Positions 1 through 64,000 of a stretch of 64,000 bases of DNA are shown here, piece after piece (within the stretch, counting starts at the first letter, position 1; every line of letters starts with the position of its first letter). The notes under the pieces were generated by a model. That model was not told the origin of the DNA. It saw only the letters and a list, made by a program, of their open reading frames with translations, and ran no database searches. Location of the stretch: contig NZ_JACBAZ010000004.1 in assembly GCF_013391475.1 (NCBI RefSeq), positions 496,001-560,000 on the forward strand. The letters run 5' to 3'. The translations under genes were made by a program, and so were the position numbers. The DNA is from Oceaniferula marina. GTDB lineage: Bacteria; Verrucomicrobiota; Verrucomicrobiia; Verrucomicrobiales; Akkermansiaceae.

Positions 1-431
1 CCATACACCTTATCCGAGTGCTCGACCAGTAAAGGAAGCAGGGAGTCAAACAATGCCGGATCTTTTCTAAACCTCGCGGTAACCGCAGCCTCTTCTTTTT
101 CCGCAAGAACAATCCGTTGCTCCAAACGTCGAAGCATCTCCATCATTTGCTTCCGTGCGCGTTCTTCTCGCAACTTGGCTAGCCGCTCAACATCTAACTT
201 AGACAATCGACGCCTCGGTTTCTGGCTCTGTTTTTTTTGCCTCTGCTTTTTTGCCTCTGCTCGTTCCTGCTCGCTCGGCATCGACAACTGAGCACTGAAC
301 AAATCCGGCTTCAGCAATGCGGTCACGCCAACAGCAAGTAAAACGATGCAGGTCACCACCCGGGCGACCCGGCGCCCGCGCTGCATCCGCCGTTCGATCG
401 GGTCGAGTTCTTTACTGGTTGTAAGCTTCAT
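1..431 (-). CDS. Membrane-anchored coiled-coil protein of the ExbBD operon, 3' end cut by window edge
   Basis: The minus-strand frame is open from an ATG at 429-431 to the window edge, giving about 143 residues. It begins MKLTTSKELDPIERRMQRGR, followed by one hydrophobic segment (about residues 23-38, VVTCIVLLAVGVTALL). A Lys/Arg/Gln/Glu-rich charged stretch (about 55-120) with coiled-coil character comes next. The start overlaps the upstream exbD by about 20 bases, so it is translationally linked to the ExbB-ExbD-ExbD operon. Position and topology resemble the periplasm-spanning partner (TonB or TolA-like) of an ExbBD motor, but the C-terminal domain that would decide this lies outside the window. 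No family is recognised from the visible part. Confidence 0.7.
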   Translation of the reverse strand, partial: MKLTTSKELDPIERRMQRGRRVARVVTCIVLLAVGVTALLKPDLFSAQLSMPSEQERAEAKKQRQKKQSQKPRRRLSKLDVERLAKLREERARKQMMEMLRRLEQRIVLAEKEEAAVTARFRKDPALFDSLLPLLVEHSDKVY

Positions 432-834
432 CGTATGTGCGCACACCCACGTTATTGATTTGATAGAAATTACAAAGATCGAGCACTTCGGCTACGTGAA
501 TGAACTTTGTCCGTTTGTCGCAATCGAGACGGATCCCCTGATCCTTATTCACCATCGCGATCTGCTCCAGGCTCTTTCGCAGTTGCATCCGTGAACTCAT
601 CACACCGTCAAAATAAAACCGGCCTTTGCGGTCGATGCCGATGACGGTGTCATCGTTGGGTTCGATCTCGATCGCCGCATTGGATACCGGCAATGAGATA
701 TCGATGTCTGCATTCTTTTTTTTCAGCATCGTGGTCACCAAAAAAAAGATCAGCAGCAAAAACACACAGTCGATCAATGGCGACATCGACACCTCGACGT
801 TATCTTCATCCCGATGCTTGTTCTTAATTTTCAT
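412..834 (-). CDS. ExbD/TolR-family biopolymer transport protein (second copy)
   Basis: The 140-residue protein has the standard ExbD layout: a short charged cytoplasmic N-terminus, one transmembrane helix (about residues 19-38, PLIDCVFLLLIFFLVTTMLK) and a periplasmic domain. The Asp in SPLIDCVF is the conserved proton-pathway residue of ExbD/TolR. With ExbB-type channels these proteins couple the proton motive force to work at the outer membrane. It overlaps the preceding exbD paralogue by about 11 bases and the following coiled-coil gene by about 20 bases, so it sits in a tight operon. The transmembrane region is nearly identical to that of its upstream paralogue, while the periplasmic domains have diverged, suggesting a tandem duplication and possibly a heteromeric ExbD. 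Confidence 0.93.
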   Translation of the reverse strand: MKIKNKHRDEDNVEVSMSPLIDCVFLLLIFFLVTTMLKKKNADIDISLPVSNAAIEIEPNDDTVIGIDRKGRFYFDGVMSSRMQLRKSLEQIAMVNKDQGIRLDCDKRTKFIHVAEVLDLCNFYQINNVGVRTYDEAYNQ

Positions 835-1306
835 CTTTCTCCTTTCGGTAAATCGATTGAAAATTATCGGAGTCCGAATAGGTCTTCACGTTGGAAAACC
901 CTTGGATCGTACAAACGTCAAAGACCCGCAAGACATCCTGAAACTCCACATCTTTCTGCACCTGGATTACCAAGGGACGATTCTTTTTTCCTTCCGCCAC
1001 CAAGATTTTCAGATAAGCTGGTAAATCCGGAACATCCACATAAGTGATCCTGCCAAAGGCATCACGTTGTTTCAAAGGACGTTTGATGGTCCCCTGCTTG
1101 GTCAGGCCGATGTACATGGTATCGGACTTCACCGTATCCGCCACGCTCAGCACAGCATCCGGCTGGCGGATCGGGATACGCCGCTCGGTCTTCTTCAACA
1201 TCGTGGTCACCAGAAAAAAGATCAGCAGCAAAAATACACAGTCGATCAATGGGGACATTGAGACGTCCACATCGTCATCGAGTTCTTTGGACCGTTTAAT
1301 CTGCAC
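824..1306 (-). CDS. ExbD/TolR-family biopolymer transport protein (first copy)
   Basis: ExbD-family protein with the motif VSMSPLIDCVFLLLIFFLVT near the N-terminus, carrying the conserved transmembrane Asp, and a periplasmic domain of about 110 residues. I place the start at a GTG (1304-1306). It gives an N-terminus (MQIKRSKELDDDVDV) parallel to the downstream paralogue (MKIKNKHRDEDNVEV), and AGGA lies 7 bases upstream. An upstream in-frame ATG at 1372 would add 22 residues and overlap exbB, which looks less likely. The periplasmic domain has an extra segment (PLKQRDAFGRITYVDVP) compared with the second copy. The upstream gene is exbB, as in Tol/Exb motors. Confidence 0.92.
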   Translation of the reverse strand: MQIKRSKELDDDVDVSMSPLIDCVFLLLIFFLVTTMLKKTERRIPIRQPDAVLSVADTVKSDTMYIGLTKQGTIKRPLKQRDAFGRITYVDVPDLPAYLKILVAEGKKNRPLVIQVQKDVEFQDVLRVFDVCTIQGFSNVKTYSDSDNFQSIYRKEKDEN

Positions 1307-1347
1307 AACGCAATCCTGGTTCAGCTCATCATCTTCCCAAGTGCAAG

Positions 1348-2106
1348 CTAACGCACTTTCTTCCCAAACCATGCACGCTGGACCCGATCCAAATCAGCCT
1401 CCAACTTGTCAGACAGACTCCCCAAACGCACTTTGAAATAATGAAACGCCGCCAAGGAAGGAATCGCGATAATCAAACCCACTGCCGTGGTGATCAGGGC
1501 CTTGCCAATCGAGTCACCCAATACCAGGGCAGCCTCACTGCTGTCGGTGAGTTTGGAAAACTTGGCAAAAGCTTCAATCATTCCGATCATGGTCCCGAGT
1601 AGACCTAACAATGGAGCCAAGGTTGCAACCACCCCGAGGCTGTAAACTCTTCGGCGGTGGCTTTCGATATCGCGACCGGCAAGATCGCCGGCCATCTCCA
1701 CTATTTCCGATGACTCATATTCGTTATGTTCCGCCATGTGATTCACCACCTTGGTGAAAGATGATGGTTTTTCCTGATAGAGTGTTTTAGCGGCATCCTC
1801 CCCCTCGATGGGGTCAACCGCCATCGCCACATTGACCACCTCGGGAGAAGCAAGCACATTGGATGAACGCATATTGATCAAACGCTCAATGACAAAAAGC
1901 ACTGCAGCCAGAGCCAACACCAGCAAAGCAATCCCGGTCCCGCCACCCTTTTGTAACTCAGCCATCCAGTCGATGGATGCCTGCATCTGATCAGAGGCAA
2001 GATCATCATTTCCGGCATAACATTGTTGGCGAAGAACAAGTAACCCTGCAAACGTGAGCACCCCCATCAGAATCGAACGTGAATTTTTCATAACATTGGT
2101 AAACAA
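1348..2106 (-). CDS. MotA/TolQ/ExbB proton channel family protein
   Basis: The 252-residue protein is the proton-channel subunit that pairs with ExbD. It has a cleavable-type signal (residues about 12-32, ending QQCYAGND), a helix at about 53-72 (GGTGIALLVLALAAVLFVIE) and two long helices in the conserved C-terminal part. These hold the motifs VVATLAPLLGLLGTMIGMI and GDSIGKALITTAVGLIIAIP typical of the ExbB/TolQ family. The signal-peptide-like extension and periplasmic N-terminal segment are longer than in E. coli ExbB. It is the first gene of a minus-strand operon followed by two exbD genes; the 211 bases upstream (2107-2317) separate it from the divergent sppA and should hold both promoters. 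Confidence 0.94.
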   Translation of the reverse strand: MFTNVMKNSRSILMGVLTFAGLLVLRQQCYAGNDDLASDQMQASIDWMAELQKGGGTGIALLVLALAAVLFVIERLINMRSSNVLASPEVVNVAMAVDPIEGEDAAKTLYQEKPSSFTKVVNHMAEHNEYESSEIVEMAGDLAGRDIESHRRRVYSLGVVATLAPLLGLLGTMIGMIEAFAKFSKLTDSSEAALVLGDSIGKALITTAVGLIIAIPSLAAFHYFKVRLGSLSDKLEADLDRVQRAWFGKKVR

Positions 2107-2317
2107 CCGGACAAGAGGATAAGCTACTGACCATTTAGAAAGCTCTCCTCGAAACTCGGAGACGACCCTTCATCCGGATTTACCGGAATGACCGACACCC
2201 GTCCTGGCATTTGTTTAATTAATTCCACAAGATTTAACCCCTGGACGGCCGAGTGCCCCACATGGAAAATCATTTTTTCTCTTCGACTCCCACCCGAATA
2301 TAACGCATCTTGCCTGC

Positions 2318-4111
2318 ATGAAGTCGTTCATTACTTTTATTTTTTCTCTCAGCTTGCTGCTTGCCCATGCGGATGAGAAAAAAGCAATCGTCGCCGTCTA
2401 TGATCTGGAAGGAAACATCACCGAAAGCGGCCAGGGAAGTGGCGGACTGTTCGGGCTGGGAGGCGACGGCCGCCGACCACTGACCCATTTCGACCTTGTC
2501 CGCAGCATGAAACAAGCCGCAGAAGACGAACGCGTCAAAGGCGTTGTGCTCGACCTCGGAGGTGCCGGACTCAGCCTGGCACAGCTTCAGGAAATACACC
2601 GCTGCCTGCAGAGCATCCGAAAAGCTGGTAAAGACGTCTGGTTCTACACCGAAAGCTTAAACAACGGCACCGCCCTCATCGGCGCGGCAGCCAACCACTT
2701 CACCCTGCTACCGGAAGGCAACGTCATGCTCACCGGTATGTATTCCGAATCGATGTATTTCAAAGGCCTACTCGACAAAGTGGGAGTCAAAGCCGAGGTC
2801 ATCCACATCGGTGACTTTAAAAGTGCTGGCGAAACTTTCTACCGGACCGGCCCCAGCGAGTATGCCCAAAAACAATCCGACCTTCTCTTCGATTCCATCT
2901 ACGGTCAAATCCTCGGCACCCTGAGCCAAGGCCGAAAAATCAAAGCGAAGGAGCTTCAACAACTCATCGACCAAGGGCTCATTAGCCCGCAACAAGCGAA
3001 AGAAGTGGGCCTCGTCGATGCGTTGAAGTACCGGACCGATTTTGTTAGTGGCATCCGTGCCCACTATGGTGAAGGCACCAGCTTCGACCGCACATACGCC
3101 CTCCCCGATCTCGATGGACCGGACATCAACAGCTTTATGGATGTCATGAAACTCGCCTTCCAATCCGGCAAGTCCAAAAAGCGCCGCAAAGACTACCTCG
3201 CCGTCGTTGCCCTGGAAGGCAACATCACCGACGCTTCGGTCGCTCCCGTCCGCAAGGAGGTTCTCAAACTCGCCAAAGATGACAAATGCCTCGGACTGGT
3301 TCTCCGGGTCAATTCCCCCGGAGGGTCCGCCCTCGCCAGCGACGTGCTCTGGGAGGCCACCGATGAGTTTAAAGCCAGCAACAAACCCTTCGTCGTTTCC
3401 ATGGGAGCCGTGGCCGCATCCGGAGGCTACTACGTCAGTGCCGGAGCCGACCACATATTCGCCGAAACGGGAACCATCACCGGATCCATCGGCGTGGTCG
3501 GCATGAAATTCGTGCTCGGAGGCGCGATGGAAAAACTGGGTATCACCGTGCATACCAGCCAACGCGGAAAGAATGCGGGGCTGATGAACATGCACCGCCC
3601 CTACACACCCGAAGAAACCACCATCATCCGCAAATCCATGCTCGACGTCTACGCCACCTTTAAAAAACGGATCACCGACGGCCGGGGTGACCGCATCGTC
3701 GGAGACCTGGAACAACTCGCCGGCGGGAGAGTTTATTCAGGCCAGGACGCACTGAAAATCGGTCTGATCGATAAGATCGGAGGGCTCAATGAAGCCATCG
3801 CCCATGTGGCAACCTTGGCTGAACTCGAACCAGACAGCTACGACGTCCACCTCACCCCGGCTCCGAAAAGCGGGATTGAGGGCATGTTTGCCGGACCGGA
3901 AAAACCGGACAAAGATGGAGAGTTCATTCAGGCAGGCCATGCACAGCGTCCGGCCAACCTTCTCCAGCAACAAATCATGAACTCTCCCAGCCTGCAAATG
4001 CTGACGGTGGACCAACGGCAGTCGCTTGAGCAATTCATCAAGCGGATTCAAGCCTACTCAGAGCATCACATCCTCCTCATCGGGCAAGATTTCACCATCC
4101 CCACGCTCTAA
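2318..4111 (+). CDS. sppA: Signal peptide peptidase SppA, 67K type (S49 family)
   Basis: The 597-residue protein matches the two-domain, roughly 67-kDa form of SppA, an envelope serine protease that cleaves remnant signal peptides. An N-terminal hydrophobic signal or anchor occupies residues 3-17. The first S49-like half contains DFKSAGETFYRTGPS, in the place of the catalytic Lys of the dimeric enzyme. The second half holds VNSPGGSALASD and AVAASGGYYVSAGAD, the latter with the nucleophilic Ser of the GASGGYY-type motif. GTITGSIGVVG is also typical. The ATG at 2318 is chosen because the signal peptide follows directly. Upstream is the divergent exbB; downstream, 30 bases away, is a small membrane protein that may be cotranscribed. 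Confidence 0.94.
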   Translation: MKSFITFIFSLSLLLAHADEKKAIVAVYDLEGNITESGQGSGGLFGLGGDGRRPLTHFDLVRSMKQAAEDERVKGVVLDLGGAGLSLAQLQEIHRCLQSIRKAGKDVWFYTESLNNGTALIGAAANHFTLLPEGNVMLTGMYSESMYFKGLLDKVGVKAEVIHIGDFKSAGETFYRTGPSEYAQKQSDLLFDSIYGQILGTLSQGRKIKAKELQQLIDQGLISPQQAKEVGLVDALKYRTDFVSGIRAHYGEGTSFDRTYALPDLDGPDINSFMDVMKLAFQSGKSKKRRKDYLAVVALEGNITDASVAPVRKEVLKLAKDDKCLGLVLRVNSPGGSALASDVLWEATDEFKASNKPFVVSMGAVAASGGYYVSAGADHIFAETGTITGSIGVVGMKFVLGGAMEKLGITVHTSQRGKNAGLMNMHRPYTPEETTIIRKSMLDVYATFKKRITDGRGDRIVGDLEQLAGGRVYSGQDALKIGLIDKIGGLNEAIAHVATLAELEPDSYDVHLTPAPKSGIEGMFAGPEKPDKDGEFIQAGHAQRPANLLQQQIMNSPSLQMLTVDQRQSLEQFIKRIQAYSEHHILLIGQDFTIPTL

Positions 4112-4141
4112 TCCCACTCCTCACAACCACCAGACCACCCC

Positions 4142-4723
4142 ATGGCCAAACAACGCAAAGGGTGCGGATTGCTCATCAGCGCACTCGTTCTCTTCCTCCT
4201 CTCCGGAGGGCTCGCCGCCTACCTCGGTTACGGTGCCTATAACTCGGGGAAAAAGTTCAACGCCCAACTCTCGGAAGGCACCCGGTTCACTACCCCCGAG
4301 CACCTGCAATACAAGGCGGAGGAACATACCAGCATCAGCGTATGGATCGAAGGCGGAAACAGTGAGTCCCCCCTGCCGACGCAGCTCCTGGTCAGGGACA
4401 CCGCCAGTGGTCAAAGCGTCGAAGTACACCCGTCCAAAGGGTCAACCACAGCATTCAACCACCATCTGATCGCCACCTTCCCGGTCGAAAAAGGCCACTT
4501 CTATCAGGTAGCAGAAAACAAGCTTCCCGATGGCCACACCTTGATCCTTGCAAACGTCGACCCCAACGGGGTCCTGGGCCTGGTGGGCAGAATTTTGGGG
4601 GCGGTCTTCGGCGGAGGAGCCATTGCCTTTCTCGGTCTGGTTCTGGGAATCATCGGAGCGATTCTCTACTTTAGCAGCAAACCTGCCGACGAGCAGACCC
4701 AGCCCATACCACCGCTGGTGTAA
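4142..4723 (+). CDS. Two-TM membrane protein of unknown function
   Basis: A 193-residue protein not recognised as a named family. An N-terminal helix (about residues 8-34, CGLLISALVLFLLSGGLAAY) and a long glycine-rich hydrophobic C-terminal segment (about 143-178, ending GLVLGIIGAILYF) flank a soluble region of about 100 residues. That region is rich in beta-prone segments (SVWIEGGNSES, PTQLLVRDTASG, SVEVHPSK). The arrangement resembles small membrane proteins with an extracytoplasmic beta domain. It starts 30 bases after sppA and may share its transcript. Function unknown. Confidence 0.8.
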   Translation: MAKQRKGCGLLISALVLFLLSGGLAAYLGYGAYNSGKKFNAQLSEGTRFTTPEHLQYKAEEHTSISVWIEGGNSESPLPTQLLVRDTASGQSVEVHPSKGSTTAFNHHLIATFPVEKGHFYQVAENKLPDGHTLILANVDPNGVLGLVGRILGAVFGGGAIAFLGLVLGIIGAILYFSSKPADEQTQPIPPLV

Positions 4724-4852
4724 GACGGGCTTTTTCGTCGCTGACGATTGACATTTCGCCCAGCTCTGACAACTTCCCCGCGGCTGGCACCATCAGCAGT
4801 CAGCTACCATTTCTTCAAATTCTCAAACCACCAACCCACCAGTCAACTCACC

Positions 4853-6232
4853 ATGTATGATCTTATTGTCATCGGAGGCGGCCCTGCCGGATACGTCGGA
4901 GCCATTCGCGGAGCCCAACTCGGAAAAAAAGTAGCCGTCGTCGAAGCCGACAAACCAGGTGGAACCTGCCTGAACTGGGGCTGTATTCCCACCAAAGCAC
5001 TCCTCAAAAATGCCGAGGTTTACCAGACGATGACCAAAAAAGCATCAGCTTTCGGTCTCTCGTTTGATAACCTGAGCTACGACTGGTCGAAAGTGGTCGG
5101 TCGTTCACGCAAAGTCTCCGAACGGCTTGCGGGTGGTATTGGCTTCCTGTTCAAAAAGAACAAGGTCGACTACGTTCCCGGTTACGGATCACTTCTCGGC
5201 AGTAACAAAGTTGAAGTCACTGCAGCCGATGGCAGCAAACAAGTCATCGAAGGGAAGAACATTCTGGTTGCCACAGGCTGTAAAAGCCGTGAGCTGCCAC
5301 CACTTCCACACAATGGAAAATCGGTCATCAGCTCCAAAGAAGCCATGGTGCTTGCTGAGCAGCCGAAGGAAATGATCATCATCGGAGCCGGCGCCATCGG
5401 AGTTGAGTTCGCCTATATTTACAATGCTTTTGGCACCAAGGTCACCATCATCGAAATGCTGCCAACCCTGCTCCCGGTTGAAGACGACGAAGTAGGCAAA
5501 GAGCTGCAGAAATCCTTTACCAAACAAGGCGTCCGCTGCCTGACCGACACCAAGTGTGTCAACTTCAAGGACAACGGAACCTCCGTCTCTATCGATGTCG
5601 AAGGCCCCAAGGGCAACGAAACCATCACCGCCGATACCTGCCTCGTCGCGATCGGCGTCCAGCCGGTTCTTCCCGGAGGACAGCAGCCAGAGCTCTGCGA
5701 GCGAGGCTTCATCAAAGTGGGCGACCGTTACGAAACCTCACTGCCAAACGTTTACGCCTGCGGCGACATCTCCGGCCCACCATGGCTTGCTCACACCGCC
5801 AGCTTCGAAGCCATTCAGGCGGTTGAAGGTATGTTTGTCGAGGGGCACACACCCCGTCATGTGGGCAACTTCCCAGGCTGCACCTACTGCAACCCTCAGG
5901 TTGCCTCCGTGGGTAAAACCGAGCGCGCACTCAAGGAAGAAGGCATTGACTACAAAGTCGGCAAGTTCCCCTACGCCGCCATCGGTAAAGCGCAGGCATC
6001 TGCCAATGCAGAAGGCTTTGTCAAACTACTCTTCGGTAAGGAACACGGCGAACTGCTCGGTGCTCACATCATCGGAGAAAATGCCACCGAACTGATCGCT
6101 GAAATGGGACTGGCCCTGGAGATGGAACTCACCTCCGAGGAAATCCACTCCACCATCCACGCGCACCCAACGCTGGCCGAAGCCATCCATGAGGCCACGC
6201 TCGACGCTGACGGACACGCGATTCACTTCTAA
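4853..6232 (+). CDS. lpdA: Dihydrolipoyl dehydrogenase (E3)
   Basis: The 459-residue flavoprotein disulfide reductase reoxidises dihydrolipoamide in 2-oxo acid dehydrogenase or glycine cleavage complexes, passing electrons to NAD+. The start at 4853 (MYDLIVIGGGPAG) puts the FAD-binding GxGxxG at the N-terminus as usual; an upstream in-frame extension has no homology character. Redox-active Cys39 and Cys44 lie in GGTCLNWGCIPTK. A second dinucleotide-binding motif (IIIGAGAIGVEFAYIY) and the C-terminal active-site His-Glu (HAHPTLAEAIHE) are intact. No E1 or E2 genes are adjacent, so the complex it serves is unknown. A strong terminator follows at 6285. Confidence 0.96.
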   Translation: MYDLIVIGGGPAGYVGAIRGAQLGKKVAVVEADKPGGTCLNWGCIPTKALLKNAEVYQTMTKKASAFGLSFDNLSYDWSKVVGRSRKVSERLAGGIGFLFKKNKVDYVPGYGSLLGSNKVEVTAADGSKQVIEGKNILVATGCKSRELPPLPHNGKSVISSKEAMVLAEQPKEMIIIGAGAIGVEFAYIYNAFGTKVTIIEMLPTLLPVEDDEVGKELQKSFTKQGVRCLTDTKCVNFKDNGTSVSIDVEGPKGNETITADTCLVAIGVQPVLPGGQQPELCERGFIKVGDRYETSLPNVYACGDISGPPWLAHTASFEAIQAVEGMFVEGHTPRHVGNFPGCTYCNPQVASVGKTERALKEEGIDYKVGKFPYAAIGKAQASANAEGFVKLLFGKEHGELLGAHIIGENATELIAEMGLALEMELTSEEIHSTIHAHPTLAEAIHEATLDADGHAIHF

Positions 6233-6284
6233 TCGGACAAGCTCTCAATGCGTTAAGCTCACGGACTCATCGTCCAACATTTTC

Positions 6285-6317
6285 AAGCGGGACCCCGGGC
6301 TGGGGTTCCGCTTTTTT
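6285..6317 (+). terminator. Rho-independent terminator after lpdA
   Basis: A 12-bp stem (AAGCGGGACCCC paired with GGGGTTCCGCTT, one G-U pair) encloses a 5-base loop and is followed by six T. It ends transcription of lpdA before the GYF_2 gene. Confidence 0.88.
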
Positions 6318-6375
6318 GCTTCACAGAGACCCCGATTTGTTGGATGTTAGCCTACACACTTAACCGATCCTACCC

Positions 6376-7395
6376 ATGAGTAACACCCAAGAATGGCATT
6401 ACACCGATTCGTCCGGACAACAACAAGGTCCAATCAGCGCAGACGCGCTCCAACAGCTGGCGATCAACGGCAGCATCACCACCGAAACCCAGGTCTGGAC
6501 CGAAGGCATGGATGAATGGGCACCAGCCAGCCAAGTCGAAGGCCTGATTTCCGAGCAAGCCCCCGCTCCCGACACCCACGCCCACGAACCCCAAATCAAC
6601 CTCAGCCCCCAAGCATCAGGCATCAATCTCGGGCCGAGTATTCAGGCAAAACCCATGGGACAATCACTCACCACCCAATACAGCCAACCGAAAAAAAGCC
6701 CGGCCAAATGGATTGTCTCAGCCGTCATCCTTGCTCTCGCCATCGCAGGTGGCATCTACCTCGCCAATTCCGGAGGTGATGACGAACCCAAAACCACCCT
6801 CGGTCTCGAAACCTACACCAAAGCCAACGAACGTCTCAGCGCTTGTAAAACCGGATCCGCCTTCGGCAACAGCAGTCATGCCGGAACCATCGGCAAACAA
6901 TTCCTCGCGACCATCAACCCACCCAAAGCAAAAGCTGAAAGCGACGCCGCCGCGGCCACCATGAAGGAAGCCAGCAACAACGACAAAAAGAGCTCAGAAG
7001 CCAATGCTTCCGACGACGCCGAGAAAAAACCATCTGCACCAGAGAAAATCGAATTGGCGCTCCATTGCCAGACATCCGAAGTCGACGGTGAGAAGGCGGT
7101 CGCCCTACTCATCAAGATTCCAAACCTCCACAATCTCGACCCGGCAGCAAAGCAGGCCCTGCTGGACAGGCTCTGGGCAAGCGCCAGGCTTTCCCTCGCC
7201 AATACCCCCTATGGCAACGATCAAACCAAACTGCTGGTTGCGCTGCGTGGCCTGACCAGCTACGACTGCCTGATGAGCGGAGTCCCGGCCATGACCCAAG
7301 CGCCGGAAAAACAACCCCGTGAGGGCCTTGCCAAAACCTGGAAAGGCAAGGATGCCGAGCTAAAGCTTCCTCCATTTTTTATTGAAAAACAATAG
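6376..7395 (+). CDS. GYF_2 (DUF4339) domain single-pass membrane protein
   Basis: The 339-residue protein begins with a GYF_2 domain (residues 5-56; WHYTDSSGQQQGPIS, then VWTEGMDEWAPAS), a fold expected to bind proline-rich peptides. A Pro/Gln-rich linker, one transmembrane helix (about 112-131, IVSAVILALAIAGGIYLA) and an extracytoplasmic Ala/Lys/Glu-rich region with an unrecognised C-terminal domain (about 225-339) follow. The N-terminal half is paralogous to the next two genes, while the C-terminal parts differ. Function unknown; bacterial GYF_2 proteins are usually membrane proteins with the GYF on the cytoplasmic side. Confidence 0.85.
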   Translation: MSNTQEWHYTDSSGQQQGPISADALQQLAINGSITTETQVWTEGMDEWAPASQVEGLISEQAPAPDTHAHEPQINLSPQASGINLGPSIQAKPMGQSLTTQYSQPKKSPAKWIVSAVILALAIAGGIYLANSGGDDEPKTTLGLETYTKANERLSACKTGSAFGNSSHAGTIGKQFLATINPPKAKAESDAAAATMKEASNNDKKSSEANASDDAEKKPSAPEKIELALHCQTSEVDGEKAVALLIKIPNLHNLDPAAKQALLDRLWASARLSLANTPYGNDQTKLLVALRGLTSYDCLMSGVPAMTQAPEKQPREGLAKTWKGKDAELKLPPFFIEKQ

Positions 7396-7494
7396 ACCGG
7401 CTCTCCCTGAAACGATTCACCAAAACCATCGTTTTTTGCTTTTCCTGAAGCCCTCACTTTCCTTCAATAAGGCCAAGTCAACCCACCCTTATTT

Positions 7495-8334
7495 ATGAGC
7501 AATCCTCAAGAATGGTATTTTACCGATGCTGCCGGTCAACAAACCGGGCCAATCACCCCGGAACAACTGCAACAACTGGCCGCCAGCGGCCAGATCACCG
7601 CCGAAACCAACGTCTGGACCGAAGGCCTCGCCGAGTGGCTCCCAGCCACCCAGGTCGAAGGCTTGATCCCCGCTGCCCCAATGGCAGCAGCCGTACCGGC
7701 CCAAGCTCCCATGCAAGCAGCAGCCCCGGCTCAAGCGCTTGCAAGCAACCCCTATGCCAGCCCAGGCTACGGAGCGCAAGCAGCTCCCCAGGCTGGAGGT
7801 GACTACCCCATCCCCGTTGTCGGAAAAGCCAACTTCAAACTCTACGTGAGTCTCCTGCTTGGAGGCATCGCTCTCTTTATTGGCGGGGCTGCTCTCGCAG
7901 GCTCAGAGTCCACAGCAGGTCTCGGGGTTGCCCTGTTTTTCATCGGCGGCCTGATGATGATCTGGCCAGCCATTTTGAACTATGTTTTCCTCTACCGCAT
8001 CTGGGCCTTGATCCAACCCGGAGGGGCCAGCATCTCACCGGGTAAAGCCGTAGGCTTTCTCTTCATTCCCATCTTTGGTGCTATCTGGGCCTTTATCGTC
8101 CTCTTCAAGCTGCCAGGTGAATGGAACGAAATCACTTCCCGTTACAGCAACACGCAATCCGCCCCCAAACTCGGGATCGGCACCGTCTTTTGCCTGATTT
8201 TCATCCCCGTCATCGGATCCATCCTTTGGGTCGCGGAAATATCCAAAGCCATCAACTTTATGGTGAACGCTCGCATGATGCCCGTGCAGAACACCCAGCC
8301 TGCCGCCGGAGGTGGAGGCCTCAGCTTTTACTAA
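7495..8334 (+). CDS. GYF_2 (DUF4339) domain multi-pass membrane protein
   Basis: The 279-residue protein has an N-terminal GYF_2 domain (residues 5-56: WYFTDAAGQQTGPITPEQL and VWTEGLAEWLPATQVEG) very similar to the preceding gene. A low-complexity Ala/Pro/Gln linker (about 58-100) follows, then a membrane domain with about four helices (for example LYVSLLLGGIALFIGGAAL, IWPAILNYVFLYRIW, AVGFLFIPIFGAIWAFIVLF and GTVFCLIFIPVIGSILWVA). The membrane part resembles DUF4234- or DUF805-like helical domains but is not confidently assigned. It starts 99 bases after the first GYF_2 gene and is followed by a strong terminator, so genes one and two may be a transcript separate from gene three. Confidence 0.85.
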   Translation: MSNPQEWYFTDAAGQQTGPITPEQLQQLAASGQITAETNVWTEGLAEWLPATQVEGLIPAAPMAAAVPAQAPMQAAAPAQALASNPYASPGYGAQAAPQAGGDYPIPVVGKANFKLYVSLLLGGIALFIGGAALAGSESTAGLGVALFFIGGLMMIWPAILNYVFLYRIWALIQPGGASISPGKAVGFLFIPIFGAIWAFIVLFKLPGEWNEITSRYSNTQSAPKLGIGTVFCLIFIPVIGSILWVAEISKAINFMVNARMMPVQNTQPAAGGGGLSFY

Positions 8335-8353
8335 TCCCCACTTCTCCACTAGC

Positions 8354-8385
8354 CCCCAGTGGATGGATTTCCACTGGGGTTTTTC
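8354..8385 (+). terminator. Rho-independent terminator between second and third GYF_2 genes
   Basis: A perfect 10-bp stem (CCCCAGTGGA with TCCACTGGGG) around a 6-base loop is followed by TTTTTCTTTT. It insulates the third GYF_2 gene from the first two. Confidence 0.9.
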
Positions 8386-8438
8386 TTTTCATTCCCGCTG
8401 AGTGGTCTACATACAGCGCACCACATTCCCCACCTTTC

Positions 8439-9299
8439 ATGTCCGATTCCGACCAATGGCACTACACCGATAAGACCGGCAAACAATCCGGTCCCATCCC
8501 TACCCGTGAACTGCTTGCGCTGATTGCAGCCAAGGAGGTGCCCATGAGCGCGATGGCCTGGAAAGATGGCATGCCCCAGTGGAAACCCGTCAGTCAGATC
8601 GAGGAGCTACACACTCAGGTCGCCCCCCAGGTAGCGAACACCCCACAGCCTCCGACAAGCGGAGCCGCGGCCCCGACTCCCCAGGCCCCACAGGCTGCAA
8701 GCACACTGGGCACAACCGCCTCAAGCGTCTCACCAACACAGGCGTCTCCCCAAACGTCCCCCGAGCCGGCGGCCGTCGACCCCTACGAAACGCCCAACAC
8801 CCCACACAACCCCTTTCACGACGTCCCTGACCGACCACTCAGCTACGACGAAATCCATGGCTACACCCCGGATTACGGTGGCATTGGAAGGCTTGCCTAT
8901 TTTCTACTCAACTTCCTCTTTGGTGCAGGCTTTGTATTTGCGTTTATGTCTCTCGGTCTGTTCGGTGCCGTTGCCGGAACCGAAGGAGCCGCGGCCATGT
9001 CCTACCTCGGAATCTTCGGACTCTATGGAGCCTATATCCTCATCACCCTCATTCTGGCTGGAAAGCGGCTTAAAAATACCGGCTGCAGTGCATGGCTCGC
9101 CCTCCTGAGCTTCATCCCTCTCGCCAATATCTGGGTTAGCATCCGCTGCATTTGTGCCCCTCCCGGGTATTCCGACACCAAAAAACTGGATACCGCCGGC
9201 ATCATCCTATTTTGCCTCTTTGTCCTCGCACCCATTCTCCTCTTTGTCGTAGCTCTCGCCATGGGGGCCATTGCGGGCCCACCGACTCCTGCCAACTGA
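8439..9299 (+). CDS. GYF_2 (DUF4339) and DUF805-like membrane protein
   Basis: The 286-residue protein starts at an ATG at 8439 ([18 protein letters not shown]), which puts the GYF_2 domain (about residues 7-58) at the N-terminus as in the two preceding paralogues; the longer open frame upstream overlaps the preceding gene. A Pro/Ala/Thr/Ser-rich linker (60-125) leads to a helical membrane domain. Its features ([36 protein letters not shown], then [18 protein letters not shown]) are those of DUF805 (YhaH-type) proteins. Its own promoter is likely, given the terminator upstream. Function unknown. Confidence 0.87.
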
Positions 9300-9325
9300 G
9301 CAAACACCATATCACAAAGGCATTT

Positions 9326-9459
9326 TCCCGACTCCCCGACTCCCCGACTTCCCCGACTTCCCGACTTCCCGACTTCCCGACTTCCCCGACTTCCCGACTT
9401 CCCGACTTCCCCGACTTCCCCGACTTCCCCGACTTCCCCGACTTCCCGACTTCCCGACT
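9326..9459. repeat. Simple tandem repeat (TTCCCGAC/TTCCCCGAC)n
   Basis: About sixteen head-to-tail copies of an 8-9 base unit, TTCCCGAC or TTCCCCGAC, fill the space between the GYF_2/DUF805 gene and leuS, ending 10 bases before the leuS ATG. Unit length alternates between 8 and 9, so the array is not a clean reading frame. There are no spacers. It must lie in the leuS 5' leader or promoter. Confidence 0.97.
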
Positions 9460-9469
9460 CACCACCACC

Positions 9470-12085
9470 ATGTCCGATCAACGCAAAGCATTTCCATTCG
9501 ACACCTTCGAACCCAAGTGGCAACAACACTGGGCCGAACAAAAGACATTCCGTACCCCGAACCCGGGTGATGAAGACTTCGATGGCTCCAAGCCAAAATA
9601 CTTCATCCTCGATATGTTCCCCTACCCGTCCGGCGCCGGTCTGCACGTCGGCCACCCGGAGGGCTACACCGCCACCGACATTCTCGGTCGGTATAAAAAA
9701 ATGAACGACCACAACGTGCTGCACCCGATGGGCTGGGACGCCTTCGGCCTGCCCGCCGAGCAGTATGCGATCAAAACCGGTCAACACCCACGGATCACCA
9801 CCGAACAAAATGTCGACAACTTCCGCCGGCAGCTTCAGTCACTCGGGTTCGGCTACGATTGGTCACGCGAAGTCAACACCACCGACCCAAACTACGTGCG
9901 CTGGACCCAGTGGATTTTCCTCCAGCTCTACAATTCCTATTTCAACGAAGAAACCCAGAAGGCAGCACCCATCACCGAACTGGAAGCCAAAGGATGGACC
10001 CGTGAACAAATCGATGACGTCCGACTCGCCTTCATCCACGAAGCACCTGTCAACTGGTCCCCAGACCTCGGCACCGTGCTCGCCAACGAAGAAGTCGAGG
10101 AATGGAAATCCAAAGGCCACACCGTCGAACGACGCCCACTGCGACAGTGGATGCTGCGGATTACCAAGTACTCCCAGCGGCTGATCGACGAACTCGAACC
10201 GCTCGACTGGCCGGAATCCATCAAACTCCTCCAGAAAAACTGGATCGGCAAATCCACCGGTGCGGAAGTCACTTTTGAGATCGAAGGTAACGAGGTTGAG
10301 GTGTTCACCACCCGCCCCGACACCTTGTTTGGAGCGACCTATATGGTGCTCGCTCCCGAGCACCCGCTGGTCCAGAAAATCACCACCGCCGACCAACAGG
10401 AAGCTGTAGATGCCTACATCTCAGCATGCGCCTCGAAGTCAGACCTCGAACGCGGAGATTTAAATAAAGATAAATCCGGAATCTTCACCGGGGCCTACGC
10501 CATCAACCCGGTGAACAATGAACAAATCCCGGTCTGGATCGCCGACTACGTGATGATGGGATACGGCACCGGCGCCATCATGGCCGTGCCCGCCCACGAC
10601 ACCCGCGACTTCGAGTTTGCCACCAAGTTTGAACTGCCCATCCTTCAGGTCGTTGAGCCTAACGATCATTCAGACTGGCAAGGGTTCACTGGCAACGGCA
10701 AGTCCATCAACTCCGGCTTCCTCGACGGCATGAAAACCAAGGATGCCAAAAAAGCGATCATCCAATGGCTGCGCGACAACAACAAGGGAACCTTCAAGGT
10801 AAACTTCAAGTTGCGCGACTGGCTCTTCTCCCGCCAACGCTACTGGGGTGAACCCTTCCCCATTCTCTGGGACAAAGAAAGCGGTCAGCACATGCCTGTG
10901 CCTGAGTCTGAACTCCCCGTGCTGCAGCCGGAAATGGACGACTTCAAACCGACCGGCTCCCCTGAAGGACCACTGGCAAAAGCGACCGACTGGATCAACT
11001 ACTCGGAAAGCGCCAAACGCGAAACCAACACCATGCCGCAGTGGGCCGGGTCATGCTGGTACTACATGCGCTACTGCGATCCAAACAACAACGAGCGCTT
11101 CATTTCCAAAGAAGCCGAAGCCTACTGGAGTGGAACTGATCACGAATCACCAATTACCAATCACGAATCAAATCCCCATGGAATGGTGGATTTGTATGTC
11201 GGCGGCACCGAACACGCCGTGCTCCACCTGCTCTACGCCCGATTCTGGCACAAGGTGCTGCACGACCTCGGCCACGTCTCCACCATCGAGCCGTTCCAGA
11301 AGCTGGTCAACCAAGGGTTGATCCTCGGTGAAGACGGACAAAAGATGTCAAAATCTCTCGGCAACGTCGTCAACCCGGACGATGTCGTCCACGAGTATGG
11401 TGCCGACGCCCTGCGCCTCTACGAGATGTTTATGGGGCCACTCGAACAAGTCAAACCTTGGCAGATGAGCGGCGTCGAAGGCGTCTACCGCTTCCTCGGC
11501 AAAGTCTGGCGCCTCGCCTTCGAACAAAACCAGGAAGGCAACTGGGTGCTGAGCCAAAAACTCAGCGACGACAAACCATCGGCCGACACCGACAAAGCAC
11601 TGCTCAAGGTGCTGCACGAAACCATCAAGAAGGTCAGCGAGGACATCGAAAAAATGTCCTTCAACACGGCCATCTCCCAAATGATGATCTGCACCAATGC
11701 CTTTGGTAAGGCCAAACAATTGCCTGCTGTTCTGCTACGCGATCTTCTGAAGTGCCTCAACCCCTTTGCCCCGCACCTCACCGAGGAAATCCATGCCCAA
11801 GTCGGTGAGGCCTTCCCAAGTGCGAAGTGCTCACGTGCACGTATCCTCGCCGACCGCGCCTGGCCAAGCTATAACGAAAAGTATCTCGTCGAAGATGAGG
11901 TCGAAATCGTGGTCCAGGTCAACGGCAAGCTGCGGGGTCGTATCACCGTGGCCAAAGATGCAGCCAAAGAGGACATCGAAACCCTCGCCCAAGAGGACGA
12001 AAACGTCCAGGCACACACCGAGGGTAAAACCATTCGGAAAATCATCGTCGTCCCAGGGCGCCTGGTCAACATCGTCGCCAATTAG
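9470..12085 (+). CDS. leuS: Leucine--tRNA ligase
   Basis: The 871-residue class I aminoacyl-tRNA synthetase charges tRNA-Leu. The HIGH-type motif is in [19 protein letters not shown] (about residues 45-63) and the KMSKS motif in [13 protein letters not shown] (about 620-632). The CP1 editing region ([20 protein letters not shown]) and the C-terminal VNGKLRG are present. The ATG at 9470 follows the tandem repeat and ACCACCACC with no Shine-Dalgarno. An unusual in-frame insert of about 18 residues (about 552-569) precedes [16 protein letters not shown]; it comes from a short DNA repeat (11139-11170). A PpiC-family foldase starts 3 bases downstream. Confidence 0.97.
11139..11170. repeat. Short direct repeat inside leuS
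   Basis: ATCACGAATCA occurs at 11139-11149 and again at 11160-11170, separated by CCAATTACCA. The whole unit stays in frame and encodes [11 protein letters not shown]. Comparable words are usually intergenic, so this looks like a repeat tolerated inside a gene. Confidence 0.85.
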
Positions 12086-12088
12086 CCT

Positions 12089-13186
12089 ATGTTAAAAATG
12101 AACAAATCGTTTGCAGTTAGAATGAGCGTTTGGTCGCTGCTCATTCTCTATCTGCTATGCGATATGTTTCTCTTTAACGGGCCGGTTCGGAAAAAAATCG
12201 ATGAACTGAATGTCACCGATGAGGAACGCATTCAAATGGCCATCGACAAAGGCATCTGCGCCAAGGTCTACGAACACTACATTTATCTCAGCCAAGTCGA
12301 CCGCCGAGTTCAGGAAAACCTGTTTCGCACCGGGCGCTCACCTGAAAAGGTCAGGGCCAAGGAGTGGACGCTGCTTCGCTGGGCCGCACTCAATGACCTG
12401 ATCGATGAACAATTGCTGCGCACTAAAACGAAGGTAAACAACGAACAGGTATCCATCAGCGAGCAGGCTATCGATGCCGAGGTCCAACGCTTTGAAAAAC
12501 TCTTCCCTGATAAAAAGGCCATGCATGAAGCCATGGCTGCTCAGGGGATCGAAAGCGAAAAGGAGCTCCGGTTCCGGCTTGCCGCTCGACTCGAACAAGA
12601 AGCCTACCTCCACAACCGAATCAAAAAATCGCTCACCATCAGCGACGAAGAAAGCAAACAATGGTACGATCAGCATAAACAAACCTTCGAGATGCCCGAA
12701 CGGCGTCAGCTCCGGCACATCTTTCTTGCAACACTCGATCGGCCGTCCGAAGACGCCGAGGCCACCCTCAAAACCCAGCTCGCAAAGATCCAGGCCAAAG
12801 AAGCCGACTTCGCCAGCGCTGCCGCTGAGATCAGCGAAGATGAACGCAGCAAAAACAAGGGCGGCCAGTTGGGCTGGATGAGCAAAAACAGGCTACCCGG
12901 GGATTTTGCCAGCGCGACCTTCACCCTCGCTAAAAACCAGCCCACGCTTATCCGAACCAAGCTCGGCTGGCACATCGTCGAGGTCACCGACATCAAAGCT
13001 CCCGCCACTGTGCCCTTCGACACCGTGAAGAGTGAAATCAACTCTGCCATCGCTGACACCCGCCGCTCTGAAGCCATCCGCCAGTACCGGCACAACCTTC
13101 GCCAACTCAGTCAGGACCATTTTCAGATCTTTGGCCAAGTCGTCAATCAACCAGTTCCTGACGCCACAGGCGAATCGAATGAATGA
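12089..13186 (+). CDS. PpiC-type peptidylprolyl isomerase, membrane anchored (SurA/PrsA-like)
   Basis: The 365-residue protein has one N-terminal transmembrane segment (about residues 12-30, VWSLLILYLLCDMFLFNG), a helical SurA-like N-terminal region (to about 200) and a parvulin domain. The parvulin domain (about 206-300) shows RRQLRHIFLA, then KGGQLGWMSKNRLPGDFASA and LGWHIVEVTD. Proteins of this type help fold outer-membrane or secreted proteins. It starts 3 bases after leuS, suggesting cotranscription. Its 3' end overlaps the convergent transglutaminase gene by 44 bases. Confidence 0.88.
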   Translation: MLKMNKSFAVRMSVWSLLILYLLCDMFLFNGPVRKKIDELNVTDEERIQMAIDKGICAKVYEHYIYLSQVDRRVQENLFRTGRSPEKVRAKEWTLLRWAALNDLIDEQLLRTKTKVNNEQVSISEQAIDAEVQRFEKLFPDKKAMHEAMAAQGIESEKELRFRLAARLEQEAYLHNRIKKSLTISDEESKQWYDQHKQTFEMPERRQLRHIFLATLDRPSEDAEATLKTQLAKIQAKEADFASAAAEISEDERSKNKGGQLGWMSKNRLPGDFASATFTLAKNQPTLIRTKLGWHIVEVTDIKAPATVPFDTVKSEINSAIADTRRSEAIRQYRHNLRQLSQDHFQIFGQVVNQPVPDATGESNE

Positions 13187-14951
13187 GTTGTTTCTCGAGC
13201 TCCTTATCCTCTGAGCGGTCCGCATACAGTCGCCCATAATGGTAAGCCAGCAGCTCGTTTAAAAAGTCAGGAGCAATCCCCTGCGACTCCATCCATGACA
13301 CTTGCTGCCGCAATGTCCTGCCGGATGGCATCGGGCACCCGGCCATCCCACAGGCCAACTTAAAGGCCTGTAAATAAGCTGACGGAGGGCGATGCAGAGG
13401 TCGACCGTCCACATCCGTTAATGGAAGTCTCCATCTGCGGACAAACAACACGACAACCCAGGAAGCCACAACCAGGAAAACCACAACCAATAGCTTCCAG
13501 AGATCAGCGCCGAGAGCCAATTGAACCGACGGATCGTCCACCGCTTTCGTTTGATTCGATTGCTCGGCAATCACTTTTTCGGGGTCGGGGGCCGGTTCGC
13601 TTTCCGGTGCCGCATGACTTTCCGGGGTGGCTTCATCATCAGGTGGCGTGGTGTCGAAGATCACCCAGCCGTAACCATCAAGTTTGATCTCGGTCCATGC
13701 GTGTGCGTCCTTGGCGCGGAAAACAAACATATTTTGAGAGCGATACAAGCGCCCTCCCGACCAACCATAGGCCACCCGGCTCGGAACTCCGAGAGCACGA
13801 CACAACATGGCTGCCGCCGTGGCAAAGTGTTCACAATAACCCCGCCGCTCTTCATAAAGAAAATTTTCCAGGGGGTTTAACTCCTGCATATTGGAAACTT
13901 CTAACGAATAATCATATCGATCCTGGAGAAAGCGCCGCATTTCAATCAGCTTATCAAACAGCTGGTCGTGATCATTGAAAATATCCGCTGTGTTGTTGAG
14001 CTGGGTCGACAATTCAGTAGGCAAATCCAACTCACCTGGCGCAGCCTTCGCTGCTTGCAGTGGCAGACCAATCAAATCGGTAAAATCGATCGGAGTCGAG
14101 CGCACTTCATAGTTGTATCCATCCAGTGCGCTCTCGAGTTCAGGCAAACGGTAAATGGAATCCGCCAAGCGGGTCAGGCGTGATAAATCCGTTCCTTGGG
14201 CTCCATGTAAGGATATAAATACATTCTGACTCGATGGGTTTGCCGCATGAAACACCCGGTAACGAAATGAGGGCAGATCCTTGGTTCCAGGTAGACCCCG
14301 GACAAGAGGAAACCGGATCGGAGACCGAAGCTCCCGGGGAGCCGACCTCGCAGCCGACCAGGAGACACCGTTGAAACGAGAAAACGAAAATGAATGCAGG
14401 TAAATCCGTGAATTGAGCAACTCGAGAGCATCCTCTTCGTTCTCCAACTGCAAAAACACTTCGGGTTTATTACTTGGTTTGAGATTACTTCGCTTCGGCA
14501 GTTGCCGCTGAAGCTTATTTCTAAACAAGGTCCTACCCGAGATGGCGTCAGATAATTCACCCTCATCCGCGCCTGATCCAGCCGTCTCCTCATCGACACT
14601 GGCGATCCCCTCAACCACCTCTTCCATTTCACCCGCAAACCTCAAGCTGGGACCGGCAACGGTAATGGTAAACAAAACAAACAAGGCCTCAGCTAACACA
14701 ACGGCAACACCTAACGAAAGGTAATCATACCATGTTGCCCGCTTCAGGCTTTGCATGATGGGCACCTTCGCTTCCCGTCGGGCTCCCCACCAAGCCAGCC
14801 CCGCTACCAAGGTCGCCACAGCCAGGCACGAGCGCATCAGCAAGCCGGGCCCACCGGGCCAACCTCTGAGCAAGAGATAGGCCCCGATCACAGCCAGCAT
14901 CATTGGCACATTGCGTATAAAAAAAGAAATAGCCATGGTCTTTGGTCTCAC
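13143..14951 (-). CDS. Transglutaminase-like membrane protein (TgpA/DUF3488 type)
   Basis: The 602-residue protein has three N-terminal transmembrane helices (within residues 8-100), a long extracytoplasmic region, a transglutaminase-core domain and a C-terminal helix (about 500-520, LLVVVFLVVASWVVVLFV) with a cytoplasmic tail. The catalytic triad is visible: Cys373 in RRGYCEHFATAAAMLCRALG, His in DAHAWTEIKL and Asp in GWVIFDTTPP. This matches DUF3488/TgpA-type transglutaminase proteins, usually encoded beside MoxR ATPase and DUF58 genes. The GTG start overlaps the stop of the upstream DUF58 gene (GTGA), so the two are coupled. Its 3' end overlaps the convergent ppiC gene. Confidence 0.9.
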   Translation of the reverse strand: MRPKTMAISFFIRNVPMMLAVIGAYLLLRGWPGGPGLLMRSCLAVATLVAGLAWWGARREAKVPIMQSLKRATWYDYLSLGVAVVLAEALFVLFTITVAGPSLRFAGEMEEVVEGIASVDEETAGSGADEGELSDAISGRTLFRNKLQRQLPKRSNLKPSNKPEVFLQLENEEDALELLNSRIYLHSFSFSRFNGVSWSAARSAPRELRSPIRFPLVRGLPGTKDLPSFRYRVFHAANPSSQNVFISLHGAQGTDLSRLTRLADSIYRLPELESALDGYNYEVRSTPIDFTDLIGLPLQAAKAAPGELDLPTELSTQLNNTADIFNDHDQLFDKLIEMRRFLQDRYDYSLEVSNMQELNPLENFLYEERRGYCEHFATAAAMLCRALGVPSRVAYGWSGGRLYRSQNMFVFRAKDAHAWTEIKLDGYGWVIFDTTPPDDEATPESHAAPESEPAPDPEKVIAEQSNQTKAVDDPSVQLALGADLWKLLVVVFLVVASWVVVLFVRRWRLPLTDVDGRPLHRPPSAYLQAFKLACGMAGCPMPSGRTLRQQVSWMESQGIAPDFLNELLAYHYGRLYADRSEDKELEKQLIHSIRLWRQELVD

Positions 14952-16096
14952 GCGCTTGCGGCCTCCGCATGCAGCGTCTTATGACGGTAGCGGATTTGAC
15001 GAATATCAATCACCAAGGAGTGGGGATGAGGAACTAACAAATGAGCCCATGAATCGGGAGCCATATCTGAAATCATAACCAGTCCATGGTCTTGGGCAAC
15101 CGCCTGGAGTGCCCGCTCCAAATCATGCGCTTCGGTCCCCCGACTTCGTTCGACTTTCGCCAATGACATCAATTCCTCGACCATCTTCGCTCTGGAATCT
15201 ACCATCACAGGTTGCCAATCGTTGAAGTCCGCGGTTAACACCACCGGAATCCCATTCGCTTGCATCAACTGCAGGGCTCCACATAAGAGAGAGATCGAGC
15301 GCTCAAAACGATCCTCCCTCAACATTTCACCACCACTGGCATAGGAATGGTAGACCAGGTGGCAGTGGTCAGGGTGAAAACCGGGCGGGTCAAACTCGCG
15401 CACGCGAAGGTCATGCCCACGGGCCATCGCCCGGGCGGAGGCCGGCCAGTGGATGCGCCTGGCCGAATCGCCCGGCTGCCATGGTCGTATCCCACGGGGT
15501 TCGCCAAATGTCTGCCCAGCGGTCACCCCTCCACGGGGTTGGGCATCAAACATCGACCCATCGCGGTTGAGCTCCACCGGTGTAATCGCTCTCGGCGTGA
15601 CCGTCACCTCGAATCGCACCACCGTCTCACGCCGGACACGGAATAAGCCCAAAGGAAACGAGGATAGGAAATCAACCGAATGCTGCTCCGCAAATGCACG
15701 ACGTGGCAGCACATGCCCCTGCTGACGGTAGGAGCATGATCCAGCGGCCGTCCACGGGGCCACCACTGCTAGTTTCGTTTCCCCGGGCAATCGCAATCGG
15801 ACCTCGACTTGAAAAGCATCCATCACCCTCCGTCCGTTCTGTAACCACAATTCCATATCAAAGCTCTCGCCGGCCGACACGCGTTTCGGAGTGCGAATCC
15901 GGCAATCCAGCTTGCTCAGATTGAACCAGGCCATCACCCCGGCTAACAAAAAAAACAATAGGCCACAGGCGCCCAACAGCATCACCCAACCGTCACCCAA
16001 CACCGCTCCGGCAATCACCATCACAACGACGACCCCCAGAGCGGCGGCTCCTCGTTGTTGAATCCTCATTCCCTTGCAGCTCATGCTCCGCCACAC
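14948..16096 (-). CDS. DUF58 domain protein
   Basis: The protein of up to 382 residues has two adjacent transmembrane helices near the N-terminus (RGAAALGVVVVMVIAGAVLG and WVMLLGACGLLFFLLAGVMA), a beta-rich segment and the DUF58 signature FGEPRGIRPWQPGDSARRIHW followed by LRVREFDPPG. DUF58 proteins commonly sit with MoxR-type AAA ATPases and transglutaminases; only the transglutaminase is here, directly downstream and overlapping. Possible starts are GTG 16096, ATG 16084 and ATG 16069 (MRIQQRG); none has a well-spaced Shine-Dalgarno, so the first 9 residues are uncertain. Confidence 0.9.
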   Translation of the reverse strand: MWRSMSCKGMRIQQRGAAALGVVVVMVIAGAVLGDGWVMLLGACGLLFFLLAGVMAWFNLSKLDCRIRTPKRVSAGESFDMELWLQNGRRVMDAFQVEVRLRLPGETKLAVVAPWTAAGSCSYRQQGHVLPRRAFAEQHSVDFLSSFPLGLFRVRRETVVRFEVTVTPRAITPVELNRDGSMFDAQPRGGVTAGQTFGEPRGIRPWQPGDSARRIHWPASARAMARGHDLRVREFDPPGFHPDHCHLVYHSYASGGEMLREDRFERSISLLCGALQLMQANGIPVVLTADFNDWQPVMVDSRAKMVEELMSLAKVERSRGTEAHDLERALQAVAQDHGLVMISDMAPDSWAHLLVPHPHSLVIDIRQIRYRHKTLHAEAASA

Positions 16097-16165
16097 TCTG
16101 CCAACAATCGATACAAATGGGAATCCCGTTTTTTACGCACTCCCATGAATTCCCCCACAATAAGG

Positions 16166-16198
16166 AAAAACGGGCCGCATGGTTTCCCATGCGACCCG
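16166..16198 (-). terminator. Rho-independent terminator after the thioredoxin gene
   Basis: On the minus strand a 12-bp stem (CGGGTCGCATGG with CCATGCGGCCCG, one mismatch) closed by GAAA is followed by TTTTT. It ends the thioredoxin transcript before the DUF58 gene. Confidence 0.88.
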
Positions 16199-16233
16199 CA
16201 TTCTGTATTGAACAATACAACCCAAATAAATCA

Positions 16234-16689
16234 TTAATCCATATCCTTTTTCTCCAGCGCCTGGTCCAAATGAGCCAGGAACTTGGAAACGTCCGGATAC
16301 TGCGAAGCGGTAAAGCGATTGAACTCCTTCCCTTCTTCATCAAACAACACAACGGTGGGCACACCCTGGACCTTGTATTTCTTCAAGACCTTCTGATTTT
16401 TCTTACTCAGCTCCTTGTCAGCGCGAGGAATGTCGATTTTGACCAAGATGAACTTTTCCGAGGCCTTTGACACGAAGGATTTCTTCGAAAACACCTTTTT
16501 ATCCATCATGATGCAAGGTGGGCACCAATCGGATCCGGTGAATTCCACCATCACTGGCTTTTTATCCGTCTTGGCCTTGGCCAGGGCGTCATCGACGTTG
16601 GTCATCCAATCTTTTCCTCCCGCAACGGCGGAAGCTGAAATTGCGATCATCGCCACGGCTGCTGTCATCCATTGTTTGAATTCTTTCAT
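16234..16689 (-). CDS. Secreted thioredoxin-fold protein
   Basis: The 151-residue protein has a signal peptide (about residues 1-23, WMTAAVAMIAISASAVAGG) and a thioredoxin domain of the Thioredoxin_7/DsbD-gamma type. The active site is WCPPC in VEFTGSDWCPPCIMMDKKVF. The cis-Pro motif is in YKVQGVPTVVLFDEEGKE. It probably reduces or protects disulfides in the periplasm. The start is set at ATG 16689 (MKEFKQW); another ATG lies 9 bases upstream, and a longer open frame reaches into the divergent rdgB and is unlikely. It is followed by its own terminator, so it is probably monocistronic. Confidence 0.9.
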   Translation of the reverse strand: MKEFKQWMTAAVAMIAISASAVAGGKDWMTNVDDALAKAKTDKKPVMVEFTGSDWCPPCIMMDKKVFSKKSFVSKASEKFILVKIDIPRADKELSKKNQKVLKKYKVQGVPTVVLFDEEGKEFNRFTASQYPDVSKFLAHLDQALEKKDMD

Positions 16690-16767
16690 CGTGATCATAA
16701 GCGATGAAACCGGGAGAATTATTCCAAATTTCTCGAAAAAAGATTCGGGGTCTGCTAATTCAAGCGC

Positions 16768-17355
16768 ATGAGACAACTGCTTATTGCTACGGGCAACAGC
16801 CATAAAACCGAGGAAATCAGATCGATGCTGGGCGAAGAATGGGAGGTTCGCGACCTGTCCAGTCATCCAGAGCTCCCGACCGTAGAGGAAACCGGCAGCA
16901 CCTTTCTCGAAAATGCGACCCTCAAAGCCGAAGAAATCAGCGAAGCCGTCCCCGGTTTGGTGCTTTCGGACGATTCCGGTCTTGAAGTGGATGCACTCAA
17001 TGGAGCACCTGGCGTCTATTCCGCCCGCTACGCCGGCGAAGACGGAAACGATACAGCCAACAATGAAAAGTTGCTGCGCGAACTATCGACGAGCGACCAA
17101 CGCACTGCCCGCTTCCGCTGTGTGATGGTCCTGGCCGAAGCCGGCCGCACCCTCGCCCATTTTGATGGCAAGGTGGAAGGAAGCATCCTGCGGGAGCGTC
17201 AAGGTGATGGGGGCTTTGGTTACGATCCTCTCTTTGTGCCCGACGGCCATAAAAAATCATTTGCAGAACTGGGGAACGAGGTGAAAAATGGCATGAGCCA
17301 CCGCGCCAGGGCCTTGGAACAGGTCATCCAATGGTTGGCACATGCCAAACTTTGA
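16768..17355 (+). CDS. rdgB: XTP/dITP diphosphatase (RdgB/HAM1 family)
   Basis: The 195-residue protein removes non-canonical purine nucleoside triphosphates (XTP, dITP, ITP), giving the monophosphate and pyrophosphate. Family motifs are intact: LLIATGNSHKTEEI at the N-terminus, ENATLKAE, LSDDSGLEVDALNGAPGVYSAR and GGFGYDPLF, then FAELGNEVKNGMSHRARAL. Length is normal for the family. It is divergent from the thioredoxin gene with about 78 bases between the starts. Confidence 0.97.
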   Translation: MRQLLIATGNSHKTEEIRSMLGEEWEVRDLSSHPELPTVEETGSTFLENATLKAEEISEAVPGLVLSDDSGLEVDALNGAPGVYSARYAGEDGNDTANNEKLLRELSTSDQRTARFRCVMVLAEAGRTLAHFDGKVEGSILRERQGDGGFGYDPLFVPDGHKKSFAELGNEVKNGMSHRARALEQVIQWLAHAKL

Positions 17356-17418
17356 TCAGCCGCCAGCCGATCTATCCCCTGCAAACCAGTAGGGAGGATG
17401 GCTTAGTCCTCCAACCAT

Positions 17419-17455
17419 TCCCCCCTCATCCCCCCTCATCCCCCCTCATCCCCCT
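17419..17455. repeat. Short tandem repeat (CCCCCCTCAT)3
   Basis: Three head-to-tail copies of a 10-base pyrimidine unit plus a partial copy lie 22-58 bases upstream of the permease ATG, with a further CCCCTCATC just before it. It may be part of the leader of the permease mRNA. Confidence 0.9.
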
Positions 17456-17476
17456 TACTCTCTCTACCCCCTCATC

Positions 17477-18754
17477 ATGTCATCTTGCTGCTCATCCGGT
17501 CCCAACGATCCCGAAAAACCAAGCGCTGCAGCAACCGACACGCCAAAAACAAGCAGGCGCATTCCCGGTATTGAGCTCGGAGCCAAGCCAGCCGGCAAGC
17601 CTTCGTTTGACCTCAATGCGGGATTAAACACCTCGAGCGGCAGTGAGAAACAAGATCTGCCCGCTAAGGGCAAAAGCTGCTGCTGTGCTCCAACAAGTGA
17701 GGCCAAGTCCAAGCCAGCAAGTGCTTCCTGCTGTGGTGCAAGTGGTAAGCAAACCTTTGATTGGCTGCTCTGGGGATCCTTGACCGTGGTCTTTTTCGCC
17801 TACCTTTGTCACCTCTTCTTTTCGGATAGCCTCCCCCACCAAGCCGCTCATTTTTCTGCCGGAGTTTTCGAACTGATGAATAGCATGTGGTGGGGACTGG
17901 CACTCGGCATTGTCGCCGTCGGTGTTCTGGGCTGGGTGCCTCGTGAATGGGTTGCCGCCGTGCTCGGCAAACCTGGAACTCCACAAGGCATTATCCGAGC
18001 CATGGCTGCCGGTTTGCTCCTGGACCTCTGCAACCACGGCATCCTACTCGTGGCGATGAAACTCTACGAACGAGGCGCCTCACTCGGGCAGACACTCGCC
18101 TTCCTGATTGCCAGCCCATGGAACTCCCTGTCTCTGACATTGATCCTCGTCGCCCTCATCGGGCTCAAGTGGACGCTCCTTTTCATTCTGCTCTCCGGCA
18201 TCATCGCGGTCATCACCGGACTCATTGTCGAGGCGCTGGTCAGGCTTGGAAAACTCCCCAAAAACCCGAATCATGTCGATCTGCCGGATAACTTCCAGCT
18301 ATGGAAGGAAATCCGAAAAACGGTCCGTATTTCAAAAATGAACCACACTCTGGCCGCCAAAATGCTATCAGCCGGGCTCAGTGGTTCCACCATGATCCTA
18401 CGCTGGATTTTCTTCGGAACGGTCCTCGCCGCAGCGATCCGTGCCTTTGTCCCCCATGACCTCTTCGCAGACTGGTTTGGCCCGACCTGGGTCGGTGTGC
18501 TACTCACGCTGCTAGCAGCGACCATCATCGAAGTCTGCTCGGAAGGGTCCAGCCCGATCGCAGCCGACCTCGTCACCCGGGCTAATGCACCGGGTAACGG
18601 TTTCGCTTTTCTGATGGCCGGTGCCGCTACTGACTACACTGAGATCATGGCGCTGCGTGAAACCACGCGCTCCTGGAAGGCCACATTCATTTTACCCATC
18701 CTCACCCTGCCACAAGTGGTGGTGGTAGCATGGATTTTGAACGCCTTCGCGTGA
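17477..18754 (+). CDS. DUF318/ArsP-YraQ-type permease with Cys-rich N-terminal extension
   Basis: The 425-residue protein belongs by its membrane part to the permease family PF03773 (UPF0718; includes YraQ and the organoarsenical exporter ArsP). About eight to ten helices follow residue 95, with motifs AVLGKPGTPQGIIRAMAAG, LLDLCNHGILLVAMKLYERG and IASPWNSLSLTL in the first half, and IIEVCSEGSSPIAADL in the second. The first 90 residues are a soluble tail with three Cys clusters: C4-C5, C68-C69-C70 and C85-C86 (SSCCSSG, KSCCCAP, ASCCGAS). The clusters suggest thiol-reactive metal or metalloid binding. Substrate unknown. Its stop lies 4 bases from the stop of the convergent TPR gene. Confidence 0.87.
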   Translation: MSSCCSSGPNDPEKPSAAATDTPKTSRRIPGIELGAKPAGKPSFDLNAGLNTSSGSEKQDLPAKGKSCCCAPTSEAKSKPASASCCGASGKQTFDWLLWGSLTVVFFAYLCHLFFSDSLPHQAAHFSAGVFELMNSMWWGLALGIVAVGVLGWVPREWVAAVLGKPGTPQGIIRAMAAGLLLDLCNHGILLVAMKLYERGASLGQTLAFLIASPWNSLSLTLILVALIGLKWTLLFILLSGIIAVITGLIVEALVRLGKLPKNPNHVDLPDNFQLWKEIRKTVRISKMNHTLAAKMLSAGLSGSTMILRWIFFGTVLAAAIRAFVPHDLFADWFGPTWVGVLLTLLAATIIEVCSEGSSPIAADLVTRANAPGNGFAFLMAGAATDYTEIMALRETTRSWKATFILPILTLPQVVVVAWILNAFA

Positions 18755-18758
18755 TGGG

Positions 18759-19328
18759 TTATTGCTCGGGTTGGACATCCCTTGGCCGGGGACGAATCAC
18801 GATGGCGTGGGTATCGTATCGCGTTTGCCCATCCACTTGATCGGTAATGTATTTCAGTAATGTTTCAGCTGGAACTTTACTCAATCGCAGGGTCACCGTC
18901 TTGCCTTTGAAGAGACTTTTACTGTCCTGAACGATAATATTGGGGCTCTTTTTATCCTTGGAGTTCGTCTTAATATGGGAAGACAAAACCTCCACGGACT
19001 CCTGCACGGTGGCTTTTTCCAAATTCACTTCAGGAATAATCACCTGCTTCAACAGCTTCTTGCGTTGATTGGTCTCCAGAGTGCTCATGTTGGATTGAAT
19101 ATACACCAACTGCCTTCTGGCTTGTGGGTGACTGGGGTACAGCTTGAGCACTTCGCGAAAACTCGTTTTTGCCAAATTGTATTTCCCTTCATTCATAGCG
19201 ACCACTCCTTGCTGGTAATATGCCCTGGCCTTGTCGGCCCGCTCATCAGCAGCATGTGAAGTGGAAACAACCGAGGCACAGACGCCAAGCGTCAATGCCA
19301 CAACTATACTTGTGGTTCTCTTTTTCAT
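18759..19328 (-). CDS. Secreted TPR protein with secretin/STN-like C-terminal domain
   Basis: The 189-residue protein has a signal peptide (residues 1-27, ending SHAADERAD), one tetratricopeptide-like hairpin (about 32-70: KARAYYQQGVVAMNEGKYNL, then LYPSHPQARRQL) and a C-terminal domain of about 85 residues (VNLEKATVQESVEVLSSHIK, then ITDQVDGQTRYDTHAIVIRP). The C-terminal domain resembles the STN/secretin N-terminal short domain. Such two-part proteins recur in Verrucomicrobia and Planctomycetes, where a role in secretin-type assemblies has been guessed. No secretin gene is nearby. Confidence 0.82.
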   Translation of the reverse strand: MKKRTTSIVVALTLGVCASVVSTSHAADERADKARAYYQQGVVAMNEGKYNLAKTSFREVLKLYPSHPQARRQLVYIQSNMSTLETNQRKKLLKQVIIPEVNLEKATVQESVEVLSSHIKTNSKDKKSPNIIVQDSKSLFKGKTVTLRLSKVPAETLLKYITDQVDGQTRYDTHAIVIRPRPRDVQPEQ

Positions 19329-19729
19329 TTTTTGGATCGTGGTTAGGTGTGAACTTATCAGGCATCTAAAAAAGATAAACCGATAAGACTACCTACAAAA
19401 TATCCATCAGATAAAGAGAGTCAAGAAAGAAGAGCATCTTATACCACTCCGCAAAACAGACGAGACGATTGATCGTTGTTGAGGTATTTGGAAAAGCACT
19501 GCGTGATCCATGAGAGTTCCGGATGAATGACTCCTTTGGCTTTGTTTCTCCTTAGTCATGGTGCCCGCACCATTCCTTCGTCGTGCCTTACCAAAGAACT
19601 CATTCATCTCGGCTATCGTCCCGTCTGTTTTACTACTTGGTATTATCCTGCAAGGAAGAAATTCCAGTTAAAAACTTTTCAGCCCATCCCTAACCTAAAC
19701 AAACACATCAAGCCTGAGCCGGGCGTTTA
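19329..19729. other. Intergenic stretch of 401 bases holding a dispersed repeat
   Basis: No convincing gene was found; small open frames on both strands have no start context or recognisable composition. The stretch contains the leader of the TPR gene and an inverted-repeat-bounded element (19442-19642), described separately. Confidence 0.75.
19442..19642 (+). repeat. Inverted-repeat-bounded intergenic element, copy A
   Basis: The 28-base ends 19442-19469 and 19615-19642 are inverted copies of each other (22 of 28 positions match, core AAAACAGACG). Positions 19442-19567 are collinear with 59272-59147 on the other strand. Shared blocks include a 22-base identical stretch at 19451-19472, TTCCGGATGA at offset 66 and AGTCATG at offset 103, with equal spacing in both copies. 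It encodes no recognisable protein. It may be a MITE-like mobile element or a repeated structured RNA. Confidence 0.75.
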
Positions 19730-22288
19730 CTATTTCATCGAAGCAAGGTATTCGACCAAATCACTGAATTGTTTAAGCGTCAGATCATTGACCAAGCCTG
19801 GCCCCATCAACGTAGAGGTTTGCTTTTGAATGCTTTTCACCTCCGAGGCCTTGAGGGTCGTGGCAATCCCAGCGATGTTGTGAACCACCACCTTCTCCGA
19901 GGTTTTCTCAACGAGCGTCCCCAGATGTTGCGCTCCATTGTTCATCGTCACGCTCACCCAGGATTCCGCAATCGTAGCATCGGGTTTGAGAATCGACTCG
20001 GCTATCTGCTCCCGGTTCATGACCTTTCCAAGGCTCAACAAATCAGGCCCCTTGATTACATCTCCCGCTTTGATGTTATGGCAAGCCACACAACTCAGAG
20101 ACGACAATACTTTCTGCCCCCGCTTCTTGTTTCCCTTGTGCTTACCCAGAGCGAGCATCACGTCCTCGATCGATGTTCTTCCGACCTCCCCTTTCGATCC
20201 TTTTCCGGACTTCTTGGCCACCTCTACTTTTCCAATTCCTTCCAAATTCATACGGTGTCGGTTCGCCACAGCAGTTAAAAACGAATTCTGACCAGCATCC
20301 GCGGCAGCCCATTCCTTACGGAACACCTGCTCGATTTTTTCCGATTCACTCCATTGAACCGGCACATAATACGGCCCTCGTGTATCGGGTCGGGTTCCCC
20401 ACCACCAGGAGCCGTCGTAATCCGCCTCCTTGTGATAAAGGCGCCCGAGAGACGTCAATAAATCACGCCGCAGACCAGCGTCTTTTGTTTGATCTAATTT
20501 TTTCAAAAGCCCGCTGACGACCTCGGGTTCGTGCATCCAGCGCAATGCCCACAAAGCACCACCTCGGCTTGTTCCATCCAAGGCTTGCAAACAAGCATCC
20601 ACGGCTTGAAGTCGAATCAAAGCCTGCACAGCAACGTGGGGAACAAGAACTGCCGCATGAGGCGTTGCGTGAGGGCCTCCTTGGTGACCTTTTTGTTTCG
20701 ATGGTGGAGCAGGTGCTGGAGGGACGGCCACTGCCAAAAGCTGATGCGCTACCGACGGTTGACCGATGCGACCCAAGGCAACTGCAGACGCCAGCTGAAC
20801 CCGTGGGTTCTGATCCTTCAGCCCCGCGAAAAAGGGATCAAGAGGCAAGCCGGACACATAAGGCAATCGATCTGCAGCGGCTCTCAGAGCCCACTCACGA
20901 AGCTCAGGCGTCTCGGCCAAACCAAGCAGACCAGCTTGCGCATCATCTCCTAACATTTGCGCGTAAGTAAAGAGTGCCGCCACGCGGGATTCCAATGAGC
21001 AGGATGCGTCGCCCGCTATTTTCAAAATCTGGGGAGCCAGACTTTTTGAGCGTGCTAACAACTCCTGTTGAACATGCAATCTGACCGTCGCACTTTCAGA
21101 CTTCAGACCTTTCATCAAGGCCGTGTCGGACAATTTTTCCAAGTGGGGAAAAGCAACATACTTCCAAGCTTTCGGCACCACACGTTGGATGTATCCCTTA
21201 CGGGCATTACCCTTGTATCCCGCACCTTCCCAGGCCGCGAGGTATAGCCGACCGGAACCATCCACATCCACATCGGTCAGCTGGGAACAGGAAATGAACT
21301 TTTCCTGCTGCTGGGTAAAGGAAGCTCCATCTTTTTGGAGACGGTGGATAAACAGTTGGTTGCGGCCCCAGTCCCCCATCATCGGCACATTATTGTATGC
21401 CTTTGGCCACCCCGGCTCCTGCAAAAACAAACTCCCGGTTCCCGATCCACCTCCGAGGTCGGCGAGAGCCGGGATGATTTCGTCGGTGAAATGCTTGTAT
21501 AGGACCGGATAACCATACTGCCCCGACTGGATATGATGAATAAAGCGGACATTCCAGCCACCACCATCATTGGTATTACCACGGGTGTAGATATTCATAA
21601 ACGGATCAATCGCCACATCATAAATATTCCGCAGGCCATGCGTATACATCTCCATCTCCGTACCATCGGGCCGGACACGTAACACTCCGCCTCCCAGTTG
21701 GGTCAGCTTTTTACCATCCGCCCCCTCAGCATCAACAAAACCATAATCGCCCACCGCAATGTAAATCCAACCATCGATCCCCATCCGAATCCCATTGGTG
21801 GTATGGTCCGCACCGCGTGATTGGTTATGCTTCAAAGTAGATACATTTTTAATCAATCGCTTACCCGGGCCATCAGCGACACCATCCTGATCAAGGTCCT
21901 CAAACACACTTAAATGCATTCCACTGACCACCCCGGTCGACTCAGGAATCTCGGTGTGCAGCACAAAAAGCCGGCGCCCAACGGCCATCAAACCCCTTGG
22001 ATTCCCAAGCTCAACAAAAACCGACGATGTGTCTGCCTGACCATCACCATTGGTATCCACCAGCTTCACCACCCTGCCTTTGCCTGCACCTTTCCCCAAT
22101 GACCCATTCATATCCACCCCAACGTAAACGTCTCCATTCGGGGCCGCACTTAAACAGGACGGGCTGGGAGTCAAACGGTGGTCAGCAAAACGAGTCGATT
22201 GAAACCCTTCCGGCATGGCCGAAAGTATTCCGGGAAGAACCGATCCAAAAACGACTGAACATAGAAGGGAAAAACGCAAAGAAGACAT
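19730..22288 (-). CDS. PVC-type membrane-bound dehydrogenase: beta-propeller, HEAT repeats, c-type haem domain
   Basis: The 852-residue secreted protein has a signal peptide (MSSLRFSLLCSVVFGSVLPG) and a six-bladed propeller of the PQQ-sugar-dehydrogenase/NHL type (about residues 25-375; DGWIYIAVGDYGFVDAEGA, then GTEMEMYTHGLRNIYDVAID). An alpha-helical HEAT-like region (about 390-620) and a C-terminal cytochrome c domain (about 725-852) follow, with the haem site CVACH (SLSCVACHNIKAGDVIKG) and candidate axial Met. This modular type is a hallmark of Planctomycetes and Verrucomicrobia and is thought to oxidise sugars or alcohols in the periplasm. Start at ATG 22288, where the signal peptide begins; the upstream in-frame extension is discounted. 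Confidence 0.92.
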   Translation of the reverse strand: MSSLRFSLLCSVVFGSVLPGILSAMPEGFQSTRFADHRLTPSPSCLSAAPNGDVYVGVDMNGSLGKGAGKGRVVKLVDTNGDGQADTSSVFVELGNPRGLMAVGRRLFVLHTEIPESTGVVSGMHLSVFEDLDQDGVADGPGKRLIKNVSTLKHNQSRGADHTTNGIRMGIDGWIYIAVGDYGFVDAEGADGKKLTQLGGGVLRVRPDGTEMEMYTHGLRNIYDVAIDPFMNIYTRGNTNDGGGWNVRFIHHIQSGQYGYPVLYKHFTDEIIPALADLGGGSGTGSLFLQEPGWPKAYNNVPMMGDWGRNQLFIHRLQKDGASFTQQQEKFISCSQLTDVDVDGSGRLYLAAWEGAGYKGNARKGYIQRVVPKAWKYVAFPHLEKLSDTALMKGLKSESATVRLHVQQELLARSKSLAPQILKIAGDASCSLESRVAALFTYAQMLGDDAQAGLLGLAETPELREWALRAAADRLPYVSGLPLDPFFAGLKDQNPRVQLASAVALGRIGQPSVAHQLLAVAVPPAPAPPSKQKGHQGGPHATPHAAVLVPHVAVQALIRLQAVDACLQALDGTSRGGALWALRWMHEPEVVSGLLKKLDQTKDAGLRRDLLTSLGRLYHKEADYDGSWWWGTRPDTRGPYYVPVQWSESEKIEQVFRKEWAAADAGQNSFLTAVANRHRMNLEGIGKVEVAKKSGKGSKGEVGRTSIEDVMLALGKHKGNKKRGQKVLSSLSCVACHNIKAGDVIKGPDLLSLGKVMNREQIAESILKPDATIAESWVSVTMNNGAQHLGTLVEKTSEKVVVHNIAGIATTLKASEVKSIQKQTSTLMGPGLVNDLTLKQFSDLVEYLASMK

Positions 22289-22398
22289 AAAACACTGAGG
22301 GTTGAGGCACAATACAATACATTGCGCCAAATGATTTCGATTCTACATCGCCACCTCCCTCAATCTTTCAATCATCCTCGATACTGACACGCCCATGA

Positions 22399-24099
22399 TC
22401 AAACCCGCTCCAAGAGAACAGCGCTCAATCCCATTTCAAAATCCTGGCTCACCTCCACGCCTTTGGCCAAAATTTGGATCGAATAATAGCCGGGTTTGGG
22501 CTCATCAATTTTCAACGGAATTTTCACCACCCCCAATGACCGTTTATCCACTTGATAACGATCAACCTGATCCTCCAGATCCTTGTGCGTCGCACGAATT
22601 TCAAGGGCCAGGTCACAATGGTTTTGGATCATGTACAAGGTCACCAACAAGCTCCCGCTGTGGCCTTCAGGGATGCGCAAATCCACTCTCCATCCCTCAC
22701 CCTCTTTAGCTCCACCCACCTTCGAACCCATAACCGCCCGCTGAGGAGTAATGGTGGTTCCACCGGCCTGATAAATCACCGATGTTTCCGAACGGATGAA
22801 CTCAGAGAATTCGCCTATGGCGAGAATGTTTCGAATATAGGATCCTCCATCTTTCAACATACGGGCAGACGACGCCGGTATTCCTGTGACAACTGTCCAG
22901 TCCAGGGTATTCGAACCATCAAACTGAATCTTTACCGGCTTGCTCTTTGTCAGTAGTTCGCCAATCAAATGCGTTGGTTGAAGTTGCACTAATGTGGGGT
23001 CCGCTTTTCCACGACCTAAATCTGCCTCTTCAGGTTCATCCGGGCGGAAAATCAAAATCAAGATCAAGACCAATAAAAGAACAATCACCACTCCCACCGC
23101 AGCCAGCAACATCTTGCCCTCTTTGTTCATCGGCTTTGAAGCGCCCAGAGCCTTCTTTGGTTTCTTGGCTTTCTTTTTCGATTTTTTTGATGACTCAGCC
23201 GACACGGTCACCGGCTCGGATATCTTTGGCTGCATCGGATCCGGCTGCTCGGGCACATCGACCGCCTGAGTGACACCAGGCACATTCGGTGCCGGGGCCT
23301 TCAGAGTAATCGCATGCAAGGCCTCCATCGCCTCCTTACTGGATGCCGGCCGCTGATCCTTGGGGCCTGCTACCAGCCACATCACCCAATCGGCAAAATC
23401 CTGCTGAACACCTTGCACATAAGTGCTCAGATGCGGCAATCCACCATCTTGGTATGCCTGGGCACACTCCTCGTGGGTCTTACCCGCGTATGGGTGGCCA
23501 CCCACGAGTGCAATGTAACAAAGCTGCCCAAGGGTGAAGAGATCCGACTGCCCGTCCGGCTGACTTTTTCCATCCCCCAATTCGGGAGCCATCAATACCG
23601 GATCAGCCATGATGACATGCGTTCCACAAATCATCGCCGATATGCGATCCAAACCAAAATCGACAATCAAGTACCGGTGCCCGCCGCGAACCCGGGCCAG
23701 ACGCTTTACCGAATCCGTGCGTAACGCCCCGTGAAACAGCCCGGATGAATGCGCCGCATGCAAGGCATCCAGCAAATCAACCGCCATGTTATGCACCCCG
23801 ACCTGATTCAGCGCCCCCTGCGCAAGGCGGTCAGCCAATGACTCCCCCTCAATAAACTGGGTCACCATGTAGTATCCATCCTCATTTTTGGCGATATCGT
23901 AAATCGTCAGTAGATTCGGATGCTGCAAGGCACATAGTTTTCCCGTGTATTGCGAAAACTCCTCCGGGCGCTCTTTCCCTTCAACCTGCTCAAAATCACG
24001 ATACACAACCCTACGCTGCAAGGTCGTATCCTGCGCCAAATACACTGAGCCAAGTTGGTCTTTTTCAAGTAAATCGATGGTCTGATAGCGCTCAGTCAT
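22399..24099 (-). CDS. Receptor-like Ser/Thr pseudokinase A
   Basis: The 566-residue protein has a protein-kinase fold domain (about residues 5-265), a Lys-rich linker, one transmembrane helix (about 330-356, LLAAVGVVIVLLLVLILILI) and an extracytoplasmic domain of about 200 residues. Kinase landmarks are altered: the ATP-anchoring Lys of subdomain II is Arg34 (VVYRDF), and the catalytic loop HRDLKxxN reads H123-G-A-L-R-T-D-S, so the catalytic Asp is Ala125. DFG (D147) and APE (171-173) are kept. It is therefore predicted to be catalytically dead and to act by binding. It is collinear with the next gene (positions 1-150 without gaps). The extracytoplasmic domain is beta-rich and unrecognised. 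Confidence 0.9.
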   Translation of the reverse strand: MTERYQTIDLLEKDQLGSVYLAQDTTLQRRVVYRDFEQVEGKERPEEFSQYTGKLCALQHPNLLTIYDIAKNEDGYYMVTQFIEGESLADRLAQGALNQVGVHNMAVDLLDALHAAHSSGLFHGALRTDSVKRLARVRGGHRYLIVDFGLDRISAMICGTHVIMADPVLMAPELGDGKSQPDGQSDLFTLGQLCYIALVGGHPYAGKTHEECAQAYQDGGLPHLSTYVQGVQQDFADWVMWLVAGPKDQRPASSKEAMEALHAITLKAPAPNVPGVTQAVDVPEQPDPMQPKISEPVTVSAESSKKSKKKAKKPKKALGASKPMNKEGKMLLAAVGVVIVLLLVLILILIFRPDEPEEADLGRGKADPTLVQLQPTHLIGELLTKSKPVKIQFDGSNTLDWTVVTGIPASSARMLKDGGSYIRNILAIGEFSEFIRSETSVIYQAGGTTITPQRAVMGSKVGGAKEGEGWRVDLRIPEGHSGSLLVTLYMIQNHCDLALEIRATHKDLEDQVDRYQVDKRSLGVVKIPLKIDEPKPGYYSIQILAKGVEVSQDFEMGLSAVLLERV

Positions 24100-24172
24100 A
24101 ATTCAATGGTGTGTACCCGTGAGGATGATTTTTTCAGCGAATACCTGCGAACGCTAGCAAACATCCTATAGG

Positions 24173-24185
24173 ATAGCACGCTCGA
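24173..24185 (-). promoter_or_regulatory. Upstream motif of pseudokinase A shared with pseudokinase B
   Basis: On the minus strand the sequence TCGAGCGTGCTAT lies 74-86 bases upstream of the ATG. An almost identical TCGGGCGTGCTAT lies 68-80 bases upstream of the paralogous gene, while the rest of the leaders differ. GTGCTAT could be part of an extended -10 element, or the word an activator site. Confidence 0.45.
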
Positions 24186-24335
24186 AAATAAAGAATTCTC
24201 ACATCCATCCAGCCTTGACGACCAGGCATCTCGCAATCCCTCACCACCAAGCAAACCAAGCAATTTCCAGACCAGCGAGAAAGAAAATGTCCTCCCTCCC
24301 CAGGGTTCCTACATTAGAGAGATTATCTCGGTGAC

Positions 24336-24466
24336 GCCTGCGGCGCTGACAGGATTGCCAGGATTTTCATTTTCAAATGATCAAAGTTTGCTCAAAATCT
24401 ATCGCTACCTTCTAAAAAATTCTGTAAATCCTCTTCAATCATGTGAATCCTGTCAGCGCCGCAGGC
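24336..24466. repeat. Palindromic element with perfect 21-bp inverted ends
   Basis: The ends 24336-24356 and 24446-24466 are exact inverted copies (GCCTGCGGCGCTGACAGG plus ATT). Just inside each end is a degenerate repetition of CAGGATT-type words, including GCCAGGATTTTCA on the left and AATCCTCTTCAATC on the right. The spacer is AT-rich. This resembles REP or MITE-like extragenic elements rather than a terminator. Confidence 0.85.
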
Positions 24467-24518
24467 TGTTAGCCCGTGGTGTATGCACACTGCCTCCCCC
24501 CCAAGTCGCAAAAAACGA

Positions 24519-26249
24519 CTAGTACTTCTGTATTTGAATCGCCTGTAAGCCCATACTGAAGTCCCGACTGGAATCCTCGGATTTGGCCGACACCTTAATG
24601 GCATAAAAACCTCCGGCCTGAGGCGAACGAATCACCATCGGAACCTTAAACACCCCGGGCGTCCCAGCGGTCATTCTCAGTTTTTCAGGTGCATCCTGCC
24701 CCGGTAATTTTACCTCAAACTCATAATCACAACGGTCTTGGATTAAATAAAAAGTGACGAGCACTGGCCCCTGATGCTTTTTGGGCACCCTCAACATCGT
24801 CTGCCACCCATGCCCGTAGTTAGCCAAGCCCCGCACCGAGTCCGTCATCGCGCCCTGCGGCTGATGCTCCATGCCATTCCCTTCATACCGAACCAACGCC
24901 GACGGCATCTGAAATTGATCATAATCTCCACTGGTAAACAAACTAGCCAGGAACGTTCCATCCTGATGATCCAGACGCTCAGACGAAACAGGCGCGCCGG
25001 TCACCAGCGTCCAATCCAATACCTCGCCACCATCCAGCACCACTTTCGGTAAAGTATCATCCGGCTTCAAACCACATAAACGAGACGCGTCCAACAAAAA
25101 GACCGGGCCATCACCCATCACCCGCTCACGACCGTCGCCTCCGTCCGACGCATCCCCATTTCCCCGGGTCAGCATACTCACCCCAATCACGAGAATCAGA
25201 CAAAGCAATGCCGCCCCTGCTCCCATCATCACACGGGTCTGCTTAGGCATCGCCATCAATTTCTCTTTTATCCCTCCACTCTTGGGTGAAATGGCCTGCC
25301 CGGGTGATGGCTCAGGTGGAACTTCTGAAGCCATGGCCTGAGTCTGGTTTGCAGCCACCGCTTGAGCCTGAATTCCGGACTGGGGAACGACTGCGGGAGG
25401 CGCAACCTCGGCAACCGCCTGAGTCATTCCCGGAATCGTCGATGCAGGAGCGTTGACGGTGATCTCATGCAAGCCGATCATGGCGGCCTCTGCCGATTCT
25501 GGTCGGTCGGCAGGATCTGCGGCTACCATCCGCATAATCCAATCGGCAAAATCCTGTTGGAGTTCGGGAGCATACTGTTTCACGTCGGGCATACCTCCTT
25601 GCTGATACGCCTGGATGTATTCATCCACTGTATTCCCAGACATGGGGTGCCCCCCGGCAACCGCGATATAACACAACTGCCCAAGAGCAAATAAATCACC
25701 TTGCTCGTTCGGCTTGGCGCCTTCCAAAAGTTCCGGCGCGCTCAATTCCAAATCGGACGATACATCATCCCGGCCACCCAACATCGCCGATAGGGTATCC
25801 AACCCCAAGTCCCCAACCAAATAGCGATGCCCACCACGAACCCGGTCAATTCTGCTCACAGAGTCCGAACGCAAGGCTCCGTGAATGAGACCTACAGAAT
25901 GAATCGCATGCAAGGCATCCAATAAATCCGATGCCATATTAAAAACGCCCGTCACACTCAAACTCCCCCGCTTCAGGCGATCCACCAAAGCCTCAGAATC
26001 CACATATTGAGTCACCATGTAATACCCTTCATCATTGTGATCGATATCATAAATCGTCAATAGATTCGGGTGCTGCAGGGCACACAACTTGCCGGTAAAA
26101 GAAGCAAAATGTTCAGGCAAGCTCTCAGCGGACTGGCTCTCAAATTTCCTAAAAACCACCTTGCGCTGCAAGGTCACATCAAGGGCCATATAAACATCTC
26201 CGAGACGATCTTTCTCGAGAAGACTGGTGATTTCGTAACGATTGGACAT
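24519..26249 (-). CDS. Receptor-like Ser/Thr pseudokinase B
   Basis: The 576-residue paralogue of pseudokinase A has the same order: kinase-like domain (about 5-265), Pro/Gln/Ala-rich linker, one helix (about 345-366, VMMGAGAALLCLILVIGVSM) and a C-terminal extracytoplasmic beta-rich domain. Shared stretches include TGKLCALQHPNLLTIYDI and SVxRxxRVRGGHRYL. It is even more degraded: subdomain II Lys is Arg34, the catalytic loop is H123-G-A-L-R-S-D-S and DFG has become D147-L-G. The extracytoplasmic domains end similarly (GFYAIKVSAKSEDSSRDFSMG compared with YYSIQILAKG in A). A role as a non-enzymatic sensor or scaffold is inferred. Confidence 0.9.
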   Translation of the reverse strand: MSNRYEITSLLEKDRLGDVYMALDVTLQRKVVFRKFESQSAESLPEHFASFTGKLCALQHPNLLTIYDIDHNDEGYYMVTQYVDSEALVDRLKRGSLSVTGVFNMASDLLDALHAIHSVGLIHGALRSDSVSRIDRVRGGHRYLVGDLGLDTLSAMLGGRDDVSSDLELSAPELLEGAKPNEQGDLFALGQLCYIAVAGGHPMSGNTVDEYIQAYQQGGMPDVKQYAPELQQDFADWIMRMVAADPADRPESAEAAMIGLHEITVNAPASTIPGMTQAVAEVAPPAVVPQSGIQAQAVAANQTQAMASEVPPEPSPGQAISPKSGGIKEKLMAMPKQTRVMMGAGAALLCLILVIGVSMLTRGNGDASDGGDGRERVMGDGPVFLLDASRLCGLKPDDTLPKVVLDGGEVLDWTLVTGAPVSSERLDHQDGTFLASLFTSGDYDQFQMPSALVRYEGNGMEHQPQGAMTDSVRGLANYGHGWQTMLRVPKKHQGPVLVTFYLIQDRCDYEFEVKLPGQDAPEKLRMTAGTPGVFKVPMVIRSPQAGGFYAIKVSAKSEDSSRDFSMGLQAIQIQKY

Positions 26250-26316
26250 GATCTAGGTGGGAATCTGCAGTGATCACTCCCTGCAGGCACCTCCCGATTA
26301 ACAAACTGCAAAGGAA

Positions 26317-26329
26317 ATAGCACGCCCGA
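26317..26329 (-). promoter_or_regulatory. Upstream motif of pseudokinase B shared with pseudokinase A
   Basis: TCGGGCGTGCTAT on the minus strand lies 68-80 bases upstream of the ATG and matches the pseudokinase A leader motif at 12 of 13 positions. Confidence 0.45.
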
Positions 26330-26539
26330 ATTAATGATTTTCATAATGCGATGTCATTTTTCCATAAAATAAAGCGCGTAACACGACCAAGCACGTCGAA
26401 CCAATCCCAATGCCGACCGTTGAAGCAAAGCCCCCACACCGGCAAACTTTCTCAAGCCAGCGATTGCATTTTTCTGCAAAATCGCCATGGTAGATCTAAC
26501 GGCCAAGCTCTTCTACCGACGTCCCGCCCTCCATTACAT

Positions 26540-29245
26540 ATGACCTTCACCCAGCCAGAATGGTTCTTTCTCATCCCGGCGTGCCTTGTCCTCGGGCTTC
26601 TCTTTCCTGCACTCAACATCAAGCGGCCACTGCGACTTTTACTGCTCGCCACCCTCTCCGTTCTACTCACCGATCCGCGGATCGACAGGCAGCAGGACGC
26701 CCTAGACCTCTGGGTGCTGCTCGACCGCTCAGAATCCACCGAAGATCTCGTTGATAAAGGATTGCCGGAGTGGAAAAAACTCCTCCTCTCATCCAAAACC
26801 ACCAGCCGGGACCAGCTCCACATACTCGATTACGCAGCCGAAGTTTCCGAGCAAAAACCAGGCACGGAAACCTCCGTTTTTACAGGCAACCGTAAACTCA
26901 CGCGAACCAACCTCGCCATCCAAAATGCTCTGGCTCTCTCCCCGGAAGACAGACCTTCTCGCATCCTGATCTTCACCGACGGCTACTCCACCGAGCCACT
27001 CACCGACTCCGTAAGCAAACTTGCCAACCTCGGCATCCCGGTCGACTTCCGACTGGTCCGTGAAGAATCCAGCAACGATTTTCGGGTCTCCCGCCTCCAT
27101 ATGCCGGTCCGGACTCAAATCGGAGAACCATTCGCGATCGAGGTCACTGTCCGCGGTCACACCGACGGCAAGATTCCGCTTCACATCAAACGCAATGGAC
27201 AGCTACTGAGCGAAACCTCCGTCGAATTAATTCAAGGAAGCGGTCGGGTCGAGTTCACCGACCGAATCCCGCAGTCAGGATCCTATGCCTACTCCGCCGA
27301 AATCTTACCGGAACATGATGCGCACCCCGGAAACAACCGACAAGAGCGATGGATCGAGGTTATTGGCGGCCCCCGGGTGCTATTGATCAGCAAATACACC
27401 AACGATCCTCTGGCGGCCGCCCTGCGGAGCCAGGATTACGACGTCCAAATCGTCAACCACCCGGAATCTCTGCGAGTGGGACAACTCGCAGGAGCCCGTT
27501 CGGTTATTTTCAACAACATCCCCGCATTTGAAGTTCCCCCCGCATTTCAAGACGCCCTGAATTTCTTTGTCAGAGAACAAGGAGGCGGATTTCTGATGGT
27601 CGGAGGCAAACAATCTTTCGGCTCGGGCGGCTATTTCCAATCCGCCATTGATCCGTTGCTGCCGGTCTCCATGGAGCTCAAAAATGAGCACCGCAAACTC
27701 TCCTGCGCCATGGCCATCGTCATGGATCGATCAGGCTCCATGGCCGTCACCGCAGGTGGAGGAAAAACAAAGATGAGTCTCGCCAACACCGGGGCCGCCC
27801 GCGCGGTTGAACTTCTCGGCGAACTCGACCAAGTTTGCGTTTTTGCCGTCGACAGCTCAGCTCACCGGATCGTCCCACTCGTTGATCTCCACCAACAAAA
27901 ACAAAAAGTCATCGGCCAGGTTCGAAAAATTCGATCCCAAGGTGGTGGCATCTACGTCTACACCGGGCTGAAAGCCGCATGGCAGGAACTCAAAAAATCA
28001 TCGGCCGGCACGCGCCACATCATTCTGTTCTCAGACGCCGCGGACTCTGAAGAACCGGGCAATTACCAATCGTTGCTGGACGAAATGGTCCGCGAGGGCG
28101 CCAGCGTTTCGGTCATTGGCTTGGGCTCTCGCAAAGATAGCGACGCGGCCTTTCTCGAGGATATTGCCAAACGAGGGAAAGGCCGTTGTTTTTTTACCAA
28201 CCGGCCTGCAGATATCCCCCGACTCTTCGCCCAGGAAACCGTTACCGTCGCCCGGTCCTCCTTCGTTACCGACCCCGTGGGCACCCGGGCCACCGGCAAG
28301 TGGTCTGAAATTTCAGCCAAACCATTCCAATGGCTGCCTCAGGCAGACGGCTACAACCTATCCTACGCCCGTCCTGATGCCACCACCTCGCTGGCCACCA
28401 CCGACGAATATCTGGCACCCCTCGTCGCCCACGCACACCGTGGAATCGGCCGCACGGCCGCCGTATCGTTCCCCCTGGGAGGTTCATCGTCGGAGCTCGT
28501 CCGGGCATGGCCCCAATACGGAGACTTCATCCAAACGCTGAGCCAATGGCTGATGGGCGACCAACTCCCGCCAGGCATAGGCATCCGCCACAGGCTCGAA
28601 GGAAACCGACTCACCATCGACCTCCTCTACGATACCGAAGCGTGGGCCAAATCCTTCTCACTACAAGCCCCCCGCATCCGCCTGCTCGAAAGCAGCCAAC
28701 CGGACACCCCCTACGAAGTGGCTTGGAAGCGGATTTCCCCCGGACGTTTCTCGCTCAGCCGTGAGCTGGAAGAGGGCAGCATGATCCGCGGTGCCATTCA
28801 GGTTGGCAAACACGCGATCCCTTTCGGCCCGATGGTGGTTGGCTCCAGCACGGAATGGGCGTTCGACCCTAACCGGCTCGCCGAACTTCGCTCACTCTCA
28901 GCACAAAGCGGCGGCCGCGAATTACTTGACCTTTCTGAAGCGTGGCAACGTCCACCCTCCACCCACAGCGCCGACTTCCGACTCCCCCTGGGCATCACCG
29001 CTCTGATCCTGCTCATACTCGACGCCTTGGTCACCCGGACCGGTTGGCAACTCCCCCTGCCCTCGCGCCAACCTCGCCAAATTCCAGTGACCAAACGTAC
29101 GCCAACACCCCAAACCGTTCAAAAGCAGCCGACAAATCAGGCACCCTCCCCTCCGTCAAGCTCCCCTCCGTCAAGCCCACCCCCGGTTTCGCCTTCAGAA
29201 AGCTCGCGAAGCTCTCGCTTCACCCGTGCCAAACAACGGAAATGA
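26540..29245 (+). CDS. vWA-domain membrane protein with glutamine-amidotransferase-like segment
   Basis: The 901-residue protein begins with two transmembrane helices (PEWFFLIPACLVLGLLFPAL and PLRLLLLATLSVLL), then a first vWA-like region (DLWVLLDRSESTEDLVDKG). A class I glutamine-amidotransferase-like segment (about 275-375; PRVLLISKYTNDPLAAALRS, then GGGFLMVGGKQSFGSGGY) and a canonical vWA domain follow. The canonical domain starts at about residue 393 with the MIDAS motif DRSGSMA. One C-terminal helix (LPLGITALILLILDALV) ends in a Pro/Ser-rich tail. Proteins of this build occur widely in PVC bacteria with unknown function. I start at ATG 26540; the 63 residues of open frame upstream are not protein-like. 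Confidence 0.88.
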   Translation: MTFTQPEWFFLIPACLVLGLLFPALNIKRPLRLLLLATLSVLLTDPRIDRQQDALDLWVLLDRSESTEDLVDKGLPEWKKLLLSSKTTSRDQLHILDYAAEVSEQKPGTETSVFTGNRKLTRTNLAIQNALALSPEDRPSRILIFTDGYSTEPLTDSVSKLANLGIPVDFRLVREESSNDFRVSRLHMPVRTQIGEPFAIEVTVRGHTDGKIPLHIKRNGQLLSETSVELIQGSGRVEFTDRIPQSGSYAYSAEILPEHDAHPGNNRQERWIEVIGGPRVLLISKYTNDPLAAALRSQDYDVQIVNHPESLRVGQLAGARSVIFNNIPAFEVPPAFQDALNFFVREQGGGFLMVGGKQSFGSGGYFQSAIDPLLPVSMELKNEHRKLSCAMAIVMDRSGSMAVTAGGGKTKMSLANTGAARAVELLGELDQVCVFAVDSSAHRIVPLVDLHQQKQKVIGQVRKIRSQGGGIYVYTGLKAAWQELKKSSAGTRHIILFSDAADSEEPGNYQSLLDEMVREGASVSVIGLGSRKDSDAAFLEDIAKRGKGRCFFTNRPADIPRLFAQETVTVARSSFVTDPVGTRATGKWSEISAKPFQWLPQADGYNLSYARPDATTSLATTDEYLAPLVAHAHRGIGRTAAVSFPLGGSSSELVRAWPQYGDFIQTLSQWLMGDQLPPGIGIRHRLEGNRLTIDLLYDTEAWAKSFSLQAPRIRLLESSQPDTPYEVAWKRISPGRFSLSRELEEGSMIRGAIQVGKHAIPFGPMVVGSSTEWAFDPNRLAELRSLSAQSGGRELLDLSEAWQRPPSTHSADFRLPLGITALILLILDALVTRTGWQLPLPSRQPRQIPVTKRTPTPQTVQKQPTNQAPSPPSSSPPSSPPPVSPSESSRSSRFTRAKQRK

Positions 29246-29319
29246 CACAGCTCTCGATTTTATCCATGCATTCCCGCCAATTAGTGTTAGTTTAAACATT
29301 CATCATCCTCTCATCACCC

Positions 29320-30108
29320 ATGCACCCTATCGCACTTTCCATTGCCGGCTCCGATTGCTCCGGAGGCGCAGGCATTCAAGCTGATTTAAAAACGTTCCAA
29401 CAGCGGGGCGTCCACGGACTCACTGCGATTACCAGTATTGTTTCCGAAACCCCTCTGACAGTAAGGCACGTCGAACCTGTTTCCATGCCCTTGCTCCAAG
29501 ACCAAATCAATCTGCTGCTCGATTCCTACCCCATATCGGCCATCAAAACCGGCCTACTCCCTACCAGAGCAACCACCATCGGAGTCTACGAAATTCTCAA
29601 AGAGACCCAAATCCCTCTCGTCGTTGATCCGGTCATGGTCGCATCCACCGGAGCTCAGCTCGTCGACAGCACCACCCTAGCGGTCCTCACCAGTCGGATC
29701 CTCCCCATCACCACATTGGTGACCCCGAATATGGCCGAAGCTTCAGCCATTCTCGGTCGCCCGGTTGAACATGAAAACGATTTGGAACCTGCAGCCAAGG
29801 ACATCGCAGAAAAGCACCAAACATCCTGTCTGGTAAAAGGTGGACACCTTCCCGGCACCGGTGACCGACTCGACGTCCTTTGGCATCAGGGGCAAGCCCA
29901 CCACTACAGCCATCCCGCAGCCGACCTGCCGGAAGGAGGCATCCACGGGACAGGCTGCACCCTTTCCGCGGCCATCACTGCAGGACTCGCATTGAATCTG
30001 AGCATAGAAGAGGCCGTTCGTGGCGGAATTGACCAAGTCCAAACACTCATCCAATCCGCCCATAGCTGGCCCTCCGGAGAAGACACCATCCTTTGTCTGG
30101 GATGGTAA
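29320..30108 (+). CDS. thiD: Hydroxymethylpyrimidine/phosphomethylpyrimidine kinase
   Basis: The 262-residue ribokinase-fold enzyme phosphorylates HMP and HMP-phosphate in thiamine synthesis. Signature motifs are ALSIAGSDCSGGAGIQADLK at the N-terminus, VVDPVMVASTGAQL, VTPNMAEASAIL, CLVKGGHLPGTGDRLDVLW and the anion-hole and catalytic region GIHGTGCTLSAAITAGLA. Full length. No other thiamine genes are adjacent, and the 74-base leader is too short for a TPP riboswitch. Confidence 0.96.
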   Translation: MHPIALSIAGSDCSGGAGIQADLKTFQQRGVHGLTAITSIVSETPLTVRHVEPVSMPLLQDQINLLLDSYPISAIKTGLLPTRATTIGVYEILKETQIPLVVDPVMVASTGAQLVDSTTLAVLTSRILPITTLVTPNMAEASAILGRPVEHENDLEPAAKDIAEKHQTSCLVKGGHLPGTGDRLDVLWHQGQAHHYSHPAADLPEGGIHGTGCTLSAAITAGLALNLSIEEAVRGGIDQVQTLIQSAHSWPSGEDTILCLGW

Positions 30109-30305
30109 CTTACGGAAGTTAACTCTCCAAGCGAGGTCTGTATTCGCTGTAAAACACAAGATCTCCAACACCTTTGTGAAGGTTTCGTGACAATTTCAAT
30201 CTGTGAACAAGATCCCTGCAAAGCCAATGCTTCAAACGCTTTTGCAATCCAAACAACACTTCTGGCGTGCATCCTCTCTTCATTCGCGTTATATAGACCA
30301 TCACC

Positions 30306-30695
30306 ATGAGAACCTCCCCCATCCCCCTGACCGCATCTCTGGCTTTGGGTCGTAGCATACCACTGGTTCTTGCCTGCGCCTTAATCTCAGCTTGTGGAAA
30401 CTCATCCAGCTCCAACCTGGCCAGTAAGTCCATCGACAAAGTCACGGGCCTCTGGCCCAGACGCGTCGACGTCGTCGACGTCCGCCACAAGGAATTAAAA
30501 AAAATGCCCAGCGGCAAAGACTTGGCACTTGCATGGGACCGAAGCCTAAACCAATGGGTCTATGTCCCGGTCGATTACAAACCGCCCACCCTGCCTGATG
30601 ACCCGACCATGCCCATCGATGCCGGATTGCTTCCGCCACTGCAACCGGGGCTCGAGAGCACACTCGACGGCCAAGGGCAACTGCCGGCAGAATAA
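30306..30695 (+). CDS. Small lipoprotein of unknown function
   Basis: The 129-residue protein has a signal ending in the lipobox-like ALISAC (Cys about residue 30), then a Ser/Asn-rich spacer. A compact region (WPRRVDVVDVRHKELKKMPS, then AWDRSLNQWVYVPVDY) and a Pro-rich tail follow. No family is recognised. It lies 107 bases before the first of four porin genes and could share a transcript with them, which fits an outer-membrane lipoprotein. Confidence 0.72.
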   Translation: MRTSPIPLTASLALGRSIPLVLACALISACGNSSSSNLASKSIDKVTGLWPRRVDVVDVRHKELKKMPSGKDLALAWDRSLNQWVYVPVDYKPPTLPDDPTMPIDAGLLPPLQPGLESTLDGQGQLPAE

Positions 30696-30802
30696 TCCAC
30701 CCCATCGAAACGGCTCGCCATCCTAGCACGAGAAGGAATTCCTAGCTTGGCATTTTTGTCCTGTATCCATCCTACCCTCTCTGCTAGTGTGCCTCGAGCC
30801 AT

Positions 30803-32128
30803 ATGCAAACCAAGGATGGACATACCCTTCCAAAAACGCCCCACTGCCAACGTTTTTTGTGGCAATGGCTTGCCCTGATTGGAGTCCTCCTGATCACATC
30901 CTCGACGCTGCAGGGACAAATCACGGAAATCGAGGCAAAACATCAAAAAAACCTCAAGGACTTTTCCCCCATTGAGGTGCTGCCACGCTTTGGAGAAGGC
31001 AGAGGGTGCGCATGGATTTCCAACGACCCTGGAACCCTCTTCGACAGCTCAGAAAACCCCATCTTCCAAGGTGCTGTCATCTATGGTAACCCACACTGGC
31101 AATACGCCCATGTCAGCGGAACCGACGCACTGGGAAACGACTTCAACGGTCATGAATCCATCCTGCGCCGCTTCGAGCTCGGTGTTCGCCTCCACTTCTT
31201 AAACTATTTCACCGCATCGATCTCAACAGATGTGGAAGACGACGGCAAAGCTAAGGACGACAACAGCTACGACTCCCTTGACTACGCTCTTTACTCATCC
31301 GATATCATCTTTGATGCCCAAGATGCCTTCAACTGGGAATGTTACGATCAATTCCAACTTCGACTCGGCTATTTTAAAGTCCCCTCCAATGCAGGGTGGG
31401 CCACATCGTCCAACTCCATGCGAGCCATCGAACGAGCGTCCCTATCCAACTACTCAAGCCCGTCCGACTCTCTGGGAGCGATGATTTCGGCACGACGAGG
31501 ACGCTGGGACTTCGATCTCGGAATCTTTTCAGGAGATGAAATTGATAATGGATTCGATTCTGAACGAGGTAGCTTCTGGCTCGGCCACATCGGCTATATG
31601 TTTGGAAAACGGGAACGCCTCGACAGTCTGCGAACCGACCTCCGGGTGCTGGTGAGTAACGCCCCCGAAAAAGGAGAAACCTTCCAGCAAGACTGGGTTG
31701 TCTCATGGAGCACCGTCATGCGTCGCCAGCACTGGCGGATGATGAGCGACTTCATTATCGGCGAGAACGGGGACCACAACACCCCCTCGCAAAATGGCAC
31801 CTACTGGGGAATCAATATCATGCCCAGTGTCTGGCTGCTCGAGGACCGGCTTGAGGCCATCTTCCGCTACCAATACGTCGAGGCCGATCGACGGAACGGC
31901 TTTCGAGTTTCCTCTCACTCGATCCGGCGCATCGCGGATCAGGAGGGAGCGTTCATCAACGATGGCTATGGCGACAAGCACCAAAGCCTCTACGCAGGAC
32001 TCAATTACTACATCTGTGGTGATAACACAAAAATCATGGCCGGCGTGCAATGGGACGACCTAACGTCCAGAAACAAACAGGTATTCGAAGGCCTGAGCAC
32101 CTGGTTCGCCGTCCGGCTCTATTTTTAA
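30803..32128 (+). CDS. OprP/OprO-type porin, copy 1
   Basis: The 441-residue predicted outer-membrane beta-barrel has a long N-terminal leader with a hydrophobic signal (about residues 19-38, FLWQWLALIGVLLITSSTLQG) and a short N-terminal region. A barrel follows whose motifs recur in the next three genes: WISNDPGTLFDSSENPIFQG, the basic RRFELGVRLHFLNYFTASIS, ERASLSNYSS, FWLGHIGYMFG, LEAIFRYQYVEADRRNGFRV and YAGLNYYICGDNTKIMAGVQ. It ends in aromatic-X-Phe (VRLYF), a BAM-recognition type terminus. The family is the phosphate-selective porin O and P group; substrate unknown. The signal part is the most diverged of the four. Confidence 0.86.
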   Translation: MQTKDGHTLPKTPHCQRFLWQWLALIGVLLITSSTLQGQITEIEAKHQKNLKDFSPIEVLPRFGEGRGCAWISNDPGTLFDSSENPIFQGAVIYGNPHWQYAHVSGTDALGNDFNGHESILRRFELGVRLHFLNYFTASISTDVEDDGKAKDDNSYDSLDYALYSSDIIFDAQDAFNWECYDQFQLRLGYFKVPSNAGWATSSNSMRAIERASLSNYSSPSDSLGAMISARRGRWDFDLGIFSGDEIDNGFDSERGSFWLGHIGYMFGKRERLDSLRTDLRVLVSNAPEKGETFQQDWVVSWSTVMRRQHWRMMSDFIIGENGDHNTPSQNGTYWGINIMPSVWLLEDRLEAIFRYQYVEADRRNGFRVSSHSIRRIADQEGAFINDGYGDKHQSLYAGLNYYICGDNTKIMAGVQWDDLTSRNKQVFEGLSTWFAVRLYF

Positions 32129-32160
32129 CCCCGCTCAAATCCGAACCCATACATGAATCC

Positions 32161-33498
32161 ATGATACCTAGACCGATCCGTAAACATTCAGCCCCCACCC
32201 TCATCACCCTAACAACCCTAGCAACCCTCGGACTATCTCCTTCGTCCAGTTTTGCAGGAACCGAAGCCAAGTCCGTTCTCGAAGAACCCGCTCCCTGGAA
32301 CTGGTGCACCTGGCTCCAAGACGACCCTGGCACACTCTACAAAAATAAGAGCAACCCCTACGTCCAGGAACTTAAAATCTACGGCCGATTCCAATGGCAA
32401 TATGCTTACGTCGACGGTGAAGGTTCCTTCGAGGGTGGAACCCGCGATTTTAACTACGACACCGAAGAAATCCGCCGTTTCCGTGTCGGGGCAAAAATGA
32501 AATTTCTCGATTACTTCAGTGTCCACGCCCGGGCCAACTTTGAAAACGACCTTTCTCCCATCGGCGGCTCACGAGACATCGAATACTTCAACCTCTACAC
32601 TTCGACCCTCGATATTGACCTCCAGAAAGCCTTCGATTTAGACACTCTCGAAGAATTGGAAATCTCAATCGGCAAACAGAAGGTTTCCAACAGCGCCGAA
32701 AAGTATATTTCATCACGCTACATCAAAACCGTCGAACGATCATCCCTGAGTAACTACGTCACCGTCCCGACATCCACAGGCGTCTCACTTTCCACAGCCT
32801 TCGACGCCTGGAACATCAGCCTGGGTATGTATTCCGGTGATCTGGAACAGGAGTTCTCCAAATTCGATAACGACTACTTTTACACCCTGCACACCGGCTA
32901 CAAATTTGAGGACCCTCGTTTCGCGGATAAATCCCGAATTGATTTCCGCTTCATCCTCAATGGTGACGAAGAGGAAAATGCCGTCAAAAACCTGGAGAGC
33001 ATCGGCTCGTTCAACCAAAAATGGGTCGCCTCCCTGAGTTCCAAATCCAAATGGGGCAAATTGCGTCTGCTCACCGACCTGGTTTACGGTGACAACGGAA
33101 CCAACTACGATATCGACAACAAAGGCCGCCCTGAAAACAACCCGGAACGGGAAGGCACCTTCTGGGGCTTTGTCCTTCTACCGACTTACTGGATCCTCGA
33201 CGACCAACTGGAAGCCGTCTTCCGTTACCAGTATGCCTCTGCCAGTGAAGAAGAAGGCTTCCGTATTTCCAGCCGCTACTCACGCACCGCTGGCAATGCT
33301 TACGACTTCACCGGACCCAACGACATGTCCAACGGTCGCGGTGACAGCCACCACAGCGCTTATCTCGGATTAAACTACTACCTCTGCGGCGACAACGCAA
33401 AGATCATGGCTGGGGTCGAATACGATGATTTGGACTCTGGCTCCCAGGACGTCTACGAGGGCACCACCATCTGGACGGCCTTCCGCATGTATTTCTAA
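32161..33498 (+). CDS. OprP/OprO-type porin, copy 2
   Basis: The 445-residue barrel protein has a signal peptide (about 1-32, ending SSFAGTEAKS). The start at ATG 32161 is chosen for the signal; the longer frame overlaps copy 1. Diagnostic segments are CTWLQDDPGTLYKNKSNPYV, RRFRVGAKMKFLDYFSVHAR, TVERSSLSNYVTVP, LEAVFRYQYASASEEEGFRI and YLGLNYYLCGDNAKIMAGVE. It ends FRMYF. It starts 32 bases after copy 1, so they are probably one transcript, and a terminator follows. Confidence 0.88.
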   Translation: MIPRPIRKHSAPTLITLTTLATLGLSPSSSFAGTEAKSVLEEPAPWNWCTWLQDDPGTLYKNKSNPYVQELKIYGRFQWQYAYVDGEGSFEGGTRDFNYDTEEIRRFRVGAKMKFLDYFSVHARANFENDLSPIGGSRDIEYFNLYTSTLDIDLQKAFDLDTLEELEISIGKQKVSNSAEKYISSRYIKTVERSSLSNYVTVPTSTGVSLSTAFDAWNISLGMYSGDLEQEFSKFDNDYFYTLHTGYKFEDPRFADKSRIDFRFILNGDEEENAVKNLESIGSFNQKWVASLSSKSKWGKLRLLTDLVYGDNGTNYDIDNKGRPENNPEREGTFWGFVLLPTYWILDDQLEAVFRYQYASASEEEGFRISSRYSRTAGNAYDFTGPNDMSNGRGDSHHSAYLGLNYYLCGDNAKIMAGVEYDDLDSGSQDVYEGTTIWTAFRMYF

Positions 33499-33523
33499 CG
33501 TCCATCCGACCCGTTTCAAACCA

Positions 33524-33566
33524 CCCGAACCCTGAATCTGCCAACGCAGGTTCGGGGTTTCTTCTT
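33524..33566 (+). terminator. Probable terminator between porin copies 2 and 3
   Basis: CCCGAAC(C)CTG pairs with CAGGTTCGGG with a one-base bulge and a 13-base loop, followed by GTTTCTTCTTTT. The interrupted T tract suggests partial read-through. Confidence 0.6.
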
Positions 33567-33635
33567 TTCATCGCACTCAATTCTGCTACTTCAGCCTCCA
33601 CGCGGGCATTTTTTCCCCGCTCCAACAAGTAACCT

Positions 33636-34913
33636 ATGATTATGAACAACGAAACCAACGTTGCCAGTATCCGCCCACTCCGTGGTGTCGCTCTGGCCCT
33701 TGCGATCACATCCGCTTCTGCTCTTGCAGGAACCTCTGCAAAATCGACCATCGTCGAATCACCGGAACCTGAAAAGGGGTTCTGTGACTGGCTCAGCAAT
33801 AAACCCGGAACCCTCTACAAAAACAAAGAGAACCCCTACATCCAGGAACTCGGTATTTTTGGCCGCTTCCACTACCAACATGCGTGGATAGACGGATCCT
33901 CCGACGGCAAAGACTTCTGGTATGACAACGAAGGTGACTTCCGTCGAGCCCGCCTCGGAGCCCGTGCCAAATTCCTGAACTACTTCCACATCTGGGCCAA
34001 TGCCGACATGGTCCGCGATACCCGCCCAGCCGGGGGCGACGCCGATTGGGATTACCACAACCTCTACGAAGCCAAGTTCCTCTTCGATGCCCAAAAAGCC
34101 TTCGACATCGACAACCACAGCCGCTTCACCCTTGGCTACGGAAAGTCCGAGGTCAAAACCGCCTACGAATCCCAAACCTCATCCAAGAAAATCAAAACGG
34201 TTGAGCGTTCCGCCATCTCCAACAAGATATTCCAAACGACCCTAACCGGAGCGTGGCTTGATGCTTGTGCTGGCAACTGGTCCTACTACGGTGGCGTTTT
34301 TAGCACGGCCTGGGACGAAGAAATCGCATCTTGGAATGCTGGCGAACTCTATCACGCCCGACTCGCCTACGACACCAGCGATTGCCTTTCACTGGAACAA
34401 TCCGAACTCAGCGCCGCTTTTGCCTATGCTGACAACGATGATTTCGACGGCATCAGCTTGAATTACGAATGGGCGGGAGCGCTTGCATTTACAGCCGAAC
34501 AAGGCCGGGCCAACTACATGGCCAACCTGATCTTCGGAGAGAACCGTGACGATGCCCTCGATGATCGCGGCGGAAGCTTTTGGGGGGTTGTTTTCATGCC
34601 CAGCTACTGGCTCATCGACAACGACCTTGAGGCGGTCTTCCGCTACCAATACCAAGCTGCAAGCGAAGACAAAGGCATTCGCATCAACAGCCGCTATGCC
34701 CGTACAGCAGGGGCCGTTGAGCAAGAGGACATCTCCCTCTTGAGAGGTGGCCGGGGAGACCAACACCACAGTGCCTATCTCGGACTCAACTACTACTTCT
34801 GCGGTAACCATTCGAAAGTGATGGCTGGCGTAGAATACGACGATCTGGAATCCGACGGCGACGATATCTACCATGGATTCACCTACTTCCTTGCCTACCG
34901 TATGTATTTTTAG
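33636..34913 (+). CDS. OprP/OprO-type porin, copy 3
   Basis: The 425-residue barrel protein has a signal peptide (about 14-31, LRGVALALAITSASALAG) followed by TSAKSTIVESPEPEKG, matching copy 2 in layout. Diagnostic segments are LSNKPGTLYKNKENPYIQEL, RRARLGARAKFLNYFHIWAN, TVERSAISNKIFQT, LEAVFRYQYQAASEDKGIRI and YLGLNYYFCGNHSKVMAGVE. It ends YRMYF. Two close ATGs (33636 and 33642) are possible starts. It follows the partial terminator and probably has its own promoter within 33567-33635. Confidence 0.88.
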   Translation: MIMNNETNVASIRPLRGVALALAITSASALAGTSAKSTIVESPEPEKGFCDWLSNKPGTLYKNKENPYIQELGIFGRFHYQHAWIDGSSDGKDFWYDNEGDFRRARLGARAKFLNYFHIWANADMVRDTRPAGGDADWDYHNLYEAKFLFDAQKAFDIDNHSRFTLGYGKSEVKTAYESQTSSKKIKTVERSAISNKIFQTTLTGAWLDACAGNWSYYGGVFSTAWDEEIASWNAGELYHARLAYDTSDCLSLEQSELSAAFAYADNDDFDGISLNYEWAGALAFTAEQGRANYMANLIFGENRDDALDDRGGSFWGVVFMPSYWLIDNDLEAVFRYQYQAASEDKGIRINSRYARTAGAVEQEDISLLRGGRGDQHHSAYLGLNYYFCGNHSKVMAGVEYDDLESDGDDIYHGFTYFLAYRMYF

Positions 34914-34947
34914 TATTTCATAGGTGATTCTCACATCACCCGTAACG

Positions 34948-36105
34948 ATGAAATACCCAACCCTCTACTCCCTTTTTTTTACCTTCATCACCTGCTTTCC
35001 GCTCAGTGCCGGAGAGCAGGTGATTTTGTCTAAGCCTCCGGCAGACACCCCATCGTCTTTGGATCGCCTCTGGGGCTATGCCACGCTCTATCAAAACGAG
35101 AACAATCCGGTGATCCAAAAATTCGTCCTGAGTGGAAGATTGCATGCGGATGCCATCCGGTTCGATGAAGACCCGGGAAATTTCGAAGACATGCTCTGGC
35201 GACGATTCCGGTTCGGATTCAAATCCTCCTGGTTCGATCACTTCACCCTACAACTTGAGGCGGATATCGATCTCAACGACATGGATTCCGACGAGCTCGA
35301 CGACAGCTACAACCGGCTCACCGATGCATACATCGGCTGGTCACGCAGCAAAGCGTTGGCAATCAAACTCGGCAAACAATCCGCCGGCTTCACCCTGGAT
35401 GGTGCCACCTCATCCAAAAAACTGCTCACCCCGGAACGTAGCACTGTGGCGACCAACCTCTGGTTTCCCACCGAGTATTTCACCGGCATCTCCACCAAGG
35501 GAAGAATCGACCACTGGAGCTATCAAACCGGCGCCTTTTCATCCAGCGACGACGAGGAATTCGGCACCTTTGACAGCGGCTATTTCGGACTCATTTCGCT
35601 CGGATACGATTTCAAGCACCTCACCGGCTGTGACCGAAGCGAAGCCAGGATCGATTATGTTTACAACGACCCCGACTACGATGGCAATGTGGGAACCCGG
35701 GACCTCAGACAGGTCGTCAGCCTGAGCGCGTGGTGGGAAAACCAACGCGCTGGCATCGCCACAGGTTTATCCTTCGGTGATGGTATCGAAGGACAAAGCG
35801 ACCTGTATGGCTTGGAAATCATGCCCTACTATACCATCAATGACACATGGCAGTTGGTCTTCCGCTACACTTATGTTTACAGCCCGGATGACAACGGCGT
35901 GCGCCTCAACCGCTACGAAAGCCAAGTGGTTACCGGTCGCTGTAACGCCGCCCATGAATGGTTTCTCGGGATCAACACCTATTTCTACGGACACAAACTC
36001 AAATGGCAAAACGGGATCGAATACATCCACACCAATGATCGGGCCGACGATGGTGGCGAGTATTCGGGGTGGGGCCTCACCTCCGCCTTCCGGATGTATT
36101 TTTAA
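34948..36105 (+). CDS. OprP/OprO-type porin, copy 4
   Basis: The 385-residue barrel protein has a signal peptide (MKYPTLYSLFFTFITCFPLS, then AGEQV). It is the shortest and most divergent of the four but keeps RRFRFGFKSSWFDHFTLQLE, TPERSTVATNLWFPTEYFTG, LVFRYTYVYSPDDNGVRLN and a terminal FRMYF. The start at ATG 34948 is preferred over an in-frame GTG at 34924 because of the signal. It begins 34 bases after copy 3. A palindromic element directly follows the stop. Confidence 0.87.
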   Translation: MKYPTLYSLFFTFITCFPLSAGEQVILSKPPADTPSSLDRLWGYATLYQNENNPVIQKFVLSGRLHADAIRFDEDPGNFEDMLWRRFRFGFKSSWFDHFTLQLEADIDLNDMDSDELDDSYNRLTDAYIGWSRSKALAIKLGKQSAGFTLDGATSSKKLLTPERSTVATNLWFPTEYFTGISTKGRIDHWSYQTGAFSSSDDEEFGTFDSGYFGLISLGYDFKHLTGCDRSEARIDYVYNDPDYDGNVGTRDLRQVVSLSAWWENQRAGIATGLSFGDGIEGQSDLYGLEIMPYYTINDTWQLVFRYTYVYSPDDNGVRLNRYESQVVTGRCNAAHEWFLGINTYFYGHKLKWQNGIEYIHTNDRADDGGEYSGWGLTSAFRMYF

Positions 36106-36116
36106 ACGGCATCTCT

Positions 36117-36201
36117 AAAGTAGGACCGATTTTTAATCGGTCATCTGCCTATCGAGCAAAGAATCTTGGCATGCACCCTGCATAACAATCGGTCCTACTT
36201 T
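36117..36201. repeat. Palindromic element between porin 4 and queG
   Basis: AAAGTAGGACCGATT (36117-36131) and its exact reverse complement (36187-36201) bound an 85-base element. Just inside the left end a second hairpin, GACCGATT-TTT-AATCGGTC (36124-36142), is formed. The right arm overlaps the end of queG and provides its TAG stop codon. It may also serve as a bidirectional terminator for the convergent genes. Confidence 0.85.
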
Positions 36202-37214
36202 GCCTCAAGCTCTTTCACTGCCCACTGGGCATGCTCCGAGATCAAGGAATCCTCATCTTCAGCTGCCTTTCGTAAAGCTGCCAAATCCTCTTTCGTTCCC
36301 ACATTCCCGAGGGCAACACACACGTTCCGAAGAAAACGGTTTCGCTTGATCCGCTTGATCGGAGACTTGGCAAACAATCCCCTGAACCCCTCGTCATCCA
36401 GATCTAAAAAATCACGCAAGCGATGTTGAAACACCGCCTGACGAGCATGAAACTTACTCTCCCGACTCATACTCGCAAAGCGATTCCAGGGACAGACATC
36501 CAGGCAAGTATCACAGCCGTAAATCCGATCCCCTATCAGCTTTCTAAACTCCACCGGAATCGACCCCATGTGCTCAATCGTGAGATAGGAAATACATCTC
36601 CGTGCATCCACTCGGTGGGCCTCGGTAATAGCCTCGGTTGGACACGCCACCATACACCGGGTGCACTTCCCGCAATGGTCCCCGAATGGATCATCCGCGG
36701 GCAAATCCAAGGTCGTAATCATCTCAGCCAGAAAAAACCAGGTTCCGATGCCTCGGTGAATCTGCACACAGGATTTACCATTCCAACCGAGCCCGGAGGC
36801 CGTGGCAAAATCCCTCTCCAAGACAGGACCGGTATCCGAGTAAAACCGCTGCACCCCACCCATCTCCACCATGGCTTCGTTCAAATCCCGAAGCTTCCCC
36901 TCCATGATATCGTGGTAATCTTCATTCCAGGCATATTTAGCAATCCTATAGCCAACGTCCGGATCCTGCTCTCCTGGATAATAATTCAATGCCAGACTCA
37001 CCACCGAACAGGCACCATCAACCACCAAGCGAGGGTCACAACGGCGCTCGACATTGCGCTCCAGCCACTTCATATCCCCGGCACAACCGTCCTGAACCCA
37101 CTGAAGGTATTGATCTGCATGCCCCGCCACACGGGCACGTGACACCCGACAATCGTCAAATCCAAGCTGCTTGGCAACCTGCTGGATGTTGCCTTTTATG
37201 ATCTTCCCATTCAC
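36195..37214 (-). CDS. queG: Epoxyqueuosine reductase
   Basis: The 339-residue iron-sulfur, cobalamin-dependent enzyme reduces epoxyqueuosine to queuosine in tRNA. Two 4Fe-4S cluster motifs are present: CGKCTRCMVACPTEAI and CDTCLDVCPW (with the Cys of RRCISYLTIEH). The N-terminal reductase part contains YHDIMEGKLRDL and DTGPVLERDFATASGLGW. The C-terminal HEAT-like tail has RNRFLRNVCVALGNVG. The start is a GTG at 37214; a nearby ATG is out of frame. It lies 30 bases after hrpA and is likely cotranscribed. The stop codon lies in a palindromic repeat. Confidence 0.95.
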   Translation of the reverse strand: MNGKIIKGNIQQVAKQLGFDDCRVSRARVAGHADQYLQWVQDGCAGDMKWLERNVERRCDPRLVVDGACSVVSLALNYYPGEQDPDVGYRIAKYAWNEDYHDIMEGKLRDLNEAMVEMGGVQRFYSDTGPVLERDFATASGLGWNGKSCVQIHRGIGTWFFLAEMITTLDLPADDPFGDHCGKCTRCMVACPTEAITEAHRVDARRCISYLTIEHMGSIPVEFRKLIGDRIYGCDTCLDVCPWNRFASMSRESKFHARQAVFQHRLRDFLDLDDEGFRGLFAKSPIKRIKRNRFLRNVCVALGNVGTKEDLAALRKAAEDEDSLISEHAQWAVKELEAK

Positions 37215-37244
37215 CTTTCCAGATTCTTAGCATGAATTCGCCCT

Positions 37245-40200
37245 TCAGTAAAACGACAGTTGCTCCAGCTGCTCCTCTACCCGTTTTTCCGAAACCTTGA
37301 CCCGCCGAGGTTGACTGGGGGCAAACTCCGCCACACGCCACTCCATCATCAACCAACCACAGGCCCATAAAGACCGATCCTCCGGATCATCCTTCCATCT
37401 CGGGAACCACATATCCCAAAGGCGCTGAACCCTCTCCCTCTTTTCATCATCCTTAAACAAAGGCAAACTCTTCAAACGTTTAATACGCTCCTCCATAGCT
37501 AGGAAATAGCGTGCATAGTTCGCCATGCGGACATAGCCGGCACGCCAGGCAAAACCACCCCCTAACAACCAATCCAATTCTTCAGCCAAATCCTCGGCAA
37601 CCACATGCAAATGCCGGTCTCCGCGATGGTCTTCGATCCAATCACTCACCCAGCGGTAACTCTCAAGCATGGCTTCGAATTCAACCGCCAGCCGGTCAGC
37701 GCAGGCAAATAACTCTCCCTTGCCCCGGGATGCCGCCAGAGAAAAGCTCTCCGCGTCACGAGGGAGATCACTGCCCATCGCTCCTTCGCATGCCAGCCGC
37801 AACATATCGACTAACAATTCGCCCCTCCCTGAATCCATCACCGGCAGCATCATTTTCCCCATCATTCCGAAGGGAAACTTGCGCCGCACATAATCCACCT
37901 GTCCCGCTTCCACAATTTGGAACAAGCGCACGCAGCCGGCTCGGTGGCTTTCGGCCGCCTCCTCCCGGTTCAAAAACGCCCGCATCCCCACCGACTCCCC
38001 TTCATCCACAAGAGCGGGATACACACCTGCTTCAGCCTCTACCGGGATGGTTTCAAAATCCCAGGCATAACCTCCGGTCATTTCCCATTCCTGATTGACC
38101 TGCAACTCCCGCCGCTCCCGCATCAAACCCGTGAGGCTCTGCCGCAGTTCCTCCACATCTTCCCCCAGTGCGAGTTCTTTTTCATCTTCACTCCAGACCC
38201 GGAGCTTCGGTCGTAACTCGCCAGGCAACCTCCCAGGATCAAACATCCCGGAATCGATTCGATGCCCGGTTCGTTCTGCCAAAAATGCAGCCAACTCTTC
38301 CAGAAGCCCCCTCGATGGCTCCCACCCCCGCCAATCATCCACAAATTGACGCGCCGCCTCCCTACCTGGCGAACACGCCTGCCTCTGGCTTTTGGGTAAA
38401 GACCGAATCAACAGATAGACCCGCTCTTCCAACAGTCCGGGAACCCCCCAGCTCGGAAGAAAATCCGGGAAGTGAACAATCTCATCCATCCCCAACTCAA
38501 ACACAACCCCATCCGCACGCTCACCTGGAGCTTGCATGTAGCTAACATCATAGCTGTGTTCAGCATGCCACACCACATCGGGAAAATCTTCCAGATCCTC
38601 GAGATCCCCCCAAATGCAATCTTGGATCGATACCATCAAACCCTCTTCATTCGCCCCGGTCGTTCTCCACTTCTGAAACGCCTTGGCGGTGCAAATCCGC
38701 TCAGGAATACGCTCCAGGAAAAAATCATACACCGCCTCCTCCGACCACAGACCTCCGGATCGGCGCAATTTATGCTCCGCAGCTTCCACCTCTTGGCGCA
38801 CTTGCTGCAAGCGCTTCAGGAACCGCCCCTTGGTTCGCAAGCCTCCACCTAACACAGCTTCACGAACAAAGACTTCATGCGCTTCTTGCGGGTGCACCCG
38901 ACCATAAAAAACAGACCGCCCATCCACCAGTTTCAAGCCGCCACAGATCACCGTCTCTTTCCCATACACCGCCCCCTGGCGTTCATCCCACTTCGGTGAA
39001 TGATATCGGCTTTTGCACAAATGGGGAACCACCTCTTCCAGCCAGCGGGCATCCAGCTTGGCCACCTTACGCGCCCAGACCCGGGCGGTTTCCACCAACT
39101 CATATGCCAGTAACCACTCCGGTTTCTTTTTCCCAAACAATCCAGAACCAGGGAAGATGGCAAACTCCCGACCCCCGGTACTCCGGTAGACCCGCTTCTC
39201 CTTGTCCCAAAAGCCAAATTGCTTCGGAATACCTACTAACAAAGACTTGTGCATTTCATCTTCGTCCCCCCACTGACTTCGCTCTGCAGCCAACTCCCCT
39301 ACCCGAACTTTCAATGTCTGGCCAACCAAACGCTTCAACTCAGCCACCACCTGATCCCACTCCATCACCCGGCGAAAACTCAAAAAGTGCTGCTTACAAT
39401 ACTTCCGAAGCTGATTACGCTTGAAACGCCTCCGCTTGCTCGATGGATCTCGAAACGCACCCACCGCTGACCAAATATGCAAAAGTGTTAGAAAATCCGA
39501 GTCCTCATCATTGAACTTTTTATGTGCCGTATCCGCTTCGGACTGCTTTTCCTGTGGCCGTTCACGCACATCCATCACGGACATCCCCCCGACCATCACC
39601 AACACCCCCTCCAGCACCTTGCGCTGTTCAGCCTCGATCAGCATGCGCCCCAATCTGGGGTCGAGAGGAAGGTTCGCTAACTTTCGCCCGATCACCGACA
39701 AGGGCCCTTCTTTTTCCATCGCCCCGATTTCCTCCAAGGTTCGGTGTCCTTCGCTGATGGCACGTGTCGAAGGAGGGCTGAGGAAGGGAAACTCCCTGAC
39801 ATCGGGAAGCTTCAATGATTTCATCCTGAGAATGACGCCTGATAAAGCACTCCGCCTAATCTCAGGATCGGTATACTCATCCGCAGCATCATGAATCTCT
39901 TCACTATACAGACGAATGCAGACACCCTCGCGAACCCGGCCACAGCGACCGCGCCGCTGACGCGCACTTGCCTGACTGATTTGCTCCACCTGTAATCGTT
40001 GGATTTGGCGCACCGGGTTCCAGCGGCTCACCCGGGCTAAGCCGCTGTCAATGACATAGACAATCCCAGGGATGGTTACCGAGGTTTCCGCCACATTGGT
40101 CGCCAGCACCACCCTTCGTCTCGGACCTCCGGTCTTGAAGACACGCTCCTGTTCATCGAGCCCCAGTCGGGCAAACAAAGGTAAAATATCGGTCTGGGGA

Positions 40201-40955
40201 AATTGGCGACCATCCAAGGCCTCGGTGCATTCCCTGATTTCACGCTCACCGGGGAGAAAGATCAGCACATCGCCACCGGCATCCAGATCCGTCACCCATT
40301 CCACAGCCCGCGCCACATGCCGTGACAAATCCTCGCCATCGGTCAAGGCCGGCAAATAGTGGTCTTCCACCGGAAACGTCCTTCCTTCGACATTCACCAC
40401 AGGAGCCCCATCAAAGTATTCGGAAAACTTCCCCGCATCCAATGTGGCTGAACTGACCACCACCCGCAAATCCTTCCTTCTGCGTAAAAGATTTTTTAGA
40501 TACCCGAGAACAAAATCAATATTCAGGCTACGCTCATGGGCCTCATCAATGATCAGGGTATCGTACTGCCGGAGATTTCGATCCCGTTGGGTTTCAGCAA
40601 GCAAGATCCCATCGGTCATAAATTTGATCGACGTCTCCTCCTGCACCTTTTCAACAAAACGAACCTGATAGCCGACCCGATCGCCAAGCCCGGTTCCCAT
40701 TTCTTCTGCCACCCTCCGGGCCACCGTGGCCGCGGCCAAGCGACGTGGCTGAGTACACCCGACCCGTCCATTCTTACCTTCCTCACAGGCCAACTGGTAG
40801 GCCATCTTCGGTAGCTGCGTGGTTTTTCCGCTGCCCGTTTCTCCGACAACAATCACCACCTGGTGCGAGCGCATCGCCTCCATGATCTCATCGCGGCGTT
40901 TTGCCACGGGAAGATCCGGGTAATTGATCGTAGGAATCTCAGGAGCCTTCGGCAT
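37245..40955 (-). CDS. hrpA: ATP-dependent RNA helicase HrpA (DEAH box)
   Basis: The 1236-residue protein shows the full HrpA layout: Walker A GETGSGKTTQLPK (about residues 38-50), CTQPRRLAAATVARRVAEEM, DEAH in IIDEAHERSLNIDF, SSATLD, QRRGRCGRVREGVCIRLYSE, then winged-helix/ratchet and OB regions and the long HrpA-specific C-terminal domain. Bacterial HrpA is about 1300 residues, so the length is normal. It unwinds RNA and has been linked to ribosome collision rescue in E. coli. I use ATG 40955; a TTG two codons earlier is also open. It is followed by queG and preceded, 134 bases away, by the BMC-T gene. Confidence 0.95.
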   Translation of the reverse strand: MPKAPEIPTINYPDLPVAKRRDEIMEAMRSHQVVIVVGETGSGKTTQLPKMAYQLACEEGKNGRVGCTQPRRLAAATVARRVAEEMGTGLGDRVGYQVRFVEKVQEETSIKFMTDGILLAETQRDRNLRQYDTLIIDEAHERSLNIDFVLGYLKNLLRRRKDLRVVVSSATLDAGKFSEYFDGAPVVNVEGRTFPVEDHYLPALTDGEDLSRHVARAVEWVTDLDAGGDVLIFLPGEREIRECTEALDGRQFPQTDILPLFARLGLDEQERVFKTGGPRRRVVLATNVAETSVTIPGIVYVIDSGLARVSRWNPVRQIQRLQVEQISQASARQRRGRCGRVREGVCIRLYSEEIHDAADEYTDPEIRRSALSGVILRMKSLKLPDVREFPFLSPPSTRAISEGHRTLEEIGAMEKEGPLSVIGRKLANLPLDPRLGRMLIEAEQRKVLEGVLVMVGGMSVMDVRERPQEKQSEADTAHKKFNDEDSDFLTLLHIWSAVGAFRDPSSKRRRFKRNQLRKYCKQHFLSFRRVMEWDQVVAELKRLVGQTLKVRVGELAAERSQWGDEDEMHKSLLVGIPKQFGFWDKEKRVYRSTGGREFAIFPGSGLFGKKKPEWLLAYELVETARVWARKVAKLDARWLEEVVPHLCKSRYHSPKWDERQGAVYGKETVICGGLKLVDGRSVFYGRVHPQEAHEVFVREAVLGGGLRTKGRFLKRLQQVRQEVEAAEHKLRRSGGLWSEEAVYDFFLERIPERICTAKAFQKWRTTGANEEGLMVSIQDCIWGDLEDLEDFPDVVWHAEHSYDVSYMQAPGERADGVVFELGMDEIVHFPDFLPSWGVPGLLEERVYLLIRSLPKSQRQACSPGREAARQFVDDWRGWEPSRGLLEELAAFLAERTGHRIDSGMFDPGRLPGELRPKLRVWSEDEKELALGEDVEELRQSLTGLMRERRELQVNQEWEMTGGYAWDFETIPVEAEAGVYPALVDEGESVGMRAFLNREEAAESHRAGCVRLFQIVEAGQVDYVRRKFPFGMMGKMMLPVMDSGRGELLVDMLRLACEGAMGSDLPRDAESFSLAASRGKGELFACADRLAVEFEAMLESYRWVSDWIEDHRGDRHLHVVAEDLAEELDWLLGGGFAWRAGYVRMANYARYFLAMEERIKRLKSLPLFKDDEKRERVQRLWDMWFPRWKDDPEDRSLWACGWLMMEWRVAEFAPSQPRRVKVSEKRVEEQLEQLSFY

Positions 40956-41095
40956 TCGCAAAGCCTCATAAGTCCCGACACAAGAGTCAAGGGTGTTGAA
41001 CCCGACAAGCCAAGAAAAGTAGAGCTAAGCTCCAAGCTGCAATCAAGCCAGTCAGCAGCTCCCCCACGATAACCCCATCCCACGAGAAGCCCAGG

Positions 41096-41650
41096 CTACA
41101 GGACCTCACGATACACATCCTTGTGCGGTCGCGGTATGACCACGGCATTCACCAGGACCCCGGCCTCACTGATCACCTTCTTGCCTGCATCCACGGCGGC
41201 CTGCACCGATGAAACATCCCCGGTAAAGGTCGCAAACGCCTTCCCTCCGAGAGCCATCGCCAATCTCACTTCCATGATCTTGACATCCGCGGCCTTCACC
41301 GCGGCATCCGCCGCTTCAATCATGGTCACCACATTAAAGGCCTCAAAAATCCCGAGAGCACCACTGGGTTCAACAGGCTGACTGCGCCCGATCGCAGCAA
41401 ACACATCCGGATGAATCCGGGGCAATACCGTGTGATCAATCAGAAAACCACGCGCAGTCAAACAACCGACATGCACCGCGGACTTGACCGATGACACATC
41501 GCCACTGACCAAAACCATGTACTTTCCAGAACAGATCGACCGCGCCAAAATGAGTTTGACGTTCGCCGCTTTCAACATGGTATCGGTCACCGTAAACCCG
41601 GCGACAATACTGCTGACTTCAATAAGACCAATGGCTTGATGGTTGGACAT
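41096..41650 (-). CDS. Tandem-domain microcompartment shell protein, PduT-like (BMC-T)
   Basis: The 184-residue protein holds two BMC domains in tandem (about residues 5-90 and 97-182), each with the AxGLIE-type start (AIGLIEVSSIVAGF; ALGIFEAFNVVTMI) and the GDVSSVxxAV segment. The first domain carries SICSGKYMVLVSGDV with Cys40 in the loop that in PduT lines the pore and coordinates a central 4Fe-4S cluster in the trimer. A PduT-like, electron-conducting shell protein is therefore inferred. It lies 55 bases downstream of a PduS-like flavoprotein gene and should be cotranscribed. No other shell or enzyme genes of a microcompartment are in the window. Confidence 0.93.
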   Translation of the reverse strand: MSNHQAIGLIEVSSIVAGFTVTDTMLKAANVKLILARSICSGKYMVLVSGDVSSVKSAVHVGCLTARGFLIDHTVLPRIHPDVFAAIGRSQPVEPSGALGIFEAFNVVTMIEAADAAVKAADVKIMEVRLAMALGGKAFATFTGDVSSVQAAVDAGKKVISEAGVLVNAVVIPRPHKDVYREVL

Positions 41651-41705
41651 AATCGTTAAAAATAAAAGTGAATCAATAGGGTGAAAATAAATACGGAGAG
41701 GCCGG

Positions 41706-43028
41706 TTAACCGACAGAAAGAACCAATGAGCTATCGGATACGGCTTCGATCACCCCGGCTAGTGGCGCGTGGATAATAGCGCCAAGATTTTTAGGCGCGG
41801 GAGCGGCAATAAGCTCTCCCTCGGAAACCTTCTGCCCGACAGATACCTTCGCCTCGGCGGGTGCCCCGGCATGCTGTTTAAGAGGCAACACCAACTGCTT
41901 CGGCACAAAGTCCACCGTCCGCACCGGAGCCGGACGATCGTATTCAAGGATATCCAACTTGGCCATCAAGCGCTTGGTCGGCGTTTTCCGGCCTTCGCGC
42001 ATCGGGTGCGGCTCGGTCGGGCTCGCTCCGGTCCATTGGAAGCCCTTCTCCCTGAGTCGATCCTTGGCCGAATCACACGCTTCTTTCGGGAACAAGGCTT
42101 CAGGACAGGCAAACAAGGTACAAAGGCCACAGGCACAACACAATGCCGCCCATTCGCTGTACCGCTCGTCACCAGAACTTGTAAAGGACAGGCTGCGCAT
42201 CACTTGGTGCGGCTCGATATCATAACCAAGCAGGTAGCGTGGACACAACTCGGTGCAATACCGGCACTGGTCACAGGCCGACTTCCCAATGGCATCCATG
42301 TATTTCAACGGTTGCATCTTACGCACCATAATCGGATGCGTCCGATCCAGCACAATGATCCCGCTTGAGGTTTTGGTAACGGGTTCATCCAAATCTTCCC
42401 CCAGGCGACCCATCATCATCCCTCCGTGCATCAGCACAGGATCGGGAACGGTCACGCCTCCAGCCATCGCAATCAGATCACGGTAACTCACCCCAACAGG
42501 GACTTCTGCGGTAAACGGCTCAGCCACCGCGCCGGCAATCGTCAAGGTCTTGCGAATCACAGGCTTGCCGTCCACGGCGAGCGCCATGTTGATCAATGAT
42601 TCCACATTGCTCACCAGACAACCGACATCTTTCGGCAGCCCCGCTGCAGGAATCAACTTCCCAGTCACTTCATATACCAAATCAAACTCATCTCCGGCCG
42701 GGTAAAAGTCTCCGAGTAAATGCACCCGGGCCATCGTTCCCTCACAGGCAGCTTCACAAGCCTTCACCGCCTCCGCATTTTTTTCCTTAATGCCGATGAC
42801 CGCTTCTTTCGCACCCACCGCTTCCACCACGAGCAACAAGCCACGCACCAACTCGTCCGCACGCTGTTCCATCATCGCCGCATCCTTGTGCAGTAAAGGT
42901 TCACACTCCGCACCATTCACAATCACCGTGTCGGCAGACGCCGCAAGTTTCACATGAGCCGGAAAGCCTCCCCCACCAGCACCTACGACGCCGGCATCAC
43001 GAACTTGATCTGCAAATTGATTGGTCAC
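41706..43028 (-). CDS. PduS-like RnfC-domain iron-sulfur flavoprotein (microcompartment electron transfer)
   Basis: The roughly 440-residue protein resembles PduS, the NADH-linked cobalamin reductase of propanediol microcompartments, and RnfC. It has an N-terminal GVVGAGGGGFPAHVKL glycine-rich motif (NADH/FMN site), the RnfC core (VNGAECEPLLHKD, then DVGCLVSNVESLINMALAVD and the SLBB-type segment), two 4Fe-4S motifs (CDQCRYCTELCPR and CCACGLCTLFACPE) and a C-terminal barrel-sandwich segment (KVSVGQKVSEGELIAAP). The GTG at 43028 is the likely start by homology length; the upstream TTG frame adds an implausible hydrophobic stretch. In Pdu compartments PduS and PduT interact, and here they form a two-gene operon. 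Confidence 0.9.
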   Translation of the reverse strand: MTNQFADQVRDAGVVGAGGGGFPAHVKLAASADTVIVNGAECEPLLHKDAAMMEQRADELVRGLLLVVEAVGAKEAVIGIKEKNAEAVKACEAACEGTMARVHLLGDFYPAGDEFDLVYEVTGKLIPAAGLPKDVGCLVSNVESLINMALAVDGKPVIRKTLTIAGAVAEPFTAEVPVGVSYRDLIAMAGGVTVPDPVLMHGGMMMGRLGEDLDEPVTKTSSGIIVLDRTHPIMVRKMQPLKYMDAIGKSACDQCRYCTELCPRYLLGYDIEPHQVMRSLSFTSSGDERYSEWAALCCACGLCTLFACPEALFPKEACDSAKDRLREKGFQWTGASPTEPHPMREGRKTPTKRLMAKLDILEYDRPAPVRTVDFVPKQLVLPLKQHAGAPAEAKVSVGQKVSEGELIAAPAPKNLGAIIHAPLAGVIEAVSDSSLVLSVG

Positions 43029-43174
43029 ACACAGACCGTAAAAAGACCACCACACATGACAAGCAAAAAAAATCAAAGAAAAACAAAGAATTTGCAAAGC
43101 TCCGACCTCTGATCATCTGTCATCCTGCTCATCTTTCCTTGACCTAAACCAAAGGCCAAACCACATGTATAGCT

Positions 43175-43987
43175 ATGATACAGAGTCTGTCACTCATCCT
43201 CCTTTCCTGCTTTCTCATCCTAGCGGAGCTTCCCCATTCGGCGGAAGCCGCCGCCCCGCTACCAAGGTTCCGCGTCGAAACCAAAGGCTTCAAGGCATCC
43301 GAAGCCGATATCAAAAACTTGCTCGACAGCGCCACACTCGAACTCTGGAAACATTTCCCAAACTACCCACTCGACCCCATCGTCATCACGCGTGGCAACG
43401 ACGGTCCCATCGTTCTTTACAAGCGCAACAGTAAAGATGAAATCGTGGTCCGGCTCGACACCTCAGGCTCCTACTGGTCCCAGTACAGCTATCAATGGGC
43501 ACATGAATTCTGTCATATCCTCTGCGGGTTCCGACCGGACGGACGTGAAAACAAATGGTTTGAAGAAACCCTCTGCGAACTTGCCTCCCTCTACGTGATG
43601 CGAAGCATGGCCAAAACCTGGGAATCCAAGCCACCATACCCGAACTGGAAAAACTACCGTCACTCGCTGCAAACATACGCAGATAATGTCATCGCCAAAC
43701 GCGAAAAAATCACCCCATTCCAACTGGATAATTTCTACCGGAAACACGCCACCTCACTCCGGAAAGACTCAACCCAGCGCCACCTCAATGGGGCCATGGC
43801 TGCGGCTTTACTACCACTCTTCGAAGAAAAACCAGAACACTGGGAAGCGATTCGCTGGCTCAATACCAAGCCGGCCACCAAGGGCATGAGCTTCGCACGC
43901 TATCTCAAAAAATGGCACGACTCCGTTCCTCACAAACATAAATCTTTCGTCAAAAAAATCAGCAAACTCTACGGCGTGAGTGTGTAA
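43175..43987 (+). CDS. Secreted putative zinc metallopeptidase (gluzincin-like)
   Basis: The 270-residue protein has a signal peptide (about residues 1-25, LSLILLSCFLILAELPHSAE) and an HExxH zinc site, H110-E-F-C-H114, in YQWAHEFCHILCGF. A downstream WFEETLCELASLY supplies a candidate third ligand (Glu131), the pattern of MA-clan gluzincins. The rest is helical and not assigned to a named family. It lies 71 bases upstream of the mutarotase gene. Substrate unknown. Confidence 0.82.
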   Translation: MIQSLSLILLSCFLILAELPHSAEAAAPLPRFRVETKGFKASEADIKNLLDSATLELWKHFPNYPLDPIVITRGNDGPIVLYKRNSKDEIVVRLDTSGSYWSQYSYQWAHEFCHILCGFRPDGRENKWFEETLCELASLYVMRSMAKTWESKPPYPNWKNYRHSLQTYADNVIAKREKITPFQLDNFYRKHATSLRKDSTQRHLNGAMAAALLPLFEEKPEHWEAIRWLNTKPATKGMSFARYLKKWHDSVPHKHKSFVKKISKLYGVSV

Positions 43988-44058
43988 TTCCACTCCGCTT
44001 GCTGATACCCATCTCCTGTTGACAAATCCGGCATCCTGCACGTCAATACGCGCGACTT

Positions 44059-44955
44059 ATGCCAGTTCCTCATCTTGACCTCTCTTCCTTTGGCCTCCCG
44101 GACATTCTGAGTCTGGAAGAACCGAGTCCCGGCTACCCGGTCATCCGGATCAGCAACCCGTTCGCCGACGCTTGTATCGCTCTTCACGGCGCCCATCTCA
44201 CCCACTTTGCCCCACAAGGTGAAGAACCGGTTATCTTCACCAGTCAGGACGCGGTCTACCGTGAAGGTAAAGCCATTCGTGGTGGCATCCCGGTTTGTTG
44301 GCCGTGGTTTGGAGCCCACCCCGACGGCAAAAAAAATCTTCCCGCCCACGGCTACGCCCGCACCACGTTCTGGCATCTGGTATCGGTAAAAAACGATGCC
44401 TCCGGCACCCACCTCCTTTTCTCACTTCCACCACAAGCAGACAAAGAACAAGGGACGAAATTAAGCGCCACGCTCGAGTTTTCCATCGGCCAAACCCTGA
44501 CGCTCAAACTCACCAGTAACAATATCAGCCAAAACACCCAACGATTCAGCGAAGCCCTGCATACCTACTTTGCCGTTGACGATAGCCGCCACACCGAGGT
44601 TTCAGGCCTCGATGGCGATCATTACATCGACACCACCGGAGACAAGGAAACTAGGAAAACCCAATCTGGTCCGGTCGGCTTTCCCGGAGAGATCGATCGT
44701 ATCTACCACAGCTCCAGCACGCTCACGGTCCGCGAGCAAACCAAACCGAGGGCCATCACCATCAACAAAGACAACAGCCAGAGTTCCATCATCTGGAATC
44801 CGGGCGAAGAAAAAGGAAGCGCCATGGGCGATCTGGCCAATGACGAAATCACCCGCTTCATCTGTGCCGAATCCGCTAATGTTCGCGAACAGAGCATCGA
44901 ACTTGCTGCGGGAGCGTCACACACACTCACCTTTAACATCTCTACCCAAGCCTAA
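44059..44955 (+). CDS. D-hexose-6-phosphate mutarotase (aldose-1-epimerase family)
   Basis: The 298-residue protein interconverts the anomers of hexose 6-phosphates (YeaD type). Characteristic motifs are ALHGAHLTHFAPQGEEPVIF, GKAIRGGIPVCWPWFGAH, PAHGYARTTFW with the catalytic His, EALHTYFAV with the second His, DRIYH with the Asp region and WNPGEEKG. Length agrees with the family. Its stop overlaps the start of the next gene (TAATG), so the HAD phosphatase is translationally coupled. Confidence 0.94.
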   Translation: MPVPHLDLSSFGLPDILSLEEPSPGYPVIRISNPFADACIALHGAHLTHFAPQGEEPVIFTSQDAVYREGKAIRGGIPVCWPWFGAHPDGKKNLPAHGYARTTFWHLVSVKNDASGTHLLFSLPPQADKEQGTKLSATLEFSIGQTLTLKLTSNNISQNTQRFSEALHTYFAVDDSRHTEVSGLDGDHYIDTTGDKETRKTQSGPVGFPGEIDRIYHSSSTLTVREQTKPRAITINKDNSQSSIIWNPGEEKGSAMGDLANDEITRFICAESANVREQSIELAAGASHTLTFNISTQA

Positions 44956-45620
44956 TGTTCCATCACCAACAGCAAGAAATTCAAGAGGTCATCCACAATG
45001 CCAAGGCTGTCCTGTTCGACTTCGACGGCATCATCCTCGACAGCGAATGGCCGATCTATCAGTCATGGAAACGCCTGTTCAAACGCGAAGGTCACACGCT
45101 GGAACAAAAGATGTATGTCAATTGTATCGGCAGCGATTTTGAAACCTGGTCTCCCCCAAACTACCTCGAAGAACTCACCGGTAAACACTTCGACTGGGAA
45201 AAGGAAAATGCAGCCCGTCAGGTCGAAATCATGCGGGACCTCGAATCCGCGGAACCCATGCCCGGCGTCCGCGACTTGGTAATCGCTCTCAGCGAAAAAC
45301 CCACTGCCGTCGTCTCCAGCTCCTCCCATCGCTGGGTCGATGGCTGGTTGGAAAAGCTAGATCTCATGCCCCACTTCAACACCACCGTGTGCCGTGGTGA
45401 CGCACCCAAAATCAAGCCTGCCCCCGACCTGTTTCTCGAAGGTGCCCGACAACTCGACACCGCCCCGAGTGAATGCCTTGTCATCGAAGACTCCATCAAC
45501 GGCCTGCTCGCAGCGCACCAAGCAACAATGAAAGTCCTTGCCGTCCCAAACCGGCTCACCCACATCCTCGACTTCAGCGCAGCCGACTGGCGGGCCAAAT
45601 CGCTCAAGGGGCTTGCTTGA
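44955..45620 (+). CDS. HAD-superfamily hydrolase, beta-phosphoglucomutase/sugar-phosphatase like
   Basis: The 221-residue protein has HAD motif I with both Asp (LFDFDGIILDSEWP, about residues 20-33), motif II Ser-rich AVVSSSSHRW, a motif III Lys in GDAPKIKPAPDLF and motif IV IEDSINGLLAA. The alpha-helical cap inserted after motif I puts it in subfamily IA. Coupling to the hexose-6-phosphate mutarotase suggests a sugar-phosphate phosphatase or mutase. The mutase-type DFDGV is DFDGI here, and phosphatase action is equally possible. Confidence 0.92.
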   Translation: MFHHQQQEIQEVIHNAKAVLFDFDGIILDSEWPIYQSWKRLFKREGHTLEQKMYVNCIGSDFETWSPPNYLEELTGKHFDWEKENAARQVEIMRDLESAEPMPGVRDLVIALSEKPTAVVSSSSHRWVDGWLEKLDLMPHFNTTVCRGDAPKIKPAPDLFLEGARQLDTAPSECLVIEDSINGLLAAHQATMKVLAVPNRLTHILDFSAADWRAKSLKGLA

Positions 45621-45640
45621 ACCAACTCCTATCAGGAGCT

Positions 45641-45698
45641 AATATTCACGGAGGATTGAGGCCAATCAATATTCACGGAGGATTGAGGCCAATCCTCC
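45641..45698. repeat. 27-base tandem duplication ending in a hairpin
   Basis: Two exact copies of a 27-base unit beginning AATATTCACGGAGGATTG (45641-45667 and 45668-45694) abut. The second copy plus the next bases forms a perfect 8-bp hairpin, GGAGGATT-GAGGCC-AATCCTCC (45677-45698). It may be a REP-like element whose left arm was duplicated; it may also terminate the upstream operon weakly, since no T tract follows. Confidence 0.88.
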
Positions 45699-45800
45699 CT
45701 ACCTATATTTCCAACCACTATACAGGAACACCCCGGCACATCGAAATATTAGATTCAAGCCACGTAGGCACCGCGCCCCGAATTTAATATTTATTTACTT

Positions 45801-46925
45801 TTACTCAATAATCCACTCGTAGTCCGGCGTGTTGATAAATTCATAGCCGTCTTCGGTAACGAGAACCGTGTCCTCGATACGGCACCCCCCGACCTCCGGA
45901 ATATACAGACCGGGCTCTACCGTGATCACATGCCCAACCTGAAGAATCCCCTCCTTGTCTCCCAAGGACGGAGGCTCGTGAATGTCCAATCCTAGGCCAT
46001 GGCCAATCCCGCAATAACATCCTTCCCACTTGCCATCTTCACGCTGCCGGGTCGGGTACCCTCGTCGATCTAACACCTCACGAGCAGCACGATCCACGTC
46101 CGCCATTTTTTTGCCGGGGCCAAACTCGGCCAAAGCTGCCTGGAACGATTCGTAAACGGTCTCGTAAATATCGCGCTGCTTTGCTGTTGGCTCACCCTTG
46201 ACGTAGGTGCGACTCAGATCGCCGTAATAGTAGCTATCGTCATCCCGGGGGAAAATATCCACCACAATCATTTCGTGGGCCTTTACCGGCCCAAAACCAA
46301 TACAATGGCAATCGGCGGCCTGGAGGCCAGACGCCGCGATCGGATTGTTACTACCCCCGCCAACAGCAGAGGTGGCAGTCCGGATTTCGCGCCGTAGCTG
46401 CTCACAAGTGAGCACCTTGCCCTCAAACATCAGGACATCATCCTCACCGATTTCACTTTGCTTTAAAATTTCACGCACCCGGGAAAATCCAGCCTCGGAA
46501 ATCCTAGCTCCCTCGCGCAATCCTTCAATTTCCTCCGGAGTTTTGATCTCTCGCTGCGGAAACAACGTGCCATGCTCAATCTTAACCTTCACCCCCATCT
46601 CACAAAGGGCCGCATAATAACCTGATGGGTAATGATGGGGCACGGTCAGTTCCTCATAGCCAAGCTCACGAACCAGTGCCGCAATGGCGGCGGGTTTGCT
46701 TCTCACCCCAAAAAGTTGCTCGCCCCGGTCCAGGAACTCCACCAGATCATAGACCTCGGCAAAACGACCTTCCGACTTGGCTCGTTCGATCTCCATCCGA
46801 TGGATCAAACACACCGGAGCGTCCATCGGCCCCAACATACAAATGGGGTCCATCGATTTAAATCTTCCAAAATAATAGCCGTCGGACTCGGTTTCGGTGA
46901 CGGATTCAATGAGATAAGTTGCCAT
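45801..46925 (-). CDS. M24-family aminopeptidase (Xaa-Pro aminopeptidase type)
   Basis: The 374-residue protein has a creatinase-like N-terminal domain (about 1-125) and a pita-bread M24 catalytic domain. Metal-binding positions are visible: the Asp in VVDIFPRDDDSYYYGDLSRT, the His in CGIGHGLGLDIHEPPSL, and Glu in ITVEPGLYIPEVGGCRIEDT. It probably removes residues preceding proline, in the cytoplasm. It stands alone on the minus strand, with 180 bases to the end of the HAD gene and 234 to rsfS. Confidence 0.9.
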   Translation of the reverse strand: MATYLIESVTETESDGYYFGRFKSMDPICMLGPMDAPVCLIHRMEIERAKSEGRFAEVYDLVEFLDRGEQLFGVRSKPAAIAALVRELGYEELTVPHHYPSGYYAALCEMGVKVKIEHGTLFPQREIKTPEEIEGLREGARISEAGFSRVREILKQSEIGEDDVLMFEGKVLTCEQLRREIRTATSAVGGGSNNPIAASGLQAADCHCIGFGPVKAHEMIVVDIFPRDDDSYYYGDLSRTYVKGEPTAKQRDIYETVYESFQAALAEFGPGKKMADVDRAAREVLDRRGYPTRQREDGKWEGCYCGIGHGLGLDIHEPPSLGDKEGILQVGHVITVEPGLYIPEVGGCRIEDTVLVTEDGYEFINTPDYEWIIE

Positions 46926-47159
46926 GATACGTAATATGATGCGTGCGGACTGCCTAGCGAACCTCGCCCTATGCTGTCAATGCCCACCACCAGCACTCTG
47001 CGCATTGGCCAGTATGTCCTTGGCAATATGCACATTCGGCAGATGTGCTTTCGCCTCATAAAAACGAAGGCACCTCATCGTCAAAAAGGGTGGCCTAAGC
47101 AATCAGCTCACAGCAGAGCGTAGGGCCGCTCTCGATTCCGTATCACCCCGAGTTCCGAA

Positions 47160-47534
47160 CTACTCGGAATCTTCTGCTGCCGGCTCCTGCCACTCGACCT
47201 CCTTGCCATCGGCCCAGAGGTCTTCCAGGCCATAAAGATCGCGTAGATCAGCGTGCATGACATGAACCATCACATCAATGTAATCGAGCACCACCCAACG
47301 AGAATGAGCATCTCCCTCGGCGTTTACCGGGTGCGCGTCATAGGCTTCGGCAACGTGTTTATCCACATCGCGCATCACCGCCTTGAGGTGGGGCAGAGAT
47401 GTTCCCGAGCAAACCACCATAAAATCTGTCAGCGACGACACACCGGTCAAATCCATGACCCGAATATCTTCGGCTTGAATTTCCTCGGCGGCCCGCGCAC
47501 ATGCGATAGCGAGTTCTTTTCCTTCAATGGCCAT
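47160..47534 (-). CDS. rsfS: Ribosomal silencing factor RsfS
   Basis: The 124-residue protein binds uL14 and blocks subunit joining when nutrients are scarce. It has the family motifs DIRVMDLTGVSSLTDFMVVC (about residues 22-41), then SRWVVLDYIDVMVHVM and RDLYGLEDLWAD near the C-terminus. Length is normal (105-130 residues). It is a lone gene here, without nadD which often accompanies it. Confidence 0.95.
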   Translation of the reverse strand: MAIEGKELAIACARAAEEIQAEDIRVMDLTGVSSLTDFMVVCSGTSLPHLKAVMRDVDKHVAEAYDAHPVNAEGDAHSRWVVLDYIDVMVHVMHADLRDLYGLEDLWADGKEVEWQEPAAEDSE

Positions 47535-47694
47535 GGCTGGAGAGTCTATATAAAAAATCCTGCGGTGTCAGTAACCAGCAGGAATTCCGGGAGTCTTGAA
47601 TTTACGGTCTTTGTTGGCTGGTCTTAGCTCCAGCTTGTTGAGAGCTTATCTGATTTTATCTGATATGCGACCCATCAACAAAGGAGGAAGGAAA

Positions 47695-47767
47695 TGGAGC
47701 ATAGCGGATTTGAACCGCTGACCCCCTGCATGCCATGCAGGTGCTCTACCAACTGAGCTAATGCCCC
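47695..47767 (-). tRNA. tRNA-Ala (anticodon GGC)
   Basis: The minus-strand sequence folds into a 73-base cloverleaf. The acceptor GGGGCAT pairs with ATGCTCC (one G-U). The D arm contains GCTCAGTTGGTAGAGC. The anticodon arm CCTGC-ATGGCAT-GCAGG gives the anticodon GGC. The T arm is GCGGTTCAAATCCGC. The discriminator is A and CCA is not encoded. Confidence 0.97.
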
Positions 47768-47889
47768 TTAATCCTTTGAACACCACAAAATCATTCGTGG
47801 TGCGGGGCGGAGTTATCCCAGCAATCGACCGCTGGCAAGATCTTTTTACTAAAAACCTCGATTTTTTTTAAGGAAACCTCCGAGAATCT

Positions 47890-48756
47890 TCATTCGGCCG
47901 ATGCCACCGAAAGCAACCAAGACTGAAGCTCGGATGCCAACGATACGGTCCGCTGCAAACGATCATGGCGGCGGTCTTGCCATGCTTGAGGGGAAAAAAC
48001 CGACGCCCCAAGCCAAACACTCGCCCCGGAAATTTCGGGTGCGCCCGAAGATCGACCTCGCAGGACATCCCACCACACACGGTCCCGATCATCCGGAGCC
48101 CACAATTGCCACTCATCTCCACCGGCAGTGGGAGCCTCATCCATCGTCTGCAAGCCGAGAATCCCGACACATTGCTCATCAGCCCCCAGGCAATGTTTTA
48201 GAATCCATTGATTCTGCAGGTTCGGCGATTGTGCAATCGGCAAAAAGACAAACCGTAAGGTTCTAGCCGGCTCCTTCCTCGCCATGGCGGAGGCCAGCAT
48301 CACCACCGTCGAAAGACAGGTAGCATCCGCATCCTGCCCCTCGCCAGCGTAAGAAGCTGCGACAATAATCACTTCTTCGGGGGCACTCCGCCCCTCGATG
48401 TCCACCCACAGGCTCTTCCACTGCCATTCTCCGATGGCTTCCCCGCCCCCCTTTTCCACTTTATAGCCGACATTCTGAGGCCCGAGCCGCCCTTCGATCA
48501 TCGCAGACGCCTGCTTCATGCCCCTGCGTCCCGACTCACTTCCGTGGTCGCGCGGGCCAATCCGATCCGTGAGCTTGCCCACCATATCTGAAAGGTCTTC
48601 AACACGCAGGCCATAAGACGCGATCACGGCACGCTGCCGCTCCTCGTCCCGTTCCATCTTGAAATAGGCCACCATAAACACAATCGTCCCGATCACCACC
48701 CCCACGGGAAGGATCATCAGCATGATTTTATATTTGCGAGGAGAATGCTCCGACAT
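47890..48756 (-). CDS. Membrane-anchored M28-peptidase-like protein, metal site lost
   Basis: The 288-residue protein starts at ATG 48756 (MSEHSPRKYK), 7 bases after the lpxB stop. One N-terminal helix (about residues 14-32, LPVGVVIGTIVFMVAYF) precedes a region aligning in layout with the M28 aminopeptidase fold. That region includes NVGYKVE, EEVIIVAASYAGEGQDADAT, VVMLASAMARKEP and TLRFVFLPIAQS. In active M28 enzymes the first motif reads like GAHYDS and supplies His and Asp ligands; here it is AASYAG, and the EE acid pair is missing. It is probably a non-catalytic relative. It is likely cotranscribed with lpxB. Confidence 0.75.
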   Translation of the reverse strand: MSEHSPRKYKIMLMILPVGVVIGTIVFMVAYFKMERDEERQRAVIASYGLRVEDLSDMVGKLTDRIGPRDHGSESGRRGMKQASAMIEGRLGPQNVGYKVEKGGGEAIGEWQWKSLWVDIEGRSAPEEVIIVAASYAGEGQDADATCLSTVVMLASAMARKEPARTLRFVFLPIAQSPNLQNQWILKHCLGADEQCVGILGLQTMDEAPTAGGDEWQLWAPDDRDRVWWDVLRGRSSGAPEISGASVWLGASVFSPQAWQDRRHDRLQRTVSLASELQSWLLSVASAE

Positions 48757-48763
48757 CACTTCG

Positions 48764-49906
48764 TTATTTGTTTGTGAGTTCCAACACATCGACAATCGCC
48801 TGGGCCGCCCGTTCGTGGGCCCCGGGGTCACCCAGCCGGCTGGCCGTTCGTTCTAATCGTTGACACAAGGCCTCACGCTCCTCCCGGTCAGTCATCAGAC
48901 GACTCAAAATACGCTCCACGTGGCCGGGATCTGCATCCGATTGCACCAATTCCTCAACCACCCCCTCACCAGCCAGAATATTGACCAGCCCAATATACTC
49001 AACTTTCACCAACAGTTTCCCCAAAGCATAGGTCGGCCAAGCGAGCTTATAGACTAGGCAATAGGGCAGACCGAGAGCCGCCGCCTCCAGCGTCGCGGTT
49101 CCGCTGGCGACCACTCCACACGTCGCCCGTTGCATCAATGAATGGCTATTGCCCGTTTTCAACCGAATTTCACAACTCTCAGGGAGTTTCGCCTCCTCAA
49201 TCATCACCTGCATCTGGCCCTCAAGTTTCTTCGACGCCGCCGCAGCCTCATACCGCCAATCCGGGTAATGCGAATGCATCCTGCGGGCCGCCTCCACCAT
49301 CATCGGAAAGAGACGATTCACCTCGCGCTCACGGCTCCCGGGAAAGAGCCCGACCAAATCCTCCGCTCGGGTCACCTGCTCACGTTGATCTTCCAATTCA
49401 TCCACCAAAGGGTGACCGACAAATTGCGTTTCCAGGCCAGCCGATTCAAAAATCGGTTTTTCGAATGGGAAAATACACAACATCAGATCGAGCACTTCGG
49501 CCATTTTGGGGATACGGCCTTTGTTCCAGGCCCAGACCTGAGGACTGATATAATAAATAATCTTGGTTTCCGGCAAACGCTCCCGCACCGCTGCAGCAAA
49601 CCTTAGATTGAAACCCGGATAATCGATCAACACCAAGGCCTCTGGCTTCCAAGCCACCACTTCATCCAACATCTCATAAAAGCGACACTTGAACCACCGG
49701 TAATGCTTCAACACCTCCCAAAACCCCATCACAGCGGCATCCTCGACCCAATCCGTCACACCATCCCCTCCCGCATCCCTCATCGCAGGACCTCCAGCAC
49801 CGCGGAACTCAAGCTCCGGAAGCTGCCGACTCATCGCGTCCATCAGATGCGCCCCATGGGTATCCCCACTGACCTCTCCGGCAATGATGTAAATTGAATG
49901 ACTCAC
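48764..49906 (-). CDS. lpxB: Lipid-A-disaccharide synthase
   Basis: The 380-residue GT-B-fold enzyme joins UDP-diacylglucosamine and lipid X to make the lipid A disaccharide. It starts at a GTG at 49906 (VSHSIYIIAGEVSGDTHGAH), giving the usual length; a longer frame overlaps trmD. Motifs include IAGEVSGDTHGAHLM, LIDYPGFNLRFA, YYISPQVWAWNKGRI, LPGSREREVNRLFPM and the C-terminal ASGTATLEAA with CLVYKLAWPTY. Its presence shows that the organism makes lipopolysaccharide-type lipid A. trmD is divergent with 96 bases between starts. Confidence 0.95.
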   Translation of the reverse strand: MSHSIYIIAGEVSGDTHGAHLMDAMSRQLPELEFRGAGGPAMRDAGGDGVTDWVEDAAVMGFWEVLKHYRWFKCRFYEMLDEVVAWKPEALVLIDYPGFNLRFAAAVRERLPETKIIYYISPQVWAWNKGRIPKMAEVLDLMLCIFPFEKPIFESAGLETQFVGHPLVDELEDQREQVTRAEDLVGLFPGSREREVNRLFPMMVEAARRMHSHYPDWRYEAAAASKKLEGQMQVMIEEAKLPESCEIRLKTGNSHSLMQRATCGVVASGTATLEAAALGLPYCLVYKLAWPTYALGKLLVKVEYIGLVNILAGEGVVEELVQSDADPGHVERILSRLMTDREEREALCQRLERTASRLGDPGAHERAAQAIVDVLELTNK

Positions 49907-50002
49907 TCGAGCCTTTCTACCCCAGCCCCCAAAAACTGCAAACCCGAACTTCCTGCAATCATTAGCTTGAAACTTGAATCCGAAAACTTGAAACTCTTTT
50001 AC

Positions 50003-50674
50003 ATGCGCATCGATATCGTCACCCTCTTCCCCGAAACGGCCCTGGCCCCACTCAGCGAGAGCATCATCGGACGGGCCAGAGGTCAACAACTCATCGATAT
50101 CCGAGCCCATCAACTGCGTGATTGGGCTGAAGGAAAACACCGGAAAACTGACGAGTATCTCTGCGGAGGAGGCCAAGGCATGCTGCTCAAACCCGAACCG
50201 CTCTTTGCGGCCGTCGAAGAACTTCGCCAAGAACACTCACGCGTCCTGCTCATGACCCCTCAAGGATCCCCCTTCAAGCAAGCCGACGCCCGACGACTCA
50301 GTAAGCACGAGCACCTGATCATTCTCTGCGGCCACTATGAAGGGGTTGACCACCGCGTGATCGACACACTGGTCGACGAGGAAATTTCCATCGGCGATTA
50401 CGTCCTCACCAACGGGGCGATTGCCGCTGCCGTTGTCAGCGATGCCATCATCCGCCTTCTGCCTGGAGCGCTCGGTGATGCGCGCTCGTCAGAAGAAGAA
50501 TCCTTTACCGACCCCAACATGCTCGAAGCTCCCGCCTACACAAAACCCAACAGCTTCCGAGGTATGGATGTCCCATCGGTCCTGCTGAGCGGAAATCACG
50601 CAGCAATCAACACTTGGAAAAAAGAGCAAGCCATGATCCGCACCCGTAAAAATCGTCCGGATCTACTCCCCTAG
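50003..50674 (+). CDS. trmD: tRNA (guanine-N1)-methyltransferase
   Basis: The 223-residue SPOUT-family enzyme methylates G37 of tRNAs with S-adenosylmethionine. Motifs are MRIDIVTLFPETALAPLSES, KTDEYLCGGGQGMLLKPEP, LMTPQGSPFKQADARRLS, ILCGHYEGVDHRVID, the knot GDYVLTNGAIAAAVVSDAI, and DARSSEEESF. The start at ATG 50003 is the one used by the family; an upstream frame overlapping lpxB is discounted. The usual rpsP-rimM-rplS neighbours are absent. The leader contains the repeated word CTTGAAACTTGAA. Confidence 0.96.
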   Translation: MRIDIVTLFPETALAPLSESIIGRARGQQLIDIRAHQLRDWAEGKHRKTDEYLCGGGQGMLLKPEPLFAAVEELRQEHSRVLLMTPQGSPFKQADARRLSKHEHLIILCGHYEGVDHRVIDTLVDEEISIGDYVLTNGAIAAAVVSDAIIRLLPGALGDARSSEEESFTDPNMLEAPAYTKPNSFRGMDVPSVLLSGNHAAINTWKKEQAMIRTRKNRPDLLP

Positions 50675-50781
50675 CCTCACCCAACAATTCCCAAAAAAAG
50701 ATCACACTGACTGATTGTGTTTTTTCAAGGGGGAGCATAACATGTCATTACGATATGTAGAATACTCCCGCCCTTGCCTCC

Positions 50782-53700
50782 ATGCCCGACTCCCCCTCCA
50801 AGAAAAACAAAGCCAAGCACAAAGCAAAAAAGGCTCAGCGCAGACCTCGCCGGTGGCCGAAGGTGTTGCTTTTCCTACTCCTTCTCCTCACTCTGTTTAT
50901 TGGTGTTGCCCAGGGACCATTATTGAGATCCTATCTGGAAAAAGAAATCCAACAACAGCTTCGAACAGCAGGTATTGAAGGAAGTTTCCGCGTCGAGGGC
51001 AGCCTCTTTTCCGGCATTGAGTTAAGAGATGTCAGACTAACCAGCAAGGGGATCATCCGGGAACTCAACGTCGCATCCCTCACCGTCGACTACCGACTCA
51101 CCGAGGCCATCCGTGGAAATTATGACAAGGTGCTAACAGGCATTCGTGGGGACCGTATTGAAATCTGGATCGACCTCGCCGCCACAGCGGACTCAAGCAC
51201 AACAACTCCCTCTACGGACGAAACCACAACGGCCTCTTCTTCGGACCCAGCCACCCCCATCAACCTCGAAACCATTCGAAGCTACGTCCTTCCAGTCGAA
51301 TGCTTCATCAATCGTTCTGCCGTCCGAATCAGTCGAGGCCCGGATCTCATCTGGCAGGCACAAGACGTGGCATTAACCCATCGGACTGGGGACGAGATAT
51401 TCCACCTGAACCTCGGCGAGTTCACCGACATGGATTACCGCATCCTCAGCCACAAGGAAGTCTCACTCACCTGGTCAAAACGAAAACTGGAACTCCAGAA
51501 TTTCCCCATCCGGCAAGACACCATGTTAGACCAAGTGATTAGCAGCTGGAATGACGAATGGCACCCTTACATCCCCCAATTTCTCCAAGCCGACATCACA
51601 TGGGAAGGTGGCCTATTCAGAGTCAATCTGGACAAACTTGAAGCGGTCCGCATTTCCCTGAATAAGGGAGCTATTCATCTGGACAAGCTGGCCCAATGGA
51701 TTGAAACCTCCGATGATGTAGCAGGTGATATCACCAGCCTCGATCTATCCATCAAAGACATCATGGCTCCCCCGAACCAGTTCGAGAGCCGACTCCGGAT
51801 CGAAGCCGAACACCTACAATGGCAGAAAAAAATGATCCGCAATTTCGCAAGCGACATCTCTACAAAAGAGGGCTCGGCCACGATCAACGCCAGCACTCGA
51901 ATCGATCGTGAACAGGCAAGCCAACTCACCGCCACAGTGAATATCTCACCCCCAATGGAGGAAACCAATGAGCCCGCCGCGGCATGGCTCAACTGCTGGC
52001 ACAACAGCTCAGCCAAGGTGGAATTGCAGATCCCTGAGCCCGAGCACATTGCAGCCAGTATCACAGGGTGGTTCGAAGATCAATCGTCGCTCCAAGCTCC
52101 ACCCGGAGGATGGCCCACCGGAGCCATCACCCTGCAAGGCAATGCCACAGTCAAGGATCAAGAGCTCGAACAAGCCAAAGCATCACTCCTCTACCACGCT
52201 CCGGCATGGAGTGACATCCAGGCCGATCAGATCCTCATGCACGCCTCATGGAATCCGGAAACACAACGAGCAGAGGGCTCGCTCAACATCCCGAACCTCA
52301 TGGGGAGCCATATTCAGGCATCCGCAAATTATTCGCTGGATGACGAGCACTACGATGGCAAGCTTTCGATCCAGTCGCTCGACCTCTCCAAATTCCGATC
52401 GACTCTGGAACGCTTCAATCAATCCGTCCCCCGGGCCGGACTCATTCAGATCAACTGGTCAGGAGAAGGCAAGGTGAGCGATCTCGACTCCTATCAGGGA
52501 ACCATCACAGCCGACATCGAGGGCCTTGAAATTGAAGCCGAGGGACAACCGGCTACCGACATACAACTCAATGGTCAATACGCTCCCGGGATGCAGATTG
52601 AACTCAGCAAGCTCCTCGTCACACGTGACAAACTCAAGATCAAGACTGCAGCGAACTGGAAAAACGAAACTCTCCAACTCACCACTCTGGAACTCCACGA
52701 CCAGGATGCTCTTCTGGTTCAAGGCTCCGCCCAACTTCCTCTGGCCCGCGAATGGTCAGGCATCGAAGCGTTTCTCCGTCAGCCGGGCAAGCTCGAGCTC
52801 CAGCTCAAAATTGATGAGATGCCACTCGCGGAAATATACGAACAACTCCCGCAAAACTCAGAACCACTCGTCAAAGGCAAACTCTCTGTGGATTTCACCC
52901 TTGGAGGGACATTACTAACACCTTCGATCCAACTATCAACCAAGGCCAAGCGACTCCAATTGATTGGCAATGATAAAATCCCGGTCACCGACATCAACCT
53001 GGAGATCTCAACCAAGGAGGATGCCATTCATCTGGATGGCTCCGCCGTCCCGGACGGACATAAGGCACTCGAACTGGCGGGAAACATGCCATTCCACCCA
53101 AAACAATGGATCGACGACCCCGAGTCACTTGGCAATGAAGCGATCAACCTGTCGCTCGACACCCGTTCCATCGATCTTTCCGCCTTCACGTCCATGCTCC
53201 CGCACATTTCCGAGATCAACGGCACCTTCAGCTCCATCGTCAAACTCACCGGCACCATCGCAGCACCAGAAGTCCAAGGTGACGCCCGCCTACAAATTTC
53301 CCGGGTCAACTCAACTCGCGAATCCATTCCGAACCTGCGCGACATCGACATTCGCCTGAACTATGACCAGAATAAACTGATCATCGCCCCATCCTCATGT
53401 CTCGTCGCCGGGGGCAAATACAACCTGAGCGGCAATGTCGATTTTCAAGAGTTCAGCAACCCGGTATTCGATATCACACTACAGGCGGATAAAGCACTAC
53501 TCTGGCGGGATGATGCCATCATCGCCCGCTCCGATGCCTCACTCAAACTCAACGGCCCTCTGGAAAAGGCCAACCTATCGGGCGATATCGGCATCGTTCA
53601 AAGCCTGTTCTATAAAGATGTGCAAATCATCCCGATTGGCTCCGGAGCCAACCGGGGCGCCAGCCAGAGATCCAAGGCTGAACTCCCGGCCTTCGTCCAG

Positions 53701-54405
53701 CCCGATAAAAAGAAAGGAGACCGCTTGAATATCCCAGAACCATTCAACGCGTGGACCCTCAACCTAACAGCAAAAACCAAGGAAGACTTCCTGATCAGGG
53801 GAAACATCGCAAAGGGGAACATCAAAGGAAACCTCGTCGTCACGGGCACCCTTGGCAATCCTCAACCCAAAGGAGAGCTTGTTCTCAAGGACGCACAAGC
53901 CAGCCTTCCCTTCAGCCGACTCCACGTCAAAGAAGGTAAGGTGTTCCTTACCCCCAAACATGGATTCGACCCCCAGCTCAGTTTAAAAGCAACCTCCAGA
54001 ATTGGATCCTACGATGTCGAGATCAACCTCTACGGTCTGGCATCCAACCCCAAAACCCTGATGACCTCTCGCCCGCCACTCCCTGAAAGTGAGATCATCC
54101 TCCTCCTCGCCACCGGTAGCACATCAGAACAACTCAGTGACGGGGCATCCGCAACAGGCAAAGCCTATCAATTGTTAGTCGATAGCGTCATCCGCTCATC
54201 CCCGGGCCGGTTTAAAAAAATCATGAACACCCTCGCCGAACTCAATGAGAAGGTCGACATCAACATCGGCGCATCCGATCCATTCACGGGAAGAAAATAC
54301 AATTCCGCGCGTGTCGACATCACCGACCGCTGGCATGTCGTTGCCTCGATCGATCTCGATAACAACACCCGCGGAATGGTGGTTTACGCCATTCAATTTA
54401 AATAA
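50782..54405 (+). CDS. tamB: TamB/DUF490-family translocation and assembly protein
   Basis: The 1207-residue protein has an N-terminal transmembrane anchor (about residues 27-46, KVLLFLLLLLTLFIGVAQGP) after a Lys-rich tail, a very long beta-rich periplasmic part and the C-terminal DUF490 domain. The C-terminal domain has SEIILLLATGSTSEQLSDGA and ends in NNTRGMVVYAIQFK. This matches TamB, which spans the periplasm as a lipid-carrying groove or assembly bridge. Its stop overlaps the start of the Omp85 gene (TAATG), so TamB and TamA are coupled and probably form a complex. Confidence 0.93.
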   Translation: MPDSPSKKNKAKHKAKKAQRRPRRWPKVLLFLLLLLTLFIGVAQGPLLRSYLEKEIQQQLRTAGIEGSFRVEGSLFSGIELRDVRLTSKGIIRELNVASLTVDYRLTEAIRGNYDKVLTGIRGDRIEIWIDLAATADSSTTTPSTDETTTASSSDPATPINLETIRSYVLPVECFINRSAVRISRGPDLIWQAQDVALTHRTGDEIFHLNLGEFTDMDYRILSHKEVSLTWSKRKLELQNFPIRQDTMLDQVISSWNDEWHPYIPQFLQADITWEGGLFRVNLDKLEAVRISLNKGAIHLDKLAQWIETSDDVAGDITSLDLSIKDIMAPPNQFESRLRIEAEHLQWQKKMIRNFASDISTKEGSATINASTRIDREQASQLTATVNISPPMEETNEPAAAWLNCWHNSSAKVELQIPEPEHIAASITGWFEDQSSLQAPPGGWPTGAITLQGNATVKDQELEQAKASLLYHAPAWSDIQADQILMHASWNPETQRAEGSLNIPNLMGSHIQASANYSLDDEHYDGKLSIQSLDLSKFRSTLERFNQSVPRAGLIQINWSGEGKVSDLDSYQGTITADIEGLEIEAEGQPATDIQLNGQYAPGMQIELSKLLVTRDKLKIKTAANWKNETLQLTTLELHDQDALLVQGSAQLPLAREWSGIEAFLRQPGKLELQLKIDEMPLAEIYEQLPQNSEPLVKGKLSVDFTLGGTLLTPSIQLSTKAKRLQLIGNDKIPVTDINLEISTKEDAIHLDGSAVPDGHKALELAGNMPFHPKQWIDDPESLGNEAINLSLDTRSIDLSAFTSMLPHISEINGTFSSIVKLTGTIAAPEVQGDARLQISRVNSTRESIPNLRDIDIRLNYDQNKLIIAPSSCLVAGGKYNLSGNVDFQEFSNPVFDITLQADKALLWRDDAIIARSDASLKLNGPLEKANLSGDIGIVQSLFYKDVQIIPIGSGANRGASQRSKAELPAFVQPDKKKGDRLNIPEPFNAWTLNLTAKTKEDFLIRGNIAKGNIKGNLVVTGTLGNPQPKGELVLKDAQASLPFSRLHVKEGKVFLTPKHGFDPQLSLKATSRIGSYDVEINLYGLASNPKTLMTSRPPLPESEIILLLATGSTSEQLSDGASATGKAYQLLVDSVIRSSPGRFKKIMNTLAELNEKVDINIGASDPFTGRKYNSARVDITDRWHVVASIDLDNNTRGMVVYAIQFK

Positions 54406-56549
54406 TGAAGCCTGCACATCACAGCATCAAGTTCATCACCAGCCGATGCCTTGTCGGCACGGGTGCACGCATGCTGTCGGTCTTCCTCTTTTTGTTTTCT
54501 GCATTACATGCAGCCAATGAAGTCATCCCCGGGGCTCCGGCAAAAGAACTCGCGCAAGGGGTGCAAAAAAAACTGTCTCCCAAACAACTACAGCCGACCG
54601 CTACCCCCAAACGACAAACAAAGATCAAAATCCACGGGCTTACCTTTATGTCCGAAGAGCAGGCACTCGGATTGTTGGGAAACATGATCGACCATATTGT
54701 TGGCCACGCACCCAGCCCCTCCCGAGCCGATGATGCGGCCTTCCTGCTGGAACACACGCTGCGGCAACAAGGGCTTCCTGAAGCCCAGGTTGATTGGAGA
54801 ATCGGAAAAAGAAACCGCAACATCATCCTGAACGTCGTTCAAGGCCCCTCACGTCATCTGGGCGAAGTAATCATCAGCGGTGTCGAGCCTGCCATGCAAG
54901 AAGAGCTGGTTACTTACTTCAAACAAGAAACCATCGGCTTCAACCTCCTCGGAAAAGGCCAAATTCCATACATTCCGTCCTCGGTGGAAGAGGCCGTGGC
55001 GAATGTGACAGTCCACATGCAATCCGAAGGCTACTGGAATGCCGAAACCTCACTCGTCAAAACCTCGATTCAAGTCGAACAGGGGCTCGTCAACCTGCAT
55101 GTAGCGGTCAAACCAGGCCCCCTCTTTCTCTTGGCTCCCCCCGAACTCAGAGGCCCTATCCCGGTCGACCTCATCCCGCTGCGGCAACAGTTGAGCGCCT
55201 ATCTCGGATTACCTGCCAATACACAAAACATCAATGCCTCACGCAAAACCACACTCAGTTATTTCCTCAAACTGGGGTATGCATTTACCGAAGTGCAAAT
55301 GGATAAAGAAACCGTCGGCCATCGCCTGCGCCTGATTTTCACCGTCCAAACCGGAAACCGCTACAAGATTGGCAAGATCAACATTACCGGCTTGGAGCGG
55401 ACCGACCCCAGCATCCTGCAACGCCGCTTGAATCGCAGCGTCGGAACACTTTACAACCCGGAAAAAGTTGAAGAAAACCGCCGAAAATTCATCTCCACCG
55501 GAGCTTTTTCATCGATGCTCATCGATACCTCCCCGCGCAATGACGGCTACATTGACATCACACTCCGAGTTCAGGAAGGTCGAGCTCGGGCCGTGGGAAC
55601 CCACCTGGGAGCGGGCAGCTACGAAGGTGGCATTTTCGGACTCTCCTACCTCGACCGCAATTTCCGGGGAAAACTACAAACACTCTCGGTGTCTGGAGAA
55701 TTTTCAGGGTTGGGCCTCCTCGGACAGGCCAGCATCAACGACCCAATGCTCTTCGGATCCGACCTCAACGGTACCTTGCGCGTGTTCCTGCTGTCACATG
55801 AGTTCGATGGCTATAAAAAATTCGAAGCGGGCCTGGGAGCCGAGCTGGTATGGATTATCAATGACAACTACGGGATGCGTTTTTACGGTGAAAGCATCAC
55901 GGCCCGGACCGACAGTGCGGGTTTACCTGACGAGGAGCTTGGCTACACCGAATACGAAGTGTGGCGTCTTGGCATCACCCAGAGGTTGGACTTCAGGGAC
56001 AATGCCCTCAATCCACACAAAGGGTTTTACGCGGAACTGCTGACCGAAGCCGGAGTTGTCACAGGGGGGTCACCCATCCCCTATTACAAATTCGAACTCC
56101 GGAGTAGCTATCGCCAACCCTTTTTCGAGAGTGATTTTCTCACTCTCACTGGACGGGCCGGATTCAACTTCAACGATGACCAAACCAATTACCCGATTGA
56201 TTTACGCTTTTTTCTCGGTGGCAGCGACAGCGTTCGCAGTTTCCCGGAACGGGAGATGGGACCCAGCGTCCGCGGTGACGCGGTCGGGGGTGAGGCTTAT
56301 TGGATCGCCAGCGCCGAATACAACCGCAAAATCAAAGGCCCGGTCTACATGAATGTCTTTGCTGATGCTGGGGCTTTAGCCCGTGACACAAGTGGTCTGG
56401 ACACCGCGGACGTCCATCTGGCAGCCGGGCTTGGCTTCTGGCTGGACCTCCCGATCGGCCCCGTCCGTGCTGAATATGGCTACAATATGAACCGCCGCGA
56501 CGGCGAACCGGCAGGAACCTTCCACTTCACCATCGGTGTGAATTTCTAA
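54405..56549 (+). CDS. Omp85-family outer-membrane protein (TamA/BamA like)
   Basis: The 714-residue protein has a signal peptide (about residues 16-37, VGTGARMLSVFLFLFSALHA), POTRA repeats (about 60-390; for example RYKIGKINITGLERTDPSIL and NRSVGTLYNPEKVEENRRKF) and a 16-strand barrel. The barrel contains FFLGGSDSVRSFPEREMG (the family VRGY/F-type loop 6 motif) and ends GTFHFTIGVNF with a terminal Phe. Coupling to tamB points to a TamA-type role; BamA cannot be excluded, since a separate bamA would be elsewhere. A strong bidirectional terminator follows. Confidence 0.93.
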   Translation: MKPAHHSIKFITSRCLVGTGARMLSVFLFLFSALHAANEVIPGAPAKELAQGVQKKLSPKQLQPTATPKRQTKIKIHGLTFMSEEQALGLLGNMIDHIVGHAPSPSRADDAAFLLEHTLRQQGLPEAQVDWRIGKRNRNIILNVVQGPSRHLGEVIISGVEPAMQEELVTYFKQETIGFNLLGKGQIPYIPSSVEEAVANVTVHMQSEGYWNAETSLVKTSIQVEQGLVNLHVAVKPGPLFLLAPPELRGPIPVDLIPLRQQLSAYLGLPANTQNINASRKTTLSYFLKLGYAFTEVQMDKETVGHRLRLIFTVQTGNRYKIGKINITGLERTDPSILQRRLNRSVGTLYNPEKVEENRRKFISTGAFSSMLIDTSPRNDGYIDITLRVQEGRARAVGTHLGAGSYEGGIFGLSYLDRNFRGKLQTLSVSGEFSGLGLLGQASINDPMLFGSDLNGTLRVFLLSHEFDGYKKFEAGLGAELVWIINDNYGMRFYGESITARTDSAGLPDEELGYTEYEVWRLGITQRLDFRDNALNPHKGFYAELLTEAGVVTGGSPIPYYKFELRSSYRQPFFESDFLTLTGRAGFNFNDDQTNYPIDLRFFLGGSDSVRSFPEREMGPSVRGDAVGGEAYWIASAEYNRKIKGPVYMNVFADAGALARDTSGLDTADVHLAAGLGFWLDLPIGPVRAEYGYNMNRRDGEPAGTFHFTIGVNF

Positions 56550-56589
56550 ACCAGGAAACCGCGAAAACCGACAAAACCTCAAAACGCGA

Positions 56590-56624
56590 AAAACCCTTGA
56601 AAACTCGTAGTTTTCAAGGGTTTT
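56590..56624. terminator. Bidirectional terminator between the Omp85 gene and tRNA-CAU
   Basis: A perfect 15-bp palindrome, AAAACCCTTGAAAAC-TCGTA-GTTTTCAAGGGTTTT, has T runs in both directions. It serves the plus-strand Omp85 gene and the minus-strand tRNA. Confidence 0.88.
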
Positions 56625-56639
56625 CGTGGAAAGTATCAA

Positions 56640-56714
56640 TGGTAGCAGGGGGGAGATTTGAACTCCCGACAAAAGGCTTATGAGTCCTCTGCTCTACCCC
56701 TGAGCTACCCTGCC
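56640..56714 (-). tRNA. tRNA with anticodon CAU (probably elongator Met)
   Basis: The minus strand folds as a cloverleaf: acceptor GGCAGGG with CCCTGCT (G1-U72), D arm GCTCAGGGGTAGAGC, anticodon loop CTCATAA and T arm GGGAGTTCAAATCTCCC. The discriminator is A followed by an encoded CCA. The anticodon stem lacks the three G-C pairs of initiator tRNAs. Elongator Met is preferred; a lysidine-modified tRNA-Ile cannot be excluded. One A-G opposition at 31-39 is present. Confidence 0.93.
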
Positions 56715-56905
56715 TTTCATTGATCGGTGCCGGCTGCAAATTGTGGGGAATTTCGCTCCGGCAGGCGTGAGGTAATGCGAAAACCGACTTTTGTCGAATA
56801 AAAATTAAAGAAAGATCACTCTAAGGTTGCCAAATGCTCATAATACGCTAGTTACACGCCTCCGACTTATTTGATTCGGCATCAGTAATCCAAGCAACCA
56901 AAGTT

Positions 56906-59023
56906 ATGAGTGACCTTTCTCTTTACAGAAACATCGGAATCTTCGCCCACGTGGATGCGGGCAAGACCACTACCACTGAGCGCATCCTAAAACTTACCGG
57001 CAAAATTCACAAAACCGGTGAGGTGCACGACGGCGAATCCACGACCGATTTCATGGATCAGGAAGCTGAGCGCGGCATTACCATCCAGTCAGCGGCTGTC
57101 AGCTGCTTCTGGCCAGGTACCAACAACCAGTACAAGCCCCACCGCTTCAACGTCATTGACACACCCGGTCACGTTGACTTCACCGTGGAAGTTTATCGTT
57201 CCCTCAAAGTGCTCGACGGCGGTATCGGCGTGTTCTGTGGATCCGGTGGTGTTGAGCCACAATCCGAGACCAACTGGCGCTACGCCAACGAGTCAGCCGT
57301 TTCCCGTATCATTTTCGTCAACAAGCTCGACCGTATCGGAGCCGACTTCTACCGCGTCGTTGACCAAGTGAAAAACGTGCTCGGAGCCAAGCCACTCGTC
57401 ATGGTGCTGCCGATCGGCATCGAAGACCAAATGACCGGAGTCGTGGATCTTCTCACCCGCAAAGCCTGGGTCTGGAAAGATGGTGCGGAAGCCGAAGACT
57501 ACACCCTCGAAGACGTTCCAGCCGACATGGTGGACAAAGTCGAGGAATACCGCGAGGCACTCATCGAAACTGCCGTTGAGCAGGATGACGACCTGATGGA
57601 ACAGTATCTCGAAGGCGAAGAGCCTAGCATCGAGGACATCAAAAAGTGCATCCGTAAAGGAACCATCGCTCTCGACTTCTTCCCAACCTACTGCGGAACC
57701 GCCTTCAAGAACAAGGGTGTGCAGCTTCTCCTCGATGCTGTTGTGGACTTCCTCCCATCACCTACCGAAGTGCCAGCCCAGCCAGAAGTTGATCCAGAAG
57801 GTAACGAGACCGGACGTTTCGCTGAAGTCACTCCTGACAGCCCACTCCGCGCACTCGCATTCAAGATCATGGACGACCAGTATGGAGCCCTGACCTTCAC
57901 CCGTATTTACTCAGGTAAGCTTGAAAAGGGTATGACCATCCTCAACACCTTCACAGGTAAAACCGAGCGTGTCGGCCGGATCGTCGAAATGCAGGCTGAC
58001 GAACGCATCGAACTCGACAGCGCACAAGCTGGTGACATTGTAGCCCTCGTTGGACTCAAGAACGTCCAGACCGGCCACACACTTTGTGACCAAAACGACC
58101 CTGCAACTCTCGAGCCCATGGTCTTCCCCGATCCTGTGATCTCGATTGCCGTCGCCCCCAAGGACAAAGCGAATGCCGAAAAACTCGGTGTCGCCATCGG
58201 TAAGATGGTCAAAGAAGACCCGACATTCATCGTTGAAACCGACCAGGACTCCGGTGAAACCATCCTCAAGGGAATGGGCGAGCTTCACCTCGACATCAAA
58301 GTGGATATCCTCAAACGGACGCACAACGTTGAAGTGGAAGTTGGCAAGCCTCAGGTGGCCTACCGCGAAACCATCAGCAAGCGCATCGAAGACAGCTACA
58401 CCCACAAGAAGCAGTCCGGTGGATCCGGTCAGTATGGTAAGATCGACTACATCATCGAGCCGACCGACGCCGAGGAAGGTGAAGAGTTCGAATTCGAGTC
58501 CAAAGTCGTTGGTGGTAACGTGCCTAAGGAATACTGGCCAGCCATTGAAAAAGGCTTCAAAAGGTCCAAGGACAAGGGTGTTCTCGCTGGTTTCCCATGC
58601 TTGAACTTCAAAGTCACCTTGGTTGACGGTGGATTCCACGCCGTGGACTCCTCCGCCATCGCATTCGAAATTGCCGCCAAGGCAGCCTACCGTCAGTCGA
58701 TTCCGAAAGCCGGACCTCAGCTGCTTGAGCCCATCATGAAACTGGACGTCTTCACACCTGAAGACAACGTTGGTGACGTGATCGGCGACCTCAACCGCCG
58801 CCGCGGCATGATCAAAGAGCAGGAGCGCACCCCAACAGGTATCCGCGTCAAAGCCGATGCTCCTCTGAGCGACATGTTCGGCTACATCGGTGACCTGCGC
58901 ACCATGACCTCCGGTCGTGGCCAGTTCTCCATGGAGTTCTCCCACTACGCCCCATGTCCAAAGAACGTCTCCGAGGAGGTGATCGCGGACGTGAAAAAGC
59001 GCGAAGCTGAGAAGAACAAGTAA
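56906..59023 (+). CDS. fusA: Elongation factor G, fusA2-like subfamily
   Basis: The 705-residue translational GTPase has G1 [11 protein letters not shown]2 with [16 protein letters not shown]3 [21 protein letters not shown]4 [11 protein letters not shown], and the full set of domains II-V ending [12 protein letters not shown]. The switch-adjacent sequence [20 protein letters not shown] and the frequent acidic [20 protein letters not shown] match an EF-G subfamily known from gammaproteobacteria (FusA2 of Vibrio type) more than canonical EF-G ([17 protein letters not shown]). It is complete with no frame disruption. It is not near str-operon ribosomal genes (rpsL, rpsG, tuf). No Shine-Dalgarno precedes the ATG. 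A strong terminator follows. Confidence 0.93.
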
Positions 59024-59053
59024 GTTCGACTCCAAGCATTTACCCAATCAACC

Positions 59054-59085
59054 AAGCGCCGGCTCATATGAGCCGGCGCTTTTTT
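59054..59085 (+). terminator. Rho-independent terminator after fusA
   Basis: A perfect palindrome AAGCGCCGGCTCA-TA-TGAGCCGGCGCTT is followed by TTTTT. The stem is among the strongest in the window. Confidence 0.93.
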
Positions 59086-59529
59086 GTGGCAGCAAGGTAT
59101 ATGCCTCAAAACCGCACGACAACGATACACAGCTGACCTCGGTTGACGGGCAGCATGACTGCGGTGGAACATACCCAGAACAGAAACTCATCCGGAATAC
59201 TCGTTGAGCACGAAGTATTTTCCCTCAAAGCGTAACCATGTTCAATCGTCTCGTCTGTTTTGCTAAATGGTATGAGCCACCCAATCGCTCCAGCTTATTA
59301 TCATCCCCCCCCGCACAACAAACCAAGAAGGGCAAACCCAGAACTCCAGAGCGTCGCTTGAGCATCCCGCGCCCACGCATCACTCACACCGTCCAGAACG
59401 CGTCCAATCCTGAACTCTCCCCCTTCCCACCTATTGATGGATCCAGTCAGACCAAATGACTCCCCCGTACGCAACAATGCGAAACCTGTAAAGGTTTCGC
59501 ATTGGCAAAAGGTGTAATTGATCGAGAGA
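59086..59529. other. Intergenic stretch of 444 bases with a dispersed repeat and a hairpin
   Basis: No convincing gene was seen. It contains copy B of the dispersed element (59147-59272), a hairpin AATGCGAAACC-TGTAAA-GGTTTCGCATT (59476-59503) just past the end of the minus-strand coiled-coil gene, and an Arg/Pro-rich open frame that looks random. Confidence 0.7.
59147..59272 (-). repeat. Dispersed intergenic element, copy B
   Basis: Read on the minus strand it is collinear with 19442-19567: 28 of the first 31 bases match, TTCCGGATGA lies 66 bases from the start of the identical block in both, and AGTCATG lies 103 bases from it in both. The inverted right end of copy A is not seen here, so this copy may be partial. 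Confidence 0.72.
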
Positions 59530-60339
59530 TCAGTTGGTCACAGGCTTGGCCAAAATCACATGATCGCCAGGCTGAACCACCATTCCGGGGGTCATGCTAC
59601 GGTAATCAATATCAGCCACGATACGGCGGCCTTCGATGGCATTGACATTCAAGTTGCCGATGTAGCTCATGCCTCGCTTGATCATCAGCTTGGCTTCTGC
59701 CGTCACTGGCATATTGCTTGGAATCTCGAGAGTCACAAAACCCCAATCGTGGTTGACTGCGGTCACACGACCTTCGGCAGAGTTACCCTTGATACGAGCA
59801 GCACGCTTGGAGATACGCGTATCCAGCTCTTGGATCGTCTTGGTGTTTGCATTCACCATTCCGTCCATTTTTTCATTCAAGAGCTCAAGCTCTTCAAGAT
59901 CACGGTTGGCTTTCTTCAACTCATCTTCCAGCTGCTTGACCAATGCGGGAACTTGCTCAAGCTCCACATTGTCACCAAGGTCCTTGAACTGCTTCTTGAT
60001 CTGCTCGATGAGATCCTTGACCCGGCCAAGCTCTTCGTCTTGTGCCGCAATCTTGTTCTTCTCCTCGTTGACTCGACGACGCGCAAGCTTCAAGTTGCTC
60101 TTCACGTTGTCCAGCTCAGACTCAGCTTTGATTTTATCACTTAAAGCCGCGTCGCGTTCATCTTCACGCTCTTTGGCTTCTTCTTTCGTGGTTTTGATGC
60201 TCGCCTTGCGGTTTTCATTTTCACCGTCCAAGGTTGTCCGCTTGTCACGAAGCTGTTGGAAATCGTCCTTACTTTGGTAGGAGAACCAGCCACCCGCCAA
60301 AATGGCGATAATAGCAACAATGTATAATATGGATTTCAT
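59530..60339 (-). CDS. Membrane-anchored coiled-coil protein, paralogue 2
   Basis: The 269-residue protein has an N-terminal anchor (about residues 4-21, ILYIVAIIAILAGGWFSY), a long coiled coil (about 27-190; Lys/Glu-rich) and a C-terminal beta domain of about 75 residues (VTAVNHDWGFVTLEIPSN, then VVQPGDHVILAKP). The beta domain resembles small barrels such as the FlgT C-terminal domain, with a W-G-F-V motif. The paralogue upstream has the same parts. Function unknown; it is likely an envelope structural or regulatory component. A hairpin follows the gene. Confidence 0.82.
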   Translation of the reverse strand: MKSILYIVAIIAILAGGWFSYQSKDDFQQLRDKRTTLDGENENRKASIKTTKEEAKEREDERDAALSDKIKAESELDNVKSNLKLARRRVNEEKNKIAAQDEELGRVKDLIEQIKKQFKDLGDNVELEQVPALVKQLEDELKKANRDLEELELLNEKMDGMVNANTKTIQELDTRISKRAARIKGNSAEGRVTAVNHDWGFVTLEIPSNMPVTAEAKLMIKRGMSYIGNLNVNAIEGRRIVADIDYRSMTPGMVVQPGDHVILAKPVTN

Positions 60340-60412
60340 GATAAGTAGGTGTAGGTGTGTGGGTCGTATATCCTGAAAATTTCGATCACAGTCAATTCAG
60401 CCAATCGGATAC

Positions 60413-61216
60413 TTAATTGGCGGCTGTGGCTGGGTTTGGCTTAGCTTCTTCGCGCTCGGCCATCACGGTATCACCGGCGCGCAGGGTGACTCCCTCGGCG
60501 ACGGAATCGAGAACAACGTCAGCTGATGCCCGGCCGGCTTCCACAGCGGTGACCTTCAGCTTGGCAATCACATCTCCACCGCGGAGAACATCCAGCGTAG
60601 AGCCCGAAACCACACCCTGGCGATCTCCGGCAGCCAGAATCACAAAACCCCAGTTGCGGTAAACCGAACTGATGCGAGTCTTCAGCGTAGGGAAGGACTT
60701 CCCACTGCTCTGCAGCTCAATCAGCTCACGCGTCGTTTTGATGCGGGCTTTGCCATTGGTGTCCAAGTCAATCAGATTGGCCTTGCGAGCTTCCGCAGAC
60801 GCAATCGCGTCGGTAGCCTCGGTAAGCTGGGCACGCATGCGCTTGATCTTAGGAATCAACTCCTCGGGGTCGGGAAGATCCTTGAGCGCATCAGCAGCTT
60901 GGGCAAGCTCTTGCTTTTTGGCATTAAACTCAGCCTCAAGCTTCACAATGTCCTTTTTAGCGGTATCATAGTCAGCCTGCTCTTTTTCAAGCTCTTTGTT
61001 GAGCGCGACGGCAGCATCTTTGTGCTGATCCCTCAAATCTTCTGCATCTTTACGACGTTTGATCTGAGCGTTAAGGTCATTGGTGGTTGTCTTTTCAACC
61101 TGTAAGGCCTTTTTGAAGTCGCCAATTTCAACCTCTTTGGCTTCTTTATTTTTAAAGGCGACAAATGCAGCAACGGCCAGAAAGACAGCTGCCAGAGTTC
61201 CAAATATTTTTGACAT
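60413..61216 (-). CDS. Membrane-anchored coiled-coil protein, paralogue 1
   Basis: The 267-residue paralogue of the next gene has an anchor (about residues 4-20, IFGTLAAVFLAVAAFVAFK), coiled coil (about 30-185) and a C-terminal beta domain with the shared pattern VYRNWGFVILAAGDRQGVVS, then RGGDVIAKLKVTAVEAGRAS and RAGDTV. Identity with the paralogue is concentrated in the C-terminal domain (WGFV, RG, GD). It is 73 bases upstream of paralogue 2, on the same strand, and divergent from the ABC exporter, which starts 163 bases away. Confidence 0.82.
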   Translation of the reverse strand: MSKIFGTLAAVFLAVAAFVAFKNKEAKEVEIGDFKKALQVEKTTTNDLNAQIKRRKDAEDLRDQHKDAAVALNKELEKEQADYDTAKKDIVKLEAEFNAKKQELAQAADALKDLPDPEELIPKIKRMRAQLTEATDAIASAEARKANLIDLDTNGKARIKTTRELIELQSSGKSFPTLKTRISSVYRNWGFVILAAGDRQGVVSGSTLDVLRGGDVIAKLKVTAVEAGRASADVVLDSVAEGVTLRAGDTVMAEREEAKPNPATAAN

Positions 61217-61378
61217 AGTCGTTTTTTATTGTGTTAGGATCGTAGGGGTATCGGTGTGTTACGCGCAACCTAATGAATATTGTGGGGGGTCGGCAACTCC
61301 AAAATTCATATATTTTAGGTTTCTTTATCCTTGTCTTTACAATGGCATGCCTACTGGCAACATTCTGGGAGATTTACC

Positions 61379-63100
61379 ATGAAGACCGTTTTACGTATCT
61401 TTTCCTATCTTGGAAAATACCCCAAATTAGCCACAGCCCAGTTATTCTGTGCTGTGATCATGACTTTGATGCTACTCGCATTTCCGATTATGACCGGTGT
61501 GGTTTCCAACGAAGTCATCGACCGTGGCAATATCGAAAAGCTACCGCAATACATCCTGATCGTCATCGCCGCCTTTTTCACCCGCGATTTTTTCAATTTT
61601 CTCCGCATCCTCATCAATAACACCTTCGAACAAAAAGCGGTTTTCGACCTCCGCTCCGAGCTTTACGATAAATTACAGCGCCTACGGCTTAAATGGTTCG
61701 ATGAGCGGCGCACTGGTGACGTCATGACCCGGGTCGCTGAAGATGTCCCGCAGATGGAACGCATCCTCATCGACGGCATTGAACAGGGGCTCGTCGCCTT
61801 CCTCCAGATCCTGATTGTCAGTGCGTTTCTCTTCACCTGCTCCCCCCTATTGGCCCTCGCCGCCCTTTCCCCACTTCCCTTACTAATGTTAGGGGCCTGG
61901 CTCTACACCCGCCATGCCGCTAATCGCTACCGTATGGCCCGCAAGGCAACGGGCGCCATGAACGCCATGCTCCACGATAACATCGCCGGCATCCGCCAAA
62001 TCAAATCCTACGCAGCGGAAGACGAAGAACACACCAGTTTCAACCAGGCGTCAGCCAAGGTCAGTGATGCGAACATGCAGGTAATGAAAGCCTGGGCGGT
62101 TTATTCACCGAGTATGAGTTTTTTCAACTCCATTGGCTACGCCTTGGTTCTCGGTGTCGGAGCCTGGCAAATCCACAACGGCCATCTTGACCGCGCCGTT
62201 CTACTCCAGTTCTTCACCATTATCTGGGCACTCTATGAACCACTCGGCCGCCTTCACCAACTCAACCAGATGAGCCAGTCGTCCAAAGCGGCTGCTGAGC
62301 GCGTCTTCACGATCCTCGATGAGGAAAATGAGATCCATGCCACCGAAGGAGCCGAACTGCCGACACCGGTCCGCGGCCACGTCCAGCTCAAGCAACTCGA
62401 TTTTTCCTACAGTGAACAACCGACACTGCACCAGATTTCCCTGGAGGCCCAACCTGGGCAAACCATCGCGCTGGTAGGGTCCACCGGTGCGGGAAAATCC
62501 ACCATCGTCAATCTGCTTTGCCGCTTTTACGAATATGACCAAGGGTCGATCACCATTGATGGCACCGAACTCAACACCATCGCCAAACCCTCCTTGCGAT
62601 CGGCGATCGGCTACGTCACCCAGGAGGCCTTTTTGTTCAATGGCCCCGTCCGGGAAAACCTCCAGCTCGCCAAACGTGATGCCACGGATGAAGAAATGTG
62701 GATCGCTCTCCAGGCCGCCAACGCCAATGGGTTTGTTGAAGCCCTGCCCGAAGGACTCGACAGCGTTGTCGGAGAACGAGGCATCAAACTATCCGGTGGA
62801 GAAAAACAACGCCTGTCCATCGCCAGAGCCCTACTCAAGAACCCACCCATTCTTTTACTCGACGAAGCAACAGCATCCGTCGATAGCGAAACCGAACTTT
62901 TAATCCAACAGGCTCTGGATCGACTGATGGAAAACCGCACGGCTTTTGTGATCGCCCACCGTTTATCGACCATCCGGAATGCTGACCGCATCTACGTGCT
63001 GGATCATGGTCGGGTGATTGAAAGCGGCACCCACGAGGCTCTCCTCGCCAGCAACGGCAAGTATGCGAGCCTCTCAAAGCAAGCATTCCTGGAAGAATAG
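61379..63100 (+). CDS. ABC transporter, fused permease and ATPase (MsbA-like exporter)
   Basis: The 573-residue half-transporter has six transmembrane helices (about residues 18-300) and a nucleotide-binding domain (about 335-573). Walker A is GSTGAGKST, the Q-loop is in YVTQEAFLFNGPVREN, the signature is LSGGEKQRLSIARALL, Walker B is ILLLDEATASVD and the H-loop is VIAHRLSTI. This is the type IV exporter architecture that exports lipids, peptides or drugs as a dimer. Start at ATG 61379, with GGGAG 8 bases upstream, one of the few good Shine-Dalgarno sequences here. MsbA-like lipid A export is possible but not shown. Confidence 0.93.
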   Translation: MKTVLRIFSYLGKYPKLATAQLFCAVIMTLMLLAFPIMTGVVSNEVIDRGNIEKLPQYILIVIAAFFTRDFFNFLRILINNTFEQKAVFDLRSELYDKLQRLRLKWFDERRTGDVMTRVAEDVPQMERILIDGIEQGLVAFLQILIVSAFLFTCSPLLALAALSPLPLLMLGAWLYTRHAANRYRMARKATGAMNAMLHDNIAGIRQIKSYAAEDEEHTSFNQASAKVSDANMQVMKAWAVYSPSMSFFNSIGYALVLGVGAWQIHNGHLDRAVLLQFFTIIWALYEPLGRLHQLNQMSQSSKAAAERVFTILDEENEIHATEGAELPTPVRGHVQLKQLDFSYSEQPTLHQISLEAQPGQTIALVGSTGAGKSTIVNLLCRFYEYDQGSITIDGTELNTIAKPSLRSAIGYVTQEAFLFNGPVRENLQLAKRDATDEEMWIALQAANANGFVEALPEGLDSVVGERGIKLSGGEKQRLSIARALLKNPPILLLDEATASVDSETELLIQQALDRLMENRTAFVIAHRLSTIRNADRIYVLDHGRVIESGTHEALLASNGKYASLSKQAFLEE

Positions 63101-63162
63101 CCCGCGTTCAAGAAGCACACGGAAAACCTCTGAAACACACGTGTCCCGGCGCAAAAGCCAGG

Positions 63163-64000
63163 CTACGCGAACTGCTGTAAGAAGCGAACGTCGTTTTCAA
63201 TCAACAAGCGGATGTCCTTGATCCCCCACTTGATCATTGCCAGTCGGTCAATCCCCATGCCAAAGGCAAAACCTGTCACCTTGTCGGGATCAAACACATC
63301 ATCGCCCCGCGTTTCACAAAGAGAGGCAAAGACCGCAGGATCAACCATGCCGCAACCGGCAATCTCAATCCATTTCGGTTCCTGCCCTTTTGCATGCAGC
63401 TTGATATCAATCTCAAAACTGGGCTCGGTGAAGGGGAAGAAGTGAGGGCGGAAGCGCACCTCGGTATCATCACCAAACATGGAACGCAGGAAAAACTCCA
63501 AGGTTCCCTTGAGGTCGCTCAATTTTACATCCGTATCAACATACAAACCCTCTAACTGGTTGAACACAGAGAGGTGGGTTGCATCGATCTCGTCGCGCCG
63601 GTAAGCCGAGCCCGGAGCAATGATACGCACCGGAGGAGCCGCCTTTTCCATCGTCCGGATCTGCACACTTGAAGTGTGGGTGCGCAATAACTTGCCACTA
63701 TCAAAGTAAAAGGTGTCTTTTTCATTCCGGGCCGGGTGATCTGCCGGCGTGTTCAAGGCATCAAAACAATGAAACTCAGTCTCAATTTCCGGGCCATCAG
63801 CCAAAGCAAACCCCATACGTCGCAAGGTCTGGATCGCGTCGTCCTTAACCTGGGTCAGCGGATGCAGCCCGCCACCGGAAAGTGCGCGACCGGGAAGAGT
63901 CAAATCAATGCCTTCAACCGATTTTTGATCCGCCAACTCGCTGAGTGCGGTTTGTTTTTCTTCGATAGCGGAAGTAATCGCCTGCCGCGCGACATTCAAC
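63163..64000 (-). CDS. pheS: Phenylalanine--tRNA ligase alpha subunit, N-terminus outside window
   Basis: The C-terminal 278 or so residues of the alpha subunit are visible; the frame is open to the window edge and the usual length is about 340 residues, so about 60 N-terminal residues are missing. Class II motifs are intact: LHPLTQVKDDAIQTLRRMGF, FDALNTPADHPARNEKDTFY, LLRTHTSSVQIRTM, YRRDEIDATHLSVFNQLEGL, FRPHFFPFTEPSFEIDI and the C-terminal GFAFGMGIDRLAMIKWGIKD. The upstream pheS start and any promoter lie beyond the window. The ABC exporter is convergent, 62 bases away. Confidence 0.95.
   Translation of the reverse strand, partial: LNVARQAITSAIEEKQTALSELADQKSVEGIDLTLPGRALSGGGLHPLTQVKDDAIQTLRRMGFALADGPEIETEFHCFDALNTPADHPARNEKDTFYFDSGKLLRTHTSSVQIRTMEKAAPPVRIIAPGSAYRRDEIDATHLSVFNQLEGLYVDTDVKLSDLKGTLEFFLRSMFGDDTEVRFRPHFFPFTEPSFEIDIKLHAKGQEPKWIEIAGCGMVDPAVFASLCETRGDDVFDPDKVTGFAFGMGIDRLAMIKWGIKDIRLLIENDVRFLQQFA

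Follow-up and report, generated by a model that had tools for sequence, protein, structure and literature searches.

A conserved family of receptor-like pseudokinases with a probable role in transmembrane signaling through bound partner proteins

Two neighboring genes, denoted A and B, lie within the window, a 64,000-nucleotide stretch of Oceaniferula marina DNA, and their sequences identify both products as pseudokinases. The two are members of a conserved family whose probable role is to bind partner proteins and in this way transmit signals through the membrane. This clade represents an added receptor-type pseudokinase lineage with a single shared loss of catalytic residues. It offers active close relatives as controls, a gradient of nucleotide pockets from intact to blocked, several ectodomain types, and one natural graft in which the same ectodomain is carried by an active kinase. 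The matched controls, the pocket gradient and the ectodomain graft make the role of a bacterial pseudokinase receptor directly testable with matched pairs.

Kinase fold and lost catalytic residues

Both genes are intact and, like every feature located below, lie on the minus strand; gene A (22399..24099) encodes 566 residues and gene B (24519..26249) encodes 576 residues. Each was assigned by its Pfam match, by its alignment with the other and by its membership of the clade described below. Residues 1–268 comprise the pseudokinase domain in A (23296..24099) and in B (25446..26249), which matched Pfam Pkinase (PF00069) with 62.2 and 65.3 bits, respectively, both exceeding the cut-off of 31.7. 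The Pfam scan of the two proteins detected no domain besides kinase models. Their full-length identity is 43%, and the gapless alignment that an initial annotation had followed through residue 150 extends through residue 177.

The substitutions listed in that annotation were located at the same places by the alignment. Arg34 occupies the position of the subdomain II (β3) Lys (codon at 23998..24000 in A and 26148..26150 in B), and H123-G124-A125-L126-R127 replaces HRDLK in both proteins, with the His-Gly-Ala codons at 23725..23733 in A and 25875..25883 in B. The DFG motif is kept in A (residues 147–149, 23653..23661), and B is the protein for which DLG had been noted (25803..25811), its Asp being retained. 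The landmarks APE, DLF(T/A)LGQLCY and a later R-P are also present in A and B. When A and B are aligned to solved kinases, by sequence and by profile, R34, HGA and D147 fall on the canonical Lys, HRD and DFG Asp. Further losses had been overlooked: the αC Glu is Y51 in A and F51 in B, the catalytic-loop Asn is S130 in both, and glycines 1 and 2 of the G-loop are gone from both. A pseudokinase is described in PMC12599244 as a kinase fold that lost the β3 Lys, the HRD Asp and/or the DFG Asp, and A and B are pseudokinases under this description, as they lost the Lys and the HRD Asp and kept the DFG Asp. As A and B have also lost the G-loop glycines and the VAxK Ala, normal ATP binding is not expected for them.

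A single clade of inactive domains

A tree was built from 82 of 131 profile matches, from which duplicates and matches covering fewer than 200 profile positions had been dropped. These rows consist of 37 inactive domains, 42 controls, and three sequences (L008, L036 and L037) that fall in neither group. The inactive group was chosen by a missing β3 Lys together with missing letters HRD, and the controls by the Lys together with HRD, HSD or HQD, so that those two losses are not independent findings within the groups. Independent of this choice, the inactive rows group into a single clade that includes none of the remaining rows, and the HRD Asp, the αC Glu and the Asn are missing in 37/37, the Asn being replaced by Ser in 35. 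When the catalytic columns were removed, the 37 inactive domains, which include A and B and come from three genera, constituted one clade (support 100/99), within which A and B are sisters (100/97). The loss is therefore older than the A/B duplication, as the initial annotation had held, and the wider clade rules out changes restricted to the A/B tandem.

The proposed collection of homologues with tabulation of the Lys, HRD and DFG positions was carried out, scoring at most about six candidates per genome, with match lists truncated among the weakest matches, so that counts from these searches are to be read as at least the given number. The Lys and the HRD Asp were absent across the clade and the DFG Asp was retained in 36/37 domains, while position 34 was occupied by R in 34, F in 2 and H in 1. 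All 42 controls possess the Glu, the Asn and DFG. In alignment A1, R34, H123, G124, S130 and D147 were invariant in 26 of the 26 transmembrane-type domains, which indicates that the new motif itself is maintained. Degenerate relatives that were added after the tree, and thus lie outside it, are more variable; L138 retains the Lys, and in L137 position 34 is occupied by His. L008 and L036/L037, located outside the clade, are also partly degenerate, so loss occurred more than once in these genomes.

The initial annotation had envisaged a two-member system. In the genus of the window, the ectodomain type of A and B was found in 9 of 14 genomes, and a conserved two-gene system is not supported, since seven of these nine carriers have one copy. 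Besides A and B, the window's genome has a third copy at another place on the same contig, and of the two copies in genome G002 an intact kinase carries one. A and B are the sole neighboring pseudokinase pair with this ectodomain among 19 copies in 244 family genomes. Tandems observed at other loci consist of other family members.

Membrane architecture and ectodomain

The hydropathy scan predicted one transmembrane helix in each protein, located at residues 329–351 of A (23047..23115), where it is preceded by a Lys-rich stretch, and at about residues 338–360 of B (25170..25238). It is followed by a C-terminal domain that is presumably extracytoplasmic (22402..23004 in A and 24522..25112 in B), and the two C-terminal domains share 34% identity over 196 positions. 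The receptor-like order of kinase fold, transmembrane helix and C-terminal domain assumed previously is hence found in both proteins. Of the earlier description of the C-terminal domain, its conservation stands, and its β-rich character can be read only from a low-confidence model of this domain alone. For the full-length protein, the AlphaFold2 model was too poor for use (mean pLDDT 38.9); the C-terminal domain modeled alone gave a mean pLDDT of 45.6, with 54–68 per ten-residue block for residues 101–201. The top Foldseek match of this low-confidence model was TmCBM61 (E 1.6e-4, TM 0.36), and the top VIA-align matches were MAM/meprin domains (Z 8.0), though many different β-sandwiches score similarly in VIA-align (Z 7–8); such scores could mean merely a common β-sandwich.

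Sequence searches with the ectodomain gave no PDB match and no meaningful Pfam match. Its 19 copies are distributed over 13 of the 244 family genomes; pseudokinases carry 15 of them and an intact kinase carries one, while three stand alone. A Laminin_G_3 ectodomain was detected in 4 of 8 other family members that were scanned. Pairwise comparison of three ectodomain types gave no convincing profile–profile match (HHalign probability 11.9, 0.2 and 8.4%). A match of the ectodomain profile in genome G385 was rejected, as it is a sulfatase C-terminus with 24 bits and is probably due to chance.

Gene neighborhood and possible mechanism

In G002, a gene for an intact kinase (K, E, HRD, N and DFG) is located directly after the pseudokinase gene on the same strand, and the ectodomains of the two products are 69% identical. 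This is a draft genome, with an 80-base contig gap that lies inside the pseudokinase linker and outside the kinase gene. An active kinase is possibly the partner, an idea that comes from this one genome. HER3 and HER2 form a pair of an inactive and an active receptor kinase; the G002 genes, if they are a functional pair, would be alike in that an inactive and an active receptor share one type of ectodomain. Apart from each other, A and B have no adjoining kinase gene.

The computations establish the residue losses, their single origin, the purifying selection and the order of the domains, along with the adjoining intact kinase in one relative; how A and B are oriented in the membrane, what ligand and partner they bind and which way control runs are inferred as follows. 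They would be single-pass inner-membrane receptors, each composed of an N-terminal cytoplasmic kinase fold incapable of phosphate transfer, a transmembrane helix and a C-terminal periplasmic domain, and they originated from duplication within a clade where the catalytic residues vanished once. The periplasmic domain may take a ligand, perhaps a carbohydrate-related one, which would change the oligomeric state or the conformation. The pseudokinase domain would relay this change by binding a partner, most likely an active Hanks-type kinase, toward which it might act as an allosteric partner or a scaffold. We lean toward such non-catalytic membrane receptors as the explanation of A and B.

Neighboring genes bear on the suggested carbohydrate-related ligand. 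Among the ten loci of the window's type, five (L060, L062, L063, L013 and L067) have a gene of one sulfatase cluster next to the pseudokinase, as assigned by BLAST clustering and, for the L063 gene only, by a Pfam scan. Three of the five are probably one inherited arrangement. A weakly sulfatase-like gene is present at L064 and L065 in place of the cluster sulfatase. Genes for a keto-disaccharide hydrolase and GFO/IDH/MocA proteins are located near L061, L064, L065 and L066, as assigned by clusters and by Pfam for the L061 and L064 members. This ligand stays a guess, because sulfatases (9–85 matches per genome) and keto-disaccharide hydrolases (14 match rows in the window's genome) are numerous genome-wide and some of the gene orders were probably inherited.

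The initial annotation had left a sensor and a scaffold side by side, and one or the other function may be inferred for A and B. It is possible but less likely that they are scaffolds that require no kinase partner, in which the pseudokinase domain recruits or stabilizes other membrane machinery and is tied by the ectodomain to machinery in the periplasm. A transmembrane pseudokinase that serves type VIIb secretion in this way is described in PMC12599244, namely EssB/YukC, and the absence of an active kinase next to A and B fits this idea. So does the gene for a PVC-type haem-binding/DUF7133 cytochrome c protein (19730..22330) that adjoins A on the 3′ side, as six of the ten loci of the window's type have such a gene 3′ of the pseudokinase and only 5 open frames in the whole of the window's genome match DUF7133. 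This gene order may, however, be mere inheritance, and the several ectodomain types of the family, together with the occurrence of the window's type on an intact kinase, fit an input sensor better. A broader version of the sensor reading, to which we give rather little credence, is that the whole family consists of receptors with interchangeable ectodomains on a dead kinase, which sense periplasmic ligands and form mixed receptors with active Hanks-type kinases of the same ectodomain, giving an independently evolved bacterial counterpart of pseudokinase/kinase receptor pairs.

Comparison with known systems

The PASTA receptor kinases, such as StkP and PknB, likewise consist of an N-terminal Hanks fold, a linker, a single transmembrane helix and a C-terminal domain. 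In PDB, the sequences of A and B matched best to 4eqm/9ymt, which we take to be PrkC, and to StkP and PknB. The top NCBIfam match was the PASTA Ser/Thr kinase model NF033483 (104.3 and 93.6 bits), which is below its cut-off of 450. A and B differ from these kinases in that the Pfam scan found no PASTA repeat in either, and in the loss of catalytic residues.

Bacterial Ser/Thr kinases have been sorted into 42 families, of which five are wholly pseudokinase and two are pseudokinase-rich, with functions given there as unknown (PMC12599244). Judged by the descriptions in that source, six of the seven published bacterial pseudokinase families are excluded for A and B on the features tested. ActPs2 shares the replacement of the β3 Lys by Arg; it is mainly actinobacterial, with the HRD Asp replaced by Asn, DFG mostly deleted and large insertions, unlike A and B, where the HRD Asp is replaced by Ala and DxG is retained. 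The DYD pseudokinases of actinobacteria and firmicutes also have Arg for the β3 Lys, lack the αC Glu and are membrane-associated, but A and B possess DFG or DLG instead of the DYD motif. Moreover, DYD was grouped with families whose divergence concerns the ATP and metal motifs, whereas A and B lose the HRD Asp. ActPs3/MviN and EssB/YukC are membrane pseudokinases as well. MviN has bulky aromatics in its pocket, and A and B have an aromatic residue at the αC Glu position. ActPs3 is characterized by activation-loop deletions and a Lys-to-Thr replacement; such a deletion is absent here, as the only gap in the alignment of the DFG-to-APE segment of the family profile to a solved active kinase is a single residue long and falls in the other partner. 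EssB differs by TRG at the DFG position and the GLW family by GLW at the HRD position, which is HGA in A and B. CP1/DLHK are reported to have no transmembrane region, and CP1 occurs with COG3899, whereas A and B have one helix each and kinase Pfam models only. ActPs1 is described by conserved domain deletions and divergence in all three motifs, and A and B keep the DFG Asp. The strings "verruco", "planctomyc" and "HGA" are absent from the main text of PMC12599244, and no receptor pseudokinase of Verrucomicrobiota or Planctomycetes was described among the matches listed for the open-licence literature (titles and abstract starts).

Nucleotide pocket and selection

Erosion of the nucleotide pocket is graded within the family, from intact G-loop features to a blocked pocket. 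All 16 transmembrane-type members of g10 and g14 retain Gly14, Gly17 and the VAxK Ala, and 15 of them also have Gly12. In the window's type, Gly14 is replaced by Asp in 10/11, the VAxK Ala by V, M or D in 10/11, and the αC Glu position is aromatic in 11/11. These data bear on a switch model, in which the pocket holds ATP or another nucleotide via R34 and D147 and signals its occupancy without catalysis. The g10/g14 residues and the near-universal D147 agree with this model, and DYD, which has the Lys-to-Arg change and no αC Glu, was modeled with ATP in PMC12599244. The replacements of Gly14, the VAxK Ala and the αC Glu in the window's type should, on the other hand, hinder nucleotide binding by A and B, making a switch of this kind improbable for them.

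Still more doubtful is an unusual enzyme, which would catalyze a reaction other than phosphotransfer. It is compatible with the conserved DFG Asp and with the strictness of R34, H-G and S130, and PMC12599244 gives SelO (AMPylation) and SidJ (glutamylation) as precedents. Nevertheless, SidJ relies on a retained Lys and Asp according to that source, and A and B possess none of the Lys, the αC Glu, the HRD Asp and the Asn.

The kinase-domain dN/dS ratios were 0.044, 0.115 and 0.142 for the three of six pairs that could be computed, which points to purifying selection and, together with the invariant motif, bears out the earlier proposal of selection for a retained fold. This selection and the motif conservation, along with the APE Pro and Glu, the αF Asp and the αI Arg retained in 11/11 of the window's type, make decaying, functionless gene remnants very unlikely, even though 5 of the 14 genus genomes (76–92% complete) have no match, the relative G073:C36 has a stop inside its match, some members lack an ectodomain, and the kinase domain evolves faster than its active relatives. 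The faster rate is nonetheless real: over the same 21 genome pairs, drawn from seven of the nine carrier genomes with G002 and G012 left out, mean identity was 58% for the pseudokinase domain and 84% for the active relative.

Sequence Features of A and B

Genes A (22399–24099, 566 aa) and B (24519–26249, 576 aa) lie in tandem on the minus strand and encode receptor-like proteins sharing 43% identity end to end. Each contains a Pkinase domain above the Pfam cut-off, a linker, one predicted transmembrane (TM) helix, and a C-terminal, presumably extracytoplasmic domain (ectodomain) of approximately 200 residues, in that order. The kinase domains are 59% identical over 262 positions and the C-terminal domains 34% over 196 positions, which agrees with the conservation of the C-terminal domain claimed in the initial annotation. 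Sequence alignment to solved kinases confirmed the canonical places of the Lys, HRD, and DFG residues, and also the matching inactivating changes described there: the β3 Lys is replaced by R34 and HRD by HGA in both proteins, while DFG is intact in A and changed to DLG in B only. The αC Glu is replaced by Y51 in A and F51 in B, and the catalytic-loop Asn by S130 in both. The APE landmark is kept in both, as are the αF Asp and αI Arg. At the level of sequence, the identity of A and B as pseudokinases is regarded as safe.

The 419-base gap between A and B contains a repeat (24336–24466) with 30-nt inverted arms that are 90% complementary. When the window's genome was searched with it at the DNA level, 73 match rows were obtained; 35 of these, the repeat itself among them, reach E 2.1e-31 or lower, indicating a dispersed repeat element.

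Phylogeny and Loss of Catalytic Residues

A maximum-likelihood tree was constructed from 82 kinase domains with the catalytic columns left out. The 37 pseudokinases including A and B, defined by the missing Lys and the missing letters HRD, were located alone on one side of a branch (100/99), within which A and B are sisters (100/97; branch 0.68 for B vs. 0.21 for A). Since these 37 form one clade with A and B as sisters inside it, the tree places the inactivation before the A/B duplication, as had been proposed, and, on this sample, also before the split of three genera. A program warning concerned the long branches of the basal rows with a Laminin_G_3 ectodomain (LamG-type) and of the outgroup, which may be joined falsely. 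Tabulation of the catalytic positions, suggested earlier, showed that, beyond the group definition, the HRD Asp, αC Glu, and Asn are lost in 37/37 (Asn to Ser in 35); arginine occupies position 34 in 34 domains, with F in 2 and H in 1, and the DFG Asp is retained in 36. Glu, Asn, and DFG are present in all 42 controls, a group set by its Lys and HRD/HSD/HQD. PVC-type protein families suggest that the window comes from a member of the PVC group, probably of the Verrucomicrobiota. The window's genome has 18 Pkinase matches, at least four of which (A, B, C4:461 kb, and C2:652 kb) fall in this clade.

Three partly degenerate domains placed in neither group fell outside the clade. L036 (G007) and L037 (G003) have HQA and GFG, retain Lys, Glu, and Asn, and represent a second, separate degenerate lineage; L008 (window's genome, C1 near 945,000) is a kinase-like protein in which A replaces the Lys, HLD the HRD, and DWG the DFG. 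Degenerate relatives examined after the tree, and not included in it, were more variable: Lys is kept in L138, position 34 is His in L137, and the second L139 frame is strongly degraded.

The nucleotide pocket differs among clade members. The G-loop Gly14 and VAxK Ala are retained in 16/16 TM-type members of genera g10 and g14. Among 11 members sharing the A/B ectodomain (window-type), Gly14 is changed to Asp in 10, the VAxK Ala to V/M/D in 10, and the αC Glu position is aromatic in all. These residue patterns suggest that the catalytic loss is common to both types and that the pocket was blocked at a later stage, in the window's lineage specifically, although the same positions are lost in the three basal LamG-type rows as well.

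Six pairs were attempted for dN/dS by NG86, with dS above 1 in all, so that the values are rough. Kinase domains gave 0.044 (L076/L077, carrying another ectodomain type than the window's), 0.115 (L062/L063), and 0.142 (A/B), with 3/6 pairs saturated; the C-terminal 195 residues gave 0.144 (L076/L077), 0.221, 0.293, and 0.28, with 2/6 saturated. Mean identity over 21 pairs of seven genomes was 58% for the pseudokinase domain vs. 84% for an active relative (best match per genome, orthology assumed), which argues against tight constraint; it was 31% for the ectodomain.

Distribution of Relatives

The window's type, recognised by its ectodomain, occurs in 9/14 genomes of the genus. A profile of 26 TM-type members was searched against a 386-genome sample of the order, with at most ~6 candidates scored per genome; outside g1, g10, and g14, no match exceeded 231 bits among the matches listed, and in 11/11 outside loci fetched, K, E, HRD, N, and DFG are all present. 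From a phylum sample (387 genomes, E up to 1e-50), eight outside loci were read, having HRD in 4, HLD in 2, HSD in 1, and HKN in 1. L150 (G027), with HKN, Phe at the Lys position, and no αC Glu, is a further degenerate kinase. Some family members have no TM; soluble pseudokinases of ~300 aa occur in g10 (L084, L086, L087, L089, L090), and a nearby gene-cluster member matches CvfB-like S1/winged-helix domains in its L089 copy.

Ectodomain and Putative Mechanism

Searching PDB sequences with an alignment of 14 ectodomains found nothing at E values up to 1. Two Pfam families each matched one of the 14 (best E 0.01 and 0.08) and were taken as chance. The beta-rich character noted initially was reproduced as a predicted β-sandwich, but only in a low-confidence model; this model resembles carbohydrate-binding modules, MAM domains, and the RetS sensor domain at a level that may reflect no more than a shared general arrangement. 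Laminin_G_3 was found in 4/8 other family members scanned, and a third ectodomain type is also present. A search of 244 family genomes identified 19 copies of the window-type ectodomain in 13 genomes: 15 belong to pseudokinases and one to an intact kinase, and three, all in G022, stand alone. The latter (L130, L132, L133) adjoin one another without a kinase, two having a lipoprotein-like N-terminus.

The intact receptor kinase (at locus L068; G002 contig C95, 294–2114, minus strand) lies directly 3′ of a pseudokinase (2126–3910, minus strand). In its 607-residue frame, K, E, HRD, N, and DFG are all intact and are accompanied by a hydrophobic stretch and a window-type ectodomain 69% identical to that of the pseudokinase. 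Its kinase domain is outside the clade; of the 82 domains, the nearest to it is L001 (68%), from the window's genome. This indicates that the ectodomain has become attached to an active kinase of distant relationship. The G002 pair, from one draft genome with a scaffold gap in the pseudokinase linker, outside the intact-kinase frame, is the best hint that the same signal is answered by a pseudokinase and an active kinase. We infer for A and B a mechanism in which the ectodomain would sense a ligand and the protein would then act allosterically on a partner protein. A and B were compared with the seven pseudokinase families among the 42 kinase families of a review (PMC12599244); on the features tested, six of the seven are excluded, the exception being ActPs1.

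Neighbouring Genes

A DUF7133/PVC haem gene is located 3′ of the pseudokinase in 6/10 window-type loci (window, L063, L013, L064, L065, L066) and absent there at L062, L067, L060, and L068. The window and L066 genes passed the DUF7133 cut-off, L063 was slightly below (24.7 vs. 27), and L013, L064, and L065 were assigned by BLAST cluster. The adjacency could be explained by inherited gene order; DUF7133 matches occur in five frames of the window's genome. Sulfatase and keto-sugar neighbour genes are common in these genomes. Genes adjoining the pseudokinase at L064 (8770–10332, no Pfam match) and L065 (8982–10538) are weakly similar to the L067 sulfatase, and may be degenerate sulfatases. Four homologous genes are arranged in tandem at 30803–36105 of the window; two of them were scanned, and both match phosphate-selective porin O/P.
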